Shown here piece by piece: positions 1-64,000 of a stretch of 64,000 bases of DNA. Numbering within the stretch: the first letter of the stretch is position 1; each line of letters begins with the position of its first letter. The stretch is from positions 287,186 through 351,185 of the forward strand of contig NZ_LOCN01000007.1 of assembly GCF_001574435.1 (NCBI RefSeq). The letters run 5' to 3'. The stretch comes from Moritella sp. JT01 (GTDB lineage Bacteria > Pseudomonadota > Gammaproteobacteria > Enterobacterales > Moritellaceae). A program made the translations under genes and the position numbers. The notes beneath the pieces were generated by a model. The model was given only the letters and a program-made list of their open reading frames with translations. It was not told the DNA's origin and searched no databases.

Positions 1-292
1 CTTTATCTAGGCTGTAAGGTGTGTAGTCTTCTGTATCCATGAATACATATTCTTCACCATCAGAGTATGAGAATATAACTTGGCTACGTGCAAGATCCGC
101 TAGATTAAGGTTGTCACTGTCTTTGAAGACTTCGTCAATTTTTGACCCCGTAACCACATCATACATACGCATGCGGTAGATGCTACCACCAGCACGGCCT
201 TGTGGTACAGAGCGTTCGATATCACGGATGATGTATACGCCGTTATTATATTCAACAGCGGTATTCTTTTTAACGTCACTTGCCTTTGGCAT
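1..292 (-). CDS. efpL: Elongation factor P-like protein EfpL (YeiP), partial
   Basis: This is the N-terminal 97 codons of an EF-P paralogue that is cut off by the left window edge. The frame starts with ATG at 290-292 and reads [20 protein letters not shown], then a loop [17 protein letters not shown], then [20 protein letters not shown]. This matches the KOW-like and first OB domains of E. coli YeiP. Family knowledge: EfpL binds ribosomes stalled at proline-containing motifs and acts without the lysine modification of EF-P. The tip of its first loop normally carries an arginine, and one is present here. The gene is followed upstream by about 130 bp of AT-rich DNA. I see nothing odd apart from the truncation by the window. 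Confidence 0.9.
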
Positions 293-422
293 TTTAGGTA
301 TTCCCAATAATAAATTGTGTATAGAAAATAACATAAAGGGTAAATCAGACCAAGCACTGCAACAAGGAAGCGCCGACTTATTCACCATTTTTAACGACTT
401 TATTGTATTACTAAACAAATAT

Positions 423-1001
423 CTATTTAAGCAGGCCCTGGTTCACCGCCCTTTCAAGCTTCTGCTCTAACGACGTCCACAGCTGCTTGCTACCTTTACC
501 AATTCTACTGTTAACCGAAAACACTTGTTCTTTCGAGATATTATGTGTTTTCCAGCTATGTCCTTCACCATGAATGTTATGCAATAACGGGGGCACACGA
601 TCAATGGCTTTAGCGTAAACAGAATCTGCTGTTATCCCAAGTTCAAATTCATGCCAAAGTTCGATATATTCTTTTGCTTGTTCGGGCGGTAATATATTCA
701 ATAGTCGGTTAATACCCGATGCTTCCTTCGCCTTGTTCTCTGCCGTTTCAGCAGCATAAACAATCGTGTCTCCTGCATCTATTTCACCAAGATCATGCAG
801 CAACAGCATTTTAATTACACGGTCAATATTAATCTCATCATCCGCATAGTCTTTTAGCATCAATGCAGATATACACACGTGCCAACTGTGTTCTGCGGAG
901 TTCTCATAACGATCTAATCCGACAGGTTTTGTCTTACGTAACACACCTTTCAGTTTTTCAATTTCGACTATAAAATTTAATACTCTTTCAATGTTTTCCA
1001 C
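423..1001 (-). CDS. HD-domain phosphohydrolase (YfbR/HDDC2-like)
   Basis: This 192-residue soluble protein carries an HD metal-binding signature: ENSAEHSWH near residues 33-41, [13 protein letters not shown] around 67-78 and a late aspartate in [13 protein letters not shown]. The layout fits the HD_3 group that includes YfbR-type 5'-nucleotidases and HDDC2, so a divalent-metal nucleotide phosphohydrolase is likely. The substrate cannot be told from sequence. The start is GTG, placed five bases after AAGGAG. It stands alone between efpL and a GST gene. Confidence 0.8.
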
Positions 1002-1142
1002 ACCAACTCCTTGGTCATAATACGTTTAGCTATTAATGAGTACACTTTATAATTTAACATCACTAAAGCTTATCCACCAGCCCATCCCGTAGTAATTGAA
1101 GTTCCCTTAGCGGTGAGTGAGTACACTGCCACTCACTTTACG

Positions 1143-1766
1143 TTAGACAGCGAGTCCAACCGCAGTCGCTTGCATGGGCACAAAGCCTCTAAGCTCCTCA
1201 ACGCGAGATAACCAGCGTCTAACATGCGGATAGTCTTGTAACGATACGCCCCCTTCTGGCGCATGCGCGATATAGGTATAGTTGGCAATATCTGCAATGG
1301 TAGGTTTGTGCCCAACTAACCAAGGGTTGTGTTCTAAATGTGTGTCTAATTGTTTTAAAATCGCATGTGCGATATCTAAGGCTTCTTGGTGATCAAGTTT
1401 CGCGTGAAAGATGTTAATTAAACGCGCAGTCGCGGGTCCATAAGCAACGCTACTCGCAGCAATGGTAAGAAAACCTTGTACTTGAGCAGCGAGTACAGGA
1501 TCTATTGGCAACCAAGTATGCGCATTGTCGTATTTACTGGCGAGGTAAATCAAAATAGCATTAGAGTCTGACAAGGTCACATCACCGTCTTCAATAACGG
1601 GCACTTGCCCTGCGCTATTTTTTTTCAAAAATGCAGGCTGTTTATGCTCACCTTTCAACAAGTCGACATCAATAAGTTCGGTTTCTAATCCAAGTAACGA
1701 TAACAGTAATTCGACTCTGTGGGCATGCCCAGACAGTGGATGACGGTATAGTTTGATTGCTGACAT
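1143..1766 (-). CDS. Glutathione S-transferase family protein
   Basis: This is a 207-residue cytosolic GST. The thioredoxin-like N-terminal domain begins MSAIKLYRHPLSGHAHRVEL and contains the cis-proline and glutathione gamma-glutamyl site QVPVIEDGDVTLSDSNAI. An all-helical C-terminal domain follows, with the helix-capping stretch GHKPTIADIA. The start is ATG at 1764-1766, preceded by GGGGATATC. An upstream ATG at 1841 is rejected because the added 25 residues would be encoded inside an inverted repeat. Many GSTs of this kind detoxify electrophiles, but the substrate is unknown. Confidence 0.85.
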   Translation of the reverse strand: MSAIKLYRHPLSGHAHRVELLLSLLGLETELIDVDLLKGEHKQPAFLKKNSAGQVPVIEDGDVTLSDSNAILIYLASKYDNAHTWLPIDPVLAAQVQGFLTIAASSVAYGPATARLINIFHAKLDHQEALDIAHAILKQLDTHLEHNPWLVGHKPTIADIANYTYIAHAPEGGVSLQDYPHVRRWLSRVEELRGFVPMQATAVGLAV

Positions 1767-1789
1767 GAGATATCCCCAATTATTGTTGG

Positions 1790-1860
1790 ATACCCAAGCT
1801 ACTTCAAGGTTTTCCCTGCGGGAGGCAGTCAGAAATAACATCTTGAAGTCACTTGGGTAT
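1790..1860. repeat. Small inverted-repeat element (MITE/REP-like)
   Basis: Two 19-bp arms, at 1790-1808 (core TACCCAAGCTACTTCAAG) and 1842-1860 (core CTTGAAGTCACTTGGGTA), are complementary at 17 of 19 positions. They flank a smaller inner dyad TCCC-TGC-GGGA. The element sits 24 bp upstream of the GST start and next to the decayed HAD gene. I believe similar TACCCAAG-type repeats occur in marine gammaproteobacteria, but I cannot search for copies. No second copy was noticed in this window. Confidence 0.5.
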
Positions 1861-1934
1861 ATATATATAAATAATAGCCGCTGCTGAGATAACTATCTTC
1901 GCTAACGGTAGAATCATCCTCATTACAACCGTGA

Positions 1935-2075
1935 TCACGGGCTAGCATTGATCAGCCTTGGTAGCTCATCCATAGCATTAAAACTTACCACTGGCGGAAA
2001 AGCGCACGTTTGGTTGCATAGCCTTTCACTATCAACCAAAGTACCGTCACAATCAAAGAGTAGACATTTTTTTAT
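1935..2075 (-). pseudogene. Remnant of a HAD-superfamily phosphatase
   Basis: Read on the minus strand, this 47-codon frame gives KKCLLFDCDGTLVDSERLCN and then directly VVSFNAMDELPRLI before a stop. The first part is the N-terminal HAD motif I (DxDGT) of beta-phosphoglucomutase/YieH-like phosphatases. The second resembles their extreme C-terminus. Roughly 150-170 residues in between are missing and no ordinary start codon remains (ATA or ATC at the expected place, after GAAGGA). This is therefore an internally deleted gene, lying ten bases downstream of the HPP gene and next to the inverted-repeat element. Confidence 0.6.
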
Positions 2076-2084
2076 GATATTCCT

Positions 2085-2543
2085 TCATTCATTACTTTCA
2101 AAATACGATGTTCTCAATTTATTTAATACTAACCCTAAACAAACAATCACACATGATCCAATCAACACAGGATTAAATAAGAATGCCCAACTTTGACCTG
2201 ATAACATAATAACCATGGGGTTTGCGCCAGCTGGCGGATGCGTTGTTTTTGTAAGTAGCATAATAGTAACCGCTAATCCCGTTGCAATAGCCAGCGACCA
2301 AGGTGCAACGCCAATATATTCAACAAATAACACACCGATAAACGCTGTTAATAAGTGCCCAACAATAACATTCTTAGGCTGAGCAAGTGGACTCTTAGGT
2401 ACACCAAATACCAACACAACGGTAGCGCCAAAAGGGGCCATTAACCACAGTACAGAATTTGTAACACTACCCAAATAAGCCAAAACACCAATAGTTAGCG
2501 TTGCAAAAGTACCCGCGATAATCGTAAAAACAAATTTTTTCAT
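2085..2543 (-). CDS. HPP-family integral membrane protein
   Basis: This 152-residue protein has four or five hydrophobic segments and the family hallmark THPPAGANPMV in the second half. PF04982 HPP proteins are membrane proteins, some linked to nitrite transport in chloroplasts and cyanobacteria. The substrate here is unknown. The start is ATG at 2541-2543, preceded by AGGAGGTTAT. The gene is divergent from a TetR regulator, with a two-site operator between them, so its expression is probably controlled by that repressor. Confidence 0.75.
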   Translation of the reverse strand: MKKFVFTIIAGTFATLTIGVLAYLGSVTNSVLWLMAPFGATVVLVFGVPKSPLAQPKNVIVGHLLTAFIGVLFVEYIGVAPWSLAIATGLAVTIMLLTKTTHPPAGANPMVIMLSGQSWAFLFNPVLIGSCVIVCLGLVLNKLRTSYFESNE

Positions 2544-2557
2544 ATAACCTCCTTCCA

Positions 2558-2606
2558 ATGTAGACCACTCTGTCTACCTGGTGATAGTAGACAGAGTGGT
2601 CTACAT
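2558..2606. promoter_or_regulatory. Double TetR-type operator in the HPP/tetR intergenic region
   Basis: Two 20-bp arms at 2558-2577 and 2587-2606 are perfect reverse complements separated by nine bases. Each arm itself contains a 16-bp dyad of the form TAGAC(N6)GTCTA (TAGACCACTCTGTCTA and its complement). The arrangement suggests two dimer-binding sites. It lies between the divergent HPP and tetR genes, so it most likely binds the TetR protein and controls both promoters. Confidence 0.75.
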
Positions 2607-2638
2607 GTGTCAACATATTTCATAACAAGGAGTTATCC

Positions 2639-3211
2639 ATGAATGAAAAAAAATTAGTATTAATTCAAACAGCCTTACACCTTTTTTATAGCAAAGGCAT
2701 TAATTCTGTCGGTATTAATGAAATATTGAAGCTGTCAGGCATCGCGAAGAAAACGCTATATAGTCATTTTTCTGGTAAGGATGATCTTGTATTAGCGACC
2801 CTTCAATATCGAGATGGTATTTTTAATCAATGGTTTAATGAAGTTATTGAAAGTGAAAAATCAGGCGAAAAATCCATACTTGCGCTTTTTTACGGTTTAG
2901 ACGATTGGTTTAATAACAGGGTGCCAGAACTGAGCCCATTTAGAGGTTGTTTTTTTATCAATACAGCTGCCGAATACAGCGTAACCGACTCTCCGATACG
3001 TCAGTACTGTCGTTCGCATAAACAAGAAATCAGAGTATTAATAAAAAATAAAATTAGTTTATTTATAGACGATCCCAAAGAAGTTAACACGCTTACGGAC
3101 ATGGTTTTTATGCTTAAAGAAGGGGCGATTGTTTCAGCTTTAGTCGAAGGGAACAAAAATGCAGGAAAGGCATGTATACCCGCTGTGACTCGATTCCTGA
3201 ATCTAAAATAG
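2639..3211 (+). CDS. TetR/AcrR family transcriptional regulator
   Basis: This is a 190-residue TetR-family repressor. The N-terminal helix-turn-helix reads ALHLFYSKGINSVGINEILK followed by SGIAKKTLYSHFSGKDDL (residues about 11-50). The C-terminal ligand domain is variable and includes FRGCFFINTAAEY, a cysteine-containing stretch. The start is ATG after ACAAGGAG. It is divergent from the HPP gene and faces the double operator. In family terms this is usually a ligand-relieved repressor of its neighbour. The ligand is unknown. Confidence 0.85.
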   Translation: MNEKKLVLIQTALHLFYSKGINSVGINEILKLSGIAKKTLYSHFSGKDDLVLATLQYRDGIFNQWFNEVIESEKSGEKSILALFYGLDDWFNNRVPELSPFRGCFFINTAAEYSVTDSPIRQYCRSHKQEIRVLIKNKISLFIDDPKEVNTLTDMVFMLKEGAIVSALVEGNKNAGKACIPAVTRFLNLK

Positions 3212-3272
3212 AAAAATGATTGTATTGCCATTATTACAGCCCAAATTTACAAGGCTAAAGATTATGTTTTTA

Positions 3273-3365
3273 CTAACGGTCGTTCAGCACCCTCCAACTA
3301 AAAATAATGCCGATACCGATGCCGATACCAATCCCGATAATTATACCAAACAAAAATTCAATCAT
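3273..3365 (-). CDS. Predicted 30-residue Gly-Ile membrane miniprotein
   Basis: This short frame begins with ATG at 3363-3365 and reads MIEFLFGIIIGIGIGIGIG, then IIFSWRVLNDR, then stop. One transmembrane helix with a run of alternating Gly and Ile would be followed by a short basic/polar tail. That is the architecture of many bacterial small membrane proteins. A weak GAGAGAAG ribosome site lies about 7 bp upstream. The Gly-Ile run is coded by mixed ATT/ATC/GGT/GGC codons, so it is not a simple DNA repeat. It is too short for homology-based support, and convergent with tetR. Confidence 0.4.
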   Translation of the reverse strand: MIEFLFGIIIGIGIGIGIGIIFSWRVLNDR

Positions 3366-3961
3366 TTTATTACTTCTCTCAACATCAATGGCCCAAAAAG
3401 CTATTGATATCTGATCATCATTTATTATTAAAGTGAATAAGCTCCATAACCCCTTCTGAATTTACGACTTAAATTTAAAAAAAACACTAGAAAAATCCAG
3501 TATAAGAGAGTAACTAAATCTGTTCTTATAGTAAGTTCTAGATGTTAATAGTCATTAATAATCCAGATCAAATCTGGATTATTAAAATAAACCTTAAATA
3601 TCAAACATAAAATTTTTGCTATCTTTAGATTTCACTTTCTAAAAAAATTATTTAATAGAACTTACATGTAACTTTTAAATCTGCCGATTAATATAAACAA
3701 GGTTAAATCCTCTTTATTAAAAGAATTAAACCTTAGTATTAAAATGTGACGATATAAAGCAATGTTAAACCAGCAATTAAATATTCGCACAACTCTATTC
3801 CGAAAATCCATAGACCTGCGGTTAATATTGACTAACCGCTAACCAACTGATAGCATTTTGTTAACGAAATTCGTTAACAAATACAGTTAAAACAAAGTCT
3901 TAACTATATTTAAAGAATAGACATAAATTCTTATAAATGAGACATAGAAAAGAAGCCAATT
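3366..3961. other. AT-rich intergenic region with two palindromes
   Basis: About 600 bp with no credible reading frame. It contains a 13-bp perfect hairpin TAATAATCCAGAT / ATCTGGATTATTA with a 3-nt loop at 3556-3584, which has no T-run and so is a poor terminator. It also contains the 25-bp palindrome at 3857-3881 listed separately. The rest is A+T-rich and probably holds the promoter of the downstream DUF1805 gene. Confidence 0.6.
3857..3881. promoter_or_regulatory. 25-bp perfect palindrome, candidate operator
   Basis: Arms TTTGTTAACGAA and TTCGTTAACAAA are perfect 12-bp reverse complements around a single central A. The site lies 80 bp upstream of the DUF1805 gene in AT-rich DNA. Its length and symmetry fit a dimeric repressor operator. 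No regulator gene is adjacent, so the binding protein is unknown. Confidence 0.5.
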
Positions 3962-4375
3962 ATGAAATCTATACAAGATAAAGTTATCTACACAATATTA
4001 AGTATCCTCATTGTTACATTTGTTAGCTACAAATTCATAAATCATAATAAACAAGAAACAGAATTAATTGGAGAGCCACTTGCGTCATTTGATTTTAACC
4101 CTAAGGAAGGAAGTGAATACATGAAAGCTAAAATGATACGATATGAATTAGAAAAACCTCTTTTAATTATTAAAGAAAAACAAGGTATGCTAGCCTGTGC
4201 TTATATTAATGTAGAAACATGTAATAAAACTAATGAAGCATGTGCCATTGTATCAGGTGTTAGCAGCTATGAAGATATGATGTCTGCAAAAATAATTGCG
4301 GTATCAAATAAAGCGTTAAATTTAGGGGTTAATGTTGGCGATACAGGCATGAGCGCTATAAATAGATTTAAGTAG
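3962..4375 (+). CDS. Membrane-anchored DUF1805 (YunC-like) protein
   Basis: This 137-residue protein has an N-terminal hydrophobic anchor (residues about 9-25, IYTILSILIVTFVSYKF). A DUF1805-like domain follows: ACAYINVETCNKTNEACAIV, then SSYEDMMSAKIIAVSNKALN, then LGVNVGDTGMSAINR. YunC-family proteins are usually about 100 residues and soluble, and their function is unknown. The added membrane segment is therefore unusual. The start is ATG with a weak upstream purine stretch. It may be controlled by the 25-bp palindrome upstream. Confidence 0.65.
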   Translation: MKSIQDKVIYTILSILIVTFVSYKFINHNKQETELIGEPLASFDFNPKEGSEYMKAKMIRYELEKPLLIIKEKQGMLACAYINVETCNKTNEACAIVSGVSSYEDMMSAKIIAVSNKALNLGVNVGDTGMSAINRFK

Positions 4376-4557
4376 CCATCGGTTTAATTGATATTATAAT
4401 TATTGTAGCTGTATTTTCTTTATCGGTAATCACGAATAATAAAGCAGCTACAATTAGTTCACTTTTTATTATTAGCTATGTTCTATTAGAAGGCTTATTT
4501 TATTTTGAATATATAACGACAATAGCAATAACGAATATCTCATTGAAAACAACATAA
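4372..4557 (+). other. Hydrophobic open frame without a usual start codon
   Basis: Immediately after the DUF1805 stop, another frame stays open for about 60 codons and encodes two strongly hydrophobic stretches (IDIIIIVAVFSLSVI and ISSLFIISYVLLEGLF). It has no ATG, GTG or usable TTG near its beginning, only ATC/ATT codons. It may be a decayed membrane-protein fragment, or it may be chance in AT-rich DNA. I do not claim a gene. Confidence 0.2.
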
Positions 4558-4672
4558 TCACGTCTGAGATGATTATGAGTTGGGGAAAAAATCAATGAAA
4601 TAATGATTAATCTCAATCACTTTCATAGTAGAATGTTTGCAAAGCTAAAACAGTGATTAAAAGGGATAAACA

Positions 4673-5764
4673 GTGATTGGAAAACACAAATTAGAATTAG
4701 ATACGCCATGCTTGGTTATCGACAAAAATAAACTGATTAATAACATCAACACGATGCAAAAGTTCGCATCCGCAAAATCGAAGCATGTTCGACCTCATGC
4801 AAAAACCCACAAATGTGTAGAAATATGTCAACTACAACTTGATGCGGGTAGCATAGGTATATCAATAACCAAGCCGTCGGAAGCCTATGAACTTGCCAAG
4901 GCCCATATTCGCCACCTGCTAATCACCTCCCCTATTGTCACTAAACAAAAATTGGCTACATTGGCTAAAATTATCAAGCTTGCACCAGAAACCATGATCG
5001 TCGTGGATTCTGAGGCTAATCTCACTCAGTTAAATCAATTAGGCCGCGAGCTTAACCTACATATTAACCTGCTTGTTGATATTGATGCAGGCATAGGTAG
5101 AACTGGCGCATCATTTGAAACTGCGTTTGCTTTAGCATTATCAGTACACGAGCATGCCAGCACTACCCTTAAAGGTATTCAGTGTTATGCCGGGCATTTC
5201 CAACACATTCTTGATAACGAAGAAAGAAAACAAGCGTCTGCCGCATTATTAAATAAAGCCGGTAAGCTAAAGCAAGACATTGAAAACGCGACAGGCTTAG
5301 TGAATCTGATCCAATCAGGCTCAGGCACAGGTACTTATGAAATAGACAGTGACATTGCGTCTGTCACCGAAATACAACCGGGTTCATACACTGTAATGGA
5401 TAAGGAATATTTCGATATTGAATATAGCGCAGGTCACTTCCAACCTGCAATGACACTCCTGACCAGCGTTATCAGTGCTAATCATACAACGCATGTAACC
5501 GTTGATGCAGGCACCAAAGCTATTTACAAAGAAGCGACCCACCCACAAATCATCAGTCATGCCAGCCTTAACTATGAATGGCATTACTTTGGTGACGAGC
5601 ACGGTAAAGTCTCTGGTGAGCACTTACCTGCTGTCGGTGAGGTGATTGAAATGATCGTACCGCACTGCGATCCAACCATTAACCTACATGACAAATTCTA
5701 TGTGGTCGAGAATGACATTGTTATCGACATCTGGGATATCGCGCTACGTGGTAAATTAGCTTAG
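4673..5764 (+). CDS. D-threonine aldolase / D-serine dehydratase-like PLP enzyme (DSD1 family)
   Basis: This 363-residue enzyme has a fold-type III PLP barrel. The PLP-lysine region is HVRPHAKTHKCVEI (residues about 38-51). Barrel and phosphate-binding motifs NLLVDIDAGIGRTG and SGSGTGTYEID follow. The C-terminal metal-binding part is YFGDEHGKV and IVPHCDPTINLHD, with the conserved His and Cys that bind a divalent metal in D-threonine aldolase and DSD1-type D-serine dehydratase. It probably cleaves or deaminates a D-3-hydroxyamino acid, but the exact substrate cannot be assigned. The start is GTG after AAGGGATAAACA. It is followed by a strong terminator, so it is monocistronic. Confidence 0.8.
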   Translation: MIGKHKLELDTPCLVIDKNKLINNINTMQKFASAKSKHVRPHAKTHKCVEICQLQLDAGSIGISITKPSEAYELAKAHIRHLLITSPIVTKQKLATLAKIIKLAPETMIVVDSEANLTQLNQLGRELNLHINLLVDIDAGIGRTGASFETAFALALSVHEHASTTLKGIQCYAGHFQHILDNEERKQASAALLNKAGKLKQDIENATGLVNLIQSGSGTGTYEIDSDIASVTEIQPGSYTVMDKEYFDIEYSAGHFQPAMTLLTSVISANHTTHVTVDAGTKAIYKEATHPQIISHASLNYEWHYFGDEHGKVSGEHLPAVGEVIEMIVPHCDPTINLHDKFYVVENDIVIDIWDIALRGKLA

Positions 5765-5778
5765 TCTTTTTCCTAATA

Positions 5779-5806
5779 AGGTGTCGGTTAAACGACACCT
5801 ATTTTT
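5779..5806 (+). terminator. Rho-independent terminator
   Basis: An 8-bp perfect stem AGGTGTCG / CGACACCT with a 6-nt loop is followed by ATTTTT. It lies 15 bp after the DSD1-like gene. Confidence 0.8.
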
Positions 5807-5811
5807 ATACG

Positions 5812-6291
5812 CTAATCATGGCTGAAGCGCTGTCTTGTTACTACACCCCATTGCTCATCGTCGTAGCTATCTTCGACATAACCACCAGCTATGTCATTGT
5901 CCGACGTATAATCAGAAAGTACATCACGCCAAAATTTAACGGCATGTTCAGCTCCTGCAACCTGCTTGATTTCCCAACTGCCACCGAGGTTGTTAAAGAC
6001 CTGAGAGATAAAACGTTTACCGACTTTGTTTTTACGGAAATAAGGCACTACATAAAAATCACATACTTCATGACGGTCAGGAGTCTCATTAGCAATCGCG
6101 GTATGTCCAGCAGGGACGCCATCCACATATAATAAATAACCCGACACATTACCATCGATTTGTGTATCTAATGGAAACAAACCATCTTCATCTGGTTTCT
6201 TCTGCATGATCTTCGAAAACTCAGCCTCATAGGCTTGCGCTAAATTCATGTATACATGCTTATTACTGCTATCTACTTTTATAATTTGCAT
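5812..6291 (-). CDS. GNAT family N-acetyltransferase
   Basis: This 159-residue single-domain GNAT has a central beta-strand and pyrophosphate loop, DRHEVCDFYVVPYFRKNKVGKR, which contains the R-x-x-x-G-x-G/K type acetyl-CoA motif. This is followed by the GSWEIKQVAGAEHAVKFW region typical of the C-terminal half. The acceptor is unknown. The gene begins the downstream end of a run of co-directional small genes and converges on the DSD1-like gene and its terminator. Confidence 0.75.
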   Translation of the reverse strand: MQIIKVDSSNKHVYMNLAQAYEAEFSKIMQKKPDEDGLFPLDTQIDGNVSGYLLYVDGVPAGHTAIANETPDRHEVCDFYVVPYFRKNKVGKRFISQVFNNLGGSWEIKQVAGAEHAVKFWRDVLSDYTSDNDIAGGYVEDSYDDEQWGVVTRQRFSHD

Positions 6292-6363
6292 AAATGATGC
6301 CCATATTTGAATATACTCATACTTGAATCGCTATACCAAAAAAGTTTTAAACACATTACCTTA

Positions 6364-6732
6364 TTAACTGCTCTGTGCAACATAGAAACTCATACCAGCA
6401 ATTAACCAAAAGAATATCCAAGATATGTGCTTACCTTTTGTGAACCCTGCAGAGAACAAGCCGCTCGCTAAAAATACAACGCTGATCACCATTAGAATTT
6501 GCTTTTGAATGTCTGCAGTGGGACTTGAAAGGATGAAAAGAATTGCTGCAAATCCCCACCAAGCCACTGTCGTTAAATGCCAGGCAAACCTTAGAATTCG
6601 TTTTGTAAACCAATCACTACCAAGAAGCGTTGGAAGCTCTCTTTTAAACAACCGAGTCAAAATAAAGCGCTCACCTAGGTAGGAATGCACGAGTCCGATA
6701 AATATTGCCAAAAAACTGCCTGTAACTAACAT
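6364..6732 (-). CDS. Four-helix integral membrane protein of unknown function
   Basis: This 122-residue protein has about four hydrophobic helices (GSFLAIFIGLVHSYLG, HLTTVAWWGFAAILFILS, ILMVISVVFLASGLFSAG, ISWIFFWLIAGMSFYVA). A polar loop, FILTRLFKRELPTLLGSDWF, lies between the first and second. I do not recognise a named family. The start is ATG after GGAGAGTAT. It lies between a GNAT and a cupin gene, all on the minus strand, and is separated from the cupin by about 60 bp. Confidence 0.65.
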   Translation of the reverse strand: MLVTGSFLAIFIGLVHSYLGERFILTRLFKRELPTLLGSDWFTKRILRFAWHLTTVAWWGFAAILFILSSPTADIQKQILMVISVVFLASGLFSAGFTKGKHISWIFFWLIAGMSFYVAQSS

Positions 6733-6794
6733 ATACTCTCCATGATTGATTTTGTTCGGCCTGTAATGCTACAACACCAACTGACTTGTTCTTG

Positions 6795-7169
6795 CTAAAT
6801 GTCGCTAATAGCTTGGCTTGGATATGATATTTCCAAAACCAAACATTCTTGCTCACATATAAACGGACCATGAACCTCTCCAGGTGGGCGGCTGGCATAA
6901 TCTCCAGCTTCAAGCCAAACATCGAAAGCCACGTCAAAAAGACGACCTGATACTATGTATATCTCCTCAGGATAATCATGAGATTTCCCACCGAACATAG
7001 AGGTATCAGCCCCCGCTTTAAAGCGAGTTAAGCGCGTGTAATCCCCAGTAACGTCATCCATAGATAACGTTAGCTGTTCAAGCTGTTCGTTTGTATCTGC
7101 GATCACATCCCACTTACTTTTATTCGCAGATGCTAAAACATTCCAATACTCTATTGTACTTTTACTCAT
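6795..7169 (-). CDS. Cupin-domain protein
   Basis: This 124-residue single-domain cupin-like protein carries motif 1-like HDYPEEIYIVSGRLFD and motif 2-like GDYASRPPGEVHGPF, with His and Glu ligands in the expected order. It resembles the ChrR-type or DUF4437-type cupins of unknown substrate. The start is ATG after AAGGATAGTT. It may be a small metalloenzyme or a ligand sensor. The context of unrelated small genes gives no further clue. Confidence 0.7.
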   Translation of the reverse strand: MSKSTIEYWNVLASANKSKWDVIADTNEQLEQLTLSMDDVTGDYTRLTRFKAGADTSMFGGKSHDYPEEIYIVSGRLFDVAFDVWLEAGDYASRPPGEVHGPFICEQECLVLEISYPSQAISDI

Positions 7170-7249
7170 AACTATCCTTGTTCTATTTAACGCTTCAATT
7201 ATCTATACAGCTTTATAGATTATATTAAGATGAGTAATTCGTAGTGACT

Positions 7250-7573
7250 TTAAATATGCTGACTTAGCAGAGTCGTTAGCTGAGTTTTACTCAATACTCC
7301 CACTGTTGACGATAAAATTTCGCCATCTTTAAACAACATCATTGCAGGAAGAGCACGAATACCATATTTGGCCGCGATTTGGGGACTAGTATCAATATTA
7401 AGTTTTCCAACCTTCACTTTACAGCTATACGCAAAAGCTATTTCTTCCAACACTGGGCCTACACTTACACAAGGAGCACACCAAGACGCCCAATATTCAA
7501 CTAATACCGGTTGGCTGCCAGTCATTAACTCCGCTTCAAAGTTGTCATCCCTCAATTCCACTATTTTGTTCAT
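7250..7573 (-). CDS. Thioredoxin family protein
   Basis: This 107-residue single-domain thioredoxin has active site YWASWCAPCVSVGP (WCAPC rather than the classical WCGPC) and the cis-proline stretch YGIRALPAMMLFKDG. It is cytosolic because it lacks a signal peptide. The start chosen is ATG at 7571-7573 with GGAGAAC eight bases upstream; an in-frame ATG seven codons earlier is less well placed. The main housekeeping thioredoxin is usually encoded beside rho, so this is probably an accessory copy. Confidence 0.85.
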   Translation of the reverse strand: MNKIVELRDDNFEAELMTGSQPVLVEYWASWCAPCVSVGPVLEEIAFAYSCKVKVGKLNIDTSPQIAAKYGIRALPAMMLFKDGEILSSTVGVLSKTQLTTLLSQHI

Positions 7574-7899
7574 CAAAAGTTCTCCATAATTCATATTTAT
7601 TCAACGGGCATTAATCTAAGCTGTTGTTCATAAATATAAATTAAAAAGGAAAACTTCAGTTTATGATGACAAAAGTTATATCATTTTAGTTTCACATACT
7701 TCAACGTCGAAAAATAATGCTTTTCATCATCACACTACACCTCTTTAATCAGCAAACTAAAAACTGAATAAATCTTAAAATAAATCGAGATTAAGGCAAA
7801 AGCATTAGCCGATGTGTGCCAGCATAGCGAACTATATTTTCCCCTTTCCATATCATTGGCTTGTTGTGAACATACCAACTATTAATAATACTTATGTCA
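7574..7899. other. Intergenic region, no gene seen
   Basis: About 325 bp between the thioredoxin and SnoaL-like genes. It is A+T-rich and short frames are all interrupted. It should hold the thioredoxin promoter. No hairpin with a T-run and no recognisable recombination site was found. Confidence 0.5.
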
Positions 7900-8286
7900 T
7901 CAAGCTAATGTGTTAGCAACTAACGCTGAATCTAAATATGCTCGAACCCGTACTATTTTATTACTCTCAAATTCACAAACCCAACAATAACGATTATGAA
8001 ATTCAGCCCCTTTTTTGGTTATTGAATTTGCGACCAATTCAACAGACGCAGAGCGCCCATCGGTTATACAAGAAAGTAACTTTAACGATAGAGGTGACTC
8101 TAATACTTCATTTAATTTTGAGATGGTGCCAGTAATGAAGTCTTGTTTTGATGTATAAATGCCTGCAAGCGGATGAGTACCCGTTACTTCCCAAACAACA
8201 TCATCACTCACATGTTCAAAAAAACCTTGAGGATTACCGTTTTCCAAATGCGAAAATATTTCAATTATCCATGCTTGATTAATCAT
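7900..8286 (-). CDS. SnoaL-like / NTF2-fold protein
   Basis: This 128-residue protein has the NTF2-like pattern: an N-terminal helix pair (WIIEIFSHLENGNPQGFFEHV), VSDDVVWEVTGTHPLAGIYT, then paired strands ending in NRYCWVCEFESNKIVRVRAY. Such proteins include SnoaL-type cyclases and many uncharacterised small-molecule-binding proteins. The reaction is unknown. The start is ATG with GGAGAGAACA upstream. The methyltransferase stop lies 23 bp upstream on the same strand, so the two may be co-transcribed. Confidence 0.75.
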   Translation of the reverse strand: MINQAWIIEIFSHLENGNPQGFFEHVSDDVVWEVTGTHPLAGIYTSKQDFITGTISKLNEVLESPLSLKLLSCITDGRSASVELVANSITKKGAEFHNRYCWVCEFESNKIVRVRAYLDSALVANTLA

Positions 8287-8309
8287 TGTTCTCTCCGTGT
8301 AATATTGTT

Positions 8310-9035
8310 TTACTTTACCGCTACGATTGTTTGAAATCCGTTGCTGTTACTTGATTCTTCGAGTTTAAACCCAATACTTAAAAGCTGGTTTTCAACCCAC
8401 TCTACAGACAGCCTAATCTTGCGATAACAGCTTTTATTCAGTTTCCATGTACCATTCGTTTTTATGTAAACAATGTCATGTATCTTAACCGTTGCAGGTT
8501 CATATTCTAAAAAACAAGTAAAGATGATATTTTCATCACTTCTCACAGGGATAAATCTATCCGTATCTTTGAGTTCAGCCGATAAGTCACGAAAAGTTAA
8601 AATCAACTTCCCACCATCCTCAAGTGAACTGAATGAATCTTGAAATATTTTTAAGGCATCATCTTTTGATTTTAGGTGCGTAATCGTATCCGTCATGCAA
8701 ACTATCAATTCACAGCTAGCACTGACATGATCTTTGAAATTCAAAATATCATCATTAATGGTAATGATCGGTTGGTTATTAGAATTAGACTTCAGCTCAT
8801 TCAATAATTTTTGGCTAAGATCTATTGCTGTTACATTAAAACCGAGCTCAGCCAAAGGGATCGATTGAAAGCCAGAACCAGCCCCTAAATCAACAGCGAT
8901 GCCAGAGGATGAGGGAGTAATATTTCTACTTTTAAAGAACTCTACATTATTGCTTTTAGCTTCATCAAACCCACCCATTAACCATGTATATACATCAGAT
9001 AATAAGCTTTCGTAATGCTCTTCAACAGTAACCAT
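8310..9035 (-). CDS. Class I SAM-dependent methyltransferase
   Basis: This 241-residue protein has SAM motif I VDLGAGSGFQSIPLAELG (residues about 48-65), an acidic strand-2 end VTAIDLS and the motif IV-like ELIVCMTDTITHL. A C-terminal beta-rich region follows, as in small-molecule methyltransferases. The acceptor is unknown. The start is ATG with AGGAG eight bases upstream. It lies upstream of the SnoaL-like gene on the same strand; such pairs occur in small-molecule tailoring, but no pathway is visible here. Confidence 0.8.
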   Translation of the reverse strand: MVTVEEHYESLLSDVYTWLMGGFDEAKSNNVEFFKSRNITPSSSGIAVDLGAGSGFQSIPLAELGFNVTAIDLSQKLLNELKSNSNNQPIITINDDILNFKDHVSASCELIVCMTDTITHLKSKDDALKIFQDSFSSLEDGGKLILTFRDLSAELKDTDRFIPVRSDENIIFTCFLEYEPATVKIHDIVYIKTNGTWKLNKSCYRKIRLSVEWVENQLLSIGFKLEESSNSNGFQTIVAVK

Positions 9036-9205
9036 TAATACTACTCCTGTGGTGTTTTTACCTCGCTACTAACTAGCAGCGAGGTAAGTTTAAGACCTAA
9101 CCTAAAGATGCCGTTAAGCCTGACTTAAGCCCTTCGTAGATGAATAATTTGATATGAAAAATACAATGAGGGGCGCTTATTTTACGCCTAATACTTCACC
9201 ATCAT

Positions 9206-10039
9206 TCATTTATTATGTTCAACTTTAACCCCGAAACAATGCTCTGCGGTTGGGAAATCGCCACCTCGAACGTCTCTTTCGTATTCAGCAAAAACTTCTT
9301 TGATTGTGCTACTTAAATCAATGTATTTTTTTGCAAATTTTGGAGTGAAATCAGAAAACAAGCCAAGAATATCCTCTGTAACTAGCACTTGGCCATCGCA
9401 TTCAGGTGAAGCACCAATTCCTATCGTTGGGATTTTAATTGCATTGGTGACTCGCTTCGCTGCATTTTCAAACACACCTTCTACAATTAATGAAAAAGCG
9501 CCTGCACTTTCAAACGCTTTTGCTTCCTGCACAAGCAGGTCTGCAGTTGCATCATCTCGGCCCTGAGCTCTAAACCCCCCCTGAGTATTTGCATGCTGTG
9601 GTCGTAACCCAATATGAGGCATGACAGGAATACCACGGTTTACAAGAAACTGAACCGTTTCAACCATTTCTAAACCACCTTCAATTTTTATAGCCTGTGC
9701 TCCAGTCTCAATTAAAACTCTTGATGCATTTCTATAAGCTATTTCTTTAGACTCCTGATAAGTGGCAAAAGGCATATCTATCACCACGCATGCTCGCTCA
9801 GCACCTCTTACGACCGCTGCCCCATGAGCAATCATCATATCCAAAGTAACAGGTAAAGTTGAATCGAAACCGTATGCCACCATACCTAAAGAATCACCAA
9901 CGATAATTAAGTCAACAAATTGATCCATCATTTGAGCCATCGGCTTTGTATATGCGGTAAGAGATACGATACTTCCCTTGCCTTTCATACTCTGGATCTT
10001 GGTTGTTGTTATTTTACTATTTGAAGTATGGGTACTCAT
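9206..10039 (-). CDS. panB: 3-methyl-2-oxobutanoate hydroxymethyltransferase
   Basis: This 277-residue enzyme transfers the hydroxymethyl group from 5,10-methylene-THF to ketoisovalerate, giving ketopantoate in the pantothenate/CoA pathway. Visible family blocks are SLTAYTKPMAQMMDQFVDLI, VGDSLGMVAYG, MIAHGAAVVRGAERACVV, DMPFATYQ, KIEGG, MPHIGLRPQ and PTIGIGASPECDGQVLV, covering the metal-binding aspartates and catalytic glutamate. The start is ATG at 10037-10039 after AAGGAATTTTT. Unlike most panB genes it has no panC neighbour and sits among accessory genes, so it may be a second or displaced copy. Confidence 0.92.
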   Translation of the reverse strand: MSTHTSNSKITTTKIQSMKGKGSIVSLTAYTKPMAQMMDQFVDLIIVGDSLGMVAYGFDSTLPVTLDMMIAHGAAVVRGAERACVVIDMPFATYQESKEIAYRNASRVLIETGAQAIKIEGGLEMVETVQFLVNRGIPVMPHIGLRPQHANTQGGFRAQGRDDATADLLVQEAKAFESAGAFSLIVEGVFENAAKRVTNAIKIPTIGIGASPECDGQVLVTEDILGLFSDFTPKFAKKYIDLSSTIKEVFAEYERDVRGGDFPTAEHCFGVKVEHNK

Positions 10040-10548
10040 AAAAATTCCTTTCACGTATGATTATTTTGAATTATTTCAGGACATAAGCGTCGAACTACCT
10101 TGCTCGACTTCCATTAGGCGTATCATTTCCCGTATAACTTGTGATACTTCGCCAGCAATTTAAAGAACGAAAAACACCACATACACTTATATTACAATGA
10201 GTTAACGACAATGCAATGTCAATTATACATTGTCGACACCGCTTATAACAGAATAATATTATTGATAATAAGTAGTTAAAAGTCGATTAATCTTAATTTC
10301 CGTAGTAAATAAGCCATAAATAATAAAAACATCCGCTATTTAAAGGCAAGTTCATCCTTGATACCAGCACGATTACCGGTAATGCGAATGAAGTAAGAAT
10401 GAAAATTGGATTCTATGTCGAAAGGAAAATAGACATATAAAAACGTGAAGATAACACCAATAAAATTAGTTACTTGGTATAAAACCCAATAGCGTCATCG
10501 TAGTTTTCAACAACTAACGCTACATTTCTGATTCTTTGTTCGATAGCT
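10040..10548. other. Intergenic region upstream of panB
   Basis: About 500 bp with no credible gene. A dyad CGACAATG / CATTGTCG (10206-10213 and 10228-10235) lies about 170 bp upstream of panB. Its right arm continues as ATTGTCGACA, sharing ten bases with the GntR-type palindrome upstream of the prp regulator in this window. A minus-strand frame of 27 codons around 10075-10160 (EVSQVIREMIRLMEVEQG) lacks a usual start and could be a remnant. Confidence 0.4.
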
Positions 10549-11349
10549 TTACTCACTTATTTTTCTCGCGATGACTAAACCATGGTTACTTGACCCTAGC
10601 AGAGACGGTTCATCACATGTTTTCAGATGATAGCTCAACCATGTTTGATATTGCGCAGGGGTAAAGTTGTTAACCCCTGACGATATATATCGCCCAAAGC
10701 CGTCTGTCGCTACATGACGTAATGTAGTAAAACCATGTGCGCTTACTAATTCTTCCACTTCAACTGGAGTAGCAAAGTAACCCACGTTGAAAAAACTATC
10801 AGCAAGCTGACTTGGAACCAAACCCGATTCAAAAAGCGTGGAGAGAATCTCTGGTGTAACCAGCTCTGGATATTGCTGAGCAAACATACCGGCAACGAAA
10901 TAACGCGAAATGTAGGCAACCGCTAACACACCATTCGGCTTTAGAATTCGATACGCTTCTGAGATCGCTTGGTCACGCTGTTCTTGAGTCTGCAAATGAT
11001 AGAGAGGCCCAAGAATAACGCAAAGGTCATGTGAATTGCTTTCAATAAACGGAACTGAACAAGCATTACCTTCATAAATTGAAAGTGTTAAACCTTGCTC
11101 TTCGGCTTTGCGCTTCAGAATGTTGACTTGATCAGGTACCAGTTCGACAGCCGTTGTATTACAACCCATTTTCGAAAAATTGAGAGAATATCGGCCGGTC
11201 GCAGCACCTAGTTCGATAACTTTTACGTTTGGAACAAGATACGCTTGCAGTGTATCCATTGTTGTATCAAATTCCATTTGAGTAATGAATTGCCGAGTAA
11301 GGCGACTATCTTCATTGGTATCTGTATATTGCTCTATTAATTCTTGCAT
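10549..11349 (-). CDS. Class I SAM-dependent methyltransferase
   Basis: This 266-residue protein contains SAM motif I KVIELGAATGRYSLNFSKMG, post-I TTAVELVPDQV and the Methyltransf_11-like block VILGPLYHLQTQEQRDQAI / YRILKPNGVLAVAYISRY. The product of methylation is unknown. The start is ATG at 11347-11349 after AAAGGAAGTAT; an ATG ten codons upstream is less well placed. It is distinct from the methyltransferase at 8310-9035, and is followed upstream by a GNAT and a deaminase gene on the same strand. Confidence 0.82.
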   Translation of the reverse strand: MQELIEQYTDTNEDSRLTRQFITQMEFDTTMDTLQAYLVPNVKVIELGAATGRYSLNFSKMGCNTTAVELVPDQVNILKRKAEEQGLTLSIYEGNACSVPFIESNSHDLCVILGPLYHLQTQEQRDQAISEAYRILKPNGVLAVAYISRYFVAGMFAQQYPELVTPEILSTLFESGLVPSQLADSFFNVGYFATPVEVEELVSAHGFTTLRHVATDGFGRYISSGVNNFTPAQYQTWLSYHLKTCDEPSLLGSSNHGLVIARKISE

Positions 11350-11414
11350 GATACTTCCTTTTACAAGATTCGTTGACATAATCCAACAACCAAACGTCAG
11401 CTAGATATCACTTA

Positions 11415-11906
11415 TTAACCTTTTGCAGGCTCGATTATATGGACAGCGGTCCACCTCATTACCGTTGTTAATATTTCATAGTGGTTAGCCTGATGTAACG
11501 CTTTAAAACCATGCTTTTTATAAAGCGCTATATTATGAGTCTCACACTGCAAATATAATTGCTGAATCCCTAAACTCACGGCTTTGCTTTTAGCCCCTGA
11601 GATTAATAAACCTCCAATGCCACGCCCTCGACTTAAAGGGTCAACAAAGACACCGCCTAACCAGTACTCATATTCTGGATAGTTGGCATTTTCACGGTAC
11701 TTTAGTTCAACAATACCAACAAGTTCGCTATTCTCATGAGCCACGATTGCTAACGGAATGGCTGTGCGATTAACCGATTTTTCAACCACTTTTTCTAACA
11801 CCATATTTACGGTCATATTTGGAAACACGTGAGCCCACTCACTGTAATACCATTGAGCTATTTTCTTTGCTTCATGCGGATGATCCGCGAGTAATGTTAT
11901 TTCCAT
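11415..11906 (-). CDS. GNAT family N-acetyltransferase
   Basis: This 163-residue GNAT carries the acetyl-CoA-binding block YWLGGVFVDPLSRGRGIGGL (R-G-x-G-x-G type), then LYLQCETHNIALYKKHGFKA, the typical motif B with the terminal Y-x-x-x-G-F. The acceptor amine is unknown; similar proteins are often drug- or metabolite-acetylating. The start is ATG after CGAGGATAT. It lies 12 bp downstream of the cytidine-deaminase-like gene and is probably co-transcribed with it. Confidence 0.85.
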   Translation of the reverse strand: MEITLLADHPHEAKKIAQWYYSEWAHVFPNMTVNMVLEKVVEKSVNRTAIPLAIVAHENSELVGIVELKYRENANYPEYEYWLGGVFVDPLSRGRGIGGLLISGAKSKAVSLGIQQLYLQCETHNIALYKKHGFKALHQANHYEILTTVMRWTAVHIIEPAKG

Positions 11907-11918
11907 ATATCCTCGTTG

Positions 11919-12329
11919 CTATAGCATTGCACCATTTACCACTGACCAATGGTGTGGCATTAATTCACGAAGTGACTTAAAGATTAGCGCGTTGTCTGAT
12001 GTGCTAATTGCAGCCTGAACATCCCCCCCCCAATGCACCAAACGCTCTTGGCAAATACCACAAGGGGACAAAATAAGGAACTCACTAGATTCGTCTTCAC
12101 GACATATACATAACGAGTGAGTCACGGCTTCATTTAATTTGTGTGCTTCTAAATAAGCGCCTACTTCCATGCAAAGAGACAAACCGTCGTTTTTAACATC
12201 CGGTGCAACACTCGTTAAAATATGACCTGATTCAGTACGCACTGCAGCAGCACCGCCCCAGCCTGTAGGGTATCGACTTTTAATAAGGTCAACAGCCGCC
12301 TTATACAACCCCTTACCAATATCATCCAT
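11919..12329 (-). CDS. Cytidine/blasticidin-deaminase-like zinc enzyme
   Basis: This 136-residue protein belongs to the cytidine deaminase fold. The catalytic glutamate motif appears as LCMEVGAYLEAH (C-x-E) and the second zinc motif as SPCGICQERL (P-C-x-x-C), giving the three-cysteine zinc site of small tetrameric CDAs. The GWGGAAAVRTESG strand precedes. The substrate may be cytidine or another aminopyrimidine. The start is ATG after AAAGGAAC. Confidence 0.8.
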   Translation of the reverse strand: MDDIGKGLYKAAVDLIKSRYPTGWGGAAAVRTESGHILTSVAPDVKNDGLSLCMEVGAYLEAHKLNEAVTHSLCICREDESSEFLILSPCGICQERLVHWGGDVQAAISTSDNALIFKSLRELMPHHWSVVNGAML

Positions 12330-12441
12330 GTTCCTTTAATTCCTTTTGTGCAATAACCAGTACTCATAACGTTATTAGGCTATCTTCTTCGATAGCATAC
12401 CTAAAAGCAGTTTCTTGTTGAGTATCAATACAAGTGTCGGG

Positions 12442-12924
12442 TTACCAGGTGCTATCTAAATCGTTCGCGTATAACAGAATAGCGCGCTGGTATTCTTTAA
12501 TTGACTCACTGCTTGTTGTTGAAACTAATAGTTCAAGCAACAATGCTGTAGCGTCTTTATGGCGACCTAAATTATACAAACACATCGCATAAAAAGGTTG
12601 GATTTCAAGTTTGTCTGGATATTCAGCAAGAGTTTGCTCAAAGTACTGTAGCGATTCTTTATAGTGCCCCATACTTCTATAAGTGCTAGCTAGACCAAAC
12701 AAGGTATCGAATCGCTCAATATCAGATAGAGAGCCTAACAACGCCGATTTGTAGTGAGTAATAGCACTTTTCTCTTTACCTTCGTTATCGTAAGACCAAG
12801 CCATTTGTAAATTAGCTTTTGCTGCATAAGTATCGTCGGATAATAATGTAGCAAGTAAAATTCTAGATTCTTCGTACTTACCTGCTTCACGCAACTCAAT
12901 CGCTTTTTCTATGATTAATTCCAT
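12442..12924 (-). CDS. TPR-repeat protein
   Basis: This 160-residue soluble protein consists of about four tetratricopeptide-like units, for example AKANLQMAWSYDNEGKEKSA, FDTLFGLASTYRSMGHYKES and LEIQPFYAMCLYNLGRHKDA. It is probably a protein-binding scaffold. Its ATG overlaps the stop of the LysE-type gene as TAATG, so it is likely translationally coupled to that exporter gene. No enzymatic motif is visible. Confidence 0.8.
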   Translation of the reverse strand: MELIIEKAIELREAGKYEESRILLATLLSDDTYAAKANLQMAWSYDNEGKEKSAITHYKSALLGSLSDIERFDTLFGLASTYRSMGHYKESLQYFEQTLAEYPDKLEIQPFYAMCLYNLGRHKDATALLLELLVSTTSSESIKEYQRAILLYANDLDSTW

Positions 12925-13535
12925 TATTTACTCGATGCAGCCAAGCCTACGCCAAAGCACATGAAAACACTGCCACTCACTTTATTAAGCGCTTTTCTGC
13001 CCTTTGGTTCTAATAATTTATTTTTAGCAAAGCTTGCCACAAAGGCATAGCCACTATGGATGATGATAACTAAACAGCAAAATGTTAAAGATAAAGTCAT
13101 AAATTGACTTATATAACTCCCTTGAGAGTCAATAAATTGCGGAAATAAGGACATAAAAAATAATATGGGTTTGGGATTTGAGAGAGTAAGAGAAAGTCCT
13201 TCGAGATAACATTTTGCATTCGATTTCGCTTTCAGTTCGACACGGGAATTTAAGGGCACTTGCGCTCCCCACATCTTTATCCCCAGATAAATTAAATAGG
13301 CTGCCCCAATCAATTTCACCGCGGTAAATGCTGCGGCTGAGGTTGCCAAAATAACGCCGATACTTGTTGCAGAAAGAACTGAAACAGTTAGCACCCCAGT
13401 GGCAATACCAAATATGCCAGAAAGAGTATTCGAAGCCCCCCTTTGTATTGCGTTATTTATAGTTAAGATAACACCAGGACCGGGGCTGGCAATAGTAAGC
13501 GTAGCCACGACAACATACATTAAATAATTTTCCAC
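12924..13535 (-). CDS. LysE/RhtB family amino-acid exporter
   Basis: This 203-residue membrane protein has about six helices. It begins YVVVATLTIASPGPGVILTI, the LysE/RhtB signature with the conserved SPGP, and continues with GAAYLIYLGIKMW and LTLSNPKPILFFMSLFPQFI (NPK motif). It should export an amino acid or related metabolite across the inner membrane. The start is GTG after AAGGATAAGTT. The stop overlaps the TPR gene start by one base. Confidence 0.88.
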   Translation of the reverse strand: MENYLMYVVVATLTIASPGPGVILTINNAIQRGASNTLSGIFGIATGVLTVSVLSATSIGVILATSAAAFTAVKLIGAAYLIYLGIKMWGAQVPLNSRVELKAKSNAKCYLEGLSLTLSNPKPILFFMSLFPQFIDSQGSYISQFMTLSLTFCCLVIIIHSGYAFVASFAKNKLLEPKGRKALNKVSGSVFMCFGVGLAASSK

Positions 13536-13680
13536 AACTTATCCTTATTGAAATATGCGACAGGAATCGTTCACAGCGACAACAATTTAATTGTCTTTAT
13601 GAACAACACCTTACCAATTTAATTCAACAAGGTAAACGGTCAGCGACCACTGATAGCAACGCTATTGACAACTTAGTTTA

Positions 13681-14184
13681 TTATGCCGATTTACCCACAG
13701 ATAGAGTCACTAATCTTTCGTCGTTATAGATCACAACTGAATAATCAGCATTCATACCTAGTTTTTCTAGAATTTTAATCGATGGGATATTTTCTTTTAC
13801 AGCCACGCCATATATTTTCATATGTTGACCTAAAGCAAAAGTATACTCTAAAACAGATTTTGCGGCTTCATACGCATAACCTTTACCTTGGGCATTTTGC
13901 TTAAACCCAAATCTAATATCACTGTATTCAAAATTAGGAGAAACCTCTATTCCCGCATAGCCAAGCTTAACGTTTGGATTATGCTTTAGGTATACAACAA
14001 ATGAACCAAAACCTTGCTTCCAATGCTCGACTCTTTTCACCACATGCTGGAGAATTTCTTCATCATTGTAGGGTTCACCTTTTGGAAGATATAGACTCAT
14101 AAGCGGGCAAGTCATTATGTCTTTATAGAGATCAAAATCTGCTATTGTGACGGGTTTTAATATCAACCTTTCTGTTTCAATCAT
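13681..14184 (-). CDS. RimJ/RimL-type GNAT N-acetyltransferase
   Basis: This 167-residue GNAT starts MIETERLILKPVTIADFDLY, typical of the Acetyltransf_3 (RimJ/RimL) group. It carries FGFKQNAQGKGYAYEAAKSV as the acetyl-CoA loop and GVAVKENIPSIKILEKLGM at the end. These enzymes acetylate protein N-termini or small amines; the target is unknown. ATG at 14182-14184 is preferred over the TTG at 14196. It lies 4 bp after the stop of another GNAT gene. Confidence 0.82.
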   Translation of the reverse strand: MIETERLILKPVTIADFDLYKDIMTCPLMSLYLPKGEPYNDEEILQHVVKRVEHWKQGFGSFVVYLKHNPNVKLGYAGIEVSPNFEYSDIRFGFKQNAQGKGYAYEAAKSVLEYTFALGQHMKIYGVAVKENIPSIKILEKLGMNADYSVVIYNDERLVTLSVGKSA

Positions 14185-14188
14185 ATCG

Positions 14189-14653
14189 CTATCCAAGCCT
14201 CAAACGTTCAAGTAACTGATGGCGCTTAATCTCTAAACTTAGTACGCCTTTGTTTCTGTCTACTTCCTTAAATCCCAGCGAAAAATACTGATATTTCGCC
14301 ACGTTATTTTCGAAGACACAACATGACAGTTGGGAGTCGTGGTCAACATAATCCTGCTCTGTTGTAAGTACGGCTTTTAACAAACGAAATCCACACAAAC
14401 CATTTTGATATTCTCGAGATATTTGAAGTGAGTGAATAGTTTGGTTGTTTGTTGACACATCATAAGCAATAAACCCTATAACATGACATCCAGATTCAGC
14501 AACTAATACCGTCTTAGACATGTAATGCTTAATAATCGACTCTCTATTCCAATCGAGTCCCAATGCTTGTTGCATTGAGAACATGTTTGCTTCTATCAGT
14601 TGGTAGATATGATCCCAATCCACACTAGAAACTTGTCTTATTTTCACCACCAA
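14189..14653 (-). CDS. GNAT-like N-acetyltransferase
   Basis: This protein of about 154 residues has GNAT features: an internal strand HVIGFIAYDVSTN, the loop SREYQNGLCGFRLLKAVL where the usual R-x-x-G-x-G is weakened to QNGLCG, and the C-terminal VFENNVAKYQYFSLGFKEVD. It is more divergent than its neighbours. The start is uncertain (TTG at 14653, or GTG at 14650 or 14647). It lies 7 bp after the YqhA-like gene and just before another GNAT, so the three may form one operon. Confidence 0.7.
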   Translation of the reverse strand: MVVKIRQVSSVDWDHIYQLIEANMFSMQQALGLDWNRESIIKHYMSKTVLVAESGCHVIGFIAYDVSTNNQTIHSLQISREYQNGLCGFRLLKAVLTTEQDYVDHDSQLSCCVFENNVAKYQYFSLGFKEVDRNKGVLSLEIKRHQLLERLRLG

Positions 14654-14660
14654 CTACACC

Positions 14661-15203
14661 CTACTCATCTTTATGACTACTGTTCTTGTCATTCAAATCC
14701 AAGAACTTTAATGCCAGTGCTAAGAGCAAAATCGAAATAGGTAAAATCAATATTTCCCAGCTTAAGTCATTCAAGTTAATTAAGATCATTTCTAAAAACT
14801 TAACAAACAAAATAATCACGATCACTTCGCCCAAGATATTCTTTAAATGGCCAATGTCTGGGGTTTTGATCCAGCTTAATACGGTTGGAATATTGTTTAG
14901 TTTTTTATCCGTGATGAATAACGTGAATACACCATGCGCAAAGATGAATAGTACCAAGGCAATCAAGAAGGTATCTAAACCTTTAATCAAGTAAGCGGTG
15001 GCAATATCCGCGGAATCAAGATGGGCTAATGTTTCGTCTGGAATATAGCCAAACGCAACGGCAGTAAAGGCATAATACGTTTTGATTGCCCCCACGACAA
15101 ACAATAACAAAGAACCAAATAATGAGCAGATAATTGCTATCCAACTTATAAATCTGAAGATAAAGAATATATCCTTCATTCTTTTAACACTGTGGTTTTT
15201 CAT
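14661..15203 (-). CDS. YqhA family (UPF0114) membrane protein
   Basis: This 180-residue protein has four hydrophobic helices: FISWIAIICSLFGSLLLFVV, YLIKGLDTFLIALVLFIFA, GEVIVIILFVKFLEMILI and WEILILPISILLLALALKFL. The loop HGVFTLFI followed by a lysine-rich stretch matches UPF0114/YqhA. Its function is unknown. It is an inner-membrane protein with a charged C-terminal tail (KFLDLNDKNSSHKDE). The start is ATG after CGGAGTAAAA. It heads the minus-strand gene run. Confidence 0.85.
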   Translation of the reverse strand: MKNHSVKRMKDIFFIFRFISWIAIICSLFGSLLLFVVGAIKTYYAFTAVAFGYIPDETLAHLDSADIATAYLIKGLDTFLIALVLFIFAHGVFTLFITDKKLNNIPTVLSWIKTPDIGHLKNILGEVIVIILFVKFLEMILINLNDLSWEILILPISILLLALALKFLDLNDKNSSHKDE

Positions 15204-15439
15204 TTTTACTCCGATTCTTGGTTATTACTATTTCATGTGTCTAAACAGCGAACTATCGCGTTAATAGCGGGCAATATATAGCGTTTTTCGTTCTTGAACA
15301 AGATTAATTAACCCAGTGAAGTATAGATGATATTAGTCTCGAAGACTGTTACAGCTGAGTAATAGTAATTTACTATTTTTAGGGATTATCAATAACTAAG
15401 ACATAGATATAATGCTGCCATCAGATTTAGTTACACAGA

Positions 15440-16669
15440 ATGGTAAAGCATATTATGTTAAGAATTGTTGTTGTAGGTGGTGGCGCAGCTGGCCTTGAAT
15501 TAGTGACCCGGTTAGGCCGTAATAAACGCCACGAAGTCATGCTCGTTGAGCCGTCTTCACATCACTTCTGGAAGCCTCGCCTACATGAAATCGCGGCGGG
15601 TACCTTTGATGCAGAGTTGGATGCAGTGAGTTATTTCCAACATGCCGAATGTAATGGTTATACCCACATTCAAGATGCGATGACAGGATTAGACCGCGAC
15701 AGCAAAATCATCCGTTTACGTGGTATGAATAGTGGTCCAACGAAACTGCAATACGATTACTTAGTCATGGCTGTTGGTGCGATCAGTAATGATTTTAAAA
15801 CACCGGGTGTGAGTGAACATTGTTTGTTTTTAGATTCATCAGGGCAAGCAGAACTGGCTTGGCAACAAATCAAACAACAACTAAAAGCCACAGGTACACG
15901 TCGTATATCTATTGTTGGTGCTGGCGCAACAGGCGTAGAACTCGCCGCCGAACTTGCGAAGGTAAGCAGTAAATTACAGCGTTATAGACAAGCATCAGAA
16001 TTTGAAATTACCTTAGTCGAAGCAGCAGACCGTGTGTTACCCAATAGTCCAGAGTGTATGTCAGAAAAGGTGCAGGAAGCACTTAAGCAACAAGGCATCA
16101 CCATTCGCACTGAAACGCGTGTACAACGTGCTGAAGCAGGCAAATTAATCACATCGGAAAACGAAGTAATTCCAGCTGATCTACAGATATGGGCAGCAGG
16201 TATTAAATGTGCTGAATGGTTAACCAAGCTCGACGGATTAGAGACAAACCGTTTAAACCAATTAATCGTTAATCCAACCCTACAGTCTAGCCTTGATGAC
16301 GGTATTTTTGTGATAGGTGATAATGCGCAGTGTACGCAACCTGACGGTAGTTTTGTGCCACCGCGTGCGCAAGCAGCTAACCAAGCAGCGACACATTTAG
16401 CAAAACAGTTTAATCGAATGCTAAAAGACAAACCATTACAGCCGTTTATCTATAACGATGGTGGTATGGTTATCGCTGTCGGACACGACAATGCCGTTGG
16501 CGCTTTAATGAATAATAGGCTCGTATTGAAAGGACGTTTAATCCGACATTTATACGATACGATATTTCGTTTACACCAACGCGTGCTATTTAGCTGGGGA
16601 CGCGTAACAGCACTCGTGGTACTAAAACGTATCAAAGCTATACTAAATCCCTATTATAAAAGCTTTTAA
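15440..16669 (+). CDS. Type II NADH dehydrogenase-like FAD oxidoreductase
   Basis: This protein of about 409 residues has two Rossmann motifs. The FAD site is IVVVGGGAAGLELVTRLG at the N-terminus and the NAD(P) site is RISIVGAGATGVELAAELA around residue 155. The second FAD-binding motif is DDGIFVIGDNAQ, followed by PPRAQAANQAATHLA. The order fits NDH-2, a non-pumping membrane-associated dehydrogenase that passes electrons to quinone. The start is either GTG/ATG at 15440 or ATG at 15455 (MLRIVV). It is convergent with the LprI-like gene, overlapping it by 4 bp. Confidence 0.82.
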   Translation: MVKHIMLRIVVVGGGAAGLELVTRLGRNKRHEVMLVEPSSHHFWKPRLHEIAAGTFDAELDAVSYFQHAECNGYTHIQDAMTGLDRDSKIIRLRGMNSGPTKLQYDYLVMAVGAISNDFKTPGVSEHCLFLDSSGQAELAWQQIKQQLKATGTRRISIVGAGATGVELAAELAKVSSKLQRYRQASEFEITLVEAADRVLPNSPECMSEKVQEALKQQGITIRTETRVQRAEAGKLITSENEVIPADLQIWAAGIKCAEWLTKLDGLETNRLNQLIVNPTLQSSLDDGIFVIGDNAQCTQPDGSFVPPRAQAANQAATHLAKQFNRMLKDKPLQPFIYNDGGMVIAVGHDNAVGALMNNRLVLKGRLIRHLYDTIFRLHQRVLFSWGRVTALVVLKRIKAILNPYYKSF

Positions 16670-17088
16670 CTTAAATCGGATGCAGCTGGTTCTGGTAATA
16701 CCGGCTCTGAACTGTCCATATATGTTAAGTACTGTGACCAAAGTTCATGAGTGCGTTGTTGAGTAAGTTTAGTTCGACAGCTTAACGTCATCACTACGCG
16801 CATCGAACCATCTCTGAACATAGTAAATACCGAATCACACTGTGATTTACTGTACGACTGCCACGCCGATTGTGCGATACTGATCGACTCGACAACATTC
16901 GTGTCAGCGGTATATTGCGCAATACTTTTCTCGAGATATCGCTGCATTTCAGCTTCTGCTTTATCTAATTTTACTTTAGCGCAGTAATTAATTTCTAACA
17001 TATTAAACGCTTTATCGCAGTTCACTGACGTTGCCATCGTTGCAAAACTGCAGACACTTATCAATAAGAATGTAATTACCTTTACCAT
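16666..17088 (-). CDS. LprI-like (DUF1311) secreted protein
   Basis: This 140-residue protein has a signal peptide (MVKVITFLLISVCSFATMAT) and a DUF1311/LprI-like domain with conserved cysteines (VNCDKAFNMLEINYCAKVKL, then AQSAWQSYSKSQCD). LprI of Mycobacterium is a lysozyme inhibitor; many proteobacterial members are uncharacterised periplasmic proteins. The last codons overlap the 3' end of the convergent NDH-2-like gene. The start is ATG after CGAGGTTGG. Confidence 0.75.
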   Translation of the reverse strand: MVKVITFLLISVCSFATMATSVNCDKAFNMLEINYCAKVKLDKAEAEMQRYLEKSIAQYTADTNVVESISIAQSAWQSYSKSQCDSVFTMFRDGSMRVVMTLSCRTKLTQQRTHELWSQYLTYMDSSEPVLPEPAASDLS

Positions 17089-17214
17089 TATAAAACCAAC
17101 CTCGACGTAAATAGGCTGACAATATAACGGTATCTGAACATTAATCCAATTATTCTATTAACTGGTTTGATTAGTTTGGCGTTCTAGACTAAATGTTATT
17201 CATCAAAATGCTGA

Positions 17215-18405
17215 TTAACCGTTATCGGCAGGAATGCGAACCCAACCTTCCATTAAGATTCGAGCACTGCGGCTCATACTGGCTTTAGTTACGGTCCACT
17301 CACCATTAACTTCGGTTGCTTGTGCACCAACGCGTAATGTTCCCGATGGATGACCGAAATTCACCGAGTCACGCGTACCACCGCCCGCAACCAAATTAAC
17401 CAATGTCCCCGGAACAGCTGCAGCAGCACCAATTGCAACAGCCGCAGTCCCCATCATCGCGTGATGAAGTTTACCCATAGACAAGGCGCGCACCAATAGA
17501 TCAATATCACTCGCGACGACTTGCTTATTACTTGAAGACACATAATCGGCCGATTTAGCGACAAACGCGACCTTAGGTGTATGTTGACGTTGCGCTGCTT
17601 CTGCGATGTTTGATATCAATCCCATCTGCACAGCGCCATAAGCTCGGATCGTTTCAAACATAGTTAACGCTTCAGCATCGTTATTAATGGCATCTTGCAG
17701 TTCTGTGCCTGCGTAACCAACATCTTCGGCATTGATAAAGATGGTAGGAATTCCCGCATTAATCATTGTCGCTTTTAACTGTCCACCAGCCACAACAGAC
17801 TCGGGTACAATCAAATCATCAATCAGATTACCGGTAGGAAACATAGATCCTTCCCCATCGGCAGGATCCATAAATTCAACGGGTATTTCTGCCGCAGGAA
17901 AGGTAACACCATCAAGTTCAAAATCACCCGTTTCCTGCACTAGACCATTGCGAATAGGCACATAGGCGATAATCGTTTTAGCAATATTAGCCTGCCAAAT
18001 ACGCACTACCGCCACACCATTTTGTGGAATACGACTGGCATCAACCAAACCACAGTTAATCGCAAAAGAGCCGACTGCAGCGGATAGATTTCCACAGTTA
18101 CCACTCCAATCCACAAACGGTTTATCAATCGATACCTGCCCAAACAGGTAATCAACATCGTGATCGGCTTTATCGGTTGCAGACACGATCACGGTCTTAC
18201 TGGTACTCGACGTTGCTCCGCCCATACCATCTGTTTGTTTACCGTAGGGATCGGGACTACCAATCACCCGCAGCAACAACGCATCACGCGCAGCCCCGGG
18301 TATTTGCGCCGCGTCAGGCAAATCGAGGAGGTTAAAGAATACCCCTTTACTGGTGCCGCCGCGCATATAAGTAGCGGGGATCCTAAGCTGTGGTAAATAT
18401 CCCAT
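17215..18405 (-). CDS. prpF: 2-methylaconitate cis-trans isomerase
   Basis: This 396-residue PrpF protein begins MGYLPQLRIPATYMRGGTSK, the family hallmark. It contains GGATSSTSKTVIV, WSGNCGNLSAAVG (catalytic Cys region) and FGHPSGTLRVGA near the C-terminus. It isomerises the 2-methylaconitate made by AcnD so that the methylcitrate cycle can proceed. It is the last gene of the operon, 21 bp after acnD when ATG 18405 is used. An ATG at 18420 adds five residues and cannot be excluded. Confidence 0.93.
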   Translation of the reverse strand: MGYLPQLRIPATYMRGGTSKGVFFNLLDLPDAAQIPGAARDALLLRVIGSPDPYGKQTDGMGGATSSTSKTVIVSATDKADHDVDYLFGQVSIDKPFVDWSGNCGNLSAAVGSFAINCGLVDASRIPQNGVAVVRIWQANIAKTIIAYVPIRNGLVQETGDFELDGVTFPAAEIPVEFMDPADGEGSMFPTGNLIDDLIVPESVVAGGQLKATMINAGIPTIFINAEDVGYAGTELQDAINNDAEALTMFETIRAYGAVQMGLISNIAEAAQRQHTPKVAFVAKSADYVSSSNKQVVASDIDLLVRALSMGKLHHAMMGTAAVAIGAAAAVPGTLVNLVAGGGTRDSVNFGHPSGTLRVGAQATEVNGEWTVTKASMSRSARILMEGWVRIPADNG

Positions 18406-18426
18406 GTTATTTTTCACCATAGATAA

Positions 18427-21030
18427 CTAGGCCTCACTCGATTCAAGAAAATCCTGTGCAAAACGCTGCAATACACCACCAGCCGCATAGATAGACACTT
18501 CTTCCGCGGTATCTAAACGACAAGTCACGGGTACTTCTATTCTTTCACCATTTTTACGGGTAATGATTAGCGTTAGGGCAGATCCTGGTGTAGGTTCACC
18601 GATAACATCAAAGGTTTCACTGCCATCAATAGCATATGTTTTACGGTTTTCACCGGTTTTAAACTCCAGCGGCAACACGCCCATACCAACAAGATTAGTA
18701 CGGTGAATACGTTCAAAACCTTCTGCAACAATCGCTTCTACACCCGCTAAACGAACGCCTTTCGCCGCCCAATCGCGTGAAGAACCTTGGCCATAATCGG
18801 CACCTGCGACAATAATAAGTGGTTGCTTACGATCCATGTAGGTTTCAATCGCTTCCCACATGCGCATTACGTTCCCTTCTGGCTCAACACGCGCTAATGA
18901 TCCCTGCTTAACTTGGCCGTTTTCTAACACCATTTCATTATTTAGTTTCGGGTTAGCAAAGGTCGCACGTTGTGCAGTTAAGTGATCACCACGATGGGTA
19001 GCATATGAGTTAAAGTCAACTTCCGGTAAACCCATCTTATCTAAATAGGCACCTGCCGCACTATCAAGCATGATGGCGTTAGAAGGTGATAAATGATCAG
19101 TCGTGATATTGTCACCCAATACCGCTAGAGGACGCATGCCTTTAAGGCTACGCTCACCTGCTAAAGCACCTTCCCAATAAGGCGGTCGGCGAATGTAGGT
19201 ACTCATTTCACGCCAGTCATACAGCGGATCAATTTTCTCACCGTACTCAACACTACACTCGATATCCTTGCTAAACATCGGGTTGTAAACTTGACGAAAT
19301 TGTTCTGGTTTCACACTTGCCTTAAGTACTGCATCAATCTCTTCATCGCTCGGCCAAATGTCTTTTAGTGTGATTGCATTACCGGCTTTATCTAAACCAA
19401 GTGTGTCACGTTCTATATCAAAACGGATAGTACCTGCAATCGCATACGCAACCACTAACGGTGGCGAGGCAATAAAGGCTTCATTGGCGTGTGGATGAAT
19501 ACGACCATCAAAGTTACGGTTACCTGATAACACGGCAGTCGCATACAAGTCGCGATCTAAAATCTCTTGCTGAATCACAGGATCAAGCGCCCCACTCATA
19601 CCATTACAAGATGTACAGGCAAATGCCACAATACCAAAACCAAGTTGCTCTAACTCAGGTAATAAATCGGCTTCTTGTAGATAGAGTTTCACTGCTTTTG
19701 AACCCGGCGCTAATGAGGTTTTAACCCAAGGTTTACGGGTTAATCCAAGCTTATTGGCGTTACGAGCAATCAAACCTGCGGCAATCATATTGCGCGGATT
19801 ACTGGTATTGGTACAACTGGTGATAGCAGCAATGATCACTGCACCGTCTGGCATTTTACCCGGTACATTTTCAACCTTGCCACTGATACCTCGTTTGGCT
19901 AGTTCAGAGGTAGGTACACGGTTATGTGGGTTTGATGGTCCGGCAATATTACGGCAAACAGTCGACAAATCGAATGTAAGTACACGTTCATATTCAACGT
20001 TTGCTAAGTCATCAGCCCATAGACCCGTTTCTTTGGCGTAGGTTTCCACCAGCTTAACTTGATCGTCTTCACGACCCGTTAATTTAAGGTAATCAATGGT
20101 CTGATCATCAATTGAGAACAATGCAGCGGTCGCACCATATTCAGGTGTCATATTCGAAATGGTGGCACGATCACCTAAGGTAAGATGCGCGACACCCACT
20201 CCATAAAATTCTAAATAACTGGATACGACTTTCTGTGCGCGTAAAAATTCAGTCAGCGCAAGTACCGTATCTGTCGCTGTGATGCCCGCGGGTGGCTTAC
20301 CCGTTAATTCAACACCAATGATCTCTGGTAGACGCATGTATGACGCACGGCCTAACATCACGCTTTCAGCTTCTAGCCCGCCCACACCAATTGCTATCAC
20401 ACCCAAGGCATCAACCATCGGCGTATGACTGTCTGTACCCACTAAGGTATCAGGAAACGCCACACCATGAAGGGATTGGATCACCGGAGACATACGTTCC
20501 AAGTTAATTTGATGCAAGATACCGTTACCTGGCGGGATCACATCGATATTCTTAAAGGCTGTTTTCGTCCAGTTAATAAAGTGGAAACGGTCATCGTTAC
20601 GACGGTCTTCAATCGCACGGTTTTTTTCAAATGCATCAGGGTCAAAACCTGCATGTTCAACAGCCAATGAATGGTCAACAATCAGTTGAGTTGGTACTAC
20701 AGGGTTAACCTTGGATGGATCGCCGCCTTTCGCCGCGATCGCATCACGTAAACCCGCTAAATCAACTAATGCAGTTTGTCCTAAAATATCATGACAAACA
20801 ACACGCGCAGGAAACCAAGGAAAATCAAGGTCGCGTTTACGTTCAATTAACTGCTTTAACGAATCTTCTAATATTGCGGGGTCACAGCGACGCACTAAGT
20901 TTTCTGCAAATACGCGTGAAGTATACGGCAAAGTGGCATACGCACCGGGTTGGATTGAATCAACTGCAGAACGGGTATCAAAATAATCGAGCTCACTGCC
21001 CGGTAACGGTTTACGATAGTTAATGTTCAT
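18427..21030 (-). CDS. acnD: Fe/S-dependent 2-methylisocitrate dehydratase
   Basis: This 867-residue aconitase-family enzyme dehydrates 2-methylcitrate to 2-methylaconitate in propionate catabolism. The 4Fe-4S cysteines appear in AAITSCTNTSNPRN and AFACTSCNGMSGALD. The substrate loops include GTDSHTPMVDALGVIAIGVG, and the swivel domain carries ADYGQGSSRDWAAKG. Its length and the pairing with prpF identify it as AcnD rather than the housekeeping AcnA. It sits between prpC and prpF on the same strand. Confidence 0.95.
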   Translation of the reverse strand: MNINYRKPLPGSELDYFDTRSAVDSIQPGAYATLPYTSRVFAENLVRRCDPAILEDSLKQLIERKRDLDFPWFPARVVCHDILGQTALVDLAGLRDAIAAKGGDPSKVNPVVPTQLIVDHSLAVEHAGFDPDAFEKNRAIEDRRNDDRFHFINWTKTAFKNIDVIPPGNGILHQINLERMSPVIQSLHGVAFPDTLVGTDSHTPMVDALGVIAIGVGGLEAESVMLGRASYMRLPEIIGVELTGKPPAGITATDTVLALTEFLRAQKVVSSYLEFYGVGVAHLTLGDRATISNMTPEYGATAALFSIDDQTIDYLKLTGREDDQVKLVETYAKETGLWADDLANVEYERVLTFDLSTVCRNIAGPSNPHNRVPTSELAKRGISGKVENVPGKMPDGAVIIAAITSCTNTSNPRNMIAAGLIARNANKLGLTRKPWVKTSLAPGSKAVKLYLQEADLLPELEQLGFGIVAFACTSCNGMSGALDPVIQQEILDRDLYATAVLSGNRNFDGRIHPHANEAFIASPPLVVAYAIAGTIRFDIERDTLGLDKAGNAITLKDIWPSDEEIDAVLKASVKPEQFRQVYNPMFSKDIECSVEYGEKIDPLYDWREMSTYIRRPPYWEGALAGERSLKGMRPLAVLGDNITTDHLSPSNAIMLDSAAGAYLDKMGLPEVDFNSYATHRGDHLTAQRATFANPKLNNEMVLENGQVKQGSLARVEPEGNVMRMWEAIETYMDRKQPLIIVAGADYGQGSSRDWAAKGVRLAGVEAIVAEGFERIHRTNLVGMGVLPLEFKTGENRKTYAIDGSETFDVIGEPTPGSALTLIITRKNGERIEVPVTCRLDTAEEVSIYAAGGVLQRFAQDFLESSEA

Positions 21031-21209
21031 AACTTAATCCATTAAATAAATGGGGCTTGAGATAAAGCACAAATAATAGGCTTTACTCCACCCTCTTTTA
21101 ATCAAAACTAACATTGTGATCTGCTCCTATTCATCAATAATGAAAACAAGTAGATCATTCAATACAGTATTATTTACTCATTCTTTATGAATACTTTAAT
21201 AACGGTAAT

Positions 21210-22334
21210 TTATCTGTCTGCGATTGGTGTTACGACTCTTGGCTCTGCACCAATATAATCTGCACTTGGACGAATAATACGGTTATTACTACGCTGTTCC
21301 ATCACGTGTGCAGCCCAACCCGTTAAACGCGAACAGACAAAGATTGGGGTAAATAATTTAGTCGGGATGCCCATGAAATGATAAGCAGAGGCATGAAAGA
21401 AATCGGCATTACAGAACAGTTTTTTGCTATCCCACATAAACTCTTCACATGCCACCGAAATATCGTATAACGAAGTATCACCGTGTTCGTGAGCCAATTT
21501 TTCTGACCATTTTTTAATGATCACATTACGCGGATCGGAAGTGCGGTAAATCGCATGACCAAAGCCCATAATTTTTTCTTTACGTGCAAGCATGCCTGCC
21601 ATCTGAATTTTAGCGTCTGCAGGTGAAGTAAACGTCTGGATCATGTCCATTGCCGCTTCATTTGCACCACCATGTAATGGCCCGCGTAATGTACCAATCG
21701 CACCCGTTACACACGAGAACATATCCGATAATGTTGATGCACACACACGCGCAGTAAAGGTTGATGCATTAAATTCATGCTCGGAATAAAGGATCAGCGA
21801 TACATCCATCACTCGACGATGCTGTTCTGACGGTGTTTCACCACGCAATAATTTAAGGAAGTGACCAGCCAACGATGCTTCATCAGTAGTACAGTCAATT
21901 TCCACACCATCATGAGAATAACGATACCAGTAACACATGATTGCTGGGAATGCAGCCAGTAGACGATTTGCCGCTTTGTTTTGTACGGAAAAGTCTGTCT
22001 CAGGTTCGATGTTACCTAAGAATGAACAACCCGTTCGCATGACGTCCATTGGATGCGCGTCTGCAGGAATGTGCTGTAATACTTCTTTAAGCGACTGGGG
22101 TAAATCACGTAGGGTATTCAATTCAGCTTTGTATGTATCCAACTGATCAAGTGTCGGTAATTCACCGTTAAAGAGTAAGTAAGCAACCTCTTCAAATGTA
22201 GCGTGCTCGGCTAGATCTGCTATGTCATAGCCGCAATACGTTAAGCCACTACCTGATTTACCAACCGTACATAATTTTGTTTCACCTGCACTTTGACCAC
22301 GTAAGCCAGCGCCTGATAATTTTTTATCTGTCAT
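21210..22334 (-). CDS. prpC: 2-methylcitrate synthase
   Basis: This 374-residue type I citrate-synthase-fold enzyme condenses propionyl-CoA with oxaloacetate. Catalytic blocks seen are LILYSEHEFNASTFTARV, GPLHGGANEAAMDMI and GFGHAIYRTSDPRNVII (His and substrate contacts), with an arginine-containing end region EQRSNNRIIRPSADYIG. The N-terminus MTDKKLSGAGLRGQSAGETK is typical of PrpC. The start is ATG at 22332-22334 after AAAGGAATAATT. It lies between prpB and acnD, with about 180-265 bp gaps that could hold secondary promoters. Confidence 0.95.
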   Translation of the reverse strand: MTDKKLSGAGLRGQSAGETKLCTVGKSGSGLTYCGYDIADLAEHATFEEVAYLLFNGELPTLDQLDTYKAELNTLRDLPQSLKEVLQHIPADAHPMDVMRTGCSFLGNIEPETDFSVQNKAANRLLAAFPAIMCYWYRYSHDGVEIDCTTDEASLAGHFLKLLRGETPSEQHRRVMDVSLILYSEHEFNASTFTARVCASTLSDMFSCVTGAIGTLRGPLHGGANEAAMDMIQTFTSPADAKIQMAGMLARKEKIMGFGHAIYRTSDPRNVIIKKWSEKLAHEHGDTSLYDISVACEEFMWDSKKLFCNADFFHASAYHFMGIPTKLFTPIFVCSRLTGWAAHVMEQRSNNRIIRPSADYIGAEPRVVTPIADR

Positions 22335-22600
22335 AATTATTCCTTTAATTATTATTTTAATTAATTTCAAACAGTTAATTTCAAACGGTTAATAGCAACT
22401 CTACATACTCAACTGTCCTTGATTACAGTTGGCTCACATTGCAACATCCTGTTTACTACTATTCGCTTGATGATTTAATTTCTATATCTGTAATGTCTAT
22501 ATTTATGTATATCGTTTTATCTCTAATGTAAGTAATTTTAGTCGATTATCACGTGGACTATTTATTCCTTCGATTTTTATTTATTCTTTCCTTCGGCTCT

Positions 22601-23509
22601 TTATTTATTCTTACCTTCAGAGAACAGATTATCTAGCTTTTGTTCATAATCGTGATAACCGAGATAATCATATAAATCCATACGCGTTTGCATATTATCA
22701 ACGACGGCTTTTTGGTCACCGTCAGCCAGCAAGGTTTTATAAACCTGTTCCGCCGCTTTATTCATCGCGCGGAATGCGGATAATGGATACAGCACCATGG
22801 CGCAGCCCCACTCTCCTAGTTGCTCTTTATTCCATAATTCGGTTTGCCCAAACTCAGTGATATTAGCCAAAATAGGCACATCTAACGCTTCCGAGAATGC
22901 GCGGTAATGTGCTTCAGTTTTCACTGCTTCAGCAAAAATACCATCAGCACCCGCTTCAACATATGCTTGCGCTCTGGCAATCGCGGCTTCCAAACCTTCT
23001 TGTGCGAATGAATCGGTACGCGCCATAATGAAAAAATCAGCATCAGTACGCGCATCAACCGCCGCTTTAATACGGTCAACCATCTCTTCTGTCGACACAA
23101 TTTCTTTATTGGGACGATGACCACAACGTTTTTGTGCTACTTGATCTTCAATATGAACAGCTGCCGCGCCAGCTTTTTCCATATCGCGAATAGTTTTAGC
23201 AATGTTAAATGCACCGCCCCAGCCCGTATCAATATCGACCAACAAAGGTAAACTCGATGCGGCAGTAATGCGCTGTACATCGGCTATCACATCATTTAAT
23301 GAGGTCATGCCTAAATCAGGTAAGCCGTAAGACGCATTCGCCACACCACCACCAGACAGATAAATGGCCTGATGACCCAGTTGCTCAGCCATCATCGCGC
23401 AATAAGCATTAATGGTGCCAACAACTTGCAATGGTTTATTATTGGTCAGTGCTAAACGGAATTTAGCGCCAGGGGATAAACGTTGAGACGAGGATGGTTC
23501 TGTAGACAT
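22601..23509 (-). CDS. prpB: 2-methylisocitrate lyase
   Basis: This 302-residue isocitrate-lyase/PEP-mutase superfamily enzyme cleaves 2-methylisocitrate to pyruvate and succinate. Visible are the Mg-binding [12 protein letters not shown], the active-site [28 protein letters not shown] and [11 protein letters not shown]. The start is ATG at 23507-23509 after AAGGAGAGAAAT. It follows the GntR regulator gene with a 37-bp gap and is the first catabolic gene of the operon. Confidence 0.95.
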
Positions 23510-23546
23510 ATTATTTCTCTCCTTGAACGGGTACGGTTTATTGTTC

Positions 23547-24227
23547 TTACAGTTGCAGTGCAATTTTACTTTCAATGTTTTTACGTGAAGCTGCGATATG
23601 ACGGCGCATTAACATTTCAGCTAATTCACCATCTCTATCGCTAATCGCTTCAATAATTTGGGCGTGTTCTGAAAAAGCGCGGCTGGCTCTGGGACTGTGC
23701 ATACCAAACTGGCAGCGGTACATGCGAACTAAATGATAGAGCTGACCACATATCAAATGAATGAGTTGAGCATTATGACTGCCCAAAATGACTTTATAAT
23801 GAAAGTCTAAATCACCTTCTTCTTGATAATAAGCGACACCATCTTTCAACGCTTGTACCGAAGCATGTTGATTAAGCATGGCTTTCATGTCGACAATTTC
23901 ATCATCAGTCATGTTTTCTGCCGCTTGTCTGCATGCCATGCCTTCTAACGCTTCACGTACAAAGTAAAGATCGAGTAGGCCTTGAGTTGTGCACTGCACT
24001 ACACGTGAACCGACATTCGCTTTACGCTCAATTAAATGGCATTTTTCTAATCGGTTTAATGCTTCACGAAGGGTAGAGCGACTAACTTGATAGCGCTTTG
24101 CGAGCTCGGGTTCACTGATCTTACTACCTGCAAGTATTTCACCATCTACAATGGCACGCTGCATTAGCTCAAAAACTTTATCGGCTGTGGTCACAGCGAC
24201 TATTTTTGTTGGATCGTCTAAAGGCAT
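23547..24227 (-). CDS. GntR family (FCD) regulator of the prp operon
   Basis: This 226-residue FadR-type regulator has an N-terminal winged helix-turn-helix ([19 protein letters not shown], residues about 45-63). A helical FCD ligand domain follows, with the metal-binding pattern [11 protein letters not shown] ... DLDFHYKVI ... [11 protein letters not shown]. It is the first gene of the prp cluster and probably senses a methylcitrate-cycle intermediate. The palindrome ATTGTCGACAAT sits just upstream of its start, which suggests autoregulation of the operon. It replaces the sigma-54-type PrpR of enterobacteria. Confidence 0.88.
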
Positions 24228-24230
24228 AAG

Positions 24231-24290
24231 ATTGTCGACAATGTTTGAATTTAATTCAATACTATTGATTTTTTACATATTGTCAACATA
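24231..24290. promoter_or_regulatory. Two GntR-type operator-like sites upstream of the prp operon
   Basis: A perfect 12-bp palindrome ATTGTCGACAAT (24231-24242) touches the 5' edge of the gntR gene. A second related site, TATTGTCAACATA (24278-24290), lies about 35 bp further upstream. FadR-type regulators bind TTGT-N2-ACAA-like dyads, so both are candidates for autoregulatory binding flanking the operon promoter. Confidence 0.65.
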
Positions 24291-24318
24291 CCAGCAACAA
24301 AGAGGTCGATTTATAAGT

Positions 24319-24780
24319 TTATAACCAACGGCGAACCTGTGATAGGTACAACGTAAATTCAGCGCCAAATATTGTGGTTAGCGCTCTCTCCTCTGGAATA
24401 ATTTGGTACTTATTCATATAAAAAACAAAGCCCACTATGCCTAAAACAGTCCAAGGTGAGGATAAGTAAACGCCCCAGGAAAGCAAAAATAAAGCAAAAC
24501 CAACATACATAGGATTTCTAGATATTCTGTAAATTCCAGAACTCACTAATGATGATGCAGTTTCTGGCTTTAATGGATTAACTGTCGTAGCCGCCTTTTT
24601 AAAAGACACCACACCTGCGACACAAAAGAAACTACCCAATGCAACGATTAGCAAGGATAAGGGTAACCGCAGTGTTAAACTAAATGTCAGACTTGGAACA
24701 ATAAGTGATACTCCCCACATAAGTACGGCAAATGATAAAGTAATAACAGGTGGTGGAATCTTGTTTTCAAGTATCGACAT
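24319..24780 (-). CDS. Isoprenylcysteine carboxyl methyltransferase (ICMT/PEMT)-like membrane protein
   Basis: This 153-residue protein has four hydrophobic helices. The C-terminal signature is SSGIYRISRNPMYVGFALFL, with the RNPMY motif of the PEMT/ICMT superfamily, followed by IPEERALTTIFGAEF, whose EE-R element binds SAM. It probably methylates a lipid or a small hydrophobic substrate at the membrane. The start is ATG after GGAGTTATACG. It is divergent from the BCCT transporter gene. Confidence 0.85.
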   Translation of the reverse strand: MSILENKIPPPVITLSFAVLMWGVSLIVPSLTFSLTLRLPLSLLIVALGSFFCVAGVVSFKKAATTVNPLKPETASSLVSSGIYRISRNPMYVGFALFLLSWGVYLSSPWTVLGIVGFVFYMNKYQIIPEERALTTIFGAEFTLYLSQVRRWL

Positions 24781-24879
24781 CGTATAACTCCAAATAACTT
24801 AAATGATTGTTATAGAATACGTTATTTTGTCTTCTTGAAAATAACTCAATATCATAATTTTGTGAACTGGACAGTTATT

Positions 24880-25082
24880 CAACCTGATCTATACTAGACA
24901 ATGAAGAGCGTTTTTTTCTACCAATAGACCTTAGAGGTGAGGTAGAGACAGCAGCCATGTCAGTTTCTGGGCTTAAAACGTGGTCAACGAGAAATAAGCA
25001 GAACCCTGTAATAGCTAACTCTCGACGCGCTTTTCACACTTTTTTCATCACAGATAAAACCGCTTATTGGGCGGTTTTATAC
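24880..25082 (+). ncRNA. Candidate small RNA ending in a Rho-independent terminator
   Basis: A strong plus-strand terminator (ATAAAACCGC / GCGGTTTTAT, a perfect 10-bp stem with a 7-nt loop, 25054-25080) lies about 105 bp upstream of the BCCT gene. The gene upstream of it points the other way. A transcript on the plus strand ending here therefore has no protein-coding source. I infer a small RNA or a leader RNA of about 100-200 nt. Its 5' end and identity are not determined; no known Rfam family was recognised. Confidence 0.3.
25054..25082 (+). terminator. Rho-independent terminator upstream of the BCCT gene
   Basis: A 10-bp perfect G+C-core stem at 25054-25063 and 25071-25080, with T-rich DNA after it. 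It is either the end of an unannotated small RNA or an attenuator in the transporter leader. Confidence 0.65.
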
Positions 25083-25186
25083 TTTATAACTTTTTATTTT
25101 TCTGATATTTAACGCTAAATTTGCTAAACTAACCCATAACAAATAAATACACCAATATAGAACAGGACTGTTCTAACTGAGGACTA

Positions 25187-26764
25187 ATGAGTATTAATAG
25201 GGATAAATACAGTATTGATAATACTGATTATACTGTTGGACAAGATAACGTCCAAAAATGGGGGTTTGACGTACATAACCCTGTCTTTGGTATTAGTGCA
25301 TCGTTAATTGGCCTATTCTTGGTCGCTATCTTATTAGTAGAACCTGAAACATCGAAATCATTCCTAGATGGTATTAAATGGCAAATAATCGCCACTTTTG
25401 ATAGCTTATTCATGTGGTCAGCAAATATTTTCGTCATTTTTTGCCTCGCATTAATTGTCTCGCCATACGGTAAAATCCGTTTAGGTGGCGATGATGCCAA
25501 ACCTGATTATACCCGGATGTCATGGTTAGCTATGTTATTTGCTGCCGGTATGGGTATCGGTCTTATGTTTTGGGGGGTTGCAGAGCCCGTTTCTTATTAT
25601 ACAGGCTCGTATCACACGCCTCTCAATGTGACAGCTTACACACCTGAAGCAGCTCAGCTTGCATTAGGCGCAACGATGTTCCACTGGGGCTTGCACCCAT
25701 GGGCAATCTACGGTGTCGTCGCATTAGCACTGGCTTTCTTTGCTTACAATAAAGGCCTGCCACTTTCAATGCGCTCTGTGTTTTACCCAATACTAGGGGA
25801 TCGAACTTGGGGCTGGGCTGGTCACATTGTCGATATTCTTGCGGTAATAGCGACCTTGTTTGGTCTTGCTACATCACTTGGTTTAGGTGCACAACAAGCC
25901 GCGAGTGGTTTCCATCACGTGTTCGGTATTGCTGATAGCCTGGGTTTACAGATCACCATTATCATTGTTGTCACACTGATTGCGGTTGGTTCTGTGGTAC
26001 GTGGTATTGATGGCGGCGTAAAAGTAATTAGTAATATCAATATGCTACTTGCCATTGTGCTACTTGTTTTTGTTGCTTTAGTTACTCTGGCTGTTTCTAT
26101 GGGCACCATCCCAATGACAATCATGGGTTATGTTGAGAATATCATTCCACTAAGCAACCCTATGGGCCGAGCTGATGAGGCATGGATGCACGGCTGGACA
26201 GTATTCTATTGGGCATGGTGGATTTCATGGTCACCATTCGTTGGTATGTTCATTGCGCGTATTTCACGTGGCCGTACTATTCGTGAATTCCTTATTGCGG
26301 TATTACTTGTTCCAACCACTGTGACTATCTTATGGATGTCTGTATTTGGTGGTGTAGCCATTGATCAAATCGTGAATAATATTGGTACTTTAGGCAGTGA
26401 AGGGTTAACAGAAGTACCTTTAGCTATGTTCCAAATGTTTGATGCTTTACCTTTGGGTAATTTTTTATCAATACTTGCGATCATACTGGTATTAGTTTTC
26501 TTTATTACTTCTTCTGATTCAGGCTCTTTGGTTATCGACAGCATTACTGCGGGCGGTAAAGTTGATGCACCGATTCCACAGCGTGTGTTCTGGGCATTAA
26601 TTGAAGGTGCAATTGCTGCAGCTCTCCTTTGGGTTGGTGGTACACAAGCAATTGAAGCGCTACAAGCTGGTGCGATTTCAACAGCCCTCCCCTTCACTAT
26701 TATCTTATTAGTGATGTGTGTGAGCTTAATTATGGGTTTGAGAACAGAGCAACGTAAGCGCTAA
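25187..26764 (+). CDS. BCCT family betaine/choline/carnitine transporter
   Basis: This 525-residue transporter has about twelve transmembrane helices. It contains the glycine-rich substrate/sodium motif AAGMGIGLMFWGVAEP (residues about 117-132) and the tryptophan-rich signature YWAWWISWSPFVGMFIARIS around 345-365, both diagnostic of BCCT. It probably imports a quaternary ammonium osmolyte with sodium. Marine bacteria use such carriers for osmotic adaptation. It lacks the long regulatory C-terminal tail of some BetP homologues. The start is ATG after TGAGGACTA, and a terminator follows it. Confidence 0.93.
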   Translation: MSINRDKYSIDNTDYTVGQDNVQKWGFDVHNPVFGISASLIGLFLVAILLVEPETSKSFLDGIKWQIIATFDSLFMWSANIFVIFCLALIVSPYGKIRLGGDDAKPDYTRMSWLAMLFAAGMGIGLMFWGVAEPVSYYTGSYHTPLNVTAYTPEAAQLALGATMFHWGLHPWAIYGVVALALAFFAYNKGLPLSMRSVFYPILGDRTWGWAGHIVDILAVIATLFGLATSLGLGAQQAASGFHHVFGIADSLGLQITIIIVVTLIAVGSVVRGIDGGVKVISNINMLLAIVLLVFVALVTLAVSMGTIPMTIMGYVENIIPLSNPMGRADEAWMHGWTVFYWAWWISWSPFVGMFIARISRGRTIREFLIAVLLVPTTVTILWMSVFGGVAIDQIVNNIGTLGSEGLTEVPLAMFQMFDALPLGNFLSILAIILVLVFFITSSDSGSLVIDSITAGGKVDAPIPQRVFWALIEGAIAAALLWVGGTQAIEALQAGAISTALPFTIILLVMCVSLIMGLRTEQRKR

Positions 26765-26827
26765 GCTGACTTGACATAACAAACTGATGACATTGAACTT
26801 TTAGTTTACGACATTGCACTACAATAC

Positions 26828-26863
26828 AGGCCACTCGTTACATTGACGAGTGGCCTTTTCTTT
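26828..26863 (+). terminator. Rho-independent terminator after the BCCT gene
   Basis: An 11-bp perfect stem AGGCCACTCGT / ACGAGTGGCCT with a 7-nt loop, followed by TTTTCTTT. It separates the BCCT transcription unit from the THI-box leader. Confidence 0.9.
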
Positions 26864-26943
26864 ATCCGTGATAAATCAATTATATAATGTAAGTAACTGG
26901 CTATTGCGCTTTTAACAAAACTTGTTACTATTGCCACACATAT

Positions 26944-27035
26944 AGTCGGGGGGCCTAATAGGCTGAGATCGCATATTTATTGCGAGACCCGTTGAACCTG
27001 ATTCAGTTAACACTGACGTAGGGAACTATCGATCT
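26944..27035 (+). promoter_or_regulatory. TPP riboswitch (THI element)
   Basis: The conserved THI-box blocks are present in order: CGGGGGGCC, GGCTGAGA, a variable stem (TCGCATATTTATTGCGA), GACCCGTTGAACCTGATTC, then GTTAACACTGACGTAGGGAA. This is the thiamine pyrophosphate aptamer. It precedes thiD by about 80 bp; no strong terminator hairpin was seen between them. Control is probably at translation, since the downstream region contains a GAGC/GCTC hairpin close to the ribosome site CTAGGGA. Confidence 0.93.
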
Positions 27036-27114
27036 TGCTTCTCATGATTTGACCTTCTGCGTCTCTCAATCTTTGGCTTGATAAAGTTCCTGAGCGTCAG
27101 CTCTAGGGATATTT

Positions 27115-27948
27115 ATGCTAAAGGTTATAACAAACACATCAACACCAATCGTATTAACGATTGCAGGGTCTGATAGCAGTGGTGGTGCTGGTATCCAAGC
27201 TGATATCAAAGCAATCTCAGCAACAGGTAGCTATGCTTGTTCTGTAATCACCGCAATTACTGCGCAGAATACTCTCGGTGTATCCGCTATTTTTCCCATC
27301 CCGCTTGAACATATCGAAAAACAACTCGATGCCGTTTTTAGCGATTTAAATGTCGTGGCAGTGAAAGTCGGAATGTTAGCTGATTCCGATATTATCAACG
27401 TCGTCGCCGCTAAAATCCAACAATATAAGCCCGCCTTTTTAGTCGTTGATCCTGTCATGGTTGCCACCAGCGGCGATTTATTGCTAAAAGAATCTGCGAT
27501 CAGTACGCTTAAATCGGCACTGCTACCATTAGCCGATTTGATCACCCCTAACCTACCCGAAGGTGCTGCTTTAATTGGTTCAGACGTCCCGACCAATCAA
27601 GATGCAATGGGTAACATGATTAACCAATTACGTCAGCTTAATGTCAACGCTGTACTGTTAAAAGGCGGTCACTTAGAGCAGGATGAAAATAGTAACGATC
27701 TACTCATCTTCCAAGACCATGTTGAACAGTTAACCGCAAAACGCATTAATACCCAAAATACGCACGGCACTGGCTGTACGCTATCCTCTGCAATCGCATC
27801 CTATTTGGCACAAGGTCATGATTTACTACAAGCGGTGAAGTTAGGTAAGCAATACATCTCTAATGCCATTGCCCATGCAGATGAATTGAATATAGGCAGC
27901 GGCCACGGCCCAGTAAATCACTTCTTTTCTGGTCACGCAGATGTCTAA
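27115..27948 (+). CDS. thiD: Hydroxymethylpyrimidine / phosphomethylpyrimidine kinase
   Basis: This 277-residue ribokinase-like enzyme phosphorylates HMP twice to HMP-PP for thiamine synthesis. Visible motifs are TIAGSDSSGGAGIQADIKAI at the N-terminus, DPVMVATSGDLLL, TPNLPEGAALIG and the anion-hole NTHGTGCTLSSAIASYLA. The start is ATG at 27115, preceded by CTAGGGATATTT. It is the first gene of a riboswitch-controlled operon with an HMP-precursor transporter and tenA, and its 3' end overlaps the next gene by 8 bp. Confidence 0.95.
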   Translation: MLKVITNTSTPIVLTIAGSDSSGGAGIQADIKAISATGSYACSVITAITAQNTLGVSAIFPIPLEHIEKQLDAVFSDLNVVAVKVGMLADSDIINVVAAKIQQYKPAFLVVDPVMVATSGDLLLKESAISTLKSALLPLADLITPNLPEGAALIGSDVPTNQDAMGNMINQLRQLNVNAVLLKGGHLEQDENSNDLLIFQDHVEQLTAKRINTQNTHGTGCTLSSAIASYLAQGHDLLQAVKLGKQYISNAIAHADELNIGSGHGPVNHFFSGHADV

Positions 27949-28750
27949 CGCCTCACAGACAAGGCTTAAACTTAAAGAGAGCCTTGCGATCAATATATCG
28001 ATTAAAAACGGTTATTTACGTTATAACGACAATATTGAACCCGTATTAAGCAAACTAAACATGGCGATTCTAGCTCGGCAGTGGACCTGTATTTTAGGTC
28101 GTAGCGGCTGTGGTAAAACCTCGCTACTGCGTTATCTTGCAGGCTTGTCAGATCAGCAGGTCGTATGGTCTGGAGAACTCTCAATTAATGCGAGTCACTT
28201 AGTTCAACCAGCCTTAACCAATCAAATTGCTTACATGGCACAACAAGATTTATTGCTGCCTTGGTTATCTGTGCTCGACAATGTCACGTTAAGCAGTAAA
28301 TTCGGAACAGAAAAATCCACACCAGACACTGACAAAGCACTCGATCTACTGGCTAAGGTCGGCCTTGCTGATAATGCCAATCGTTTTCCGCAACAACTGT
28401 CTGGTGGCATGCGTCAACGCGTGGCGCTGGCAAGAACATTAATGCAAGACAAACCCGTGGTATTAATGGACGAGCCATTTTCAGCCTTAGATGCCGTGAC
28501 TCGTTATCGATTACAAGATCTCGCTTGTGAATTGTTAAAGAATAAGACCGTCGTTTTAATCACACACGAGCCCCAAGAAGCGATCCGCCTCGCTGATCAT
28601 ATCTATATTATGCAAGGCAAACCCGCTAGAGCAGCATACTTGCAAGTACCGACATCGGCGAAACCACGTCTATTCGATGCTGAATGTGCGCAACTACAGC
28701 AACAAATAATGACTTGTTTAGCACAGGAATATGGAGCTGAACATGCGTGA
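27941..28750 (+). CDS. thiZ: Thiamine-precursor ABC transporter, ATP-binding subunit
   Basis: This 269-residue ABC ATPase has Walker A LGRSGCGKTSLLRYL, Q-loop MAQQDLLLPWL, signature LSGGMRQRVALARTL, Walker B VVLMDEPFSALDA and H-loop VLITHEPQEAIRLADH. It belongs to the nitrate/sulfonate/taurine group used by ThiXYZ-type HMP uptake systems. It overlaps thiD by 8 bp and the permease gene by 8 bp, so the three are translationally coupled. The substrate is inferred from the THI box, thiD and the THI5-like binding protein. Confidence 0.88.
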   Translation: MSNASQTRLKLKESLAINISIKNGYLRYNDNIEPVLSKLNMAILARQWTCILGRSGCGKTSLLRYLAGLSDQQVVWSGELSINASHLVQPALTNQIAYMAQQDLLLPWLSVLDNVTLSSKFGTEKSTPDTDKALDLLAKVGLADNANRFPQQLSGGMRQRVALARTLMQDKPVVLMDEPFSALDAVTRYRLQDLACELLKNKTVVLITHEPQEAIRLADHIYIMQGKPARAAYLQVPTSAKPRLFDAECAQLQQQIMTCLAQEYGAEHA

Positions 28751-29549
28751 TATCGTTAGTTCGAACCTTACACATCAACAGACTAACAAAGACAGGCGGC
28801 AACCAGTCTATATTAGCCCAATACTGCGCATTATCATTAGTGCGCTTGTTATCATCGGATTATGGCAAAGCATTGTGGTCATTTTTGAAATGCCCTCTTT
28901 CATTCTTCCCGCACCGCTAGCTGTTTTTGAACGCTTAATCGAGCGCCATGAGGTATTGCTTAAGCACACATTAGTGACCGCGCAAGAAATTGTATTTGGC
29001 TTGTTACTCGGTTTATTCATGGGGCTGTTTTTTGCGCTGCAAATGCTGTTATTCAAACCCATTAAGCATTGGCTATTGCCTATTTTGATTGCGAGCCAAG
29101 CCATCCCTGTATTCGCCATTGCACCGGTACTGATGCTTTGGTTAGGTTACGGTATGGCCTCCAAAATAGTGATGGCAGCATTAATCATCTTCTTTCCCGT
29201 GACTACCTGTTGTTATGACGGTTTGCGTAATACGCCAACAGGCTATCTGGATCTGGCTAAAACCATGGGCGCAACCAAATGGCAAATGCTACGTCATATT
29301 CAACTGCCAGCGTCGTTACCAACATTAGCATCGGGTATCCGTGTAGCGGTGGTGATTGCGCCGATTGGTGCTGTAGCAGGTGAATGGGTCGGTTCGAGTG
29401 CAGGCTTGGGTTATCTCATGCTCCAAGCGAATGCACGCATGATGATTGATGAAATGTTTGCCGCATTGCTGATCCTATCCGCCCTGTCTGTCTTACTTTA
29501 TTTTATCACTGACAAAGCATTGAAGAAGCTCATTCCTTGGGACTTTTAA
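28743..29549 (+). CDS. thiX: Thiamine-precursor ABC transporter, permease subunit
   Basis: This 268-residue permease has about six helices. The cytoplasmic EAA loop appears as GYLDLAKTMGATKWQMLRHI followed by QLPASLPTLASGI, the BPD_transp_1 signature of sulfonate/HMP-type importers. ATG at 28743 is preferred over 28731 because GGAGCTGAAC precedes it. It overlaps the ATPase gene by 8 bp. It would couple to ThiZ and receive substrate from ThiY. Confidence 0.88.
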   Translation: MRDIVSSNLTHQQTNKDRRQPVYISPILRIIISALVIIGLWQSIVVIFEMPSFILPAPLAVFERLIERHEVLLKHTLVTAQEIVFGLLLGLFMGLFFALQMLLFKPIKHWLLPILIASQAIPVFAIAPVLMLWLGYGMASKIVMAALIIFFPVTTCCYDGLRNTPTGYLDLAKTMGATKWQMLRHIQLPASLPTLASGIRVAVVIAPIGAVAGEWVGSSAGLGYLMLQANARMMIDEMFAALLILSALSVLLYFITDKALKKLIPWDF

Positions 29550-29628
29550 CTAGCCAATGCTAATCACAATAACTTAATCCCCATATAGCAACTTACGATA
29601 AAAACTAAAAATATAACAAGGACATTTA

Positions 29629-30576
29629 ATGAAAAACAACATCTTATTCAAGGCCGCAATATTTACAGCAGCTATGTTATCGGCAAACGCACATGCTGAA
29701 ACGAAGACCCTAACACTGATGTTAGATTGGTTTGTTAATCCGAATCACGGACCAATTATTATTGCCAAAGAGCGTGGTTACTTTGCAGAGCAAGGGGTGA
29801 ATGTGGTGATCCAAGAGCCTGCAGACCCAAGCATGCCACCAAAACTTGTCGCCGCAAATAAAATTGATCTGGCGATCACGTATCAACCCAATTTAACCAT
29901 TGATGTCGCGGCTGGTTTACCCCTAATCCGTTCTGCAACCTTAATTGCAACACCACTCAATACCTTGATGGTACTCGACAATAATAAAATTAACGACATG
30001 TCTGATTTAAAAGGTAAAAAGATTGGTATCGCGATTGCCGGTAACGAAGAAGCAACTGTCGGAACTATGCTCAAAACAGTCGGCGTTAGCTACGATGACG
30101 TACAGATCATTAACGTAGGCTGGGCGCTATCATCATCGCTTGCATCAGGTAAAGTCGATGCAATTTGGGGTGGCCTACGTAATTTTGAAACCAATCAGCT
30201 TGAACTTGAAGGTTTTAAAACAAAAGCATTCTTCCCTGAAGAGCACGGCGTACCAGCCTATGACGAACTGGTATTTGTTGCCAACGCCAATACCTACGAC
30301 AAAGTGGCTATCCAGGCCTTTAATAAAGCACTAGAGCAAGCAACTACCTACATTGTTAATCACCCACAAGCATCATGGAAAGAGTTTGTCGCGTATGCAC
30401 CTGATACGTTAAATAACGAACTAAATAAACGTGCTTGGAACGATACCCTCACCCGTTTCGCGCTACGCCCTTCTGCGGTTGATTTAAAACGTTATGACGA
30501 TTATGCCGAATTCATGTATTCGCAAAAGATCATCAAAACAATCCCTAAAGCACAAGATTACGTACCGACTCTCTAG
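29629..30576 (+). CDS. thiY: Thiamine-precursor ABC transporter, substrate-binding protein (NMT1/THI5-like)
   Basis: This 315-residue periplasmic protein has a signal peptide (KAAIFTAAMLSANAHAE). The NMT1/THI5 domain begins TLTLMLDWFVNPNHGPIIIA and continues with YFAEQGVNVVI, IDLAITYQPNL and LKGKKIGIAIAGNEEAT. ThiY-type proteins bind formylaminopyrimidine (FAMP), a thiamine breakdown product. The start is ATG after AACAAGGACATTTA. An 80-bp gap separates it from the permease gene. Confidence 0.9.
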   Translation: MKNNILFKAAIFTAAMLSANAHAETKTLTLMLDWFVNPNHGPIIIAKERGYFAEQGVNVVIQEPADPSMPPKLVAANKIDLAITYQPNLTIDVAAGLPLIRSATLIATPLNTLMVLDNNKINDMSDLKGKKIGIAIAGNEEATVGTMLKTVGVSYDDVQIINVGWALSSSLASGKVDAIWGGLRNFETNQLELEGFKTKAFFPEEHGVPAYDELVFVANANTYDKVAIQAFNKALEQATTYIVNHPQASWKEFVAYAPDTLNNELNKRAWNDTLTRFALRPSAVDLKRYDDYAEFMYSQKIIKTIPKAQDYVPTL

Positions 30577-30607
30577 AAGATAACCGAGAAACTAGGATAC
30601 ATAAACA

Positions 30608-31270
30608 ATGAACCATCAAGATCTAATTAATGCCTGTCGTGAAGATTGGAATGCCTATACACAGCATGCGTTTGTGCAACAATTAGCGCAAGGAACATTA
30701 GCACAGCCGAGTTACTTGCATTACCTTAAACAAGACTTCTTATTTCTTAAACAATATGCCCGTGCTTACGCATTAGCTATTTACAAAGCGCGTACCTTAG
30801 CAGATATGCGTAAAGCACTGCCAAGTGTGCACGCATTGCTAGACTCTGAAATTGGCCACCACGTTACTTACTGTGGTAATTGGGGGTTAACTGAATCAGA
30901 TTTAGAAGCAGAGCCAGAAGACTTTGGCACAGTGGCCTACACTCGTTACGTACTCGATGCGGGTATGGCAGGTGATATCGTCGACCTCTATGCAGCACTC
31001 GCCCCCTGCTCTATTGGTTACGCTGAAATTGGTCGTAACCTAGCCGCTGATGTAAATACCACGCTAACCGATAATCCATTTGCAAGCTGGATTGAACTCT
31101 ATAGTGGTGATGAATTTCAACAAGGTGTCGCACAAGGTACCGCACATATTGATGAGCTATTAGCTGAAATAGATGTCAACAGTCAACGAGGTTGTAATTT
31201 GATACATGTATTTAGAACTGCCACTCGTATGGAAATTGCATTTTGGCAGCAAGGACTTGATGCCGCTTAA
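30608..31270 (+). CDS. tenA: Aminopyrimidine aminohydrolase / thiaminase II
   Basis: This 220-residue TenA protein has the pattern FVQQLAQGTLAQPSYLHYLK near the N-terminus, the catalytic cysteine in LAPCSIGYAEIG and the catalytic glutamate in ATRMEIAFWQQGL. TenA hydrolyses aminomethyl-HMP from degraded thiamine to HMP, which ThiD then uses. It is the last gene of the operon, with a terminator about 25 bp later. The operon therefore encodes a complete uptake-hydrolysis-phosphorylation salvage route. Confidence 0.95.
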   Translation: MNHQDLINACREDWNAYTQHAFVQQLAQGTLAQPSYLHYLKQDFLFLKQYARAYALAIYKARTLADMRKALPSVHALLDSEIGHHVTYCGNWGLTESDLEAEPEDFGTVAYTRYVLDAGMAGDIVDLYAALAPCSIGYAEIGRNLAADVNTTLTDNPFASWIELYSGDEFQQGVAQGTAHIDELLAEIDVNSQRGCNLIHVFRTATRMEIAFWQQGLDAA

Positions 31271-31292
31271 CATATAGTGCCCCCCTAGAACA

Positions 31293-31335
31293 AAATAGCG
31301 CGTGAATATAATGAAATATTAACGCGCTATTTTTT
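31293..31335 (+). terminator. Rho-independent terminator of the thi operon
   Basis: An 11-bp perfect stem AAATAGCGCGT / ACGCGCTATTT (31293-31303 and 31322-31332) followed by a T-run. It also separates the convergent exonuclease gene. Confidence 0.88.
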
Positions 31336-31368
31336 AAACGCTTACTGGTTACAACAACTATCTACTAT

Positions 31369-32085
31369 CTACAACCAAAGTCTTTTAATCGGCGTATCAG
31401 GTGAAAAATGATAATGGATCTGAGCTTGTAATAGCTCAGCTGTCGCAACTGCATCGGTAAGTGCATCATGCGGCGGGTATGCTGGTAAATTATAACGAGA
31501 ACGACTATTAGCTAATCGAATAGAATCCTGACGTTTACGTTTGAATAAACTGAAAAAGCCCTTGGTTTGCGCATCTTGCACATCCGCTTCTATCTGCATG
31601 GTATCAACAACAGGAAACACAATACCTTCATTAATTAAACTACGTAAATTACTATCAAAAAAATCACGTTCAATACGGCGGTAATGAACCACAACAACCT
31701 TTCCCGCCAATGCCTCTAATACAGGCTCTAGTATCCGTAACAAATCGGGTGCACCTTTTAGATCTGTATGGGTAATACCGTGAATAATAATGGAATTTTC
31801 TTGTAACTTATCCTCTGGATCAATATACCAATGCTGCGCTTGCCGACAAAAAATACGTTTCAAATTAAACGGCACCAAGCCAATGCTAATAATGCTATTC
31901 TGTTGTGAATCAAGCCCTGTCGTTTCAAAATCTAACGCAACAAAATCAATATCACTTAATTTCGTTTCATCATGATACATGCCAGTCCGGTAAAAAGACT
32001 TTAAACGTTCATCCTTACTCTGGGCTACCTTAACTTGATAAAACGCACCCCAGTTTAAAATCTCTTTATTGATAAAGTTATGCAT
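31369..32085 (-). CDS. DEDDh 3'-5' exonuclease (DnaQ/epsilon-like)
   Basis: This 238-residue protein has the DnaQ-like ExoI motif FVALDFETTGLDSQQNSI (residues about 48-65), ExoII-like VVVVHYRRIERDFFD and ExoIII-like PPHDALTDAVATAELL, giving the DEDDh catalytic set. The N-terminal 45 residues are family-specific. It is paired with the cNMP/CBS/DUF294 gene, whose stop is 9 bp upstream of this start. That pairing recurs in marine gammaproteobacteria and suggests a shared, unclear role in nucleic-acid or nucleotide turnover. Confidence 0.85.
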   Translation of the reverse strand: MHNFINKEILNWGAFYQVKVAQSKDERLKSFYRTGMYHDETKLSDIDFVALDFETTGLDSQQNSIISIGLVPFNLKRIFCRQAQHWYIDPEDKLQENSIIIHGITHTDLKGAPDLLRILEPVLEALAGKVVVVHYRRIERDFFDSNLRSLINEGIVFPVVDTMQIEADVQDAQTKGFFSLFKRKRQDSIRLANSRSRYNLPAYPPHDALTDAVATAELLQAQIHYHFSPDTPIKRLWL

Positions 32086-32094
32086 TAATAACCC

Positions 32095-33972
32095 CTACAT
32101 TTTATTGGCGGTATAACGATATTTTAAAAAATTCTGCGCATTACTTAAAACCAAAAAAGCATCTTTAAGGTTACGTCGCTCAAATTCCGACATATTCTCG
32201 GGTTCAATATTATTGTCTGGTTCAATTTCCGACTCCACATCTAACGCTTGGTGACGTAAGCGAACTAAGGAAATAAGCTCCATCGCATGCTGTAAATCCT
32301 GCCCTTTTGATGGCGGCAGGATCCCCGCTTCAATAATATCTTCCAAACGTTCAAATGAATTTTGCGATTGAGAACCAATCGCTAATCCATGCACCCGAAT
32401 CAAATCTGCCAGCGGTGCTGTACCACGACGTTTTAAGTTAATTGAATTGTTATGACGACCATCTTTCTCCATCACAAAGTTTTTGAAGAAACCCAGTGGC
32501 GGCGTACGGTTTAATGCATTACGTGCTAAACACGCTAAGAATCGGTTGTTTTTCTTCGCCCGACGTAGAATAAAGGCATTTAGCTGTTCAGCCCATTTAA
32601 CACGACCATACACCCCCGTTAAATCAAAGAAAATAGAGCAATTTAATAACGCTTGTGGATTCGGGTTATCAATCCAGTCAGCGAAGCAATCTTCCCATTC
32701 AGCTTGAGTTTTACGAAACTCTGGATTAGTCGCCATAATATCGCCCGTACAATAGGTATAGCCACATGCAGCTAATCCATCACATACAAACTTAGATAAT
32801 TTTTCAAAATATGCGTTGTGCTTCTCATTATCATAACTATTATCTAAAATAATACCGTTGTCTTGGTCTGTTACAATCAATTGCTCATCACGAGCCATTG
32901 AGCCCAAAGCTAGGAAACAATAAGGAACAGGAGGCTGACCTAATTCTTCTTCGGCAAGTTCGAGTAATCGCTGTTTAAAACTGCGACCAATCTCGGACAT
33001 TGCGCTACCAATCATGTGTGAGTTAGCATCTTCATTGACCATACGTACAAAACAATCTTTAAGCTGCTTAGAAAGTAAAACAAGATCTTCAATATTTTGT
33101 TGCTGGAAAATACTACCCGACAACAACAAACTATTTTGAGATTCATAACGAATAATATCGGCCACTTCAATAAGGCCAATAGGTTGCTTGTTTTTTAAGA
33201 TAGGTAAATGATGGACGTTATAGCGTAGCATCATCAGCATTGCTTCTGAGACATAGGCATTATGATCGAGTGACATCAATTCTGTCGACATAACATCAGA
33301 AACAGGATTATCAACACTCATACCCGTCGCAATCACTTTTGCACATAAATCATGCTGAGTGATAATACCGACAAAATCACTCCCATCTTCATGGACAATA
33401 GTCGGATCATTAATCAGTACCGCTGATACATTTTCTTCCGCCATCACCTTGGCAACATCTTGAATTGACGTCGTATTTTTTAACATTACTAAGTCTCGAC
33501 TTAATAATGTTTTAACTTTTGAAGTGGTTAATGAGTTCGCATCATCGTTATTATCTTCAACAGCTTGTTTTAATCGAATAGTGCCTTCCACTTCAGAAAA
33601 ATCAGAAAATGCTTCATAACGTTCGCAAAAATCATGGAAGAGCGCTTCTGGAATGCAATAAACAAGCGTATCTTTTACCGCTTTAGCTGGAAGTCGAACC
33701 TTATTATTGGCTAATAAACCCATCTGGCCAAATATCTCACCTTGATCGAGACGGTTATATAACTCACCTTTGCGGCGGTATATTTCCACCACGCCACTGC
33801 GAATAAAGTACAGATCATGGATCTTGTCGCCATATTCAATAATCATCGAATCTGCACGAAAGTATGATATCTCAATACTTTTAACCACTTCCTCTAACGC
33901 TTCTTCAGGAAGTTGATCAAAAGGTTGATACTGGCTGATAAAGTTTTTAATTTCTAGTAGTTCGATTTCCAT
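32095..33972 (-). CDS. cNMP-binding, CBS-pair and DUF294 nucleotidyltransferase-like protein
   Basis: This 625-residue multidomain protein has a cyclic-nucleotide-binding domain at about 15-130 (GVVEIYRRKGELYNRLDQGEIFG with its phosphate-binding-cassette-like glycines). Two CBS domains follow at about 160-285 (MSTELMSLDHNAYVSEAMLM). A DUF294 nucleotidyltransferase-like domain holds LALGSMARDEQLIVTDQDNG, resembling the GS...R...D-x-D motif of NTases, and a DUF294 C-terminal domain ends the protein. It may modify a protein or nucleotide in response to bound nucleotides. The gene is likely co-transcribed with the exonuclease. Confidence 0.88.
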   Translation of the reverse strand: MEIELLEIKNFISQYQPFDQLPEEALEEVVKSIEISYFRADSMIIEYGDKIHDLYFIRSGVVEIYRRKGELYNRLDQGEIFGQMGLLANNKVRLPAKAVKDTLVYCIPEALFHDFCERYEAFSDFSEVEGTIRLKQAVEDNNDDANSLTTSKVKTLLSRDLVMLKNTTSIQDVAKVMAEENVSAVLINDPTIVHEDGSDFVGIITQHDLCAKVIATGMSVDNPVSDVMSTELMSLDHNAYVSEAMLMMLRYNVHHLPILKNKQPIGLIEVADIIRYESQNSLLLSGSIFQQQNIEDLVLLSKQLKDCFVRMVNEDANSHMIGSAMSEIGRSFKQRLLELAEEELGQPPVPYCFLALGSMARDEQLIVTDQDNGIILDNSYDNEKHNAYFEKLSKFVCDGLAACGYTYCTGDIMATNPEFRKTQAEWEDCFADWIDNPNPQALLNCSIFFDLTGVYGRVKWAEQLNAFILRRAKKNNRFLACLARNALNRTPPLGFFKNFVMEKDGRHNNSINLKRRGTAPLADLIRVHGLAIGSQSQNSFERLEDIIEAGILPPSKGQDLQHAMELISLVRLRHQALDVESEIEPDNNIEPENMSEFERRNLKDAFLVLSNAQNFLKYRYTANKM

Positions 33973-33983
33973 TTTTACTCTAC

Positions 33984-34445
33984 TTATAAATATGCCGAAG
34001 CACGTTCAATTAAAGATTCTGCTTGTCGACGTAACAGCCAGTCTGCACCCAATGTTATCGACTTTTCGGCCAGTGAACGGGCTTGCTTATAGTTGCCTTG
34101 ATAGAAATAACGCTCCCCTAAACGGAAATAAGTTTCTGGATAACGTGGCGCGATTCGGATAGCCCGCTCTAATGATGCAATAGCAGCACGATTATCACCA
34201 CTGCTTACCTGTTTGTTAGCTCGTTTCATGAGTGATAATACCGCTGCTGGTGCTTGAGCCGTATCATCTACCGGTGCTGGTTTGGGCTTAGCTTTTGGCT
34301 CAGGTTTATTTTGTTCACCCGAAACTGGAGCTGTATTATTCGTCTCTTGCACTTGCGTACCATTGGAATTGTACGTAGGTATTGTCCCGCAGGCAGTTAA
34401 AAGTAATGGCAGTGCGAACAGACACACGCGTTTTATTATTTTCAT
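33984..34445 (-). CDS. TPR lipoprotein, candidate PBP1B activator (LpoP-like)
   Basis: This 153-residue lipoprotein has signal and lipobox KRVCLFALPLLLTACGTI, with lipidated Cys at about 19. A proline- and lysine-rich linker (KPEPKAKPKPAPVDD) follows, then a C-terminal TPR-like region (AIASLERAIRIAPRYPETYF, then ERYFYQGNYKQARSLAEKS). It starts at ATG 34443-34445, 36 bp after the PBP1B stop. In Pseudomonas the TPR lipoprotein LpoP, encoded beside ponB, activates PBP1b. The same layout here suggests that role, which I infer from position and architecture only. Confidence 0.75.
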   Translation of the reverse strand: MKIIKRVCLFALPLLLTACGTIPTYNSNGTQVQETNNTAPVSGEQNKPEPKAKPKPAPVDDTAQAPAAVLSLMKRANKQVSSGDNRAAIASLERAIRIAPRYPETYFRLGERYFYQGNYKQARSLAEKSITLGADWLLRRQAESLIERASAYL

Positions 34446-34481
34446 GTTACTTCCAAAATTAATGTTTAATGACAAATAGCA

Positions 34482-36761
34482 TTATTCGACAAGATCACGG
34501 AACCACTCAATCACTCGCTTAACCCCTTGATTACAACGTAGTTCAATTTCAGGTTCATAACCACTCATAAAAGGCAGCGGGATCGAGTTAAGACAACTAC
34601 CTTGGCTACCTTGACCAGTATCACGATCAACCCAACCAACTGTAATATTCTGTGGCGGCAAGTTCTGAATCGGCAATGCTGAACGTTGACGGAAAATATC
34701 TGCCCAAACACGTAAAGCCCCACTCGAACCTGTTAAGCCAGTCGTCACATTATCATCACGCCCCATCCATACAACGGCCATCATGTCTCCAGAGAATCCA
34801 GCGAACCAACTGTCTCTTAGATCATTCGTTGTGCCCGTTTTACCGGCGACTTCAAAGTTTGGTAGCAACCATTCGAGAGCTCTCCCCGAGCCTTCATGCG
34901 TAACAGCTTGCATCGCATGACGCAGCATGTACACAGAACCAGCATCAAAGCGCTTGTCAACGGCTAACGGATAACGCTTCAACACATTACCCTTTGGATC
35001 AACAACGCTACTAATAGCTAATAAAGGTGTATAGAAACCATCCGCAGATAATGTTTGATACATTTGAGCAACGGTTAATGGTGTCATATCGACCGCACCC
35101 AACGTGATCGATGGTAAAGCCGCTATACGTTGTTCGACACCAAGACCATGGATCGTATTAATGATCTTATCTAACCCTATCTCATTGCCTAAGCGTGCTG
35201 TTGCTTGGTTATAAGACTTAGCAAGCGCTTTATATAACAATACTTCACCATGATCTTTCTTATCGTAGTTTTTAGGTGACCAAATGTCCCCATTAGGTAA
35301 ATTTAAGTTATATTCATCATCACTGATCAAGGTTGACAGATTATACTTTTCTGGTTGCTCTAATGCTGTCAGATACACTGCAGGTTTAATTAATGAGCCA
35401 ACTTGACGCTTAGCATCAATAGCACGATTAAACCCGGCATAACGCGTATTCGCGCCACCAACGATAGCAATAACAGCGCCTGTATTTGGTCGCGTTATCA
35501 CCACAGCACCTTCAAGTTTAGCGCTCAAGCCATTACGTTTATGTCGAGCAATAAATTTGGTGAGACTTGACTCAGCGCTACTTTGTACAAGTGGATCAAA
35601 ATGCGTAAAAATAGATAAACCATTCTCACTTAAATCTTCAACTTTATAGTCTCGCTGTAATTGGCGGCGAACTAAATCAAGATAAGCGGGAAATCGCTTG
35701 GTGCTACTCGCTGTTTGCTCACCCATGCCTAACGGTTGCGCTTTTGCTGCTGCGGCTAACTCACTGTCTAAACGACCTTCACGAACAGCAATATCTAACA
35801 CTAAATCACGACGTTTAAGTGCTCGTTCAGGGTTTCGCCAAGGATTGTAATAGCTTGCGCCACGTACTAATGCAACCAATAAGGCTTGCTTATCAAGTGA
35901 CAAATCCATAAGTGATGTTTTAAAGTAATACTGACTCGCCAAGCCAAAGCCATGGATAGCACGAGGGCCATCTTGACCAAGATAAATTTCGTTAATATAT
36001 CCTTCTAAAATCTTATCCTTCGAAAAATGGAATTCAAGTAAGATAGCCATCAATGCTTCTTTTGCTTTACGGCTAAAGGTACGTTCAGAACTCAGATAAT
36101 AATTTTTAACCAGCTGCTGAGTCAGTGTTGACGCGCCTTGAGAAATACCACCTTGTTTAATATTCGCCACTAATGCACGGCCGATACCACGAACAGAAAT
36201 ACCAAAATGTTCATAGAAACCATCATCTTCAACCGCCACTAACATTGCCTGTAAAGACGCTGGGACTTCAGATAACTGTACGAGCAATCTATCTTCGTTA
36301 TGCGCAGGATAAATACCACCAATGACAACAGGCTCTAATCGTAAAAGGCCGACCCCATCGTCAGCATCCAGTTTAGCAACCATGCCATCATTCAATACCA
36401 ACGAAATATTGCGTGGCGGTTCTAAGCCATCACTAAATTGGAATCCGGGCGTATAAATACGAACTTGATTACCTCGAATATTTGCTTGTCCGGGTTTAGT
36501 CGGACGAGCAACAAATTTATAACCTAATAAACCAAGTTCAGTTTTTAAATCCGCCGTCGTTAAGGCCGCGCCTTCGTATAATTCGAGCGGTCTCGCGTAA
36601 ACCGTCGATGGTACAGCCCACTTATTTTCATCAAATGTTGAACGAATAATAATATCTAAATAAATCATTACGGCTAACCCGATAACCACCGGAATCAGTA
36701 ATAACTTCCACCATAAACCACTGCGTTTTGTGTTCTTACTGCCTTTTACATTCTTATTCAC
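34482..36761 (-). CDS. mrcB: Penicillin-binding protein 1B, bifunctional
   Basis: This class A PBP of about 759 residues builds and crosslinks peptidoglycan in the periplasm. A basic cytoplasmic N-terminus and one membrane helix (LLLIPVVIGLAVMIYLDII) precede the UB2H-like region. The GT51 block follows: VEDDGFYEHFGISVRGIGRA and GGISQGASTLTQQLVKNYYL. The transpeptidase domain has GSLIKPAVYL (SxxK), KSYNQAT (SxN) and AGKTGTTNDLRDSW (KTG). The GTG at 36759-36761 is preferred because AGAGGTGCTT precedes it. The TPR lipoprotein follows in the same unit. Confidence 0.93.
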   Translation of the reverse strand: MNKNVKGSKNTKRSGLWWKLLLIPVVIGLAVMIYLDIIIRSTFDENKWAVPSTVYARPLELYEGAALTTADLKTELGLLGYKFVARPTKPGQANIRGNQVRIYTPGFQFSDGLEPPRNISLVLNDGMVAKLDADDGVGLLRLEPVVIGGIYPAHNEDRLLVQLSEVPASLQAMLVAVEDDGFYEHFGISVRGIGRALVANIKQGGISQGASTLTQQLVKNYYLSSERTFSRKAKEALMAILLEFHFSKDKILEGYINEIYLGQDGPRAIHGFGLASQYYFKTSLMDLSLDKQALLVALVRGASYYNPWRNPERALKRRDLVLDIAVREGRLDSELAAAAKAQPLGMGEQTASSTKRFPAYLDLVRRQLQRDYKVEDLSENGLSIFTHFDPLVQSSAESSLTKFIARHKRNGLSAKLEGAVVITRPNTGAVIAIVGGANTRYAGFNRAIDAKRQVGSLIKPAVYLTALEQPEKYNLSTLISDDEYNLNLPNGDIWSPKNYDKKDHGEVLLYKALAKSYNQATARLGNEIGLDKIINTIHGLGVEQRIAALPSITLGAVDMTPLTVAQMYQTLSADGFYTPLLAISSVVDPKGNVLKRYPLAVDKRFDAGSVYMLRHAMQAVTHEGSGRALEWLLPNFEVAGKTGTTNDLRDSWFAGFSGDMMAVVWMGRDDNVTTGLTGSSGALRVWADIFRQRSALPIQNLPPQNITVGWVDRDTGQGSQGSCLNSIPLPFMSGYEPEIELRCNQGVKRVIEWFRDLVE

Positions 36762-37199
36762 AAGCACCTCTGGTTGTCACTTCATCGTCAATGACAACTG
36801 ATTAAATCTGTTACTATGTTCAAATAATAACATAGTAAATACACTCTAATCGATATTGAATTTAAAGTAATAGCCACGACTTTAAATTGTAAATCGGACT
36901 TAAATCAGCATTTATACACCGTATTAACCCCGTCACTATTACTACAAAATTTGTTAGAAAACGACGATTAACCCCACATCCACCACCTTCAAATGAAACA
37001 GTAAGTGATTATATTGGAAAACAACCTTTTCCCCTTACTAAATCAACTTTAATAACATCGAAAGCAGTAGATCAATATCACTAACATCGTTTGATTTATT
37101 AGATAATATACTGATAAACAACTTATATTATAGCGAAATTGGTTCTTGTAACTATGATTAAAAAAACACGGCATAGTTCACATAAAACAAGGATCAACG
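36762..37199. other. Divergent intergenic region between mrcB and the outer-membrane protein gene
   Basis: About 440 bp, A+T-rich and without a credible gene. It must contain the mrcB promoter and the promoter for the plus-strand outer-membrane protein gene. No recognisable operator, repeat or RNA structure was found. Confidence 0.5.
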
Positions 37200-37688
37200 A
37201 TGAAAAAATTAATCCCCCTCATTTTATCACTCACTACAATAGCAACAACCTCAGCCATCGCTGAAGATAAAACATCTGGCAATATTGACTTCTATCTCGG
37301 CGCTAAAACCGGTTATATATATACCGCATTTGACAAACTCGATCCTAAAATACCCGCTACTTTTCTTGTGGGTATTCAAAAAAGTGCCTTTGGTTTAGAG
37401 TTTGAAGGTACTTTTGTCGATATGGATAAAAACAATATTGATTTGGAATATAAATCATACGCTATCTACGGTACGTATCGTACATCAGGTAAATATTATG
37501 CAAAATTAAGGGCCGGTTATTTAGACGAAACACTGAAATCGGACACAACAAAATGGAAAGACGATGGTTTTTCTGGCGGTATATTATTTGGCATTGAACT
37601 TGGTGATGCATTCACGGTAGAAGTGGGCTATACCGTAATTAAAGCAGATTTTAAATATTTTAGTTTAGGCGGTAATGTTCATTTTTAA
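37200..37688 (+). CDS. Small outer-membrane beta-barrel protein
   Basis: This 162-residue protein has a signal peptide (KKLIPLILSLTTIATTSAIA, cleaved before EDK). Alternating strands follow, for example LDFYLGAKTGYIYTAF-like, YAIYGTYRTSGKYYAKLRAG and FTVEVGYTVIKAD, and it ends in an aromatic residue (GGNVHF) as required by the BAM machinery. This fits an eight-stranded OmpX/OmpW-like barrel. The ligand is unknown. The start is ATG after AAGGATCAACG. A hairpin follows the stop. Confidence 0.8.
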   Translation: MKKLIPLILSLTTIATTSAIAEDKTSGNIDFYLGAKTGYIYTAFDKLDPKIPATFLVGIQKSAFGLEFEGTFVDMDKNNIDLEYKSYAIYGTYRTSGKYYAKLRAGYLDETLKSDTTKWKDDGFSGGILFGIELGDAFTVEVGYTVIKADFKYFSLGGNVHF

Positions 37689-37692
37689 CCAC

Positions 37693-37723
37693 AAGGGATA
37701 GTCAATTACTTGAACTATCCCTT
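37693..37723. terminator. Hairpin terminator between the outer-membrane protein and MFS genes
   Basis: A 10-bp stem AAGGGATAGT / ACTATCCCTT between convergent genes. The T-run is short on both strands. A closely related hairpin follows the second MFS copy, evidence that the spacer was duplicated too. Confidence 0.6.
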
Positions 37724-37749
37724 TGCCCAAAATTAATAAGCACTAATAA

Positions 37750-38973
37750 TTAAGCTTTAACAGTTTTGAATTTGTTTACTTCTTTCGCTAATACCGCAGC
37801 TTTATCAACAGGCTCAGTAAAGAATACAATCACAGTAACCGCAACTAATAATGCCGAGAAAGCAAAATAAGTATTGTTAGTTGAGCCTGTAACAATGGCT
37901 AAGAAACCACCGAAGAAACCTGATACACCCCATGCGGAATATAGGATGCCGAAGTTAGTACCGTAATTTTTTAGACCATAGTTATCCGCAGTAATTGTTG
38001 GAAATACACCGAATAATGCACCGTATGACATCGCACCAATTGCAATCGCAACCATCAATGGCATTTGCGTTGTAATTGTAGTGAAGAATGCCATGTTACC
38101 AGCTTGAAGCATGAATATTAAAGCAAGCGTATTGACTCGGCCAATCTTATCAGAGATTAAACCACCAACTACACGTCCACCCGTGTTAAAGATAGCAAGT
38201 AAAACAACACCGAATGCTATTTGGTCTGGTGTTAAACCAATTGATTTGCTGATACTACCAACAGAACCAATAAGCATGATTCCTGCAGCAGATGAAACCA
38301 TAAACATTACCCATAACTGGTAAAATTGAGGCGTTTTCAGCATTTGTTGCCAGCTAAGATTGATATCATCACTTGATGTAGCCGCTTGCACCTCTGATGG
38401 GTCTGCACTGTAATCGGCAGGAGGATCAATAAGCATAGACGCGAGTGGGATAATCGATAATATGCCAGCACCTAATATTTTGAATGTATCGTAGATACCA
38501 TAGCTTGCAATGAGGCTTGTAGATAATGGAGCGAGGTATACAGCAGCCAGTGCAAAACCACCCGCAGTTAAACCACTTACTAAACCTTTTTTATCTTTTG
38601 GCCACCATTTCATGGTACTTGGGCTAATACATGCGTATACGAAACCCATACCGGCACCAACAATACCACCAAAGGTGAATTTAAGTTCTGCTAAGGTCGT
38701 TGTATAACCTGAAGCAATAAGCCCAAGACCAACGAGAGAGATGCCAAACATGGCTACTTTTCTAGGGCCTATCTTGTCTTGTAAGATACCAGCGATAAGT
38801 AAACAAGTAGCAAATGTGAAAACGGAAATTTTGTACGGTGATACGACATCTGCTACATCCACATTTAATGCTTCTGCGAGAGGTACAGTGAAAACACCCC
38901 ACACGTATAGGATACCGATGGTTAAGTTAATGCCGATACCCGTTAATAATATTTGCAGTGGTTTATTAGTCAT
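37750..38973 (-). CDS. OFA-type MFS transporter, copy 1
   Basis: This 407-residue major facilitator has twelve transmembrane segments. It begins MTNKPLQILLTGIGINLTIG, typical of the oxalate:formate antiporter (OFA) group. The loop-2/3 motif lies around AGILQDKIGPRKVAMFG and the mid-protein motif around GGRVVGGLISDKIGR. The substrate is unknown, perhaps a monocarboxylate. The start is ATG at 38971-38973 after TTGAGGACAAA. It is a tandem paralogue of the gene at 39183-40409, with very similar sequence and matching flanks. Confidence 0.88.
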   Translation of the reverse strand: MTNKPLQILLTGIGINLTIGILYVWGVFTVPLAEALNVDVADVVSPYKISVFTFATCLLIAGILQDKIGPRKVAMFGISLVGLGLIASGYTTTLAELKFTFGGIVGAGMGFVYACISPSTMKWWPKDKKGLVSGLTAGGFALAAVYLAPLSTSLIASYGIYDTFKILGAGILSIIPLASMLIDPPADYSADPSEVQAATSSDDINLSWQQMLKTPQFYQLWVMFMVSSAAGIMLIGSVGSISKSIGLTPDQIAFGVVLLAIFNTGGRVVGGLISDKIGRVNTLALIFMLQAGNMAFFTTITTQMPLMVAIAIGAMSYGALFGVFPTITADNYGLKNYGTNFGILYSAWGVSGFFGGFLAIVTGSTNNTYFAFSALLVAVTVIVFFTEPVDKAAVLAKEVNKFKTVKA

Positions 38974-39118
38974 TTTGTCCTCAAGATCACACAATTGTGT
39001 AAACTTACACGTGTTGTGATCTAGTTAGCGAGTGACGCCCTGCTATGCAGATTTATACCCCTTAAGCAGGGTGATACAGACTTCGTTCAATCTGTCAGAT
39101 TTACAAGCTTCGCAAGGC

Positions 39119-39157
39119 AAAAAAAAAGGGATAACCAATTACTTGAGCTATCCCTTT
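39119..39157 (-). terminator. Rho-independent terminator after MFS copy 2
   Basis: A stem AAAGGGATA / TATCCCTTT (39125-39133 and 39149-39157). On the minus strand it is followed by a run of eight or more T, making it a strong terminator for the upstream MFS gene. It is homologous to the hairpin at 37693-37723. Confidence 0.85.
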
Positions 39158-39182
39158 AACACAAATTAATAAACGCTAATGA

Positions 39183-40409
39183 TTAAGCTTTAGCCGCTTT
39201 TAATTTATTTTCTTCTTTCGCTAATACAGCTTCTTTATCAACTGGTTTAGTGAAGAAAGCGATGACAGTAGCAGCTACTAAAAGTGCCGCAAAAGCAAAA
39301 TAAGTATTGTTAGTTGAACCGGCAACAGTTGCTAAGAAACCACCGAAGAAACCAGATACACCCCATGAAGAATAAAGGATGCCGAAGTTAGTACCGTAAG
39401 TTTTTAGACCGTAGTTATCAGCAGTAATTGTTGGAAATACACTTAATAGTGCACCGTATGACATAGCACCAATTGCAATCGCAACCATCAGCGGCATTTG
39501 CGTTGTAATGGTAGTGAAGAATGCCATGTTACCCGCTTGAAGCATGAATACTAAAGCAAGTGTATTTACACGGCCAATCTTATCAGAAATTAAACCACCA
39601 ACGACACGGCCACCTGTATTAAAGATAGCAAGTAAAACAACACTGAATGCAATTTGCTCTGATGTCAGACCAATTGATTTACTAATGTTACCAATACTAC
39701 CAATAAGCATGATACCTGCAGCAGCTGAAACCATAAACATTACCCATAACTGGTAAAATTGAGGCGTTTTCAGCATTTGTTGCCAGCTAAGATTAATATC
39801 ATCGCTTGATGCCGCCGCTTTCGCTTCAGATGCGTCAGCAACATAACCTGCAGGTGGCGCAACAAGCAGAGACGCTAATGGGATAGCGATTACTAATAGG
39901 CCCGCACCTAAGATTTTGAATGTATCGTAGATACCGTAGTTTTCGATAAGGCTTGTAGATAATGGCGCTAGGTATACAGAAGCAAGTCCGAAACCACCCG
40001 CAGTTAAACCACTTACTAAACCTTTTTTACCTTTTGGCCACCATTTCATCGCACTTGGGCTAATACATGCGTATGAGAAACCGATACCGGCACCAACAAT
40101 ACCACCAAAGGTAAATTCGAGTTCTACTAAAGTCGTAGTGTAACCTGAAGCAATAAGACCAAGACCAACAAGAGTCACACCAAACATAGCCACTTTTTGA
40201 GGGCCAATCTTGTCTTGTAAAATACCAGCAATAAGTAAACAAGTAGCAAATGTGAAAACAGCAATTTTATACGGTGCTTTTACATCTGTAGCATCAACGT
40301 TTAACGCTTCAGCTAGAGGTACAGTGAAAACACCCCATGCGTATAAGATACCGATAGTTAAGTTAATGCCGATACCAGCTAATAGAATTTGCAGTGGTTT
40401 ATTACTCAT
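39183..40409 (-). CDS. OFA-type MFS transporter, copy 2
   Basis: This 408-residue paralogue of the neighbouring transporter begins MSNKPLQILLAGIGINLTIG. The two differ by scattered conservative changes, with most variation in the central loop (PPAGYVADASEAKAA here, PPADYSADPSEVQAA in copy 1) and at the C-terminus. The start is ATG followed upstream by GAGGCAATA. A half-site TTTTGTGATCTAG upstream resembles half a CRP box and is also seen, slightly altered, upstream of copy 1. The substrate is unknown. Confidence 0.88.
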   Translation of the reverse strand: MSNKPLQILLAGIGINLTIGILYAWGVFTVPLAEALNVDATDVKAPYKIAVFTFATCLLIAGILQDKIGPQKVAMFGVTLVGLGLIASGYTTTLVELEFTFGGIVGAGIGFSYACISPSAMKWWPKGKKGLVSGLTAGGFGLASVYLAPLSTSLIENYGIYDTFKILGAGLLVIAIPLASLLVAPPAGYVADASEAKAAASSDDINLSWQQMLKTPQFYQLWVMFMVSAAAGIMLIGSIGNISKSIGLTSEQIAFSVVLLAIFNTGGRVVGGLISDKIGRVNTLALVFMLQAGNMAFFTTITTQMPLMVAIAIGAMSYGALLSVFPTITADNYGLKTYGTNFGILYSSWGVSGFFGGFLATVAGSTNNTYFAFAALLVAATVIAFFTKPVDKEAVLAKEENKLKAAKA

Positions 40410-40762
40410 TATTGCCTCAAAATTACAAAGATTTCGGCAATTTACACGTTTTGTGATCTAGGTTCAACTTTTAATTCAAAATATATTGTTTTTGTTGATA
40501 TAAAGCATTACTAGAAAAGAGAAGGACAATTTAAATATATATAAATAACAACGAATTAAAGATTAATATTGCAATTATAAGCCTTTCAGTAATATTTTTA
40601 GCACTACAAACCAAAAAATAGACTTCTCACCATCATTAAAAGTAGCATATGAGTCTTTAGTAAAGCCAAAGCGCTAGGCCAAAATTGTATTCTTACAAAC
40701 TAAAAAACGCATAAAAAATGGGCACCGAAGCACCCATTTAGTCATTAATCATTTATTACTGA
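40410..40762. other. Intergenic region between MFS copy 2 and aspC
   Basis: About 350 bp, A+T-rich. It holds the promoter of the MFS copy-2 gene and, at its right end, the aspC terminator. No gene was seen. Confidence 0.6.
40713..40739 (-). terminator. Rho-independent terminator of aspC
   Basis: Read on the minus strand it forms AAATGGGTGC-TTCG-GTGCCCATTT, a stem with a UUCG tetraloop and two wobble pairs, followed by TTTTAT. It lies 24 bp after the aspC stop. Confidence 0.85.
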
Positions 40763-41953
40763 TTAAAGTACTGCAGCAATCGCTTTACATAAAGGCTGCA
40801 TATTATCTTTGGTCATACCAGCAACACTGATACGGCCAGAACCGACAATGTAAACAGCGTGCTCATCTTTCAATGTAGCCACTTGTTCTTTAGTAAGACC
40901 TGAAAATGAGAACATTCCGTTCTGACGAGTAATAAAGCTATAGTCTCCAGTCACACCCATTTCAGCAAGTGTTGCTACAAATAGCTCACGCATTTCATGG
41001 ATACGAACACGCATTTCAGCTACTTCTGCAATCCATTGATTACGTAATGTTTCATCATCAAGAATAATCGCAACAATCGCTGCACCATGTGCAGGTGGGT
41101 TTGAGTAGTTTGCACGAATACCAGATTTAATTTGACTAAATGCTGCAGCCGCAACATCTTGATCTTTCGCAACTAGCGTTAGACCGCCAACACGTTCGTT
41201 GTACAAACCAAAGTTTTTAGAGAAAGAATTCGCAACTAATAGCTCTTCACAATGCTCTGTAAATACACGTAGACCAGCAGCATCTTCTTCTACACCTGTT
41301 GCAAAACCTTGGTATGCAAAATCAAACAAGGGTAATAGTTTTTTGTTCGCACATAATTGCGCAAGTGTAGTCCACTGTTCAAGCGTTGGATCAATACCCG
41401 TTGGGTTATGGCAGCAACCGTGGAAAAGTATGACATCACCCGCTTCTGCTTCTGCTAGAGATGCGAGCATTGCGTTGAAATCTAAACCGCGCGTTTCAGC
41501 GTCATAATAAGCATACTGCTTAACTTCTAGACCTGCAGTGTTAAAAACATTACCGTGATTTGCCCATGTTGGATTACTTACCCAAATGCGATCACTTGTT
41601 AAATGACTTTTGATAAAATCGGCAGCTGTACGTAGTGCACCAGTACCACCCGGTGCTTGTGCTGTAATTGCACGTTGCTTCGTCACAACCTCACTATCAG
41701 CACCAAATAATAGTTTTTGTACTGCAGACGCATACGCTTTATGGCCTTCAATACTTAAATAACTTTTACTTTTTTCTTCATCAATTAATTTTTGTTCTGC
41801 TAATTTAACTGATTTTAAGATAGGCGTTTGACCGGTTTCATCTTTATAAATACCCACACCTAAATTGATTTTTTCGGCGCGTGGATCTTTAGCAAATGCT
41901 TCAGTTAAACCTAAAATTGGATCTGCTGCTGCTGTAACGATTTTCTCAAACAT
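40763..41953 (-). CDS. aspC: Aspartate / aromatic amino acid aminotransferase
   Basis: This 396-residue PLP fold-type I aminotransferase has N-terminal [20 protein letters not shown], substrate loop [35 protein letters not shown], the tyrosine/aspartate stretch [11 protein letters not shown] and the PLP-lysine motif [18 protein letters not shown]. The C-terminal arginine lies in GRISVAGM. The length and motifs match the AspC/TyrB family, probably interconverting aspartate and oxaloacetate. The start is ATG after AGGGAATACC. Confidence 0.93.
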
Positions 41954-42391
41954 GGTATTCCCTATCTGCTTGTAATTAAACTACGTATTAAACCTAACAT
42001 TTCACTTATTTATACCATCACAACCTCTAAATTCATAGCGATGTGGCAAAAAAATGGCTGAGATATAACAAATAATGTCAGAGATGAATTGCATTAGATC
42101 GATGTTCCATTACGTCACTCTAAAACAAACGACTTGTCCCATTTCGCTTGCGTGGTCACATTTCAATTACGTCTTAGTATTTAGGTTTTAATACTTCAAA
42201 TAAATCATAGACATAAGATAATAAATCAATTAATTTATTCAACATTATCAGAGGTAAGTGGAAAGCAACGCAGAAAATATAGAATAATACACAATATATC
42301 CGATTTACTGATGAATCATGAATAAAAATTGAGATGTTATTAAGTGTCATCAAAAATAACGCCTTGTAACAATAATGGACGGTATTATTTT
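41954..42391. other. Intergenic region between aspC and the AEC gene
   Basis: About 440 bp of A+T-rich DNA between divergent genes. It must hold both promoters. No credible gene, repeat or RNA structure was seen. Confidence 0.5.
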
Positions 42392-43309
42392 ATGCTAAAT
42401 ATTTTATTTTTATTAGCCCCAATTTTCTTATTACTCATTCTTGGTAAAGTGATAAAAAAGACCCTAGTGACTGATGAACAGTCCTGGTTTTCTATAAATA
42501 AAATCACCTATTTTGTTCTATTTCCAGCTTTTACATTTAACAAAACATCGACCATGGATTTTGGCAATATTGCATTGTTAGATTATACAGTCGTATTGAT
42601 TATCGGTTTTTTTTCTGCAGTATTTATATCTTACTTAATAGGTAAAATTGTAAATATTGATCCCCCTTCTTTAACATCTATAATTCAAGGGGCGGGAAGG
42701 CATAATTCTTTTATAGCTTTAGCGGTATCAGCTCAATTACTCGGTGAAAAAGGGATTATCCTTGGCACGATCACCATTGCTATATTGGTTCCATTCTCGA
42801 ATATTTTCATGGTGTCAGTCATGTCTTCCATGTTGCATAAAAATACAGGGAAAAAAATAAATATACTGAATCAGTTATTATCAAACCCAATTATCATATC
42901 CATTTTTTTTGGCCTGTTAATTAACTATATTGGATGGGGAAAGGATCCGATATTATATGAGATAACAAAAATTCTTGCAGGGGCAACCCTTCCAGTCGTT
43001 CTCTTATGTATTGGCGCTAGCTTACAATTTTCAAGCTTTAAAGGTCAACTCACATTCTGCTTATTATCATCGTTTTCAAAAATGATCGTATTTCCAGCCG
43101 TCGTATATTTTACGGCAACAATGCTCAGTTTACCTCTCAATTTTATTATCGTAGCGATGATCTTTGCCATTTCACCTACATCACCAGCAGGCTATCCGTT
43201 AGCTCAACAAATGGGAGGAAACGCGCCTTTAATCGCAGCCATCATTTCATTGCAAACAGCAGTCTCAATATTAGTACTTCCTTTGATGATTATGCTCATA
43301 CAGGGTTAG
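42392..43309 (+). CDS. AEC (auxin efflux carrier) family transporter
   Basis: This protein of about 305 residues has ten hydrophobic helices in two five-helix halves: NILFLLAPIFLLLILGKVI, the kinked-helix region GAGRHNSFIALAVSAQLLG, and the second-half ATLPVVLLCIGASLQF and SPTSPAGYPLAQQMGG. AEC proteins of bacteria move dicarboxylates or other small anions. The substrate is unknown. The start is uncertain: ATG 42392 gives a typical N-terminus, while GTG 42344 adds 16 polar residues. The duplicated pntB terminator lies about 80 bp downstream and would also end this gene. Confidence 0.85.
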   Translation: MLNILFLLAPIFLLLILGKVIKKTLVTDEQSWFSINKITYFVLFPAFTFNKTSTMDFGNIALLDYTVVLIIGFFSAVFISYLIGKIVNIDPPSLTSIIQGAGRHNSFIALAVSAQLLGEKGIILGTITIAILVPFSNIFMVSVMSSMLHKNTGKKINILNQLLSNPIIISIFFGLLINYIGWGKDPILYEITKILAGATLPVVLLCIGASLQFSSFKGQLTFCLLSSFSKMIVFPAVVYFTATMLSLPLNFIIVAMIFAISPTSPAGYPLAQQMGGNAPLIAAIISLQTAVSILVLPLMIMLIQG

Positions 43310-43380
43310 TTAATACTTCTACTAACTGCGTTGTTAATTTTACAATTAGAATAACTAGTTACGGCTATTGAAGTTTATTC

Positions 43381-43501
43381 AAAACAAAAAAAGGAGCCTT
43401 TCGGCTCCTTCAATCTTCAAAAAATCTTGTATCATTTAACCGATACTAACATCGCAATTACATTGCTTTGAAGATTTCTTCTACGCTTTCTTTAGCATCG
43501 C
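43381..43501. repeat. Left 121-bp direct repeat (duplicate of the pntB 3' end)
   Basis: Every base matches 48481-48601. It includes a copy of the pntB stop codon, its last 13 sense codons (minus strand, 43458-43501) and the hairpin AAGGAGCC-TTTC-GGCTCCTT at 43391-43410. The flanking bases differ on both sides, so the boundaries are sharp. Confidence 0.95.
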
Positions 43502-43705
43502 TGAAATGCAACGCACCGAGATGTTAGAGAAACAGCGTATCGGTATTGACCGAAGAAGGTAAATTCAAAGGTAAGCAAGTGAGTAAAGAATCATTTGAAG
43601 AATACGACAAAATAAACGAGTTAATAACTATGAGCTATCACCAAAAGCAACAACTATCTTTGGTTTCTTGCTTTCGATGCGGCGATAATATTCTGGTGTT
43701 AAAGT
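43500..43705 (+). pseudogene. Frameshifted C-terminal remnant of a serine recombinase
   Basis: From the last bases of the left repeat a plus-strand frame reads AEMQRTEMLEKQRIGI, the E-R-x-x-x-L-E-R-x-R-x-G-I pattern after the catalytic domain of resolvase/invertase proteins. After a frameshift near 43550 it continues EEGKFKGKQVSKESFEEYDK, like the A-E-G-K-x-x-G-R linker. The expected helix-turn-helix beyond is further disrupted. The N-terminal catalytic part is absent; the gene is cut exactly at the repeat boundary. It could be the debris of the recombinase that once mobilised this island. Confidence 0.5.
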
Positions 43706-43817
43706 GAATACTTGGACATGCATCAATTGTTGATACTATGAAATATTCACACTTTTCACCAGAACATTTAGAGGATGCAATATTCTCAGTAGTTACCCGA
43801 AAGATCTGGCTAAAATA

Positions 43818-45590
43818 TTATTTCCAAAGTTCTACCAAATTAACATCTTCGCTATCAGGTTGTTTTTCACGCTCAAGAAGATTAACTTGTAAAAGCATAG
43901 GCAAATCAAAAGATGTCCCAGTAACAATACAGCTCCCTTTTGACAAATTTGGAATCAAGCTTCTCGACATGCTGTCCAAAGTGCTAATTGTATTATCTAA
44001 TAAAAATAAATCTCGATCATTGACTAACCTATGAATAAAGAAATTGTGGATTTGAGACATAATAGTGGCTGAGATGTCAGCTGGGCGTTGACTTGATAAT
44101 GTTAAATACATACCAAACTTACGACCTTCTTTGATAATTTCCTCAAACAGTTCTAATCTATAATCTTTCCAGCTTTCATTCTCACGAGTAGATTGTTGTG
44201 AAAGAACGTTATGAGCTTCATCTATAATCAAATGTACGGTGTTTCTGGGTGGATTTTCTACAGTATCTTTGTGCTGATGATAATAATGTTTTGCTATCAA
44301 AAGCGGTATAACCTTTTTCACTTCTTGATTACACTTTCGAAGTGAAATAACAGTTAATGTTTTAGCTTCTGGTTGCTGATTATCTACTGTAATTACTTTT
44401 TTTACACTTGAAAGAGAAGAATCAATACGTTTTAGTAGCGGCTGAATATGCTCAAATTGTACGTAGCCATTAACAAGATCACGAATAAGTTGTATGTTGC
44501 AACGAATCTGGAATTCATCAAATGCAGTTAATACTGGTAACCGAATACCCTCTACATCAGTTTCGAAGACCGTTTGATATCCTACACCATTAGAATTTAA
44601 ATACGTTATATTACCATTGTAGATACACTGAAAATTAGAGTTCTTAGTATTCCACGACACTGTTTTCAATTTGACTTTAAGAGCATCATTTCCAAGAGTA
44701 TCTGTAATCTCTCTTATTAAGTCTAATGTGTCAGGCTTTGGAGCTGCTGCACTAAAGATTAGTTCGTATGTTGTTTTAATGTAAGAAAGAAAACTACCAG
44801 GATTAGTAGCGAAACGTTCTCTACCTGCAATAATTCTGTTGATAAAAGGCTTTTGGGTGTTTTGAGTTGCTTGAAATAGAATACTTAGAGTTTCAGTATT
44901 CCAAAATTCGCTTTCAGCTAATGGGAAACGATCTTCTTGCATTTTAGTGTTTAGCTTGTAGACCGTTTTATACTCAGGCGAAACTAGTTGCTCGCCAGTG
45001 TATTCACCATTGAAATCTAAAAGTACAAATTGACTTTTCCCATTAATTTTATCAATTTTTGTTTCAAATAATGTAGTGAATAATTTAGTAAGTGTATTTG
45101 ATTTACCACTACCTGTATTACCGAAAATACCAATATGAGTATTGAATAATTTTTGCCATGGAAGTGAAATAGGGATTTCTTCTTTTAATAACTCACCGAT
45201 AATAAAACTTTGATCATTATTTCCTTGGCTATAAATCTCTTTCAACTTGTCTTCTTTTAGGAGATAAGCATTATCTTTAATCATAGGTAGGAACTTAATG
45301 CCTTCAAAAAACTTATCATTTTCATAATAACCAATTGGTTTTAATTCTACCTTTCTAACATAATAAACTCGTTCATCTTCCTCAATAAACCGATGTTCAT
45401 CTAAATGCTCTCCCTCAACGATACAAATGATATCTCGGAATCCACGTTGAATACTTACATATTCTCGGATTGAAATACCTTTGTATTTCTCCCCATCATA
45501 GAAGAGCGTATCTTTGTTAGATTGTTCGAATACTTTAAGTGTAACTTTTACACCACTAATAGCTATTACTTCACCTACTAATATAGACAT
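43818..45590 (-). CDS. herA: HerA-like ATPase of a SIR2-HerA defence system
   Basis: This 590-residue protein has an N-terminal beta-barrel (HAS-barrel-like, about 1-100), a Walker A motif GIFGNTGSGKSNTLTKL (about 154-170), Walker B VHLIIDEAHNVLSQQ (about 451-465) and the sensor/arginine-finger motif LSSQRPADIS (about 497-506). These are marks of the FtsK/HerA superfamily (DUF87). HerA proteins form hexamers. With SIR2 they make an anti-phage complex that depletes NAD+ and may cleave DNA. The gene starts 13 bp after the sir2 stop, with CGGAGCTTTAA upstream. It is the last gene of the minus-strand unit. Confidence 0.85.
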   Translation of the reverse strand: MSILVGEVIAISGVKVTLKVFEQSNKDTLFYDGEKYKGISIREYVSIQRGFRDIICIVEGEHLDEHRFIEEDERVYYVRKVELKPIGYYENDKFFEGIKFLPMIKDNAYLLKEDKLKEIYSQGNNDQSFIIGELLKEEIPISLPWQKLFNTHIGIFGNTGSGKSNTLTKLFTTLFETKIDKINGKSQFVLLDFNGEYTGEQLVSPEYKTVYKLNTKMQEDRFPLAESEFWNTETLSILFQATQNTQKPFINRIIAGRERFATNPGSFLSYIKTTYELIFSAAAPKPDTLDLIREITDTLGNDALKVKLKTVSWNTKNSNFQCIYNGNITYLNSNGVGYQTVFETDVEGIRLPVLTAFDEFQIRCNIQLIRDLVNGYVQFEHIQPLLKRIDSSLSSVKKVITVDNQQPEAKTLTVISLRKCNQEVKKVIPLLIAKHYYHQHKDTVENPPRNTVHLIIDEAHNVLSQQSTRENESWKDYRLELFEEIIKEGRKFGMYLTLSSQRPADISATIMSQIHNFFIHRLVNDRDLFLLDNTISTLDSMSRSLIPNLSKGSCIVTGTSFDLPMLLQVNLLEREKQPDSEDVNLVELWK

Positions 45591-45603
45591 TTAAAGCTCC
45601 GAT

Positions 45604-46752
45604 TTATTCAGCAAGAGTAAAGACATCTGTATTAAATTTAGTGAAATCCAATCTACCATCAACTTTGACTAACTTTACGTTGTTGAAATTTCCAAAATAT
45701 TCATGCATTTTATTATATTGCCCTTCACTAAAACAACTAACGTACATTATTAGCTTCTTGTTATTCAGCGAGCGTTTAACTAAGTTTCTAATATGTTCAT
45801 CAGCAAATGAGAAGCCAAAAGCAATAAGTACTGAGTTAGGCTTTTCTAACTCATAACTTAGATGCCTAAGCATCTGATAATAATGTTCCTCAAAAACGGT
45901 TTCGTGAAATTTCCATTTAGTTGGATTAACTATTGGTAGCTTATTATATTCGTCCCAAAATGCACTTGAAGTCGCATCAAATGCATCTTTCTCAGCTGGA
46001 GTAAATTCTATATTGAGGAAACTATTTCGATTAGATTCTTCATTAGTGATGACTTGCTTAAATGCAGTAAGTTTATCTTGGGCAATCGAATCAATTTTAC
46101 GATCCATGTTGTTATTGTGGTAGATGACTTCGATCCGTTCGTCTTCTTTTCTCCAATATGCCGAACCATGAAGGTGCACGATATCTATTTGAGAAATTGC
46201 AGTATGTACTTTATCAAAAATACCACTCTGAACTTGAATAGAATTGAAATTTCTAGCTTCAACGTATCTAGATTTAAAACCTTTTGAACCATCATTTATA
46301 TTGAAATCTAGCTTAGTTTCTTTGATTATTTGATCGTAAGCTTCAACAAAACAAGAATCATAATTCGTAGTAAAAACACTTAGCTTCTTATCATATCCCT
46401 TACGTTTATCTAAAATTGATGACATAGTTGTTAACAATGACTTATAGTTATCAATTACGCTTTGTCTCTTATCTTCAGGGTCTATGTTTGACGAGGTTTG
46501 TATACTTTTATAGTCACAAATCATAACTGGCTCAATGCATTCTTTGTAGTAATACATAAACAAAAGTGTCTTTAGAGCAGTCTTGTTAGTCTGATCGAAA
46601 TGTTCGGCTAACGTCTCAATAGACTCCCAATTATCCTCATCAATTTTCATATTAGTTGATAAATTAGGGAACAGTCCCGTAGAAGCTCCAGCACCTATCA
46701 AGAAGTTAATGTCTTTATCGTAAATATCGGCAATGTTAATTTTATCAATCAT
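45604..46752 (-). CDS. sir2: SIR2-family NADase of a SIR2-HerA defence system
   Basis: This 382-residue protein has a SIR2-type NAD-binding start NFLIGAGASTGLFP (about 17-30), the FTTNYDSCFVEAYD block (127-140) and the catalytic-histidine motif IVHLHGSAYW (191-200). VLIAFGFSFADEHIRNLV near the C-terminus is typical of the SIR2_2 group in bacterial defence proteins. Such proteins hydrolyse NAD+ on infection, halting the host. It has no extra fused domain. It lies directly upstream of herA, and the order sir2-herA matches known SIR2-HerA loci. Confidence 0.85.
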   Translation of the reverse strand: MIDKINIADIYDKDINFLIGAGASTGLFPNLSTNMKIDEDNWESIETLAEHFDQTNKTALKTLLFMYYYKECIEPVMICDYKSIQTSSNIDPEDKRQSVIDNYKSLLTTMSSILDKRKGYDKKLSVFTTNYDSCFVEAYDQIIKETKLDFNINDGSKGFKSRYVEARNFNSIQVQSGIFDKVHTAISQIDIVHLHGSAYWRKEDERIEVIYHNNNMDRKIDSIAQDKLTAFKQVITNEESNRNSFLNIEFTPAEKDAFDATSSAFWDEYNKLPIVNPTKWKFHETVFEEHYYQMLRHLSYELEKPNSVLIAFGFSFADEHIRNLVKRSLNNKKLIMYVSCFSEGQYNKMHEYFGNFNNVKLVKVDGRLDFTKFNTDVFTLAE

Positions 46753-46777
46753 TTAAAATCTCTGGTAATGTGCTGAA

Positions 46778-46906
46778 TTATACTGATGGTATAACTAGTG
46801 ACAATTTTGTTAATTTGAGATGCTTGTATTTGTACAAGTCAATCATTGCTAAATCTTCTTTAGATATTCCTAAACACTTAAAACCAGCAATCTTCCGCAG
46901 ATACAT
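46778..46906 (-). CDS. Possible 42-residue protein between the unknown gene and sir2
   Basis: An ATG at 46904-46906 opens a frame reading MYLRKIAGFKCLGISKEDLA and then MIDLYKYKHLKLTKL, followed by stop at 46778. It overlaps the 3' end of the 136-residue unknown gene in another frame and ends 25 bp before sir2. GACGGGG lies upstream as a possible ribosome site. It may be a small gene coupled between its neighbours, or a frameshifted tail of the unknown protein, or chance. Confidence 0.25.
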   Translation of the reverse strand: MYLRKIAGFKCLGISKEDLAMIDLYKYKHLKLTKLSLVIPSV

Positions 46907-47288
46907 AAACCCCGTCACCTAGATAAACCCCAGGTCCGTCATCTGACATAGTTACCGGAATACCTGAGTTTGTACTAGCATTACCTAAAAACACATCACT
47001 TAATGTTGCTTGCTGTCCGCTTTCAGTTACAGCTCCTTTAATGATGATAGTTTCAGGTGTAATAACAATTTCAGTGCCTTTCATACGACGCCAAGAACTG
47101 TTCTCACCATCAGCACGTATGCACTTGTAACCAATATGAATTATTTTCCCGTCACTATCATCCGTTTCGACAACAACCATTTCACCCAACTTAGGGCTAG
47201 GACAAGCAAGCGCCATTTGTCGTTTCCAACCGTTTAAATTACCACTTTTAAGACCCGAAGGTGCCGCTTCCCATTTCACATCAGCCAT
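46878..47288 (-). CDS. Unrecognised 136-residue protein upstream of sir2
   Basis: I do not recognise this family. The protein is soluble and looks beta-rich with many Gly and Asp: it begins MADVKWEAAPSGLKSGNLNG, continues LGEMVVVETDDSDGKIIHIG and EIVITPETIIIKGAVTE, and ends DDGPGVYLGDGVYVSAEDCWF (Trp-Phe end). The start is ATG after CTAGGTATATAT. It is on the same strand as sir2 and herA, 125 bp upstream, so it may be part of their unit. It is divergent from the DUF4238 gene across a 167-bp promoter region. Confidence 0.6.
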   Translation of the reverse strand: MADVKWEAAPSGLKSGNLNGWKRQMALACPSPKLGEMVVVETDDSDGKIIHIGYKCIRADGENSSWRRMKGTEIVITPETIIIKGAVTESGQQATLSDVFLGNASTNSGIPVTMSDDGPGVYLGDGVYVSAEDCWF

Positions 47289-47455
47289 AATATATACCTA
47301 GTTTAAATTAGTCTTTCAATGCGATTATTCTAACCCAAATTGAGTACAGATCAACTTCGTAATTTAATTAATATACTTAATAATGGTCACTCTACAATAT
47401 AAAAATACGGATTAAGCATATGACATCAATGATATAATAGCCGTCAGAGGTGATT

Positions 47456-48481
47456 ATGACAGAATATATCAAAAACACAGATAGTATAGAGAAGCAATTA
47501 CAAGCAAAAATTAAACATCATCACGTGTGGGCAGATTACTTGAAGCGATGGTCATTAGATAACAAAAATGTTTGCTATATGACTGCTAAAAAGAATATTG
47601 TTTGTGACAGTGTTAGAGGCGTTGCGATGGAAAAGAATTTTTATCAAGTAAAGTTTCTCAGCCAAGAACAAGTAATCATACTCAAAATGCTTTCTTCAAA
47701 AAGCCCTGATTATCTACGTAAGCAGCATGAAACTCTATTGGATAAATTCCTGTTAATGCAAGCATTAGAGCTTAAGTACAAGCAAAGTGGCATAAAAGAC
47801 ATCAAAGCTGAAAAAATGCTTCACGCTTGGAAATGCAACTCAATTGAAAATCTGCATACTGCTCATGAAAAAGAAGCTTTACCGATTATTGAAGCACTTG
47901 CAAATCAAGATCTAACTGTTTTAGAAGACATCAAAAACATGTGTTGGTTCATGCAGTTCTTTGCTCAACAAATCGCAAGAACGAAGAACTTCAAAGATAC
48001 GATTTCAACTGCTCATAACAGCATCAACAATCATGCTCATCAAGAGCTAGCTAAGACTATTGAAGAAAGCTGGTGGTTCATTAGTTATATTTTAGGCATG
48101 AACATGGGTGCAGATATGTTTGCTACTCGAGAAGAAGACTATCATTGCTTGCTGATTAACGACACTGAAACAGCATTCATTACTTCTGACCAACCTGTGA
48201 TAAATGTTCATCAAGCGTTAAGTGATGAGATAAAACCGCCAGAAGATCATGAGTGTGATTTTTACTACCCTATCTCACCAACTGTTGCTTACATGGTAAA
48301 CAAGTCAAATCGTTTTGAGAGCGGCAGAGTTCAAGTGTCTGTTGATTTAGTCGAAGAGATGAACATCAAGATAGCTAAACGAGCTAACATTCATATTTTT
48401 GGTAATAGCAAAGAAATACTAAAACGTTATCAAAAGCACGTAGGCACCAATTGGAACGCAATCAAGGACTTTAAAACCTAA
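47456..48481 (+). CDS. DUF4238 domain protein
   Basis: This 341-residue protein begins MTEYIKNTDSIEKQLQAKIK and then carries the hallmark KHHHVWADYLKRWS followed by NVCYMTAKKNIVCDSV and RGVAMEKNFYQV. The C-terminal half includes FITSDQPVINV and CDFYYPISPTVAYM, also typical of DUF4238. Family function is unknown; members occur in accessory and defence-rich regions. ATG 47456 with AGAGGTGATT upstream is preferred over GTG 47450. The stop codon TAA takes its last A from the first base of the right direct repeat. Confidence 0.8.
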   Translation: MTEYIKNTDSIEKQLQAKIKHHHVWADYLKRWSLDNKNVCYMTAKKNIVCDSVRGVAMEKNFYQVKFLSQEQVIILKMLSSKSPDYLRKQHETLLDKFLLMQALELKYKQSGIKDIKAEKMLHAWKCNSIENLHTAHEKEALPIIEALANQDLTVLEDIKNMCWFMQFFAQQIARTKNFKDTISTAHNSINNHAHQELAKTIEESWWFISYILGMNMGADMFATREEDYHCLLINDTETAFITSDQPVINVHQALSDEIKPPEDHECDFYYPISPTVAYMVNKSNRFESGRVQVSVDLVEEMNIKIAKRANIHIFGNSKEILKRYQKHVGTNWNAIKDFKT

Positions 48482-48601
48482 AAACAAAAAAAGGAGCCTT
48501 TCGGCTCCTTCAATCTTCAAAAAATCTTGTATCATTTAACCGATACTAACATCGCAATTACATTGCTTTGAAGATTTCTTCTACGCTTTCTTTAGCATCG
48601 C
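48481..48601. repeat. Right 121-bp direct repeat (native pntB 3' end)
   Basis: Identical to 43381-43501. It spans the last 13 sense codons and stop codon of the intact pntB gene, then the spacer and the terminator hairpin. It forms the right edge of the island; the DUF4238 stop codon shares its first base. Confidence 0.95.
48484..48510 (-). terminator. Rho-independent terminator of pntAB
   Basis: The stem AAGGAGCC / GGCTCCTT (48491-48498 and 48503-48510) with a 4-nt loop is followed on the minus strand by seven T. A perfect copy lies at 43391-43410 in the left repeat, where it would end the AEC gene. Confidence 0.92.
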
Positions 48602-50084
48602 CAAACAGCATAGTTGTGTTTTCTCTGAAGAATAATGGGTTTTGAACACCCGCATAACCCGTTGCCATACTACGTTTGAATACAACAACGTTCGTTGCAT
48701 TCCATACTTCGAGTACAGGCATACCAGAGATTGGCGAATTTTCTTCTTTCGCTGCTGGGTTAACCGTATCATTCGCACCGATTACAAGTACGGTATCAGT
48801 ATCGTTGAAATCGTCGTTGATCTCATCCATCTCTAATACGATATCGTAAGGTACTTTTGCTTCAGCAAGTAATACGTTCATGTGACCAGGTAAACGACCC
48901 GCTACAGGATGAATACCAAAGCGCACATCAATACCCGCGTCACGCAGTTTCTTCGTGATTGCGAATACAGGATACTGTGCTTGCGCTACAGCCATACCAT
49001 AACCCGGAGTGATGATTACACGCTTAGAACCCATTAGCATTTCAGCAACTTCAGCTGCAGATGTTTCAACGTGAACACCTTGCTCTTCATCTCCTGTTGG
49101 CGCAACAACGTCGTTACCGAAGCCACCCGCAATAACAGAGATAAACGAACGGTTCATCGCTTTACACATTACATAACTTAAAATTGCACCTGAAGAACCA
49201 ACTAGCGCACCAGTTACGATTAACAGATCATTACCTAAGATAAGACCTGTAGCTGCACCAGCCCAACCTGAATAAGAGTTAAGCATAGATACAACAACTG
49301 GCATATCCGCGCCACCAATTGATAGCACTAAATGCGCACCAAATACGATTGCGATAAGACTCATTAATACTAATGCTGTTGTGTTGCCTTCAAAACCAGC
49401 ACCAACAAACGAGAACATCAGATAAATAGTAGCAAGTAATGCAACTAAGTTCATTTTATGGCGGTGTGGTAACATTAACGCGCTCGATTTAACACGACCG
49501 TTTAGTTTACCCCAAGCGATTAATGAACCAACAAATGTCACGATACCAATAAACACACCTAAAAAGATCAGTGTTAAGTGGATGCTTAGCATCACTGGAT
49601 CTGTAATACCGTGTTCGATATAACTGTTGTAACCGATAAACACCGCGGCTAAACCACCGAAGCTGTTTAGGATCGCAACCATTTCGGGCATTTCAGTCAT
49701 TCCGATTTTGTTTGCCCAGCGTACACCAAATGCACCACCAGCAAGCATAGCGGCAATGATATAACCGATATTTGTTACGTCACTACTAAATAATGTTGCA
49801 ACAACCGCTACAATCATACCCAGAATACCGACATAAATACCTTTTTGTGCCGTTTCTTGCTTTGACAAAGCAGCAAGAGCAAGTACAAACAGTACCGCCG
49901 CAGCAATATATGCCGCTTCTAAAATACTTTTACCACTTGCAACTTCCTGTACCACGTCAACAGCAACTGGTGCTTGTTCTGCAACTGCAATCTGTGCCAA
50001 TTGCGCGGCTTGTGTTGCTGCGTCTACCGCTGCTTGCGCAGCATTGATAGCATATTGTGCAGCTTCAATTGATTCTTGAGACAT
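48558..50084 (-). CDS. pntB: NAD(P) transhydrogenase subunit beta, with N-terminal extension
   Basis: This 508-residue membrane subunit uses the proton gradient to drive hydride transfer from NADH to NADP+. The NADP-binding domain carries [37 protein letters not shown] and [15 protein letters not shown]. Transmembrane helices fill the first two-thirds. The first ~50 residues ([20 protein letters not shown]...) are Ala/Gln-rich and absent from E. coli PntB (462 residues), whose start aligns near [18 protein letters not shown]. The start is ATG after AATAAGGATTTTT, 11 bp downstream of pntA. The 3' end is the insertion site of the island. Confidence 0.93.
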
Positions 50085-50095
50085 TATAAAAATCC

Positions 50096-51640
50096 TTATT
50101 TACGGAACATTTTCAGCATGCGCTCAGTAACGGCAAAACCACCGGCGATGTTGATAGTGGCAATAAATGTGCCGAGGAATGCGAGTAAGGTTACAAGACC
50201 ACTTTCTGCGCCCATTTGGAAGAAAGCACCAAGAATAACAATACCTGAAATCGCATTCGTGACACTCATCAGCGGCGTATGTAATGACGCTGCCACATCC
50301 CAAATCAAGTAATAACCAATCACACAAGCCAGTGCGAATACCATTAAGTGATTTAAAAATTCAGCAGGTACATAATTTGCTAGCGCTGAATATGCCCAGA
50401 TACCGCCACCCGCTAATAATGCCTTATAGATACCTGTTTTTTTCTTTTCAGGTTTAGCTGGCGCTTCTTTCACTTCTTCTTGTTTCGCAGCTTGAGGAGC
50501 AGCTGAAACTTGAATCGGTGGTGCAGGCCAAGTAATTTCACCGTCTTTAATTACCGTCACACCACGTTGAACGACATCATCAAAGTTGATAGTCATTTCA
50601 CCGTCTTTTTCTGGTGTGAGTAATTTGAGTAAGTTAACTAAGTTGGTACCGTAAAGCTGTGATGCTTGTGCTGGTAGACGACGAGCCATTTCGTTATAAC
50701 CAATGACTTTAACGCCACCGTCAGTCGTAATAACTTTATCAACCACGCTTGGTTCAACGTTGCCGCCGTTCACTGCAGCTAAATCGACAATCACACTACC
50801 CGCTTTCATTGCATCAACCATTTCTTGGCTAATTAGGCGTGGTGCTGGACGACCAGGAATTAATGCAGTGGTAATGATAATATCAGCATCAGCAACTTGT
50901 TCAGCAAGCATCTTCTGCTCTTGAACTTTATAGTCTTCACTCATTACTTTCGCATAACCGTCGCCAGAACCAGCTGATTCGTCAAAATCAACCTCTAAGA
51001 ACTCAGCACCCAAACTGGTGATCTGTTCTTTAACTTCAGGGCGCGTATCGTAGGCACGAACAATCGCACCTAAGCTACCCGCAGCGCCTACAGCAGAAAG
51101 GCCAGCAACACCAGCACCAATAATCAGTACTTTTGCAGGTGGTACTTTACCAGCAGCGGTAATTTGACCGGTAAAGAAACGGCCAAATTCATTTGCTGCT
51201 TCGATTACCGCACGGTAACCGGCGATATTAGCCATTGAGCTCAATGCATCAAGTGACTGTGAACGTGAAATACGTGGCACAGAGTCCATTGCTAAAACAT
51301 TGATTTCACGTTTTGCAAGTTTCTCTAAAAGCGCTTCATTTTGGGCTGGCCAAATAAAGCTGATTAATGAAGTGCCTTTTTGTAATAACTTAATTTCTTT
51401 GTCGTTCGCTGGCGCATTAACTTTTAGTACAATGTCAGAAGCCCAAACTTGTTTGGTATCTTCCGATATCGTTGCTCCAGCCGCCTCAAAAGTAGCGTCA
51501 CTAAAATTAGATAATTGACCAGCATTGCTTTCAACCAATACTGAAAAGCCTAATTTTTGTAACTGCTCAACCGTTGCTGGTGTTGCAGCAACTCGAGTTT
51601 CACCTTTGAGGCTCTCTCTTGGTATACCTATTTGCATCAT
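50096..51640 (-). CDS. pntA: NAD(P) transhydrogenase subunit alpha
   Basis: This 514-residue subunit binds NAD(H). It begins [20 protein letters not shown]. The Rossmann motif is [20 protein letters not shown], followed by [20 protein letters not shown] and [21 protein letters not shown] Glu/Lys-rich linker ([20 protein letters not shown]) leads to four C-terminal membrane helices. The length matches E. coli PntA. The gene precedes pntB in a two-gene operon, with AGGAACAG before either of two adjacent ATG codons. Confidence 0.95.
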
Positions 51641-52267
51641 CTGTTCCTGTCTGTTTCAACATCAAAGATAAAATACTACGTTCCATGTGTATCCCATATA
51701 GCATGAGGTACGGAGAAGCATCAGTACAAAATATCGGATTAACCCCTTCATATTCAAAATGAAGAGAGTCATTTGTCACTAACGATTGTTCACAAAAATG
51801 TGACTTAACGCAACAACAATTTATATTAACTTACCCCATTTTAAATGGAAATTAGAATCTAAAATGTGGATTAAACGTAAAATAAATAATTATCCAGCTC
51901 GAATTAAAGCATCTTTGAAGTACAGTTGACAAGATTAAATTAGTTTAATCTTCAATGATTTACATGACTAACCAAGAAGGGTTTCGTTTGAAATGAAGAG
52001 AGATATCAAAATGGTATAATATCTAAAAATGACACTATGAAACAAATAGACATATGTTGTTACTTTTTATTATAAAGTGTATTTTTATACTTATAATGAG
52101 TGATTCATGCCTAATTTTACAGCACCAAAGGTTAAAATATAATAACCTAAAACTAATGGATCCATAATTTAAACGTACGTTTGATGATGATTAATCAGCT
52201 ATAACTATCAAATTAAATGGTTTTACATATCAAACAGTGAAAACTTATCTGTAATTCCCCACTATTT
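51641..52267. other. Intergenic region upstream of pntA
   Basis: About 630 bp, strongly A+T-rich. It contains the pntAB promoter region and a 12-bp perfect palindrome AAACGTACGTTT at 52171-52182. No credible gene, IS or RNA gene was seen. Confidence 0.5.
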
Positions 52268-52723
52268 TTATACCATTAACGTTATATTTGCCGAACCTAC
52301 TAGCTCCTTGTCCTTAAACAACAATATTGGATGGATATTACTGTCATGATTCGCCACAGAGAATAACTCAATATGATGATGTGCTGATTCTATATTCATC
52401 CGTAAGAAGCCATTATGTATATGCCACTCACCATAGAATTGATCACTTATAAACAAGGGACATAAGACCGCATCTCTGGTGCGTAAACAATCTAACTTAG
52501 CCGCTTGACCACGATAGGTGGTTTCTAACCAATGTGAATTGGCTATTTCGGGATAATCAAAGTCACGCTTACCCGACTCCCACAAAATATATTCACCCGA
52601 AGTACGGATAAAACGCGCTTCTTCGTCAGATATATCAAGCACCGATTCTGTCTCTAACGTCCCCTGAGTTTCATACTTGTATAACAAGATTAATTTATCG
52701 GTTTCGGTTATCTGGCCAAGCAT
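52268..52723 (-). CDS. Uncharacterised 151-residue protein
   Basis: I do not recognise this family. The protein is soluble, mixed alpha/beta, without a signal peptide or membrane helix. It begins MLGQITETDKLILLYKYETQ and has notable stretches FYGEWHIHNGFLRMNI, AHHHIELFSVANHD and IHPILLFKDKELVGS, with several histidines that could bind metal. The start is ATG after GAGTGTAACAGT. It is divergent from the OmpR-type regulator gene and may be a stand-alone gene. Confidence 0.6.
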   Translation of the reverse strand: MLGQITETDKLILLYKYETQGTLETESVLDISDEEARFIRTSGEYILWESGKRDFDYPEIANSHWLETTYRGQAAKLDCLRTRDAVLCPLFISDQFYGEWHIHNGFLRMNIESAHHHIELFSVANHDSNIHPILLFKDKELVGSANITLMV

Positions 52724-52955
52724 ACTGTTACACTCTTAAACATGGGGTATAATTTAACGGTAGCCAAGATAAATAAAAATGCATAAATAAATGTGCATAT
52801 GTATGATATCAATACAGCCGTTTACAAAAAAATCAAACATAGATCGCACTAACTAAGATTTAATATGCCCTACTTTTATTGTTGCGATTAGTATCTACGC
52901 GCAGTTAGGCCCTAAATAAACATATTATTAAGACGATATAAGAGGTAAGGACACA

Positions 52956-53660
52956 ATGGATACACACGTATTGGTGGTAGAAGACCAACAAGATATCGCG
53001 AATTTAATTCGAATCAATTTAGAGATGATCGGCAAAAAAGTGACTTGTTGCCATAACGCTAAAGATGCATTTGAACAGCTACGTGGCAATGTGTTCCAGC
53101 TTATATTATTAGATCTAAACCTACCTGATATGGATGGGTTAGATATATGCAAAAAAATAAGAACCAATGATGCGATTGTTCCTATTATGATGTTAACCGC
53201 TCGCACAGAAGAATTAGATCGGGTTCAAGGGTTAGAAGCTGGCGCAGATGACTATCTTGCCAAACCATTTAGCGTATTAGAATTACAAGCCCGTGTAAAA
53301 GCCTTACTTCGCCGCAGTAATGTACAAGCTGCAAATAAGCTTGAACCAGAACAAATCAAGATTGCAGATCTAGTCATAGATCAAGCGACGCATAGTGTTC
53401 ATCGGAATAAGGAACTCATCTCTTTAACCAGTACTGAATTTTCTTTGTTATTCTTTTTAGCCAAATCGCCTGGCCGTGTGTATAGCAGAGAGCAATTGCT
53501 TGCTGAAGTATGGGATTATCATAACGACTGTTATGAACATACGGTAAATTCACACATGAATAGATTAAGAAATAAAATTGAGCCCAATCCAGCAAAACCC
53601 ACCTACATCAAAACAGTGTGGGGCGTTGGTTATAAACTGGAGGTCTGCGATGTCACATAG
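52956..53660 (+). CDS. OmpR-family response regulator
   Basis: This 234-residue regulator has a receiver domain with VLVVEDQQDIANLIR, the phospho-acceptor strand ILLDLNLPDMDGLDI (Asp about 54), the threonine in MMLTARTEE and the lysine in DYLAKPFSVLEL. A winged-helix output domain follows, with GRVYSREQLLAEVWDYHNDC and VNSHMNRLRNKIEPNP. The start is ATG after AGGTAAGGACACA. Its stop overlaps the histidine kinase start by 11 bp, so the pair is translationally coupled. Confidence 0.93.
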   Translation: MDTHVLVVEDQQDIANLIRINLEMIGKKVTCCHNAKDAFEQLRGNVFQLILLDLNLPDMDGLDICKKIRTNDAIVPIMMLTARTEELDRVQGLEAGADDYLAKPFSVLELQARVKALLRRSNVQAANKLEPEQIKIADLVIDQATHSVHRNKELISLTSTEFSLLFFLAKSPGRVYSREQLLAEVWDYHNDCYEHTVNSHMNRLRNKIEPNPAKPTYIKTVWGVGYKLEVCDVT

Positions 53661-55116
53661 ATCCTTGTTAGGACAGATAACATTCCCGTTGATTATTTTG
53701 TTTGTCACTATGGCAACGGGGTTGTTTTTTATTTATTGTGTAATTACCGATACAAACTCTGCCCGCGTAGAACAAACACTACACAAAAACTTAGCTCAGC
53801 AAATAATCCACTATTCAGAGGATTTACAACAAGGCGAGATTAGTCTTACAGCACTAAAACCCGCCTTCCACAGTTTAATGTTGCTTGGCCCCAGCTATGA
53901 AATATACATCACAGATAACCAAGGTAAATTACTCGTCTATGCAGCAGAACCGAGTAAAATAAGAAGGGAATCGATTGATACAAAACCATTAGACCATTTT
54001 ATAAAAGGGGCTACCTACCCTATTTATGCCGATAACCCTAGAAGTCTAGATCAACAAAAGCTCTTTTCAACAGCCCCTATATTTAAAGATAACCAACAAA
54101 TTGGCTATGTCTTTGTCATTCTCGGTGGCGATAAATACGATAGCATCGTAAAAAACTTAGCGTTCGATAGCGGTATGTACAAGATCCTTGCGGCACTTAT
54201 TGTATTCTTCGCACTTGCTTTTGCGCTATTAGTATTCATTTTTGCACGAGTCGTGAGGCCGATAATACAACTTGATCAAGATATAACTAATTTTGTTAAA
54301 AATGACTTCTCAACGGTCTCAACATCAACACCGCATCAGTATGCTGCGAATGAGATTATCAATCTACACAATAATTTTTCGTCATTAGAAAGTAAGATAC
54401 ACAATCAATTAACGCAAATTAAGTCGACAGAACAACTACGTCGAGAAATGCTATCGCATATATCCCATGATTTGAAAACCCCACTAGCGTCCTTAAAAGG
54501 TTATCTTGAAACCTGGTTATTACAATATCCTGAGGCTGCAGGTAACGATTTCATTCAAGTCGCACAAAAGAACGCGAATCAATTACAACGCCTTGTCGAA
54601 CAGATCATCGAGCTCGCTCAACTCGACAGTAATACGGTAAGCCTATACCAAGAGCCTGTCGCTGTTGCCGAGTTAGCACAAGATGTATTAAGCAAATTCC
54701 AGCTACAAGCACAGCAAAAAAATATTACCCTTTCAGTTGAGCCTAAAGACCCAAGTCTACAAGCCATTGCCGATATTGCTAAATTGGAGCGAGTACTAAC
54801 CAACCTCGTTGATAATGCCCTAAGACACTGTCTATCCGGTGACAGTATTAAGATCCATCTACAACCGAAAGATAACCAGCTAATTATTAGTATTGCCGAT
54901 TCTGGCGTGGGAATTCCAAAGGAAGATGTTGAGCGGATTTTTGATGCACATTTTAGGGCTAAAAATACCGTCAATGGTCAACAAGGAAACTCGGGCTTAG
55001 GCCTTGCTATCGTTGCAAAACTACTTTCATTACACCATGCCAAGATCTCAGTATCTAGCGTGTTAAGCCAAGGTACAACGTTCAGCTTTAGTTTACCGAC
55101 AAGTGGAAGCATATAG
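53650..55116 (+). CDS. Membrane sensor histidine kinase
   Basis: This 488-residue kinase has a first membrane helix LLGQITFPLIILFVTMATGL, a periplasmic sensor of about 130 residues, and a second helix ILAALIVFFALAFALLVFIF. A HAMP-like linker is followed by the H-box LSHISHDLKTPLASLKGYLE. The ATPase domain carries N-box NLVDNALRHCL, DSGVGIPKEDV and GNSGLGLAIVAKLLSLH. The signal is unknown. ATG 53650 is chosen with GGAGGTCTGCG upstream. It pairs with the overlapping OmpR-type regulator. Confidence 0.93.
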   Translation: MSHRSLLGQITFPLIILFVTMATGLFFIYCVITDTNSARVEQTLHKNLAQQIIHYSEDLQQGEISLTALKPAFHSLMLLGPSYEIYITDNQGKLLVYAAEPSKIRRESIDTKPLDHFIKGATYPIYADNPRSLDQQKLFSTAPIFKDNQQIGYVFVILGGDKYDSIVKNLAFDSGMYKILAALIVFFALAFALLVFIFARVVRPIIQLDQDITNFVKNDFSTVSTSTPHQYAANEIINLHNNFSSLESKIHNQLTQIKSTEQLRREMLSHISHDLKTPLASLKGYLETWLLQYPEAAGNDFIQVAQKNANQLQRLVEQIIELAQLDSNTVSLYQEPVAVAELAQDVLSKFQLQAQQKNITLSVEPKDPSLQAIADIAKLERVLTNLVDNALRHCLSGDSIKIHLQPKDNQLIISIADSGVGIPKEDVERIFDAHFRAKNTVNGQQGNSGLGLAIVAKLLSLHHAKISVSSVLSQGTTFSFSLPTSGSI

Positions 55117-55122
55117 ATTTGA

Positions 55123-55154
55123 CTGCAGCTTAGTGCCAATCAGCTAAGCTGCAG
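55123..55154 (+). terminator. Hairpin terminator after the two-component genes
   Basis: An 11-bp perfect stem CTGCAGCTTAG / CTAAGCTGCAG with a 10-nt loop, followed by ATTTTA. It lies 7 bp after the kinase stop. Confidence 0.75.
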
Positions 55155-55183
55155 ATTTTACTTAAAATTATTCAGAACAACTC

Positions 55184-55211
55184 TATCTCTTATCTCTTAT
55201 CTCTTATCTCT
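55184..55211. repeat. Four tandem copies of a 7-bp unit (TATCTCT)
   Basis: The unit TATCTCT is repeated four times without change. It lies about 130 bp upstream of a lipoprotein gene. Such short tandem repeats can change copy number by slippage and may alter promoter spacing. Confidence 0.8.
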
Positions 55212-55342
55212 CGATTATTTTATTCACTCGAGATCAAACTTTTCAAATAGTTATCACTGCTTATCGTGATTTTAACTCACACTAGTCTTATACAAACCAT
55301 TAGATTACGGTTATGCCACTCTCAATACACCCTTTAGGATGG

Positions 55343-56344
55343 ATGAACATGCACTTATTTAAACTCACTCATACCCTTGTATTTATCACCCTTATCACAG
55401 GTTGTGCCAGCTTTGAAAAAAAATCATCGACGGCAGTAGAACTCCAACAAACTAAAATCAGTAATTCACGCCTTAATCAACGCGTAAATGATGCGGTAAC
55501 GGAAGTTGAGCAAACTTACCTAAAGGCAAAAGATGAAAATTTTGCTACCTATGCACCCAGCACTTGGAAGTCAATTCAAAAAAACTTAATCAGTATGCGT
55601 AAGCTCGTGAATCGGTTTGATCCCAATGACCAAGGTTTTTTTGGCGGCCCATCAGAAAGTACTGTTTTAGAAGGTATTGCGGAGACTAGTGATGAATTAA
55701 TTAAAGCACAAAAAACAAAAATTCAGGTTACAGCATTTTTAGCTCAACCCTTAGCTGATATTGAATATCTAGCGCCCAAAATAGAAAATGTATGGCAAAG
55801 AGATTTCGCGATTATTAATCAAGATTTAAACCGCATCATAAATATGATTGAGGAAGATTATTCAGTTTCAAGACAAGCATTTGAACGAGATAAGTTACAG
55901 GAAAAAATAGGTGACCTAGAAATAAATATTGTTACAGCAGACTATTATTCTCCATTAGAAGATCAATTCAACCTATTAAATCAGCAATTAATTCCACAGA
56001 GCTACAATAACGTATCGCAGAGTTTACAACAGCTTAATACCATTATCATTACCAGCCCTCGGGATACCGCTTTGCTGACAACAACAACGAACTTAATCAA
56101 AAATGGGATTCAACGTGCAGAGCATATAACGACAGATGTAAGCTGGATCAATGGACTTGATATAAAACAACGTGAACAGATTGTTTTACACTATCGCGCC
56201 ACACTCGAAGGATTAGGCACTAAGTTTATCGGTCAAGACCTATCAAACTTGTCATACAAGGCTCAAGTACAAACGTTTGAACTCGCGCTTACTGCTAAGT
56301 TAGCTGAATTTGAAAAAAAAGAGGTTGATTCGGCTTATAAGTAA
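55343..56344 (+). CDS. Predicted coiled-coil lipoprotein of unknown function
   Basis: This protein of about 333 residues has a lipoprotein signal ending TLITGCASFEKK (lipidated Cys). A long, mainly helical, Gln- and Glu-rich body follows (for example KISNSRLNQRVNDAVTEVEQ and FERDKLQEKIGDLEINI). I recognise no domain. It is likely anchored in the inner leaflet of the outer membrane. ATG 55343 is chosen because AGGATGG precedes it; an upstream ATG at 55313 would bury the signal. A strong terminator follows. Confidence 0.72.
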   Translation: MNMHLFKLTHTLVFITLITGCASFEKKSSTAVELQQTKISNSRLNQRVNDAVTEVEQTYLKAKDENFATYAPSTWKSIQKNLISMRKLVNRFDPNDQGFFGGPSESTVLEGIAETSDELIKAQKTKIQVTAFLAQPLADIEYLAPKIENVWQRDFAIINQDLNRIINMIEEDYSVSRQAFERDKLQEKIGDLEINIVTADYYSPLEDQFNLLNQQLIPQSYNNVSQSLQQLNTIIITSPRDTALLTTTTNLIKNGIQRAEHITTDVSWINGLDIKQREQIVLHYRATLEGLGTKFIGQDLSNLSYKAQVQTFELALTAKLAEFEKKEVDSAYK

Positions 56345-56388
56345 CGTATACGTTAAGCGACCTTGATAATTAGCCTTTACAGCTAAAT

Positions 56389-56416
56389 GGGCCTAAATTT
56401 CTCTAGGCCCTTTTTT
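56389..56416 (+). terminator. Rho-independent terminator after the lipoprotein gene
   Basis: A 7-bp stem GGGCCTA / TAGGCCC with an 8-nt loop and six T. Confidence 0.88.
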
Positions 56417-56529
56417 GGCGATGACTTAGATTCAAATGATAAGTGGCATTGCAAAAATACGTCACAATTGCGCCAACTCACTAAGAGGGATTACCCTTAA
56501 CTAAGTTATCTATTTTTCATTGACACGTC

Positions 56530-56778
56530 TTAACGATAAAACGATTCAACAGTTCCTTTTATCGTCATCATAAGCGGTTGACCGCGACGGTCCAACGCTT
56601 TATGTGACGGCACTTTTACCCAACCTTCACTGATGCAATATTCTTCGACATCGAAACGCTCTTTACCATTAAGCATAATACCAATGTCATGCTGGAAAAC
56701 TTCTTCTACATGATGTGGGCTGCGAGGATTACCCGAAAGGCGATCCGGTAAAGCTGGTTTCGATTTAGTATCGTTCAT
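56530..56778 (-). CDS. DUF3297 family protein
   Basis: This 82-residue protein matches DUF3297 well: it begins MNDTKSKPALPDRLSGNPRS and continues VFQHDIGIMLNGKERFDVEE and GWVKVPSHKALDRRGQPL, ending GTVESFYR. The family is small, conserved in proteobacteria and of unknown function (sometimes wrongly labelled glutathione peroxidase). The start is ATG with AGGTCACGAAC upstream. It stands alone, facing the lipoprotein terminator. Confidence 0.85.
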   Translation of the reverse strand: MNDTKSKPALPDRLSGNPRSPHHVEEVFQHDIGIMLNGKERFDVEEYCISEGWVKVPSHKALDRRGQPLMMTIKGTVESFYR

Positions 56779-57472
56779 GTTCGTGACCTGTAGTAAATAA
56801 AAAGTGCGCTATTGTAGACAATATAGGCCTAACGCTCAAGAGCTGCGGTAATAAATGTTTCTAAAAATACCACACGTTACGGATAACTCGTAACCGGTTT
56901 GCTAAGCGCATCGGAAAATATAAAGCAGACAGCCATTGCAAATGACCCCTGACATTCCCAATTACTCCCCCCGAATTTATGAAGTTTATACAGTAGCGTG
57001 TCTCTCCCCAATCAACAACCCTTACCAAAAAAAACCTAACGCATTGAAATTTAATATTATATTGGAACTTTTTCATCGCCGACTTCAAGGACTATGAGCA
57101 GTTCTGTAAATTATTTATTTAGCCTTGTAAGTTATATACAAGACGAGTTATCTAACCTGAGTATGTTAATTTTCGGCTACAAATAAACCTGACTGTCTTT
57201 TAAAAAAACCATGATAGCTTTACCAAAGTACCAATAACAATGCATCAATTAATCTATCGTACCGTTTTCATTCAGCACAGATTATAGTCAGTCAAATTAG
57301 TAGACTCTGTATATTATTTGCAAGAATCAAATACTATGAGCCATCGAGATCACTAATCATCGAGGTAAAACTAGACTATCTTATTCAGTCGCGGTAATTT
57401 ATATCGATTATACGTATTAGTCATGATGTTGACTGTTTAGCTGTAATATCAACTTATATAACAAGGAATAAT
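56779..57472. other. Intergenic region, no supported gene
   Basis: About 690 bp. A minus-strand frame at 56861-57088 (75 codons) has a basic, Trp/Arg-rich product with no family resemblance and no good ribosome site, and I do not call it. The rest is A+T-rich and probably holds the promoter of the tandem-receiver gene. Confidence 0.4.
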
Positions 57473-58270
57473 ATGAGTCTTGAAGTTCGTGATCTGTCAA
57501 TTTTATTAATTGAGCCTTCTAGCACACAACGTAAATTCATTACTACACAATTGCAAGACGCTGGTGTTGATAACATCGAATGCCTTGTCTCAATCGAGCA
57601 GGCAAAGCAAAGTTTAACCGGATTTATTCCGGATTTGATTATCAGCGCAATGTATTTTGAAGATGGCTCTGGAGCGGAATTGGCGGAATTCGTTAAATCT
57701 AATGTACTTACTGAAAATATTGCCTTTATGCTCATTTCTAGCGAGCAGCGATTTTCTGTCTTAGATCAAGTGAAACAAGCTGGCGCTATCGCTATTTTGC
57801 CAAAACCATTTAAGTTTGTCGACTTGCAACGCGCACTCAATGCCACACTGAGTTACATTGAACCAGAAGAAATGGAGCTGGATTTATACGATGTAACCAC
57901 ATTAAAAATACTAGTAGTTGATGACAGCCTGACAGCGAGAAAACACATCTGTCGCGTACTCAATAGCATGGGCATTGTGAATATCACCACAGCAGAAAAT
58001 GGTGTCGAAGCTCTGGAATATTTAGCACAAAATACATTCGATTTGATCGTTACCGATTACAACATGCCGGAAATGGATGGCAAAGAGTTAATTGAAAAAA
58101 TCAGAATGAACCCAGAATTATCTTACCTACCTGTGCTGATGGTGACATCTGAAGAAGGCAGCGCCCAGTTAACCGCTGTAAAGCAAGCAGGTGTCTCAGC
58201 ACTGTGTGATAAACCTTTTGATATTGATACGGTCAGGATGCTTGTGCAGCAGTTATTGAATGAACAATAG
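57473..58270 (+). CDS. Tandem-receiver (REC-REC) response regulator
   Basis: This 265-residue protein has two CheY-like receivers and no output domain. The second (about 138-262) is complete: ILVVDDSLTARKH, phospho-acceptor FDLIVTDYNMPEMDGKEL, VLMVTSEEGSAQ and ALCDKPFDI. The first (about 8-130) is degenerate. It starts ILLIEPSSTQRKF and at the acceptor position reads PDLIISAMYFEDGSG, with Ser/Ala instead of Asp, although the lysine in ILPKPFKF is kept. It may act as a diffusible phospho-switch like CheY. The start is ATG after AACAAGGAATAAT. A hairpin terminator follows. Confidence 0.88.
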   Translation: MSLEVRDLSILLIEPSSTQRKFITTQLQDAGVDNIECLVSIEQAKQSLTGFIPDLIISAMYFEDGSGAELAEFVKSNVLTENIAFMLISSEQRFSVLDQVKQAGAIAILPKPFKFVDLQRALNATLSYIEPEEMELDLYDVTTLKILVVDDSLTARKHICRVLNSMGIVNITTAENGVEALEYLAQNTFDLIVTDYNMPEMDGKELIEKIRMNPELSYLPVLMVTSEEGSAQLTAVKQAGVSALCDKPFDIDTVRMLVQQLLNEQ

Positions 58271-58324
58271 TACTGGTCTACTCTTAGCGTGAAGACAGCT
58301 TTCAACATAGAGTAGATTCATCAA

Positions 58325-58357
58325 GGGGAATGAACTCACCAAGCTCATTCCCTTTTT
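58325..58357. terminator. Terminator between the REC-REC gene and metR
   Basis: The stem GGGAATGA / TCATTCCC (58326-58333 and 58345-58352) is followed by TTTTT on the plus strand. It ends the plus-strand REC-REC gene; on the minus strand the hairpin follows the metR stop and may end metR too. Confidence 0.82.
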
Positions 58358-58370
58358 AACAATTAAAAGG

Positions 58371-59291
58371 CTATCCGTTCGCTGTTTTTATCCCTTTCAG
58401 CTTCTGAAATGAACTTTCTTTCGCATCTTTTAAAAACTCAACCATATAAGGCATTTCAAGTTGTTCAATACGGATAGCCGCATACAGGGTTGTCCAACAA
58501 CTGTCTTCGCCCAGTGGTTTCGCCAAAATATAATCTTTCTCTAAATACTCCGTTAATGCCCAATTTGGCAATGCCGCAACACCGCGTCCACTCGCCACCA
58601 GCTGTAACATCATGATCGTTAATTCCGCATGTCGAATGGCACGAGGGGAAACACCTGCAGGATCTAGAAATAGATTAAAGATATCTAATCGTTCCTGCTC
58701 TACAGGGTACGTGATCAACGTTTCATCACTCAGATCCTCTGGCTCGATATACGCTTTATCCGCTAAAGCATGATGGCGACTGACCGCAAGCATCGGCTGA
58801 TAGCTAAACAGCGGTTCGTAATGAATGCCGGATAATATTTGTGGATCGGACGTCACCACTAAGTCTACGTCCCCCCGCTTTAATGCTGGTAAAGGGGCAA
58901 AGCTAAAGCCCGAGGTTAAATCAAGCTCGACTTCAGGCCAATGGTCACGGAACACATCAATCGCCGGCATTAGCCACTGAAAGCAACTGTGGCATTCGAT
59001 TGCCATATGTAAACGCCCTGCATTACCCGATAGCAAACGGCTTATATCGCGTTCAGTATTAGCAAACATAGGTAGTACTGATTTCGCGAGTTTAAGCACC
59101 CTTTCACCAGCGACCGTAAAGCGTAGCGGTCTTGTTTTACGAATAAATAGCGCCGTATTTAAACGATCTTCAAGATCTTTTATCTGATGTGATAACGCTG
59201 ATTGCGTCATATAGAGACTTTCAGATGCTTCGACTAATGAACCTGTCTTTTCTAATGCGATTATAGTTTTCAAATGCTTAACTTCGAGCAT
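58371..59291 (-). CDS. metR: LysR-type regulator of methionine synthesis
   Basis: This 306-residue LysR-type regulator has the N-terminal helix-turn-helix LEVKHLKTIIALEKTGSLVE followed by ASESLYMTQSALSHQIKDLE, and the effector domain starts near residue 90. The divergent neighbour is metE and a perfect MetR box lies between them, which fixes the assignment. MetR activates metE using homocysteine as co-effector. The start is ATG after AAAAGGGAATTAACG. Confidence 0.93.
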   Translation of the reverse strand: MLEVKHLKTIIALEKTGSLVEASESLYMTQSALSHQIKDLEDRLNTALFIRKTRPLRFTVAGERVLKLAKSVLPMFANTERDISRLLSGNAGRLHMAIECHSCFQWLMPAIDVFRDHWPEVELDLTSGFSFAPLPALKRGDVDLVVTSDPQILSGIHYEPLFSYQPMLAVSRHHALADKAYIEPEDLSDETLITYPVEQERLDIFNLFLDPAGVSPRAIRHAELTIMMLQLVASGRGVAALPNWALTEYLEKDYILAKPLGEDSCWTTLYAAIRIEQLEMPYMVEFLKDAKESSFQKLKGIKTANG

Positions 59292-59370
59292 CGTTAATTC
59301 CCTTTTAAACGGATGACTAAATTTAGCATAATGCCAACATCAATTAATTTCAACTTAATCAGTAAAAATA

Positions 59371-59383
59371 TGAATTTGATTCA
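59371..59383. promoter_or_regulatory. MetR-binding site upstream of metE
   Basis: TGAATTTGATTCA fits the MetR consensus TGAA-N5-TTCA exactly. It lies in the divergent metR/metE intergenic region, 124 bp before metE and 80 bp before metR. A degenerate second half-site (TGAGATAATGTTCA) begins four bases later. Confidence 0.85.
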
Positions 59384-59506
59384 TGTGAGATAATGTTCAA
59401 TACTTTAGCCATCTAAACAGCTAAGCGTCTACGCCTTAAGTTTACCGTTTTAATTTAAAGTTTAAGACTCAAGCAAACAAACACATCTAAGAAAATGGAG
59501 TTACAG

Positions 59507-61789
59507 ATGGCTAAATCACACATATTAGGTTTCCCCCGTATCGGTGCAGACCGCGAATTAAAAAAAGCAATTGAGTCATATTGGAAAAATGACATCACCA
59601 AAGTTGAGTTAGAAGCCGTTGGTAAACAACTGCGCGCTAAACATTGGCAACAGCAAATTGATGCGGGTTTAGACTTCATCACTGTGGGTGACTTTGCTTG
59701 GTACGACCAAGTATTAGCATTGTCAGCGACGTTAGGTGTTATCCCAGAGCGTCATCAAGAAGAAACGATCACCCTTGATACGCTGTTTAATATGGCGCGA
59801 GGTTCTAGCCCTTGCTGTGGTCAACAAGCTGCGGCATGTGAAATGACGAAATGGTTTGATACTAATTATCACTATCTTGTTCCAGAACTAAACGAAGACC
59901 AAAATTTCGCATTAAGCTACAACCAACTGATTGAAGAGATCCAAGAAGCAAAAGCACTTGGTTTCCCAATTAAAGCGAATTTGCTAGGTCCGGTAAGCTA
60001 CCTCTGGTTAAGTAAAACCAACAGTGATTTTGATAAACTCACATTACTACCTCAACTTGTTGAAACGTATAAGCAACTACTTGCTAACATCGCAACGGAA
60101 GGTGTTGAATGGCTGCAAATTGAAGAACCTATTCTCGTTCAAGATCTAACAAGCGAATGGCAACAGGCATTGACAAGCAGTTATGCTGAATTAGCGAAAG
60201 GTAGCAACAAACTATTACTCACCAGTTATTTTGGTGCGCTAGGCGATAATGCTGAATTGGCATTCTCATTGCCTGTTGATGGCTTCCACATTGATTTATC
60301 TCGTGCGCCACAGCAGTTAGAGTCGGCATTAGCATTACTCCCTGATAACGCTATTTTATCTGCTGGTATTGTTAATGGCCGTAATATTTGGCGTAACGAT
60401 CTTGCACAATCAATCAGCGCATTACAGCAAGCTAAAGCACAGTTAGGTGAGCGTTTATGGATTGCATCTTCATGCTCATTACAACATAGCCCCGTTGACC
60501 TAGATAACGAAACTAAACTCGATACAGAGCTTAAATCTTGGTTAGCCTATGCGACCCAGAAATTGACTGAAATTAGTACTATCAATGCGCTTTTAAGCGG
60601 TGACAGTTCTGAGAAATTAATCGTACAACTCACTGAATCAACAGCGGTAGTGTCATCTAGAGCAACGTCATCTCGCATTCATAACACTGCCGTTAAAGCG
60701 CGTGTTGCTGCAATTACCGACCAGGATGCACAACGTCATAGTCCATTTACGCAACGTATAGTAAGCCAGCAGCAAGAATTGAATTTACCATTATTTCCAA
60801 CGACAACGATTGGTTCGTTCCCACAGACCAGTGATATTCGTCAAACGCGTAATCAATTTAAACAAAATGTGATCAGCCAAGACCAATACATCACCAAGAT
60901 GCAAGCAGAGATTAAAGATGTCGTAAAACGCCAAGAAGCACTCGGGCTAGATGTACTTGTACACGGTGAACCTGAGCGTAATGACATGGTTGAATACTTT
61001 GGTGAATTACTCGATGGTTTCGCATTCTCAAAAAATGGTTGGGTACAAAGTTATGGTACACGTTGCGTTAAACCACCAATCATCTTTGGCGACATCTCAC
61101 GCCCAGCCCCAATGACAGTAGCTTGGAGCCAATATGCACAAGCGCAAACTAACAAGCTAATGAAAGGCATGCTAACAGGCCCAGTGACGATTTTATGCTG
61201 GTCATTTACCCGTGATGATATCAGTCGTGAAGAACAAACTAATCAAATCGCACTGGCTATTCGTGATGAAGTGGTTGATTTAGAAAAGGCGGGTATTAAA
61301 GTAATTCAAATTGATGAGCCTGCGCTGCGAGAAGGGCTTCCACTGCGTCACAGTGAACAACAAGCGTATTTAGATTGGTCGACTAAAGCTTTCCGTATCA
61401 GTGCGTCAGGTGTAAGGGACAATACTCAGATCCATACACACATGTGTTACTGTGAATTTAATGACATTATGCCGTCAATTGCCGCATTAGATGCCGATGT
61501 GATCACGATTGAGACGTCACGCTCTAACATGGAATTGTTATCTGCCTTTACTGATTTTAGTTACCCAAATGATATTGGTCCGGGTGTTTATGATATTCAC
61601 TCTCCAAACGTACCAAGTGTTGAATGGATGACACAACTAATCACCAATGCCAGTGAATACATTGATGTGGCACGCTTATGGGTTAACCCTGATTGTGGTC
61701 TTAAAACACGTGGCTGGAAAGAAACAGAAGAAGCATTGAAGAACATGGTGACAGCAGCGCATAACTTACGCGATACATTCTCTAACTAA
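59507..61789 (+). CDS. metE: Cobalamin-independent methionine synthase
   Basis: This 760-residue enzyme transfers a methyl group from 5-methyl-THF-polyglutamate to homocysteine. The N-terminal half begins AKSHILGFPRIGADRELKKA. The C-terminal barrel holds the zinc ligands in IHTHMCYCEFNDI and VNPDCGLKTRGW, and the substrate loop VLVHGEPERNDMVEYFGE. The length matches E. coli MetE. The start is ATG 59507 after ATGGAGTTACAG. It is under probable MetR control and is followed by a terminator. Confidence 0.97.
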   Translation: MAKSHILGFPRIGADRELKKAIESYWKNDITKVELEAVGKQLRAKHWQQQIDAGLDFITVGDFAWYDQVLALSATLGVIPERHQEETITLDTLFNMARGSSPCCGQQAAACEMTKWFDTNYHYLVPELNEDQNFALSYNQLIEEIQEAKALGFPIKANLLGPVSYLWLSKTNSDFDKLTLLPQLVETYKQLLANIATEGVEWLQIEEPILVQDLTSEWQQALTSSYAELAKGSNKLLLTSYFGALGDNAELAFSLPVDGFHIDLSRAPQQLESALALLPDNAILSAGIVNGRNIWRNDLAQSISALQQAKAQLGERLWIASSCSLQHSPVDLDNETKLDTELKSWLAYATQKLTEISTINALLSGDSSEKLIVQLTESTAVVSSRATSSRIHNTAVKARVAAITDQDAQRHSPFTQRIVSQQQELNLPLFPTTTIGSFPQTSDIRQTRNQFKQNVISQDQYITKMQAEIKDVVKRQEALGLDVLVHGEPERNDMVEYFGELLDGFAFSKNGWVQSYGTRCVKPPIIFGDISRPAPMTVAWSQYAQAQTNKLMKGMLTGPVTILCWSFTRDDISREEQTNQIALAIRDEVVDLEKAGIKVIQIDEPALREGLPLRHSEQQAYLDWSTKAFRISASGVRDNTQIHTHMCYCEFNDIMPSIAALDADVITIETSRSNMELLSAFTDFSYPNDIGPGVYDIHSPNVPSVEWMTQLITNASEYIDVARLWVNPDCGLKTRGWKETEEALKNMVTAAHNLRDTFSN

Positions 61790-61859
61790 TCGCTTTATTA
61801 CTACATATTACCAAACGTTGCTTCAACGCTCGTTTAGTTATAAAAATGGCAGGATACAA

Positions 61860-61886
61860 AAAGGAGAGCAAACGCTCTCCTTTCTT
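61860..61886 (+). terminator. Rho-independent terminator of metE
   Basis: A 10-bp perfect stem AAAGGAGAGC / GCTCTCCTTT with an AAAC loop, followed by CTT. Confidence 0.85.
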
Positions 61887-61957
61887 ATATCTATGTACCT
61901 ATCTATAAATAAAGAGGTCATAACTCAAACACGCTTATTTTAAATAATCGTTTTTGA

Positions 61958-62257
61958 TTAATAATCTATAGCTGCACGCTGGCTAGTGATGCTTTTCATC
62001 ATAGGTAACACAGCTTGATGTGCTGGGTGATCTTGATATACATCTAACGTTTCACGAGAATCGAGATCAGCAATTAATACTAAATCGTAAGAACCTGCAC
62101 CTTGCAGACAATCAATACCAACTTCCAAACGTTGTAACCCTGGAATCTGACCATTAAGCGCTTCAAGAGCTTCTTTCGCTAATTTAGCATTTGTGCTTTT
62201 ATCATTACCATTGGCCGTGTCGTGTAAAGTCCACATCACAATATGTTTGAACGCCAT
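61958..62257 (-). CDS. Dabb (stress-responsive A/B barrel) domain protein
   Basis: This 99-residue protein fits the Dabb family: MAFKHIVMWTLHDTANGNDK with the initial HIVMW, a helix LAKEALEALNGQIPGLQRLE and the closing strand SYDLVLIADLDSRETLDVYQ followed by HPAHQAVLPM. Dabb proteins form dimeric ferredoxin-like barrels; function is mostly unknown. ATG 62257 with GGAACAATC upstream is preferred over the longer frame from 62293. It converges on metE. Confidence 0.88.
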   Translation of the reverse strand: MAFKHIVMWTLHDTANGNDKSTNAKLAKEALEALNGQIPGLQRLEVGIDCLQGAGSYDLVLIADLDSRETLDVYQDHPAHQAVLPMMKSITSQRAAIDY

Positions 62258-62465
62258 GATTGTTCCATCCTTTTTAACAAACGAATAATTCACCCAACCA
62301 ACTTGGGGATTTGAAGAAGCGAAAGTATAACTTTAAATGTCATATTTAGGTGGATGAATATCAATATTTCACAAGAATGTCATATGAGCATCACAAACAT
62401 GCATTACATCTACCCTATATTTATCAATATACGCATTCTTGAAAACAATTAAATAAGTGAATCAA

Positions 62466-64000
62466 ATGAAAAATACTCTGATAAGCACAACCATAGCCCT
62501 TGTACTCACGACGTGCATAACAGGCTTTACAGCAAAACCAAATGACATCTCGATACAAACACCGCAGCAACTCGCACAATCCCCCCTTACGGTAACAATG
62601 CTTGCGCGTTATGAATCAGGCCAATATGGTGTGAGTGCTGCAGAGATCTTAGATTATCACGCACAAAGTAAATCTATTTTTGTGGTTAACGCTAAAAGTG
62701 GTCAAGTAGATATTCTCGATGCCAGTATAATTAGCACCGTTCAAGCAACTAAAAGCCCATTGGCTCTTAATAATTTAACTAAAAAATCGACTTTAAACCT
62801 GGCTTTAGACCTAAACCTAACGCGACTGGGTTCAGTCAACAGCATTGCCATTTATAGTAATTTACTTGCTGTCGCAATCGAACGTGGTGACAGTAAAGGC
62901 AACCCAGTACAAGACCACGGGTTCATAGGTTTCTATAGACTAGATAACACAGGTAAAGCGACTTATTTACACGCTGTCGAAGTCGGTTACCTTCCCGATA
63001 ATGTTGTTTTCACCCATGACGGCAGTAAAGTAATTGTCGCCAACGAAGGTGAGCCAAATGATGACTACACAGTTGATCCTGAAGGATCAATTTCCATTAT
63101 CAACATCAATAACAATGTACCTGTAAAACAAGCGATTAATATAAGTTTTAACGAGTTTAATACACAGTCAGCACGTCATCATGAATTACCAAAAGGCGTT
63201 AAAATTAACGGTCCAAAGTCATCCGTTAGCCAAGACCTTGAACCTGAATATATCGCCATATCTCACGATAACTCGCAAGCATTTGTATCATTACAAGAGA
63301 ATAACGCCATTGCTGTTATTGACCTAAAATCACAACGCGTTGAACGTATTGTTGATTTAGGCAGCAAAGATTATGGTTTAGCAAAAAACGCCATCGATGC
63401 CAGTGATAAAGATGGCAAAGTAAATATCCAAACCTACCCAGGCGTGTATGGTCTTTACCAGCCTGATACAATCGCCACCTACAGTATTAATGGCGTTGAT
63501 TTCATCGTTACCGCCAACGAAGGTGATGCGCGTGATTACGCCGGATTTTCTGAAGAGACTCGCGCAGGTAAACTAACACTTGATAAAAACCATCCTCAAT
63601 TTGACGCTATCCAAGATAAGACACAGCTAGGGCGACTCAAAGTAACAACCAGTATTGGTGATACCGATAATGACGGTGACATCGATAGGATCTACAGCTT
63701 TGGTTCACGATCTTTCTCTATTTGGGATGCACAAGGAAAACAAGTATTCGACAGTGGCAATGACTTTGACCGAATTACCGCAGATCGTCTTGGTATCAAC
63801 TTTAATAACAATAACAGGAAAAATAAAGGTGATAACCGCAGTGATGATAAAGGTGCAGAGCCTGAAGCATTAGCGCTCGGTGCAATTGATGGTCGTAAAT
63901 ATGCCTTTATTGGTCTAGAACGCACATCCGGCTTTATGATTTATGATATTACCGAACCACGGCAAGCTTATTTCGTCGATTACATTGTTAACCGCGATTT
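62466..64000 (+). CDS. Choice-of-anchor I domain protein, partial (exported)
   Basis: An ATG at 62466 opens a frame that is uninterrupted to the right edge (511 codons seen). A signal peptide, MKNTLISTTIALVLTTCITG, is followed by LARYESGQYGVSAAEILDYH, SIFVVNAKSGQVDILDA, VIVANEGEPNDDYTVDPEGS, VIDLKSQRVERIVDLG and VTANEGDARDYAGFSEETRA, the repeated beta-propeller-like signature of choice-of-anchor I proteins (related to alkaline-phosphatase-associated lipoproteins). The C-terminus is outside the window. The protein is probably periplasmic or extracellular; an acidic D-rich stretch GDTDNDGDIDR suggests calcium binding. Confidence 0.88.
   Translation, partial: MKNTLISTTIALVLTTCITGFTAKPNDISIQTPQQLAQSPLTVTMLARYESGQYGVSAAEILDYHAQSKSIFVVNAKSGQVDILDASIISTVQATKSPLALNNLTKKSTLNLALDLNLTRLGSVNSIAIYSNLLAVAIERGDSKGNPVQDHGFIGFYRLDNTGKATYLHAVEVGYLPDNVVFTHDGSKVIVANEGEPNDDYTVDPEGSISIININNNVPVKQAINISFNEFNTQSARHHELPKGVKINGPKSSVSQDLEPEYIAISHDNSQAFVSLQENNAIAVIDLKSQRVERIVDLGSKDYGLAKNAIDASDKDGKVNIQTYPGVYGLYQPDTIATYSINGVDFIVTANEGDARDYAGFSEETRAGKLTLDKNHPQFDAIQDKTQLGRLKVTTSIGDTDNDGDIDRIYSFGSRSFSIWDAQGKQVFDSGNDFDRITADRLGINFNNNNRKNKGDNRSDDKGAEPEALALGAIDGRKYAFIGLERTSGFMIYDITEPRQAYFVDYIVNRD

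What the first reader, a model, noticed from the sequence alone, without database searches (positions are those of the whole stretch)
33984..36761. PBP1B followed by a TPR lipoprotein: candidate LpoP-type activator
A lipoprotein with a Pro/Lys linker and TPR-like C-terminus lies 36 bp after mrcB. In Pseudomonas aeruginosa the TPR lipoprotein LpoP beside ponB activates PBP1b, replacing enterobacterial LpoB. The same architecture in this lineage suggests that LpoP-type control is spread more widely.
Basis: partly seen in the sequence, partly recalled or inferred. Interest (0 to 1): 0.55.

Follow-up and report, generated by a model that had tools for sequence, protein, structure and literature searches.

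The report
Second PBP1B with its LpoP activator
A cold-sea bacterium carries, besides its ordinary E. coli-like wall-building enzyme PBP1B, a second PBP1B next to the gene for an LpoP-type outer-membrane protein that probably switches it on, and the pair seems to have been acquired from another bacterium.

Summary
On the minus strand a complete PBP1B (34482-36761) is followed after 36 bp by a 153-aa TPR lipoprotein (33984-34445). Its fold model's best match in the PDB is P. aeruginosa LpoP (35% identity over 88 residues, rmsd 1.0 A). It is a plain member of the LpoP family, and LpoP is widespread: 75 of 78 PBP1B genomes sampled across other gammaproteobacterial families carry it.

The genus is Moritella. 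Its E. coli-type PBP1B orthologue lies on another contig, and there is an LpoB-family (PF13036) gene too. The window enzyme is a second, Pseudomonas-type PBP1B. Moritella (11 of 11 genomes), most Psychromonas (12 of 15) and two Thalassotalea carry both types. Identity patterns indicate that the PBP1B-LpoP pair spread horizontally.

The acquired enzymes share two oddities: the loop that E. coli PBP1B uses to bind LpoB is 3 residues shorter (19 of 19), and the arginine that relays LpoB activation to the glycosyltransferase (E. coli R157) is missing (19 of 19, against 3 of 139 elsewhere).

Binding and activation were not tested. Which activator serves the second PBP1B is open.

The parts
34482..36761 (-). 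PBP1B of the LpoP-linked (Pseudomonas-like) type, here called PBP1B-a
   Evidence: Pfam UB2H/Transgly/Transpeptidase, TIGR02071, tree, start context
36339..36581 (-). UB2H regulatory domain of PBP1B-a (residues 63-143 of the 761-aa reading)
   Evidence: PF14814, 67.7 bits
36447..36449 (-). Codon for Pro at the position of E. coli Arg157, the residue that links UB2H to the glycosyltransferase
   Evidence: Alignments; role of R157 from passages of PMC6220978
36354..36374 (-). Shortened UB2H loop at the place of the E. coli LpoB-binding loop (E187-Q191)
   Evidence: 3 residues shorter than E. coli in 19 of 19 aligned PBP1B-a
33984..34445 (-). LpoP-type outer-membrane lipoprotein, 153 aa
   Evidence: Pfam TPR, best natural PDB sequence match 6w5q, Foldseek and VIA-align rank 1
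34389..34445 (-). Signal peptide with lipobox LTAC, lipid-anchor Cys19
   Evidence: Sequence; Cys invariant among 29 aligned LpoPs
34251..34388 (-). Disordered Pro/Lys-rich tether, 46 residues
   Evidence: Sequence; low pLDDT
33987..34250 (-). TPR domain: two TPRs and a capping helix (five helices)
   Evidence: Model pLDDT 94-98 over residues 71-153
34143..34184 (-). Most conserved block of LpoP, residues 88-101 (A...LERAIRIAPR), end of helix 2 to start of helix 3, the region that UB2H perturbs in P. aeruginosa LpoP
   Evidence: Conservation over about 90 LpoPs; NMR result from PMC7267771
32095..33972 (-). DUF294/CBS/cNMP-binding protein, 11 bp downstream, likely co-transcribed; no known part in the LpoP mechanism
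   Evidence: Pfam, spacing
31369..32085 (-). DnaQ-like 3'-5' exonuclease, next gene on the strand; not part of the LpoP mechanism
   Evidence: PRK09146

Best explanation
The gene is an LpoP: a lipoprotein anchored in the outer membrane by Cys19 (inferred from the lipobox). It reaches through the peptidoglycan on a disordered tether (predicted) and docks its two-TPR domain, by the helix 2/helix 3 end, on the UB2H domain of the adjacent PBP1B (inferred from P. aeruginosa). Docking speeds up glycan polymerisation and cross-linking, probably where the wall is stretched or thin (inferred). The pair is a two-gene unit that spread horizontally among Moritella, Psychromonas and Thalassotalea (supported by identity patterns and differing neighbourhoods). 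It sits beside, and did not replace, the resident E. coli-type PBP1B (shown), which is more likely served by another activator, the LpoB-family protein being the obvious but unproven candidate.
For: (1) LpoP identity: best natural PDB hit by sequence is P. aeruginosa LpoP 6w5q (E 8.9e-10). The fold model ranks 6w5q first in Foldseek (7 chains, ranks 1-7) and first by VIA-align (Z 16.1, rmsd 1.0, 88 residues, 35% identity). (2) Position: adjacent to PBP1B in 11 of 11 genomes of the genus. (3) Family rule: LpoP lies directly downstream of 68 of 78 UB2H-PBP1Bs from other gammaproteobacterial families. Of the other 10, one is also adjacent and 6 have LpoP elsewhere in the genome, so 75 of 78. LpoP is absent from 22 of 22 genomes with only E. 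coli-type PBP1B and from 14 of 14 without UB2H-PBP1B. The unlinked cases show the tie is not linkage alone. (4) Tree of 158 PBP1Bs: E. coli-type clade n=57 (SH-like support 0.992), 0 with LpoP; the other 101 have LpoP in 90, the window enzyme among them. (5) Dual state: two full UB2H-PBP1Bs in 11 of 11 Moritella and 12 of 15 Psychromonas; the 3 Psychromonas with one also lack LpoP. The second enzyme has HrpB nearby, as E. coli mrcB has hrpB. (6) Transfer: between Moritella and Psychromonas PBP1B-a is 68.6% identical but PBP1B-b only 48.2%, while within each genus the two diverge alike. Against Thalassotalea 73% and 44%. Neighbouring genes differ between genera. (7) Precedent: A. baumannii LpoP, a two-TPR lipoprotein next to PBP1B, activates it in vitro (passages of PMC7943195).
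Against: No interaction or activation was computed or measured. E. coli R157, whose alanine mutant strongly impairs GTase activation by LpoB, is Pro or Ser in this PBP1B clade, so activation may run by another route or be weaker. The model has five helices, P. aeruginosa LpoP six. A PF13036 protein is encoded in the genome. Two genomes of family f7 have PBP1B outside the E. coli-type clade but no LpoP found, as have 3 of 78 in the class sample. Some LpoP genomes (G017, G023) have PF13036 and only an LpoP-type PBP1B, so PF13036 is not tied to the E. coli type.
Confidence: 0.8

Rival explanations
1. LpoP is a shared activator of both PBP1Bs in the cell, and the PF13036 protein has another job.
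For: PF13036 occurs in 9 of 32 PF13036-positive class genomes that lack a UB2H-PBP1B. The Moritella protein finds no significant match to E. coli LpoB by BLASTP or to any PDB chain by phmmer, and sits in an operon with LPP20- and COG3014-like genes.
Against: Three Psychromonas genomes keep PBP1B-b and PF13036 without LpoP. 0 of 57 E. coli-type PBP1B loci have LpoP next to them and 0 of 22 E. coli-type-only genomes have it anywhere.
Confidence: 0.2
2. The LpoB-family protein activates both PBP1Bs and the TPR lipoprotein is dispensable.
For: A PF13036 gene exists in all 11 Moritella genomes.
Against: PBP1B-a has a 3-residue shorter loop at the LpoB-binding site and lacks the contact residues of E. 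coli. LpoP is present in 75 of 78 genomes with the LpoP-type PBP1B, most of them without PF13036.
Confidence: 0.06
3. The lipoprotein is an unrelated TPR lipoprotein (PilW-, NrfG- or CpoB-like) that lies beside mrcB by chance.
For: TPR domains are common. NCBIfam lists PilW first, but far below its cut-off (24 against 154 bits).
Against: LpoP 6w5q is the best natural sequence and structure match, and the pair is conserved across families.
Confidence: 0.02
4. PBP1B-a is a recent duplicate of the resident mrcB that happens to lie before a lipoprotein gene.
For: Two PBP1Bs in one genome.
Against: The two are only 43% identical and fall in different clades.
Confidence: 0.01

Closest known systems
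P. aeruginosa PBP1B (PonB)-LpoP (structure 6w5q; PMC7267771)
   Same: UB2H-PBP1B with an outer-membrane TPR lipoprotein on a disordered tether; LpoP fold at 1.0 A and 35% identity; conserved helix 2/3 region
   Different: Tether of 46 against about 127 residues; five helices against six; PBP1B lacks the R157 equivalent; a second, E. coli-type PBP1B and a PF13036 gene are present (P. aeruginosa lacks LpoB, per PMC9593243)
A. baumannii PBP1B-LpoP (PMC7943195)
   Same: Two-TPR lipoprotein encoded next to PBP1B, shown to stimulate it in vitro
   Different: Function there is measured; here inferred. The paper's passages that I saw mention no second PBP1B
E. coli PBP1B (MrcB)-LpoB
   Same: Works alike: outer-membrane lipoprotein acting on UB2H. 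The genome's other PBP1B (PBP1B-b) is the orthologue of MrcB
   Different: LpoB has another fold (per PMC7267771) and is unlinked to mrcB; the window PBP1B is outside the MrcB clade and its LpoB-binding loop is shortened

Membership tests
LpoP (activator of PBP1B) | Lipobox and lipid-anchor cysteine | tested here: met
   LTAC, Cys19; the Cys is invariant in 29 aligned LpoPs
LpoP (activator of PBP1B) | Disordered N-terminal tether | tested here: met
   Residues 20-65, pLDDT mostly 46-56; a prediction, not a measurement
LpoP (activator of PBP1B) | C-terminal tandem-TPR domain of the LpoP fold | tested here: met
   6w5q rank 1. Five helices, not six; the two-TPR A. baumannii LpoP suggests that a third TPR is not required
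LpoP (activator of PBP1B) | Encoded with a UB2H-bearing PBP1B | tested here: met
   36 bp apart; UB2H 67.7 bits
LpoP (activator of PBP1B) | Partner PBP1B belongs to the LpoP-linked group, not the E. coli type | tested here: met
   Tree
LpoP (activator of PBP1B) | Binds UB2H and stimulates GTase and TPase | not testable with these tools
   Needs purified proteins
LpoB (PF13036) | PF13036 domain in the lipoprotein of the finding | tested here: not met
   PF13036 is not among the Pfam matches up to E 1, which are nearly all TPR families; PF13036 lies on another contig
E. coli-type PBP1B (MrcB orthologue) | Within the MrcB clade, hrpB neighbourhood | tested here: not met
   Window PBP1B is outside the clade; PBP1B-b on contig C1 meets both

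The most novel reading that the evidence does not exclude
Moritella, most Psychromonas and some Thalassotalea run two separate PBP1B-activator circuits in one cell. The acquired one is allosterically rewired: it has lost the arginine that carries the activation signal from UB2H to the glycosyltransferase in E. coli, so LpoP must switch it on by another path, perhaps suited to cold or high pressure.
Probability: 0.3. Interest if true: 0.65.

Novelty: new variant of a known kind. Interest (0 to 1): 0.5.

Why it matters
Caveney et al. [quoted passage not shown] The counts here put an LpoP in nearly every sampled gammaproteobacterial genome with a PBP1B outside the E. coli-type clade. These marine genera then offer a natural experiment: two PBP1Bs with different regulatory domains, and probably two activators, in one cell. 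This makes it directly testable whether Lpo partners are exclusive, and whether the R157 relay worked out in E. coli is general.

Tried and rejected
Rejected: a generic TPR lipoprotein (6w5q outranks the other natural proteins); a recent mrcB duplicate (43% identity, different clades); and simple replacement of LpoB (PF13036 and an E. coli-type PBP1B are both present). Weak UB2H hits covering about profile 1-43 in frames of about 1,160 aa were taken as Mfd (name recalled) and not counted as PBPs. I counted the PF13036 protein as LpoB at first, then held back, because the family occurs without any UB2H-PBP1B and the Moritella protein is far from E. coli LpoB. Fisher p = 3e-19 for LpoP in 75 of 78 against 0 of 22 genomes ignores shared ancestry, and the 75 comes from two searches of different scope.

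Rows dropped: from 83 UB2H-positive class genomes I left out G000 and G006 (already held), G293 (Mfd only) and G297 and G254 (truncated frames), leaving 78. The 64 handles were picked by hand from the 217 genomes (all of f1 and f11, and 38 others). Of the full PBP places found, those of G094, G151 and G164 were not fetched, nor were two 671-aa frames with weak UB2H. Two of 159 loci (L136, L221) fell out of the tree because my motif filter missed their frame. In one search the weak matches in G012, G014 and G259 (E 9e-10 to 6e-9) were not counted as LpoP. In one search, 26 of 33 positive genomes were counted as LpoP-like; the other seven matches lie in frames of 221-947 aa.

Not done: complex prediction (the tool folds single chains) and coevolution (too few pairs). 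No fold of PBP1B was predicted.

Full report
What is there. On the minus strand a PBP1B gene (34482-36761) is followed by a 36-bp gap and a 153-aa lipoprotein gene (33984-34445), then after 11 bp a DUF294/CBS/cNMP gene and a DnaQ-like exonuclease. The PBP1B has UB2H, transglycosylase and transpeptidase domains above cut-off and both catalytic residues. The lipoprotein has a LTAC lipobox (Cys19), a 46-residue Pro/Lys-rich linker and a TPR domain. Residue +2 is Gly, which by the Lol rule (recalled) suggests the outer membrane.

What the lipoprotein is. By sequence its best natural PDB match is P. aeruginosa LpoP, 6w5q (E 8.9e-10); the matches above it are designed repeat proteins. An AlphaFold2 model from a 16-row alignment has a disordered N-terminus and five helices with pLDDT of about 94-98. 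Foldseek ranks seven chains of 6w5q first to seventh, and VIA-align ranks 6w5q first: Z 16.1, rmsd 1.0 over 88 residues, 35% identity, model 66-153 on LpoP 155-243. The Z margin over other TPR proteins is under 1, so the fold alone would not decide; sequence identity (35% against 6-27% in the other rows) and gene position do. P. aeruginosa LpoP has six helices (section read), so the last helix is missing here. The A. baumannii LpoP, described as a lipoprotein with two TPRs encoded next to PBP1B, stimulates its PBP1B in vitro (passages of PMC7943195). The most conserved stretch of about 90 LpoPs is residues 88-101 (A88 92%, L92 90%, E93 92%, R94 94%, A95 95%, R97 85%, P100 92%). It spans the end of helix 2 and the start of helix 3, where NMR shifts on UB2H binding concentrate in P. 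aeruginosa LpoP (passage of PMC7267771).

Which organism. The window lies in G000 (4.84 Mb, 42 contigs). So the genus is Moritella and f11 is Psychromonas.

The genome has two PBP1Bs. UB2H is found twice in G000: in the window and at C1:57302-57556. The second gene (PBP1B-b, L008 6976-9231, 751 aa) has HrpB (PF08482) a few genes upstream, and downstream lie reading frames that I recognise as hemL and erpA. E. coli mrcB also follows hrpB. PBP1B-b is 46% identical to E. coli MrcB and the window enzyme 41%; the two are 43% identical to each other. In a tree of 158 PBP1Bs one clade of 57 (SH-like support 0.992) holds E. coli MrcB and all 11 Moritella and 12 Psychromonas PBP1B-b, none with LpoP downstream. 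The other 101 include the window enzyme, and 90 of them have LpoP. Deeper branching among the 101 is poorly supported.

LpoP follows one PBP1B type. In a sample of 140 class-level genomes, 83 have UB2H. After the drops listed under Tried and rejected, 78 loci were read, and 68 of 78 have an LpoP-model match directly downstream. Of the other 10, searched genome-wide with alignment A1, one (G263) is adjacent after all, six carry LpoP elsewhere (G273, G246, G339, G335, G315, G219) and three show none (G240, G272, G322). In the same search LpoP is absent from 22 of 22 genomes that have only E. coli-type PBP1B and from 14 of 14 without UB2H-PBP1B; 9 of 9 positive controls were found. Two further genomes (G007, G172, family f7) have a PBP1B outside the E. 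coli-type clade and no LpoP: exceptions. PBP1B-LpoP pairs also appear in a Desulfobacterota genome (Dethiosulfatarculus; phylum recalled) and a Bdellovibrio MAG.

Dual state and transfer. Of 217 genomes of the order, 26 carry an LpoP-like protein. All 11 Moritella have two full UB2H-PBP1Bs, LpoP beside one, and PF13036 elsewhere. Of 15 Psychromonas, 12 have two PBP1Bs and LpoP, 3 (G011, G036, G175) have one and no LpoP, and 15 have PF13036. Two Thalassotalea, P. antarctica and P. marina also have both types. In 19 genomes analysed, PBP1B-a identity is 90.2% within Moritella, 70.4% within Psychromonas and 68.6% between them; PBP1B-b is 91.9%, 73.1% and 48.2%. So PBP1B-a does not evolve more slowly, yet it is far closer between the genera: the best reading is transfer after they split. 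Thalassotalea gives 73% against 44%. The neighbouring genes differ between genera. The cassette has 43-45% GC in a 39.5% GC window. Direction and donor are not resolved.

The LpoB-family gene. PF13036 matches once in G000 (E 9.3e-44), in a run of lipoprotein genes with LPP20 and COG3014-like members (the COG name is recalled). It is far from E. coli LpoB (no significant BLASTP match). The family also occurs in 9 of 32 PF13036-positive class genomes without UB2H-PBP1B. V. cholerae genetics support an LpoB-PBP1B pathway (passages of PMC4063736). Whether the Moritella protein activates PBP1B-b is open.

An oddity in the acquired enzyme. At E. coli R157, PBP1B-a of Moritella and Psychromonas has Pro (18) or Ser (1) in 19 of 19; elsewhere in the alignment 136 of 139 have Arg. 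Among named extra genomes P. antarctica keeps Arg, P. marina and Thalassotalea ND16A have Ser, and Thalassotalea 42_200_T64 has Pro. In E. coli, R157A lowers both activities and strongly impairs GTase activation by LpoB while leaving LpoB binding intact (passages of PMC6220978). The stretch holding the LpoB-binding residues E187-Q191 is 3 residues shorter than in E. coli in 19 of 19. The first point counts against assuming that the E. coli relay works here; the second argues against E. coli-style LpoB docking on PBP1B-a.

What is known and new. LpoP as PBP1B activator is known (Greene et al. 2018, not held, seen only through citing papers; Caveney et al. 2020; PMC7943195). Caveney et al. state that LpoP is not widely conserved, with a small subset of species holding both a PBP1B and an LpoP homologue. 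Searches for LpoP with PBP1b, with lipoprotein and activator, with LpoB and gammaproteobacteria, with these genera (the five papers listed of 77 hold no LpoP) and with horizontal gene transfer, and for two PBP1b with LpoB and paralog, listed no paper whose title or abstract start describes a dual PBP1B/Lpo system. Most subscription papers are not held, so this is weak evidence of novelty.

Verdict. The LpoP reading is right for this gene pair (0.8 for the mechanism). "Replacing LpoB" is wrong for this genome. The member itself is ordinary; the variant features are the second, horizontally acquired circuit and the missing relay arginine.

Noticed in passing
window 43818-46752 (-): HerA-type ATPase (PADLOC PDLC04097, E 7e-178) and a SIR2 protein (PDLC04089, E 3.5e-46) side by side: a SIR2-HerA-like anti-phage defence pair.
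   Followed up: partly
L085 (G012), L142, L146, L148: Some E. coli-type PBP1B genes have an OmpA-like lipoprotein with calcium-binding-like repeats directly downstream (named by eye), where others have LpoP; a possible further PBP1B partner in lineages without LpoP.
   Followed up: no
L260 and L278: PBP1B-LpoP pairs in Dethiosulfatarculus and in a Bdellovibrio MAG, outside Gammaproteobacteria.
   Followed up: partly
L009 4005-7739 (-): Four-gene lipoprotein cluster (LPP20, PF13036, COG3014-like, LPP20-like) also present in a genome without UB2H-PBP1B (G293), so it may have a role apart from PBP1B.
   Followed up: partly
window 37750-38994 and 39183-40409 (-): Two tandem, highly similar transporter genes, probably major facilitator family (name by eye), a likely recent duplication.
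   Followed up: no
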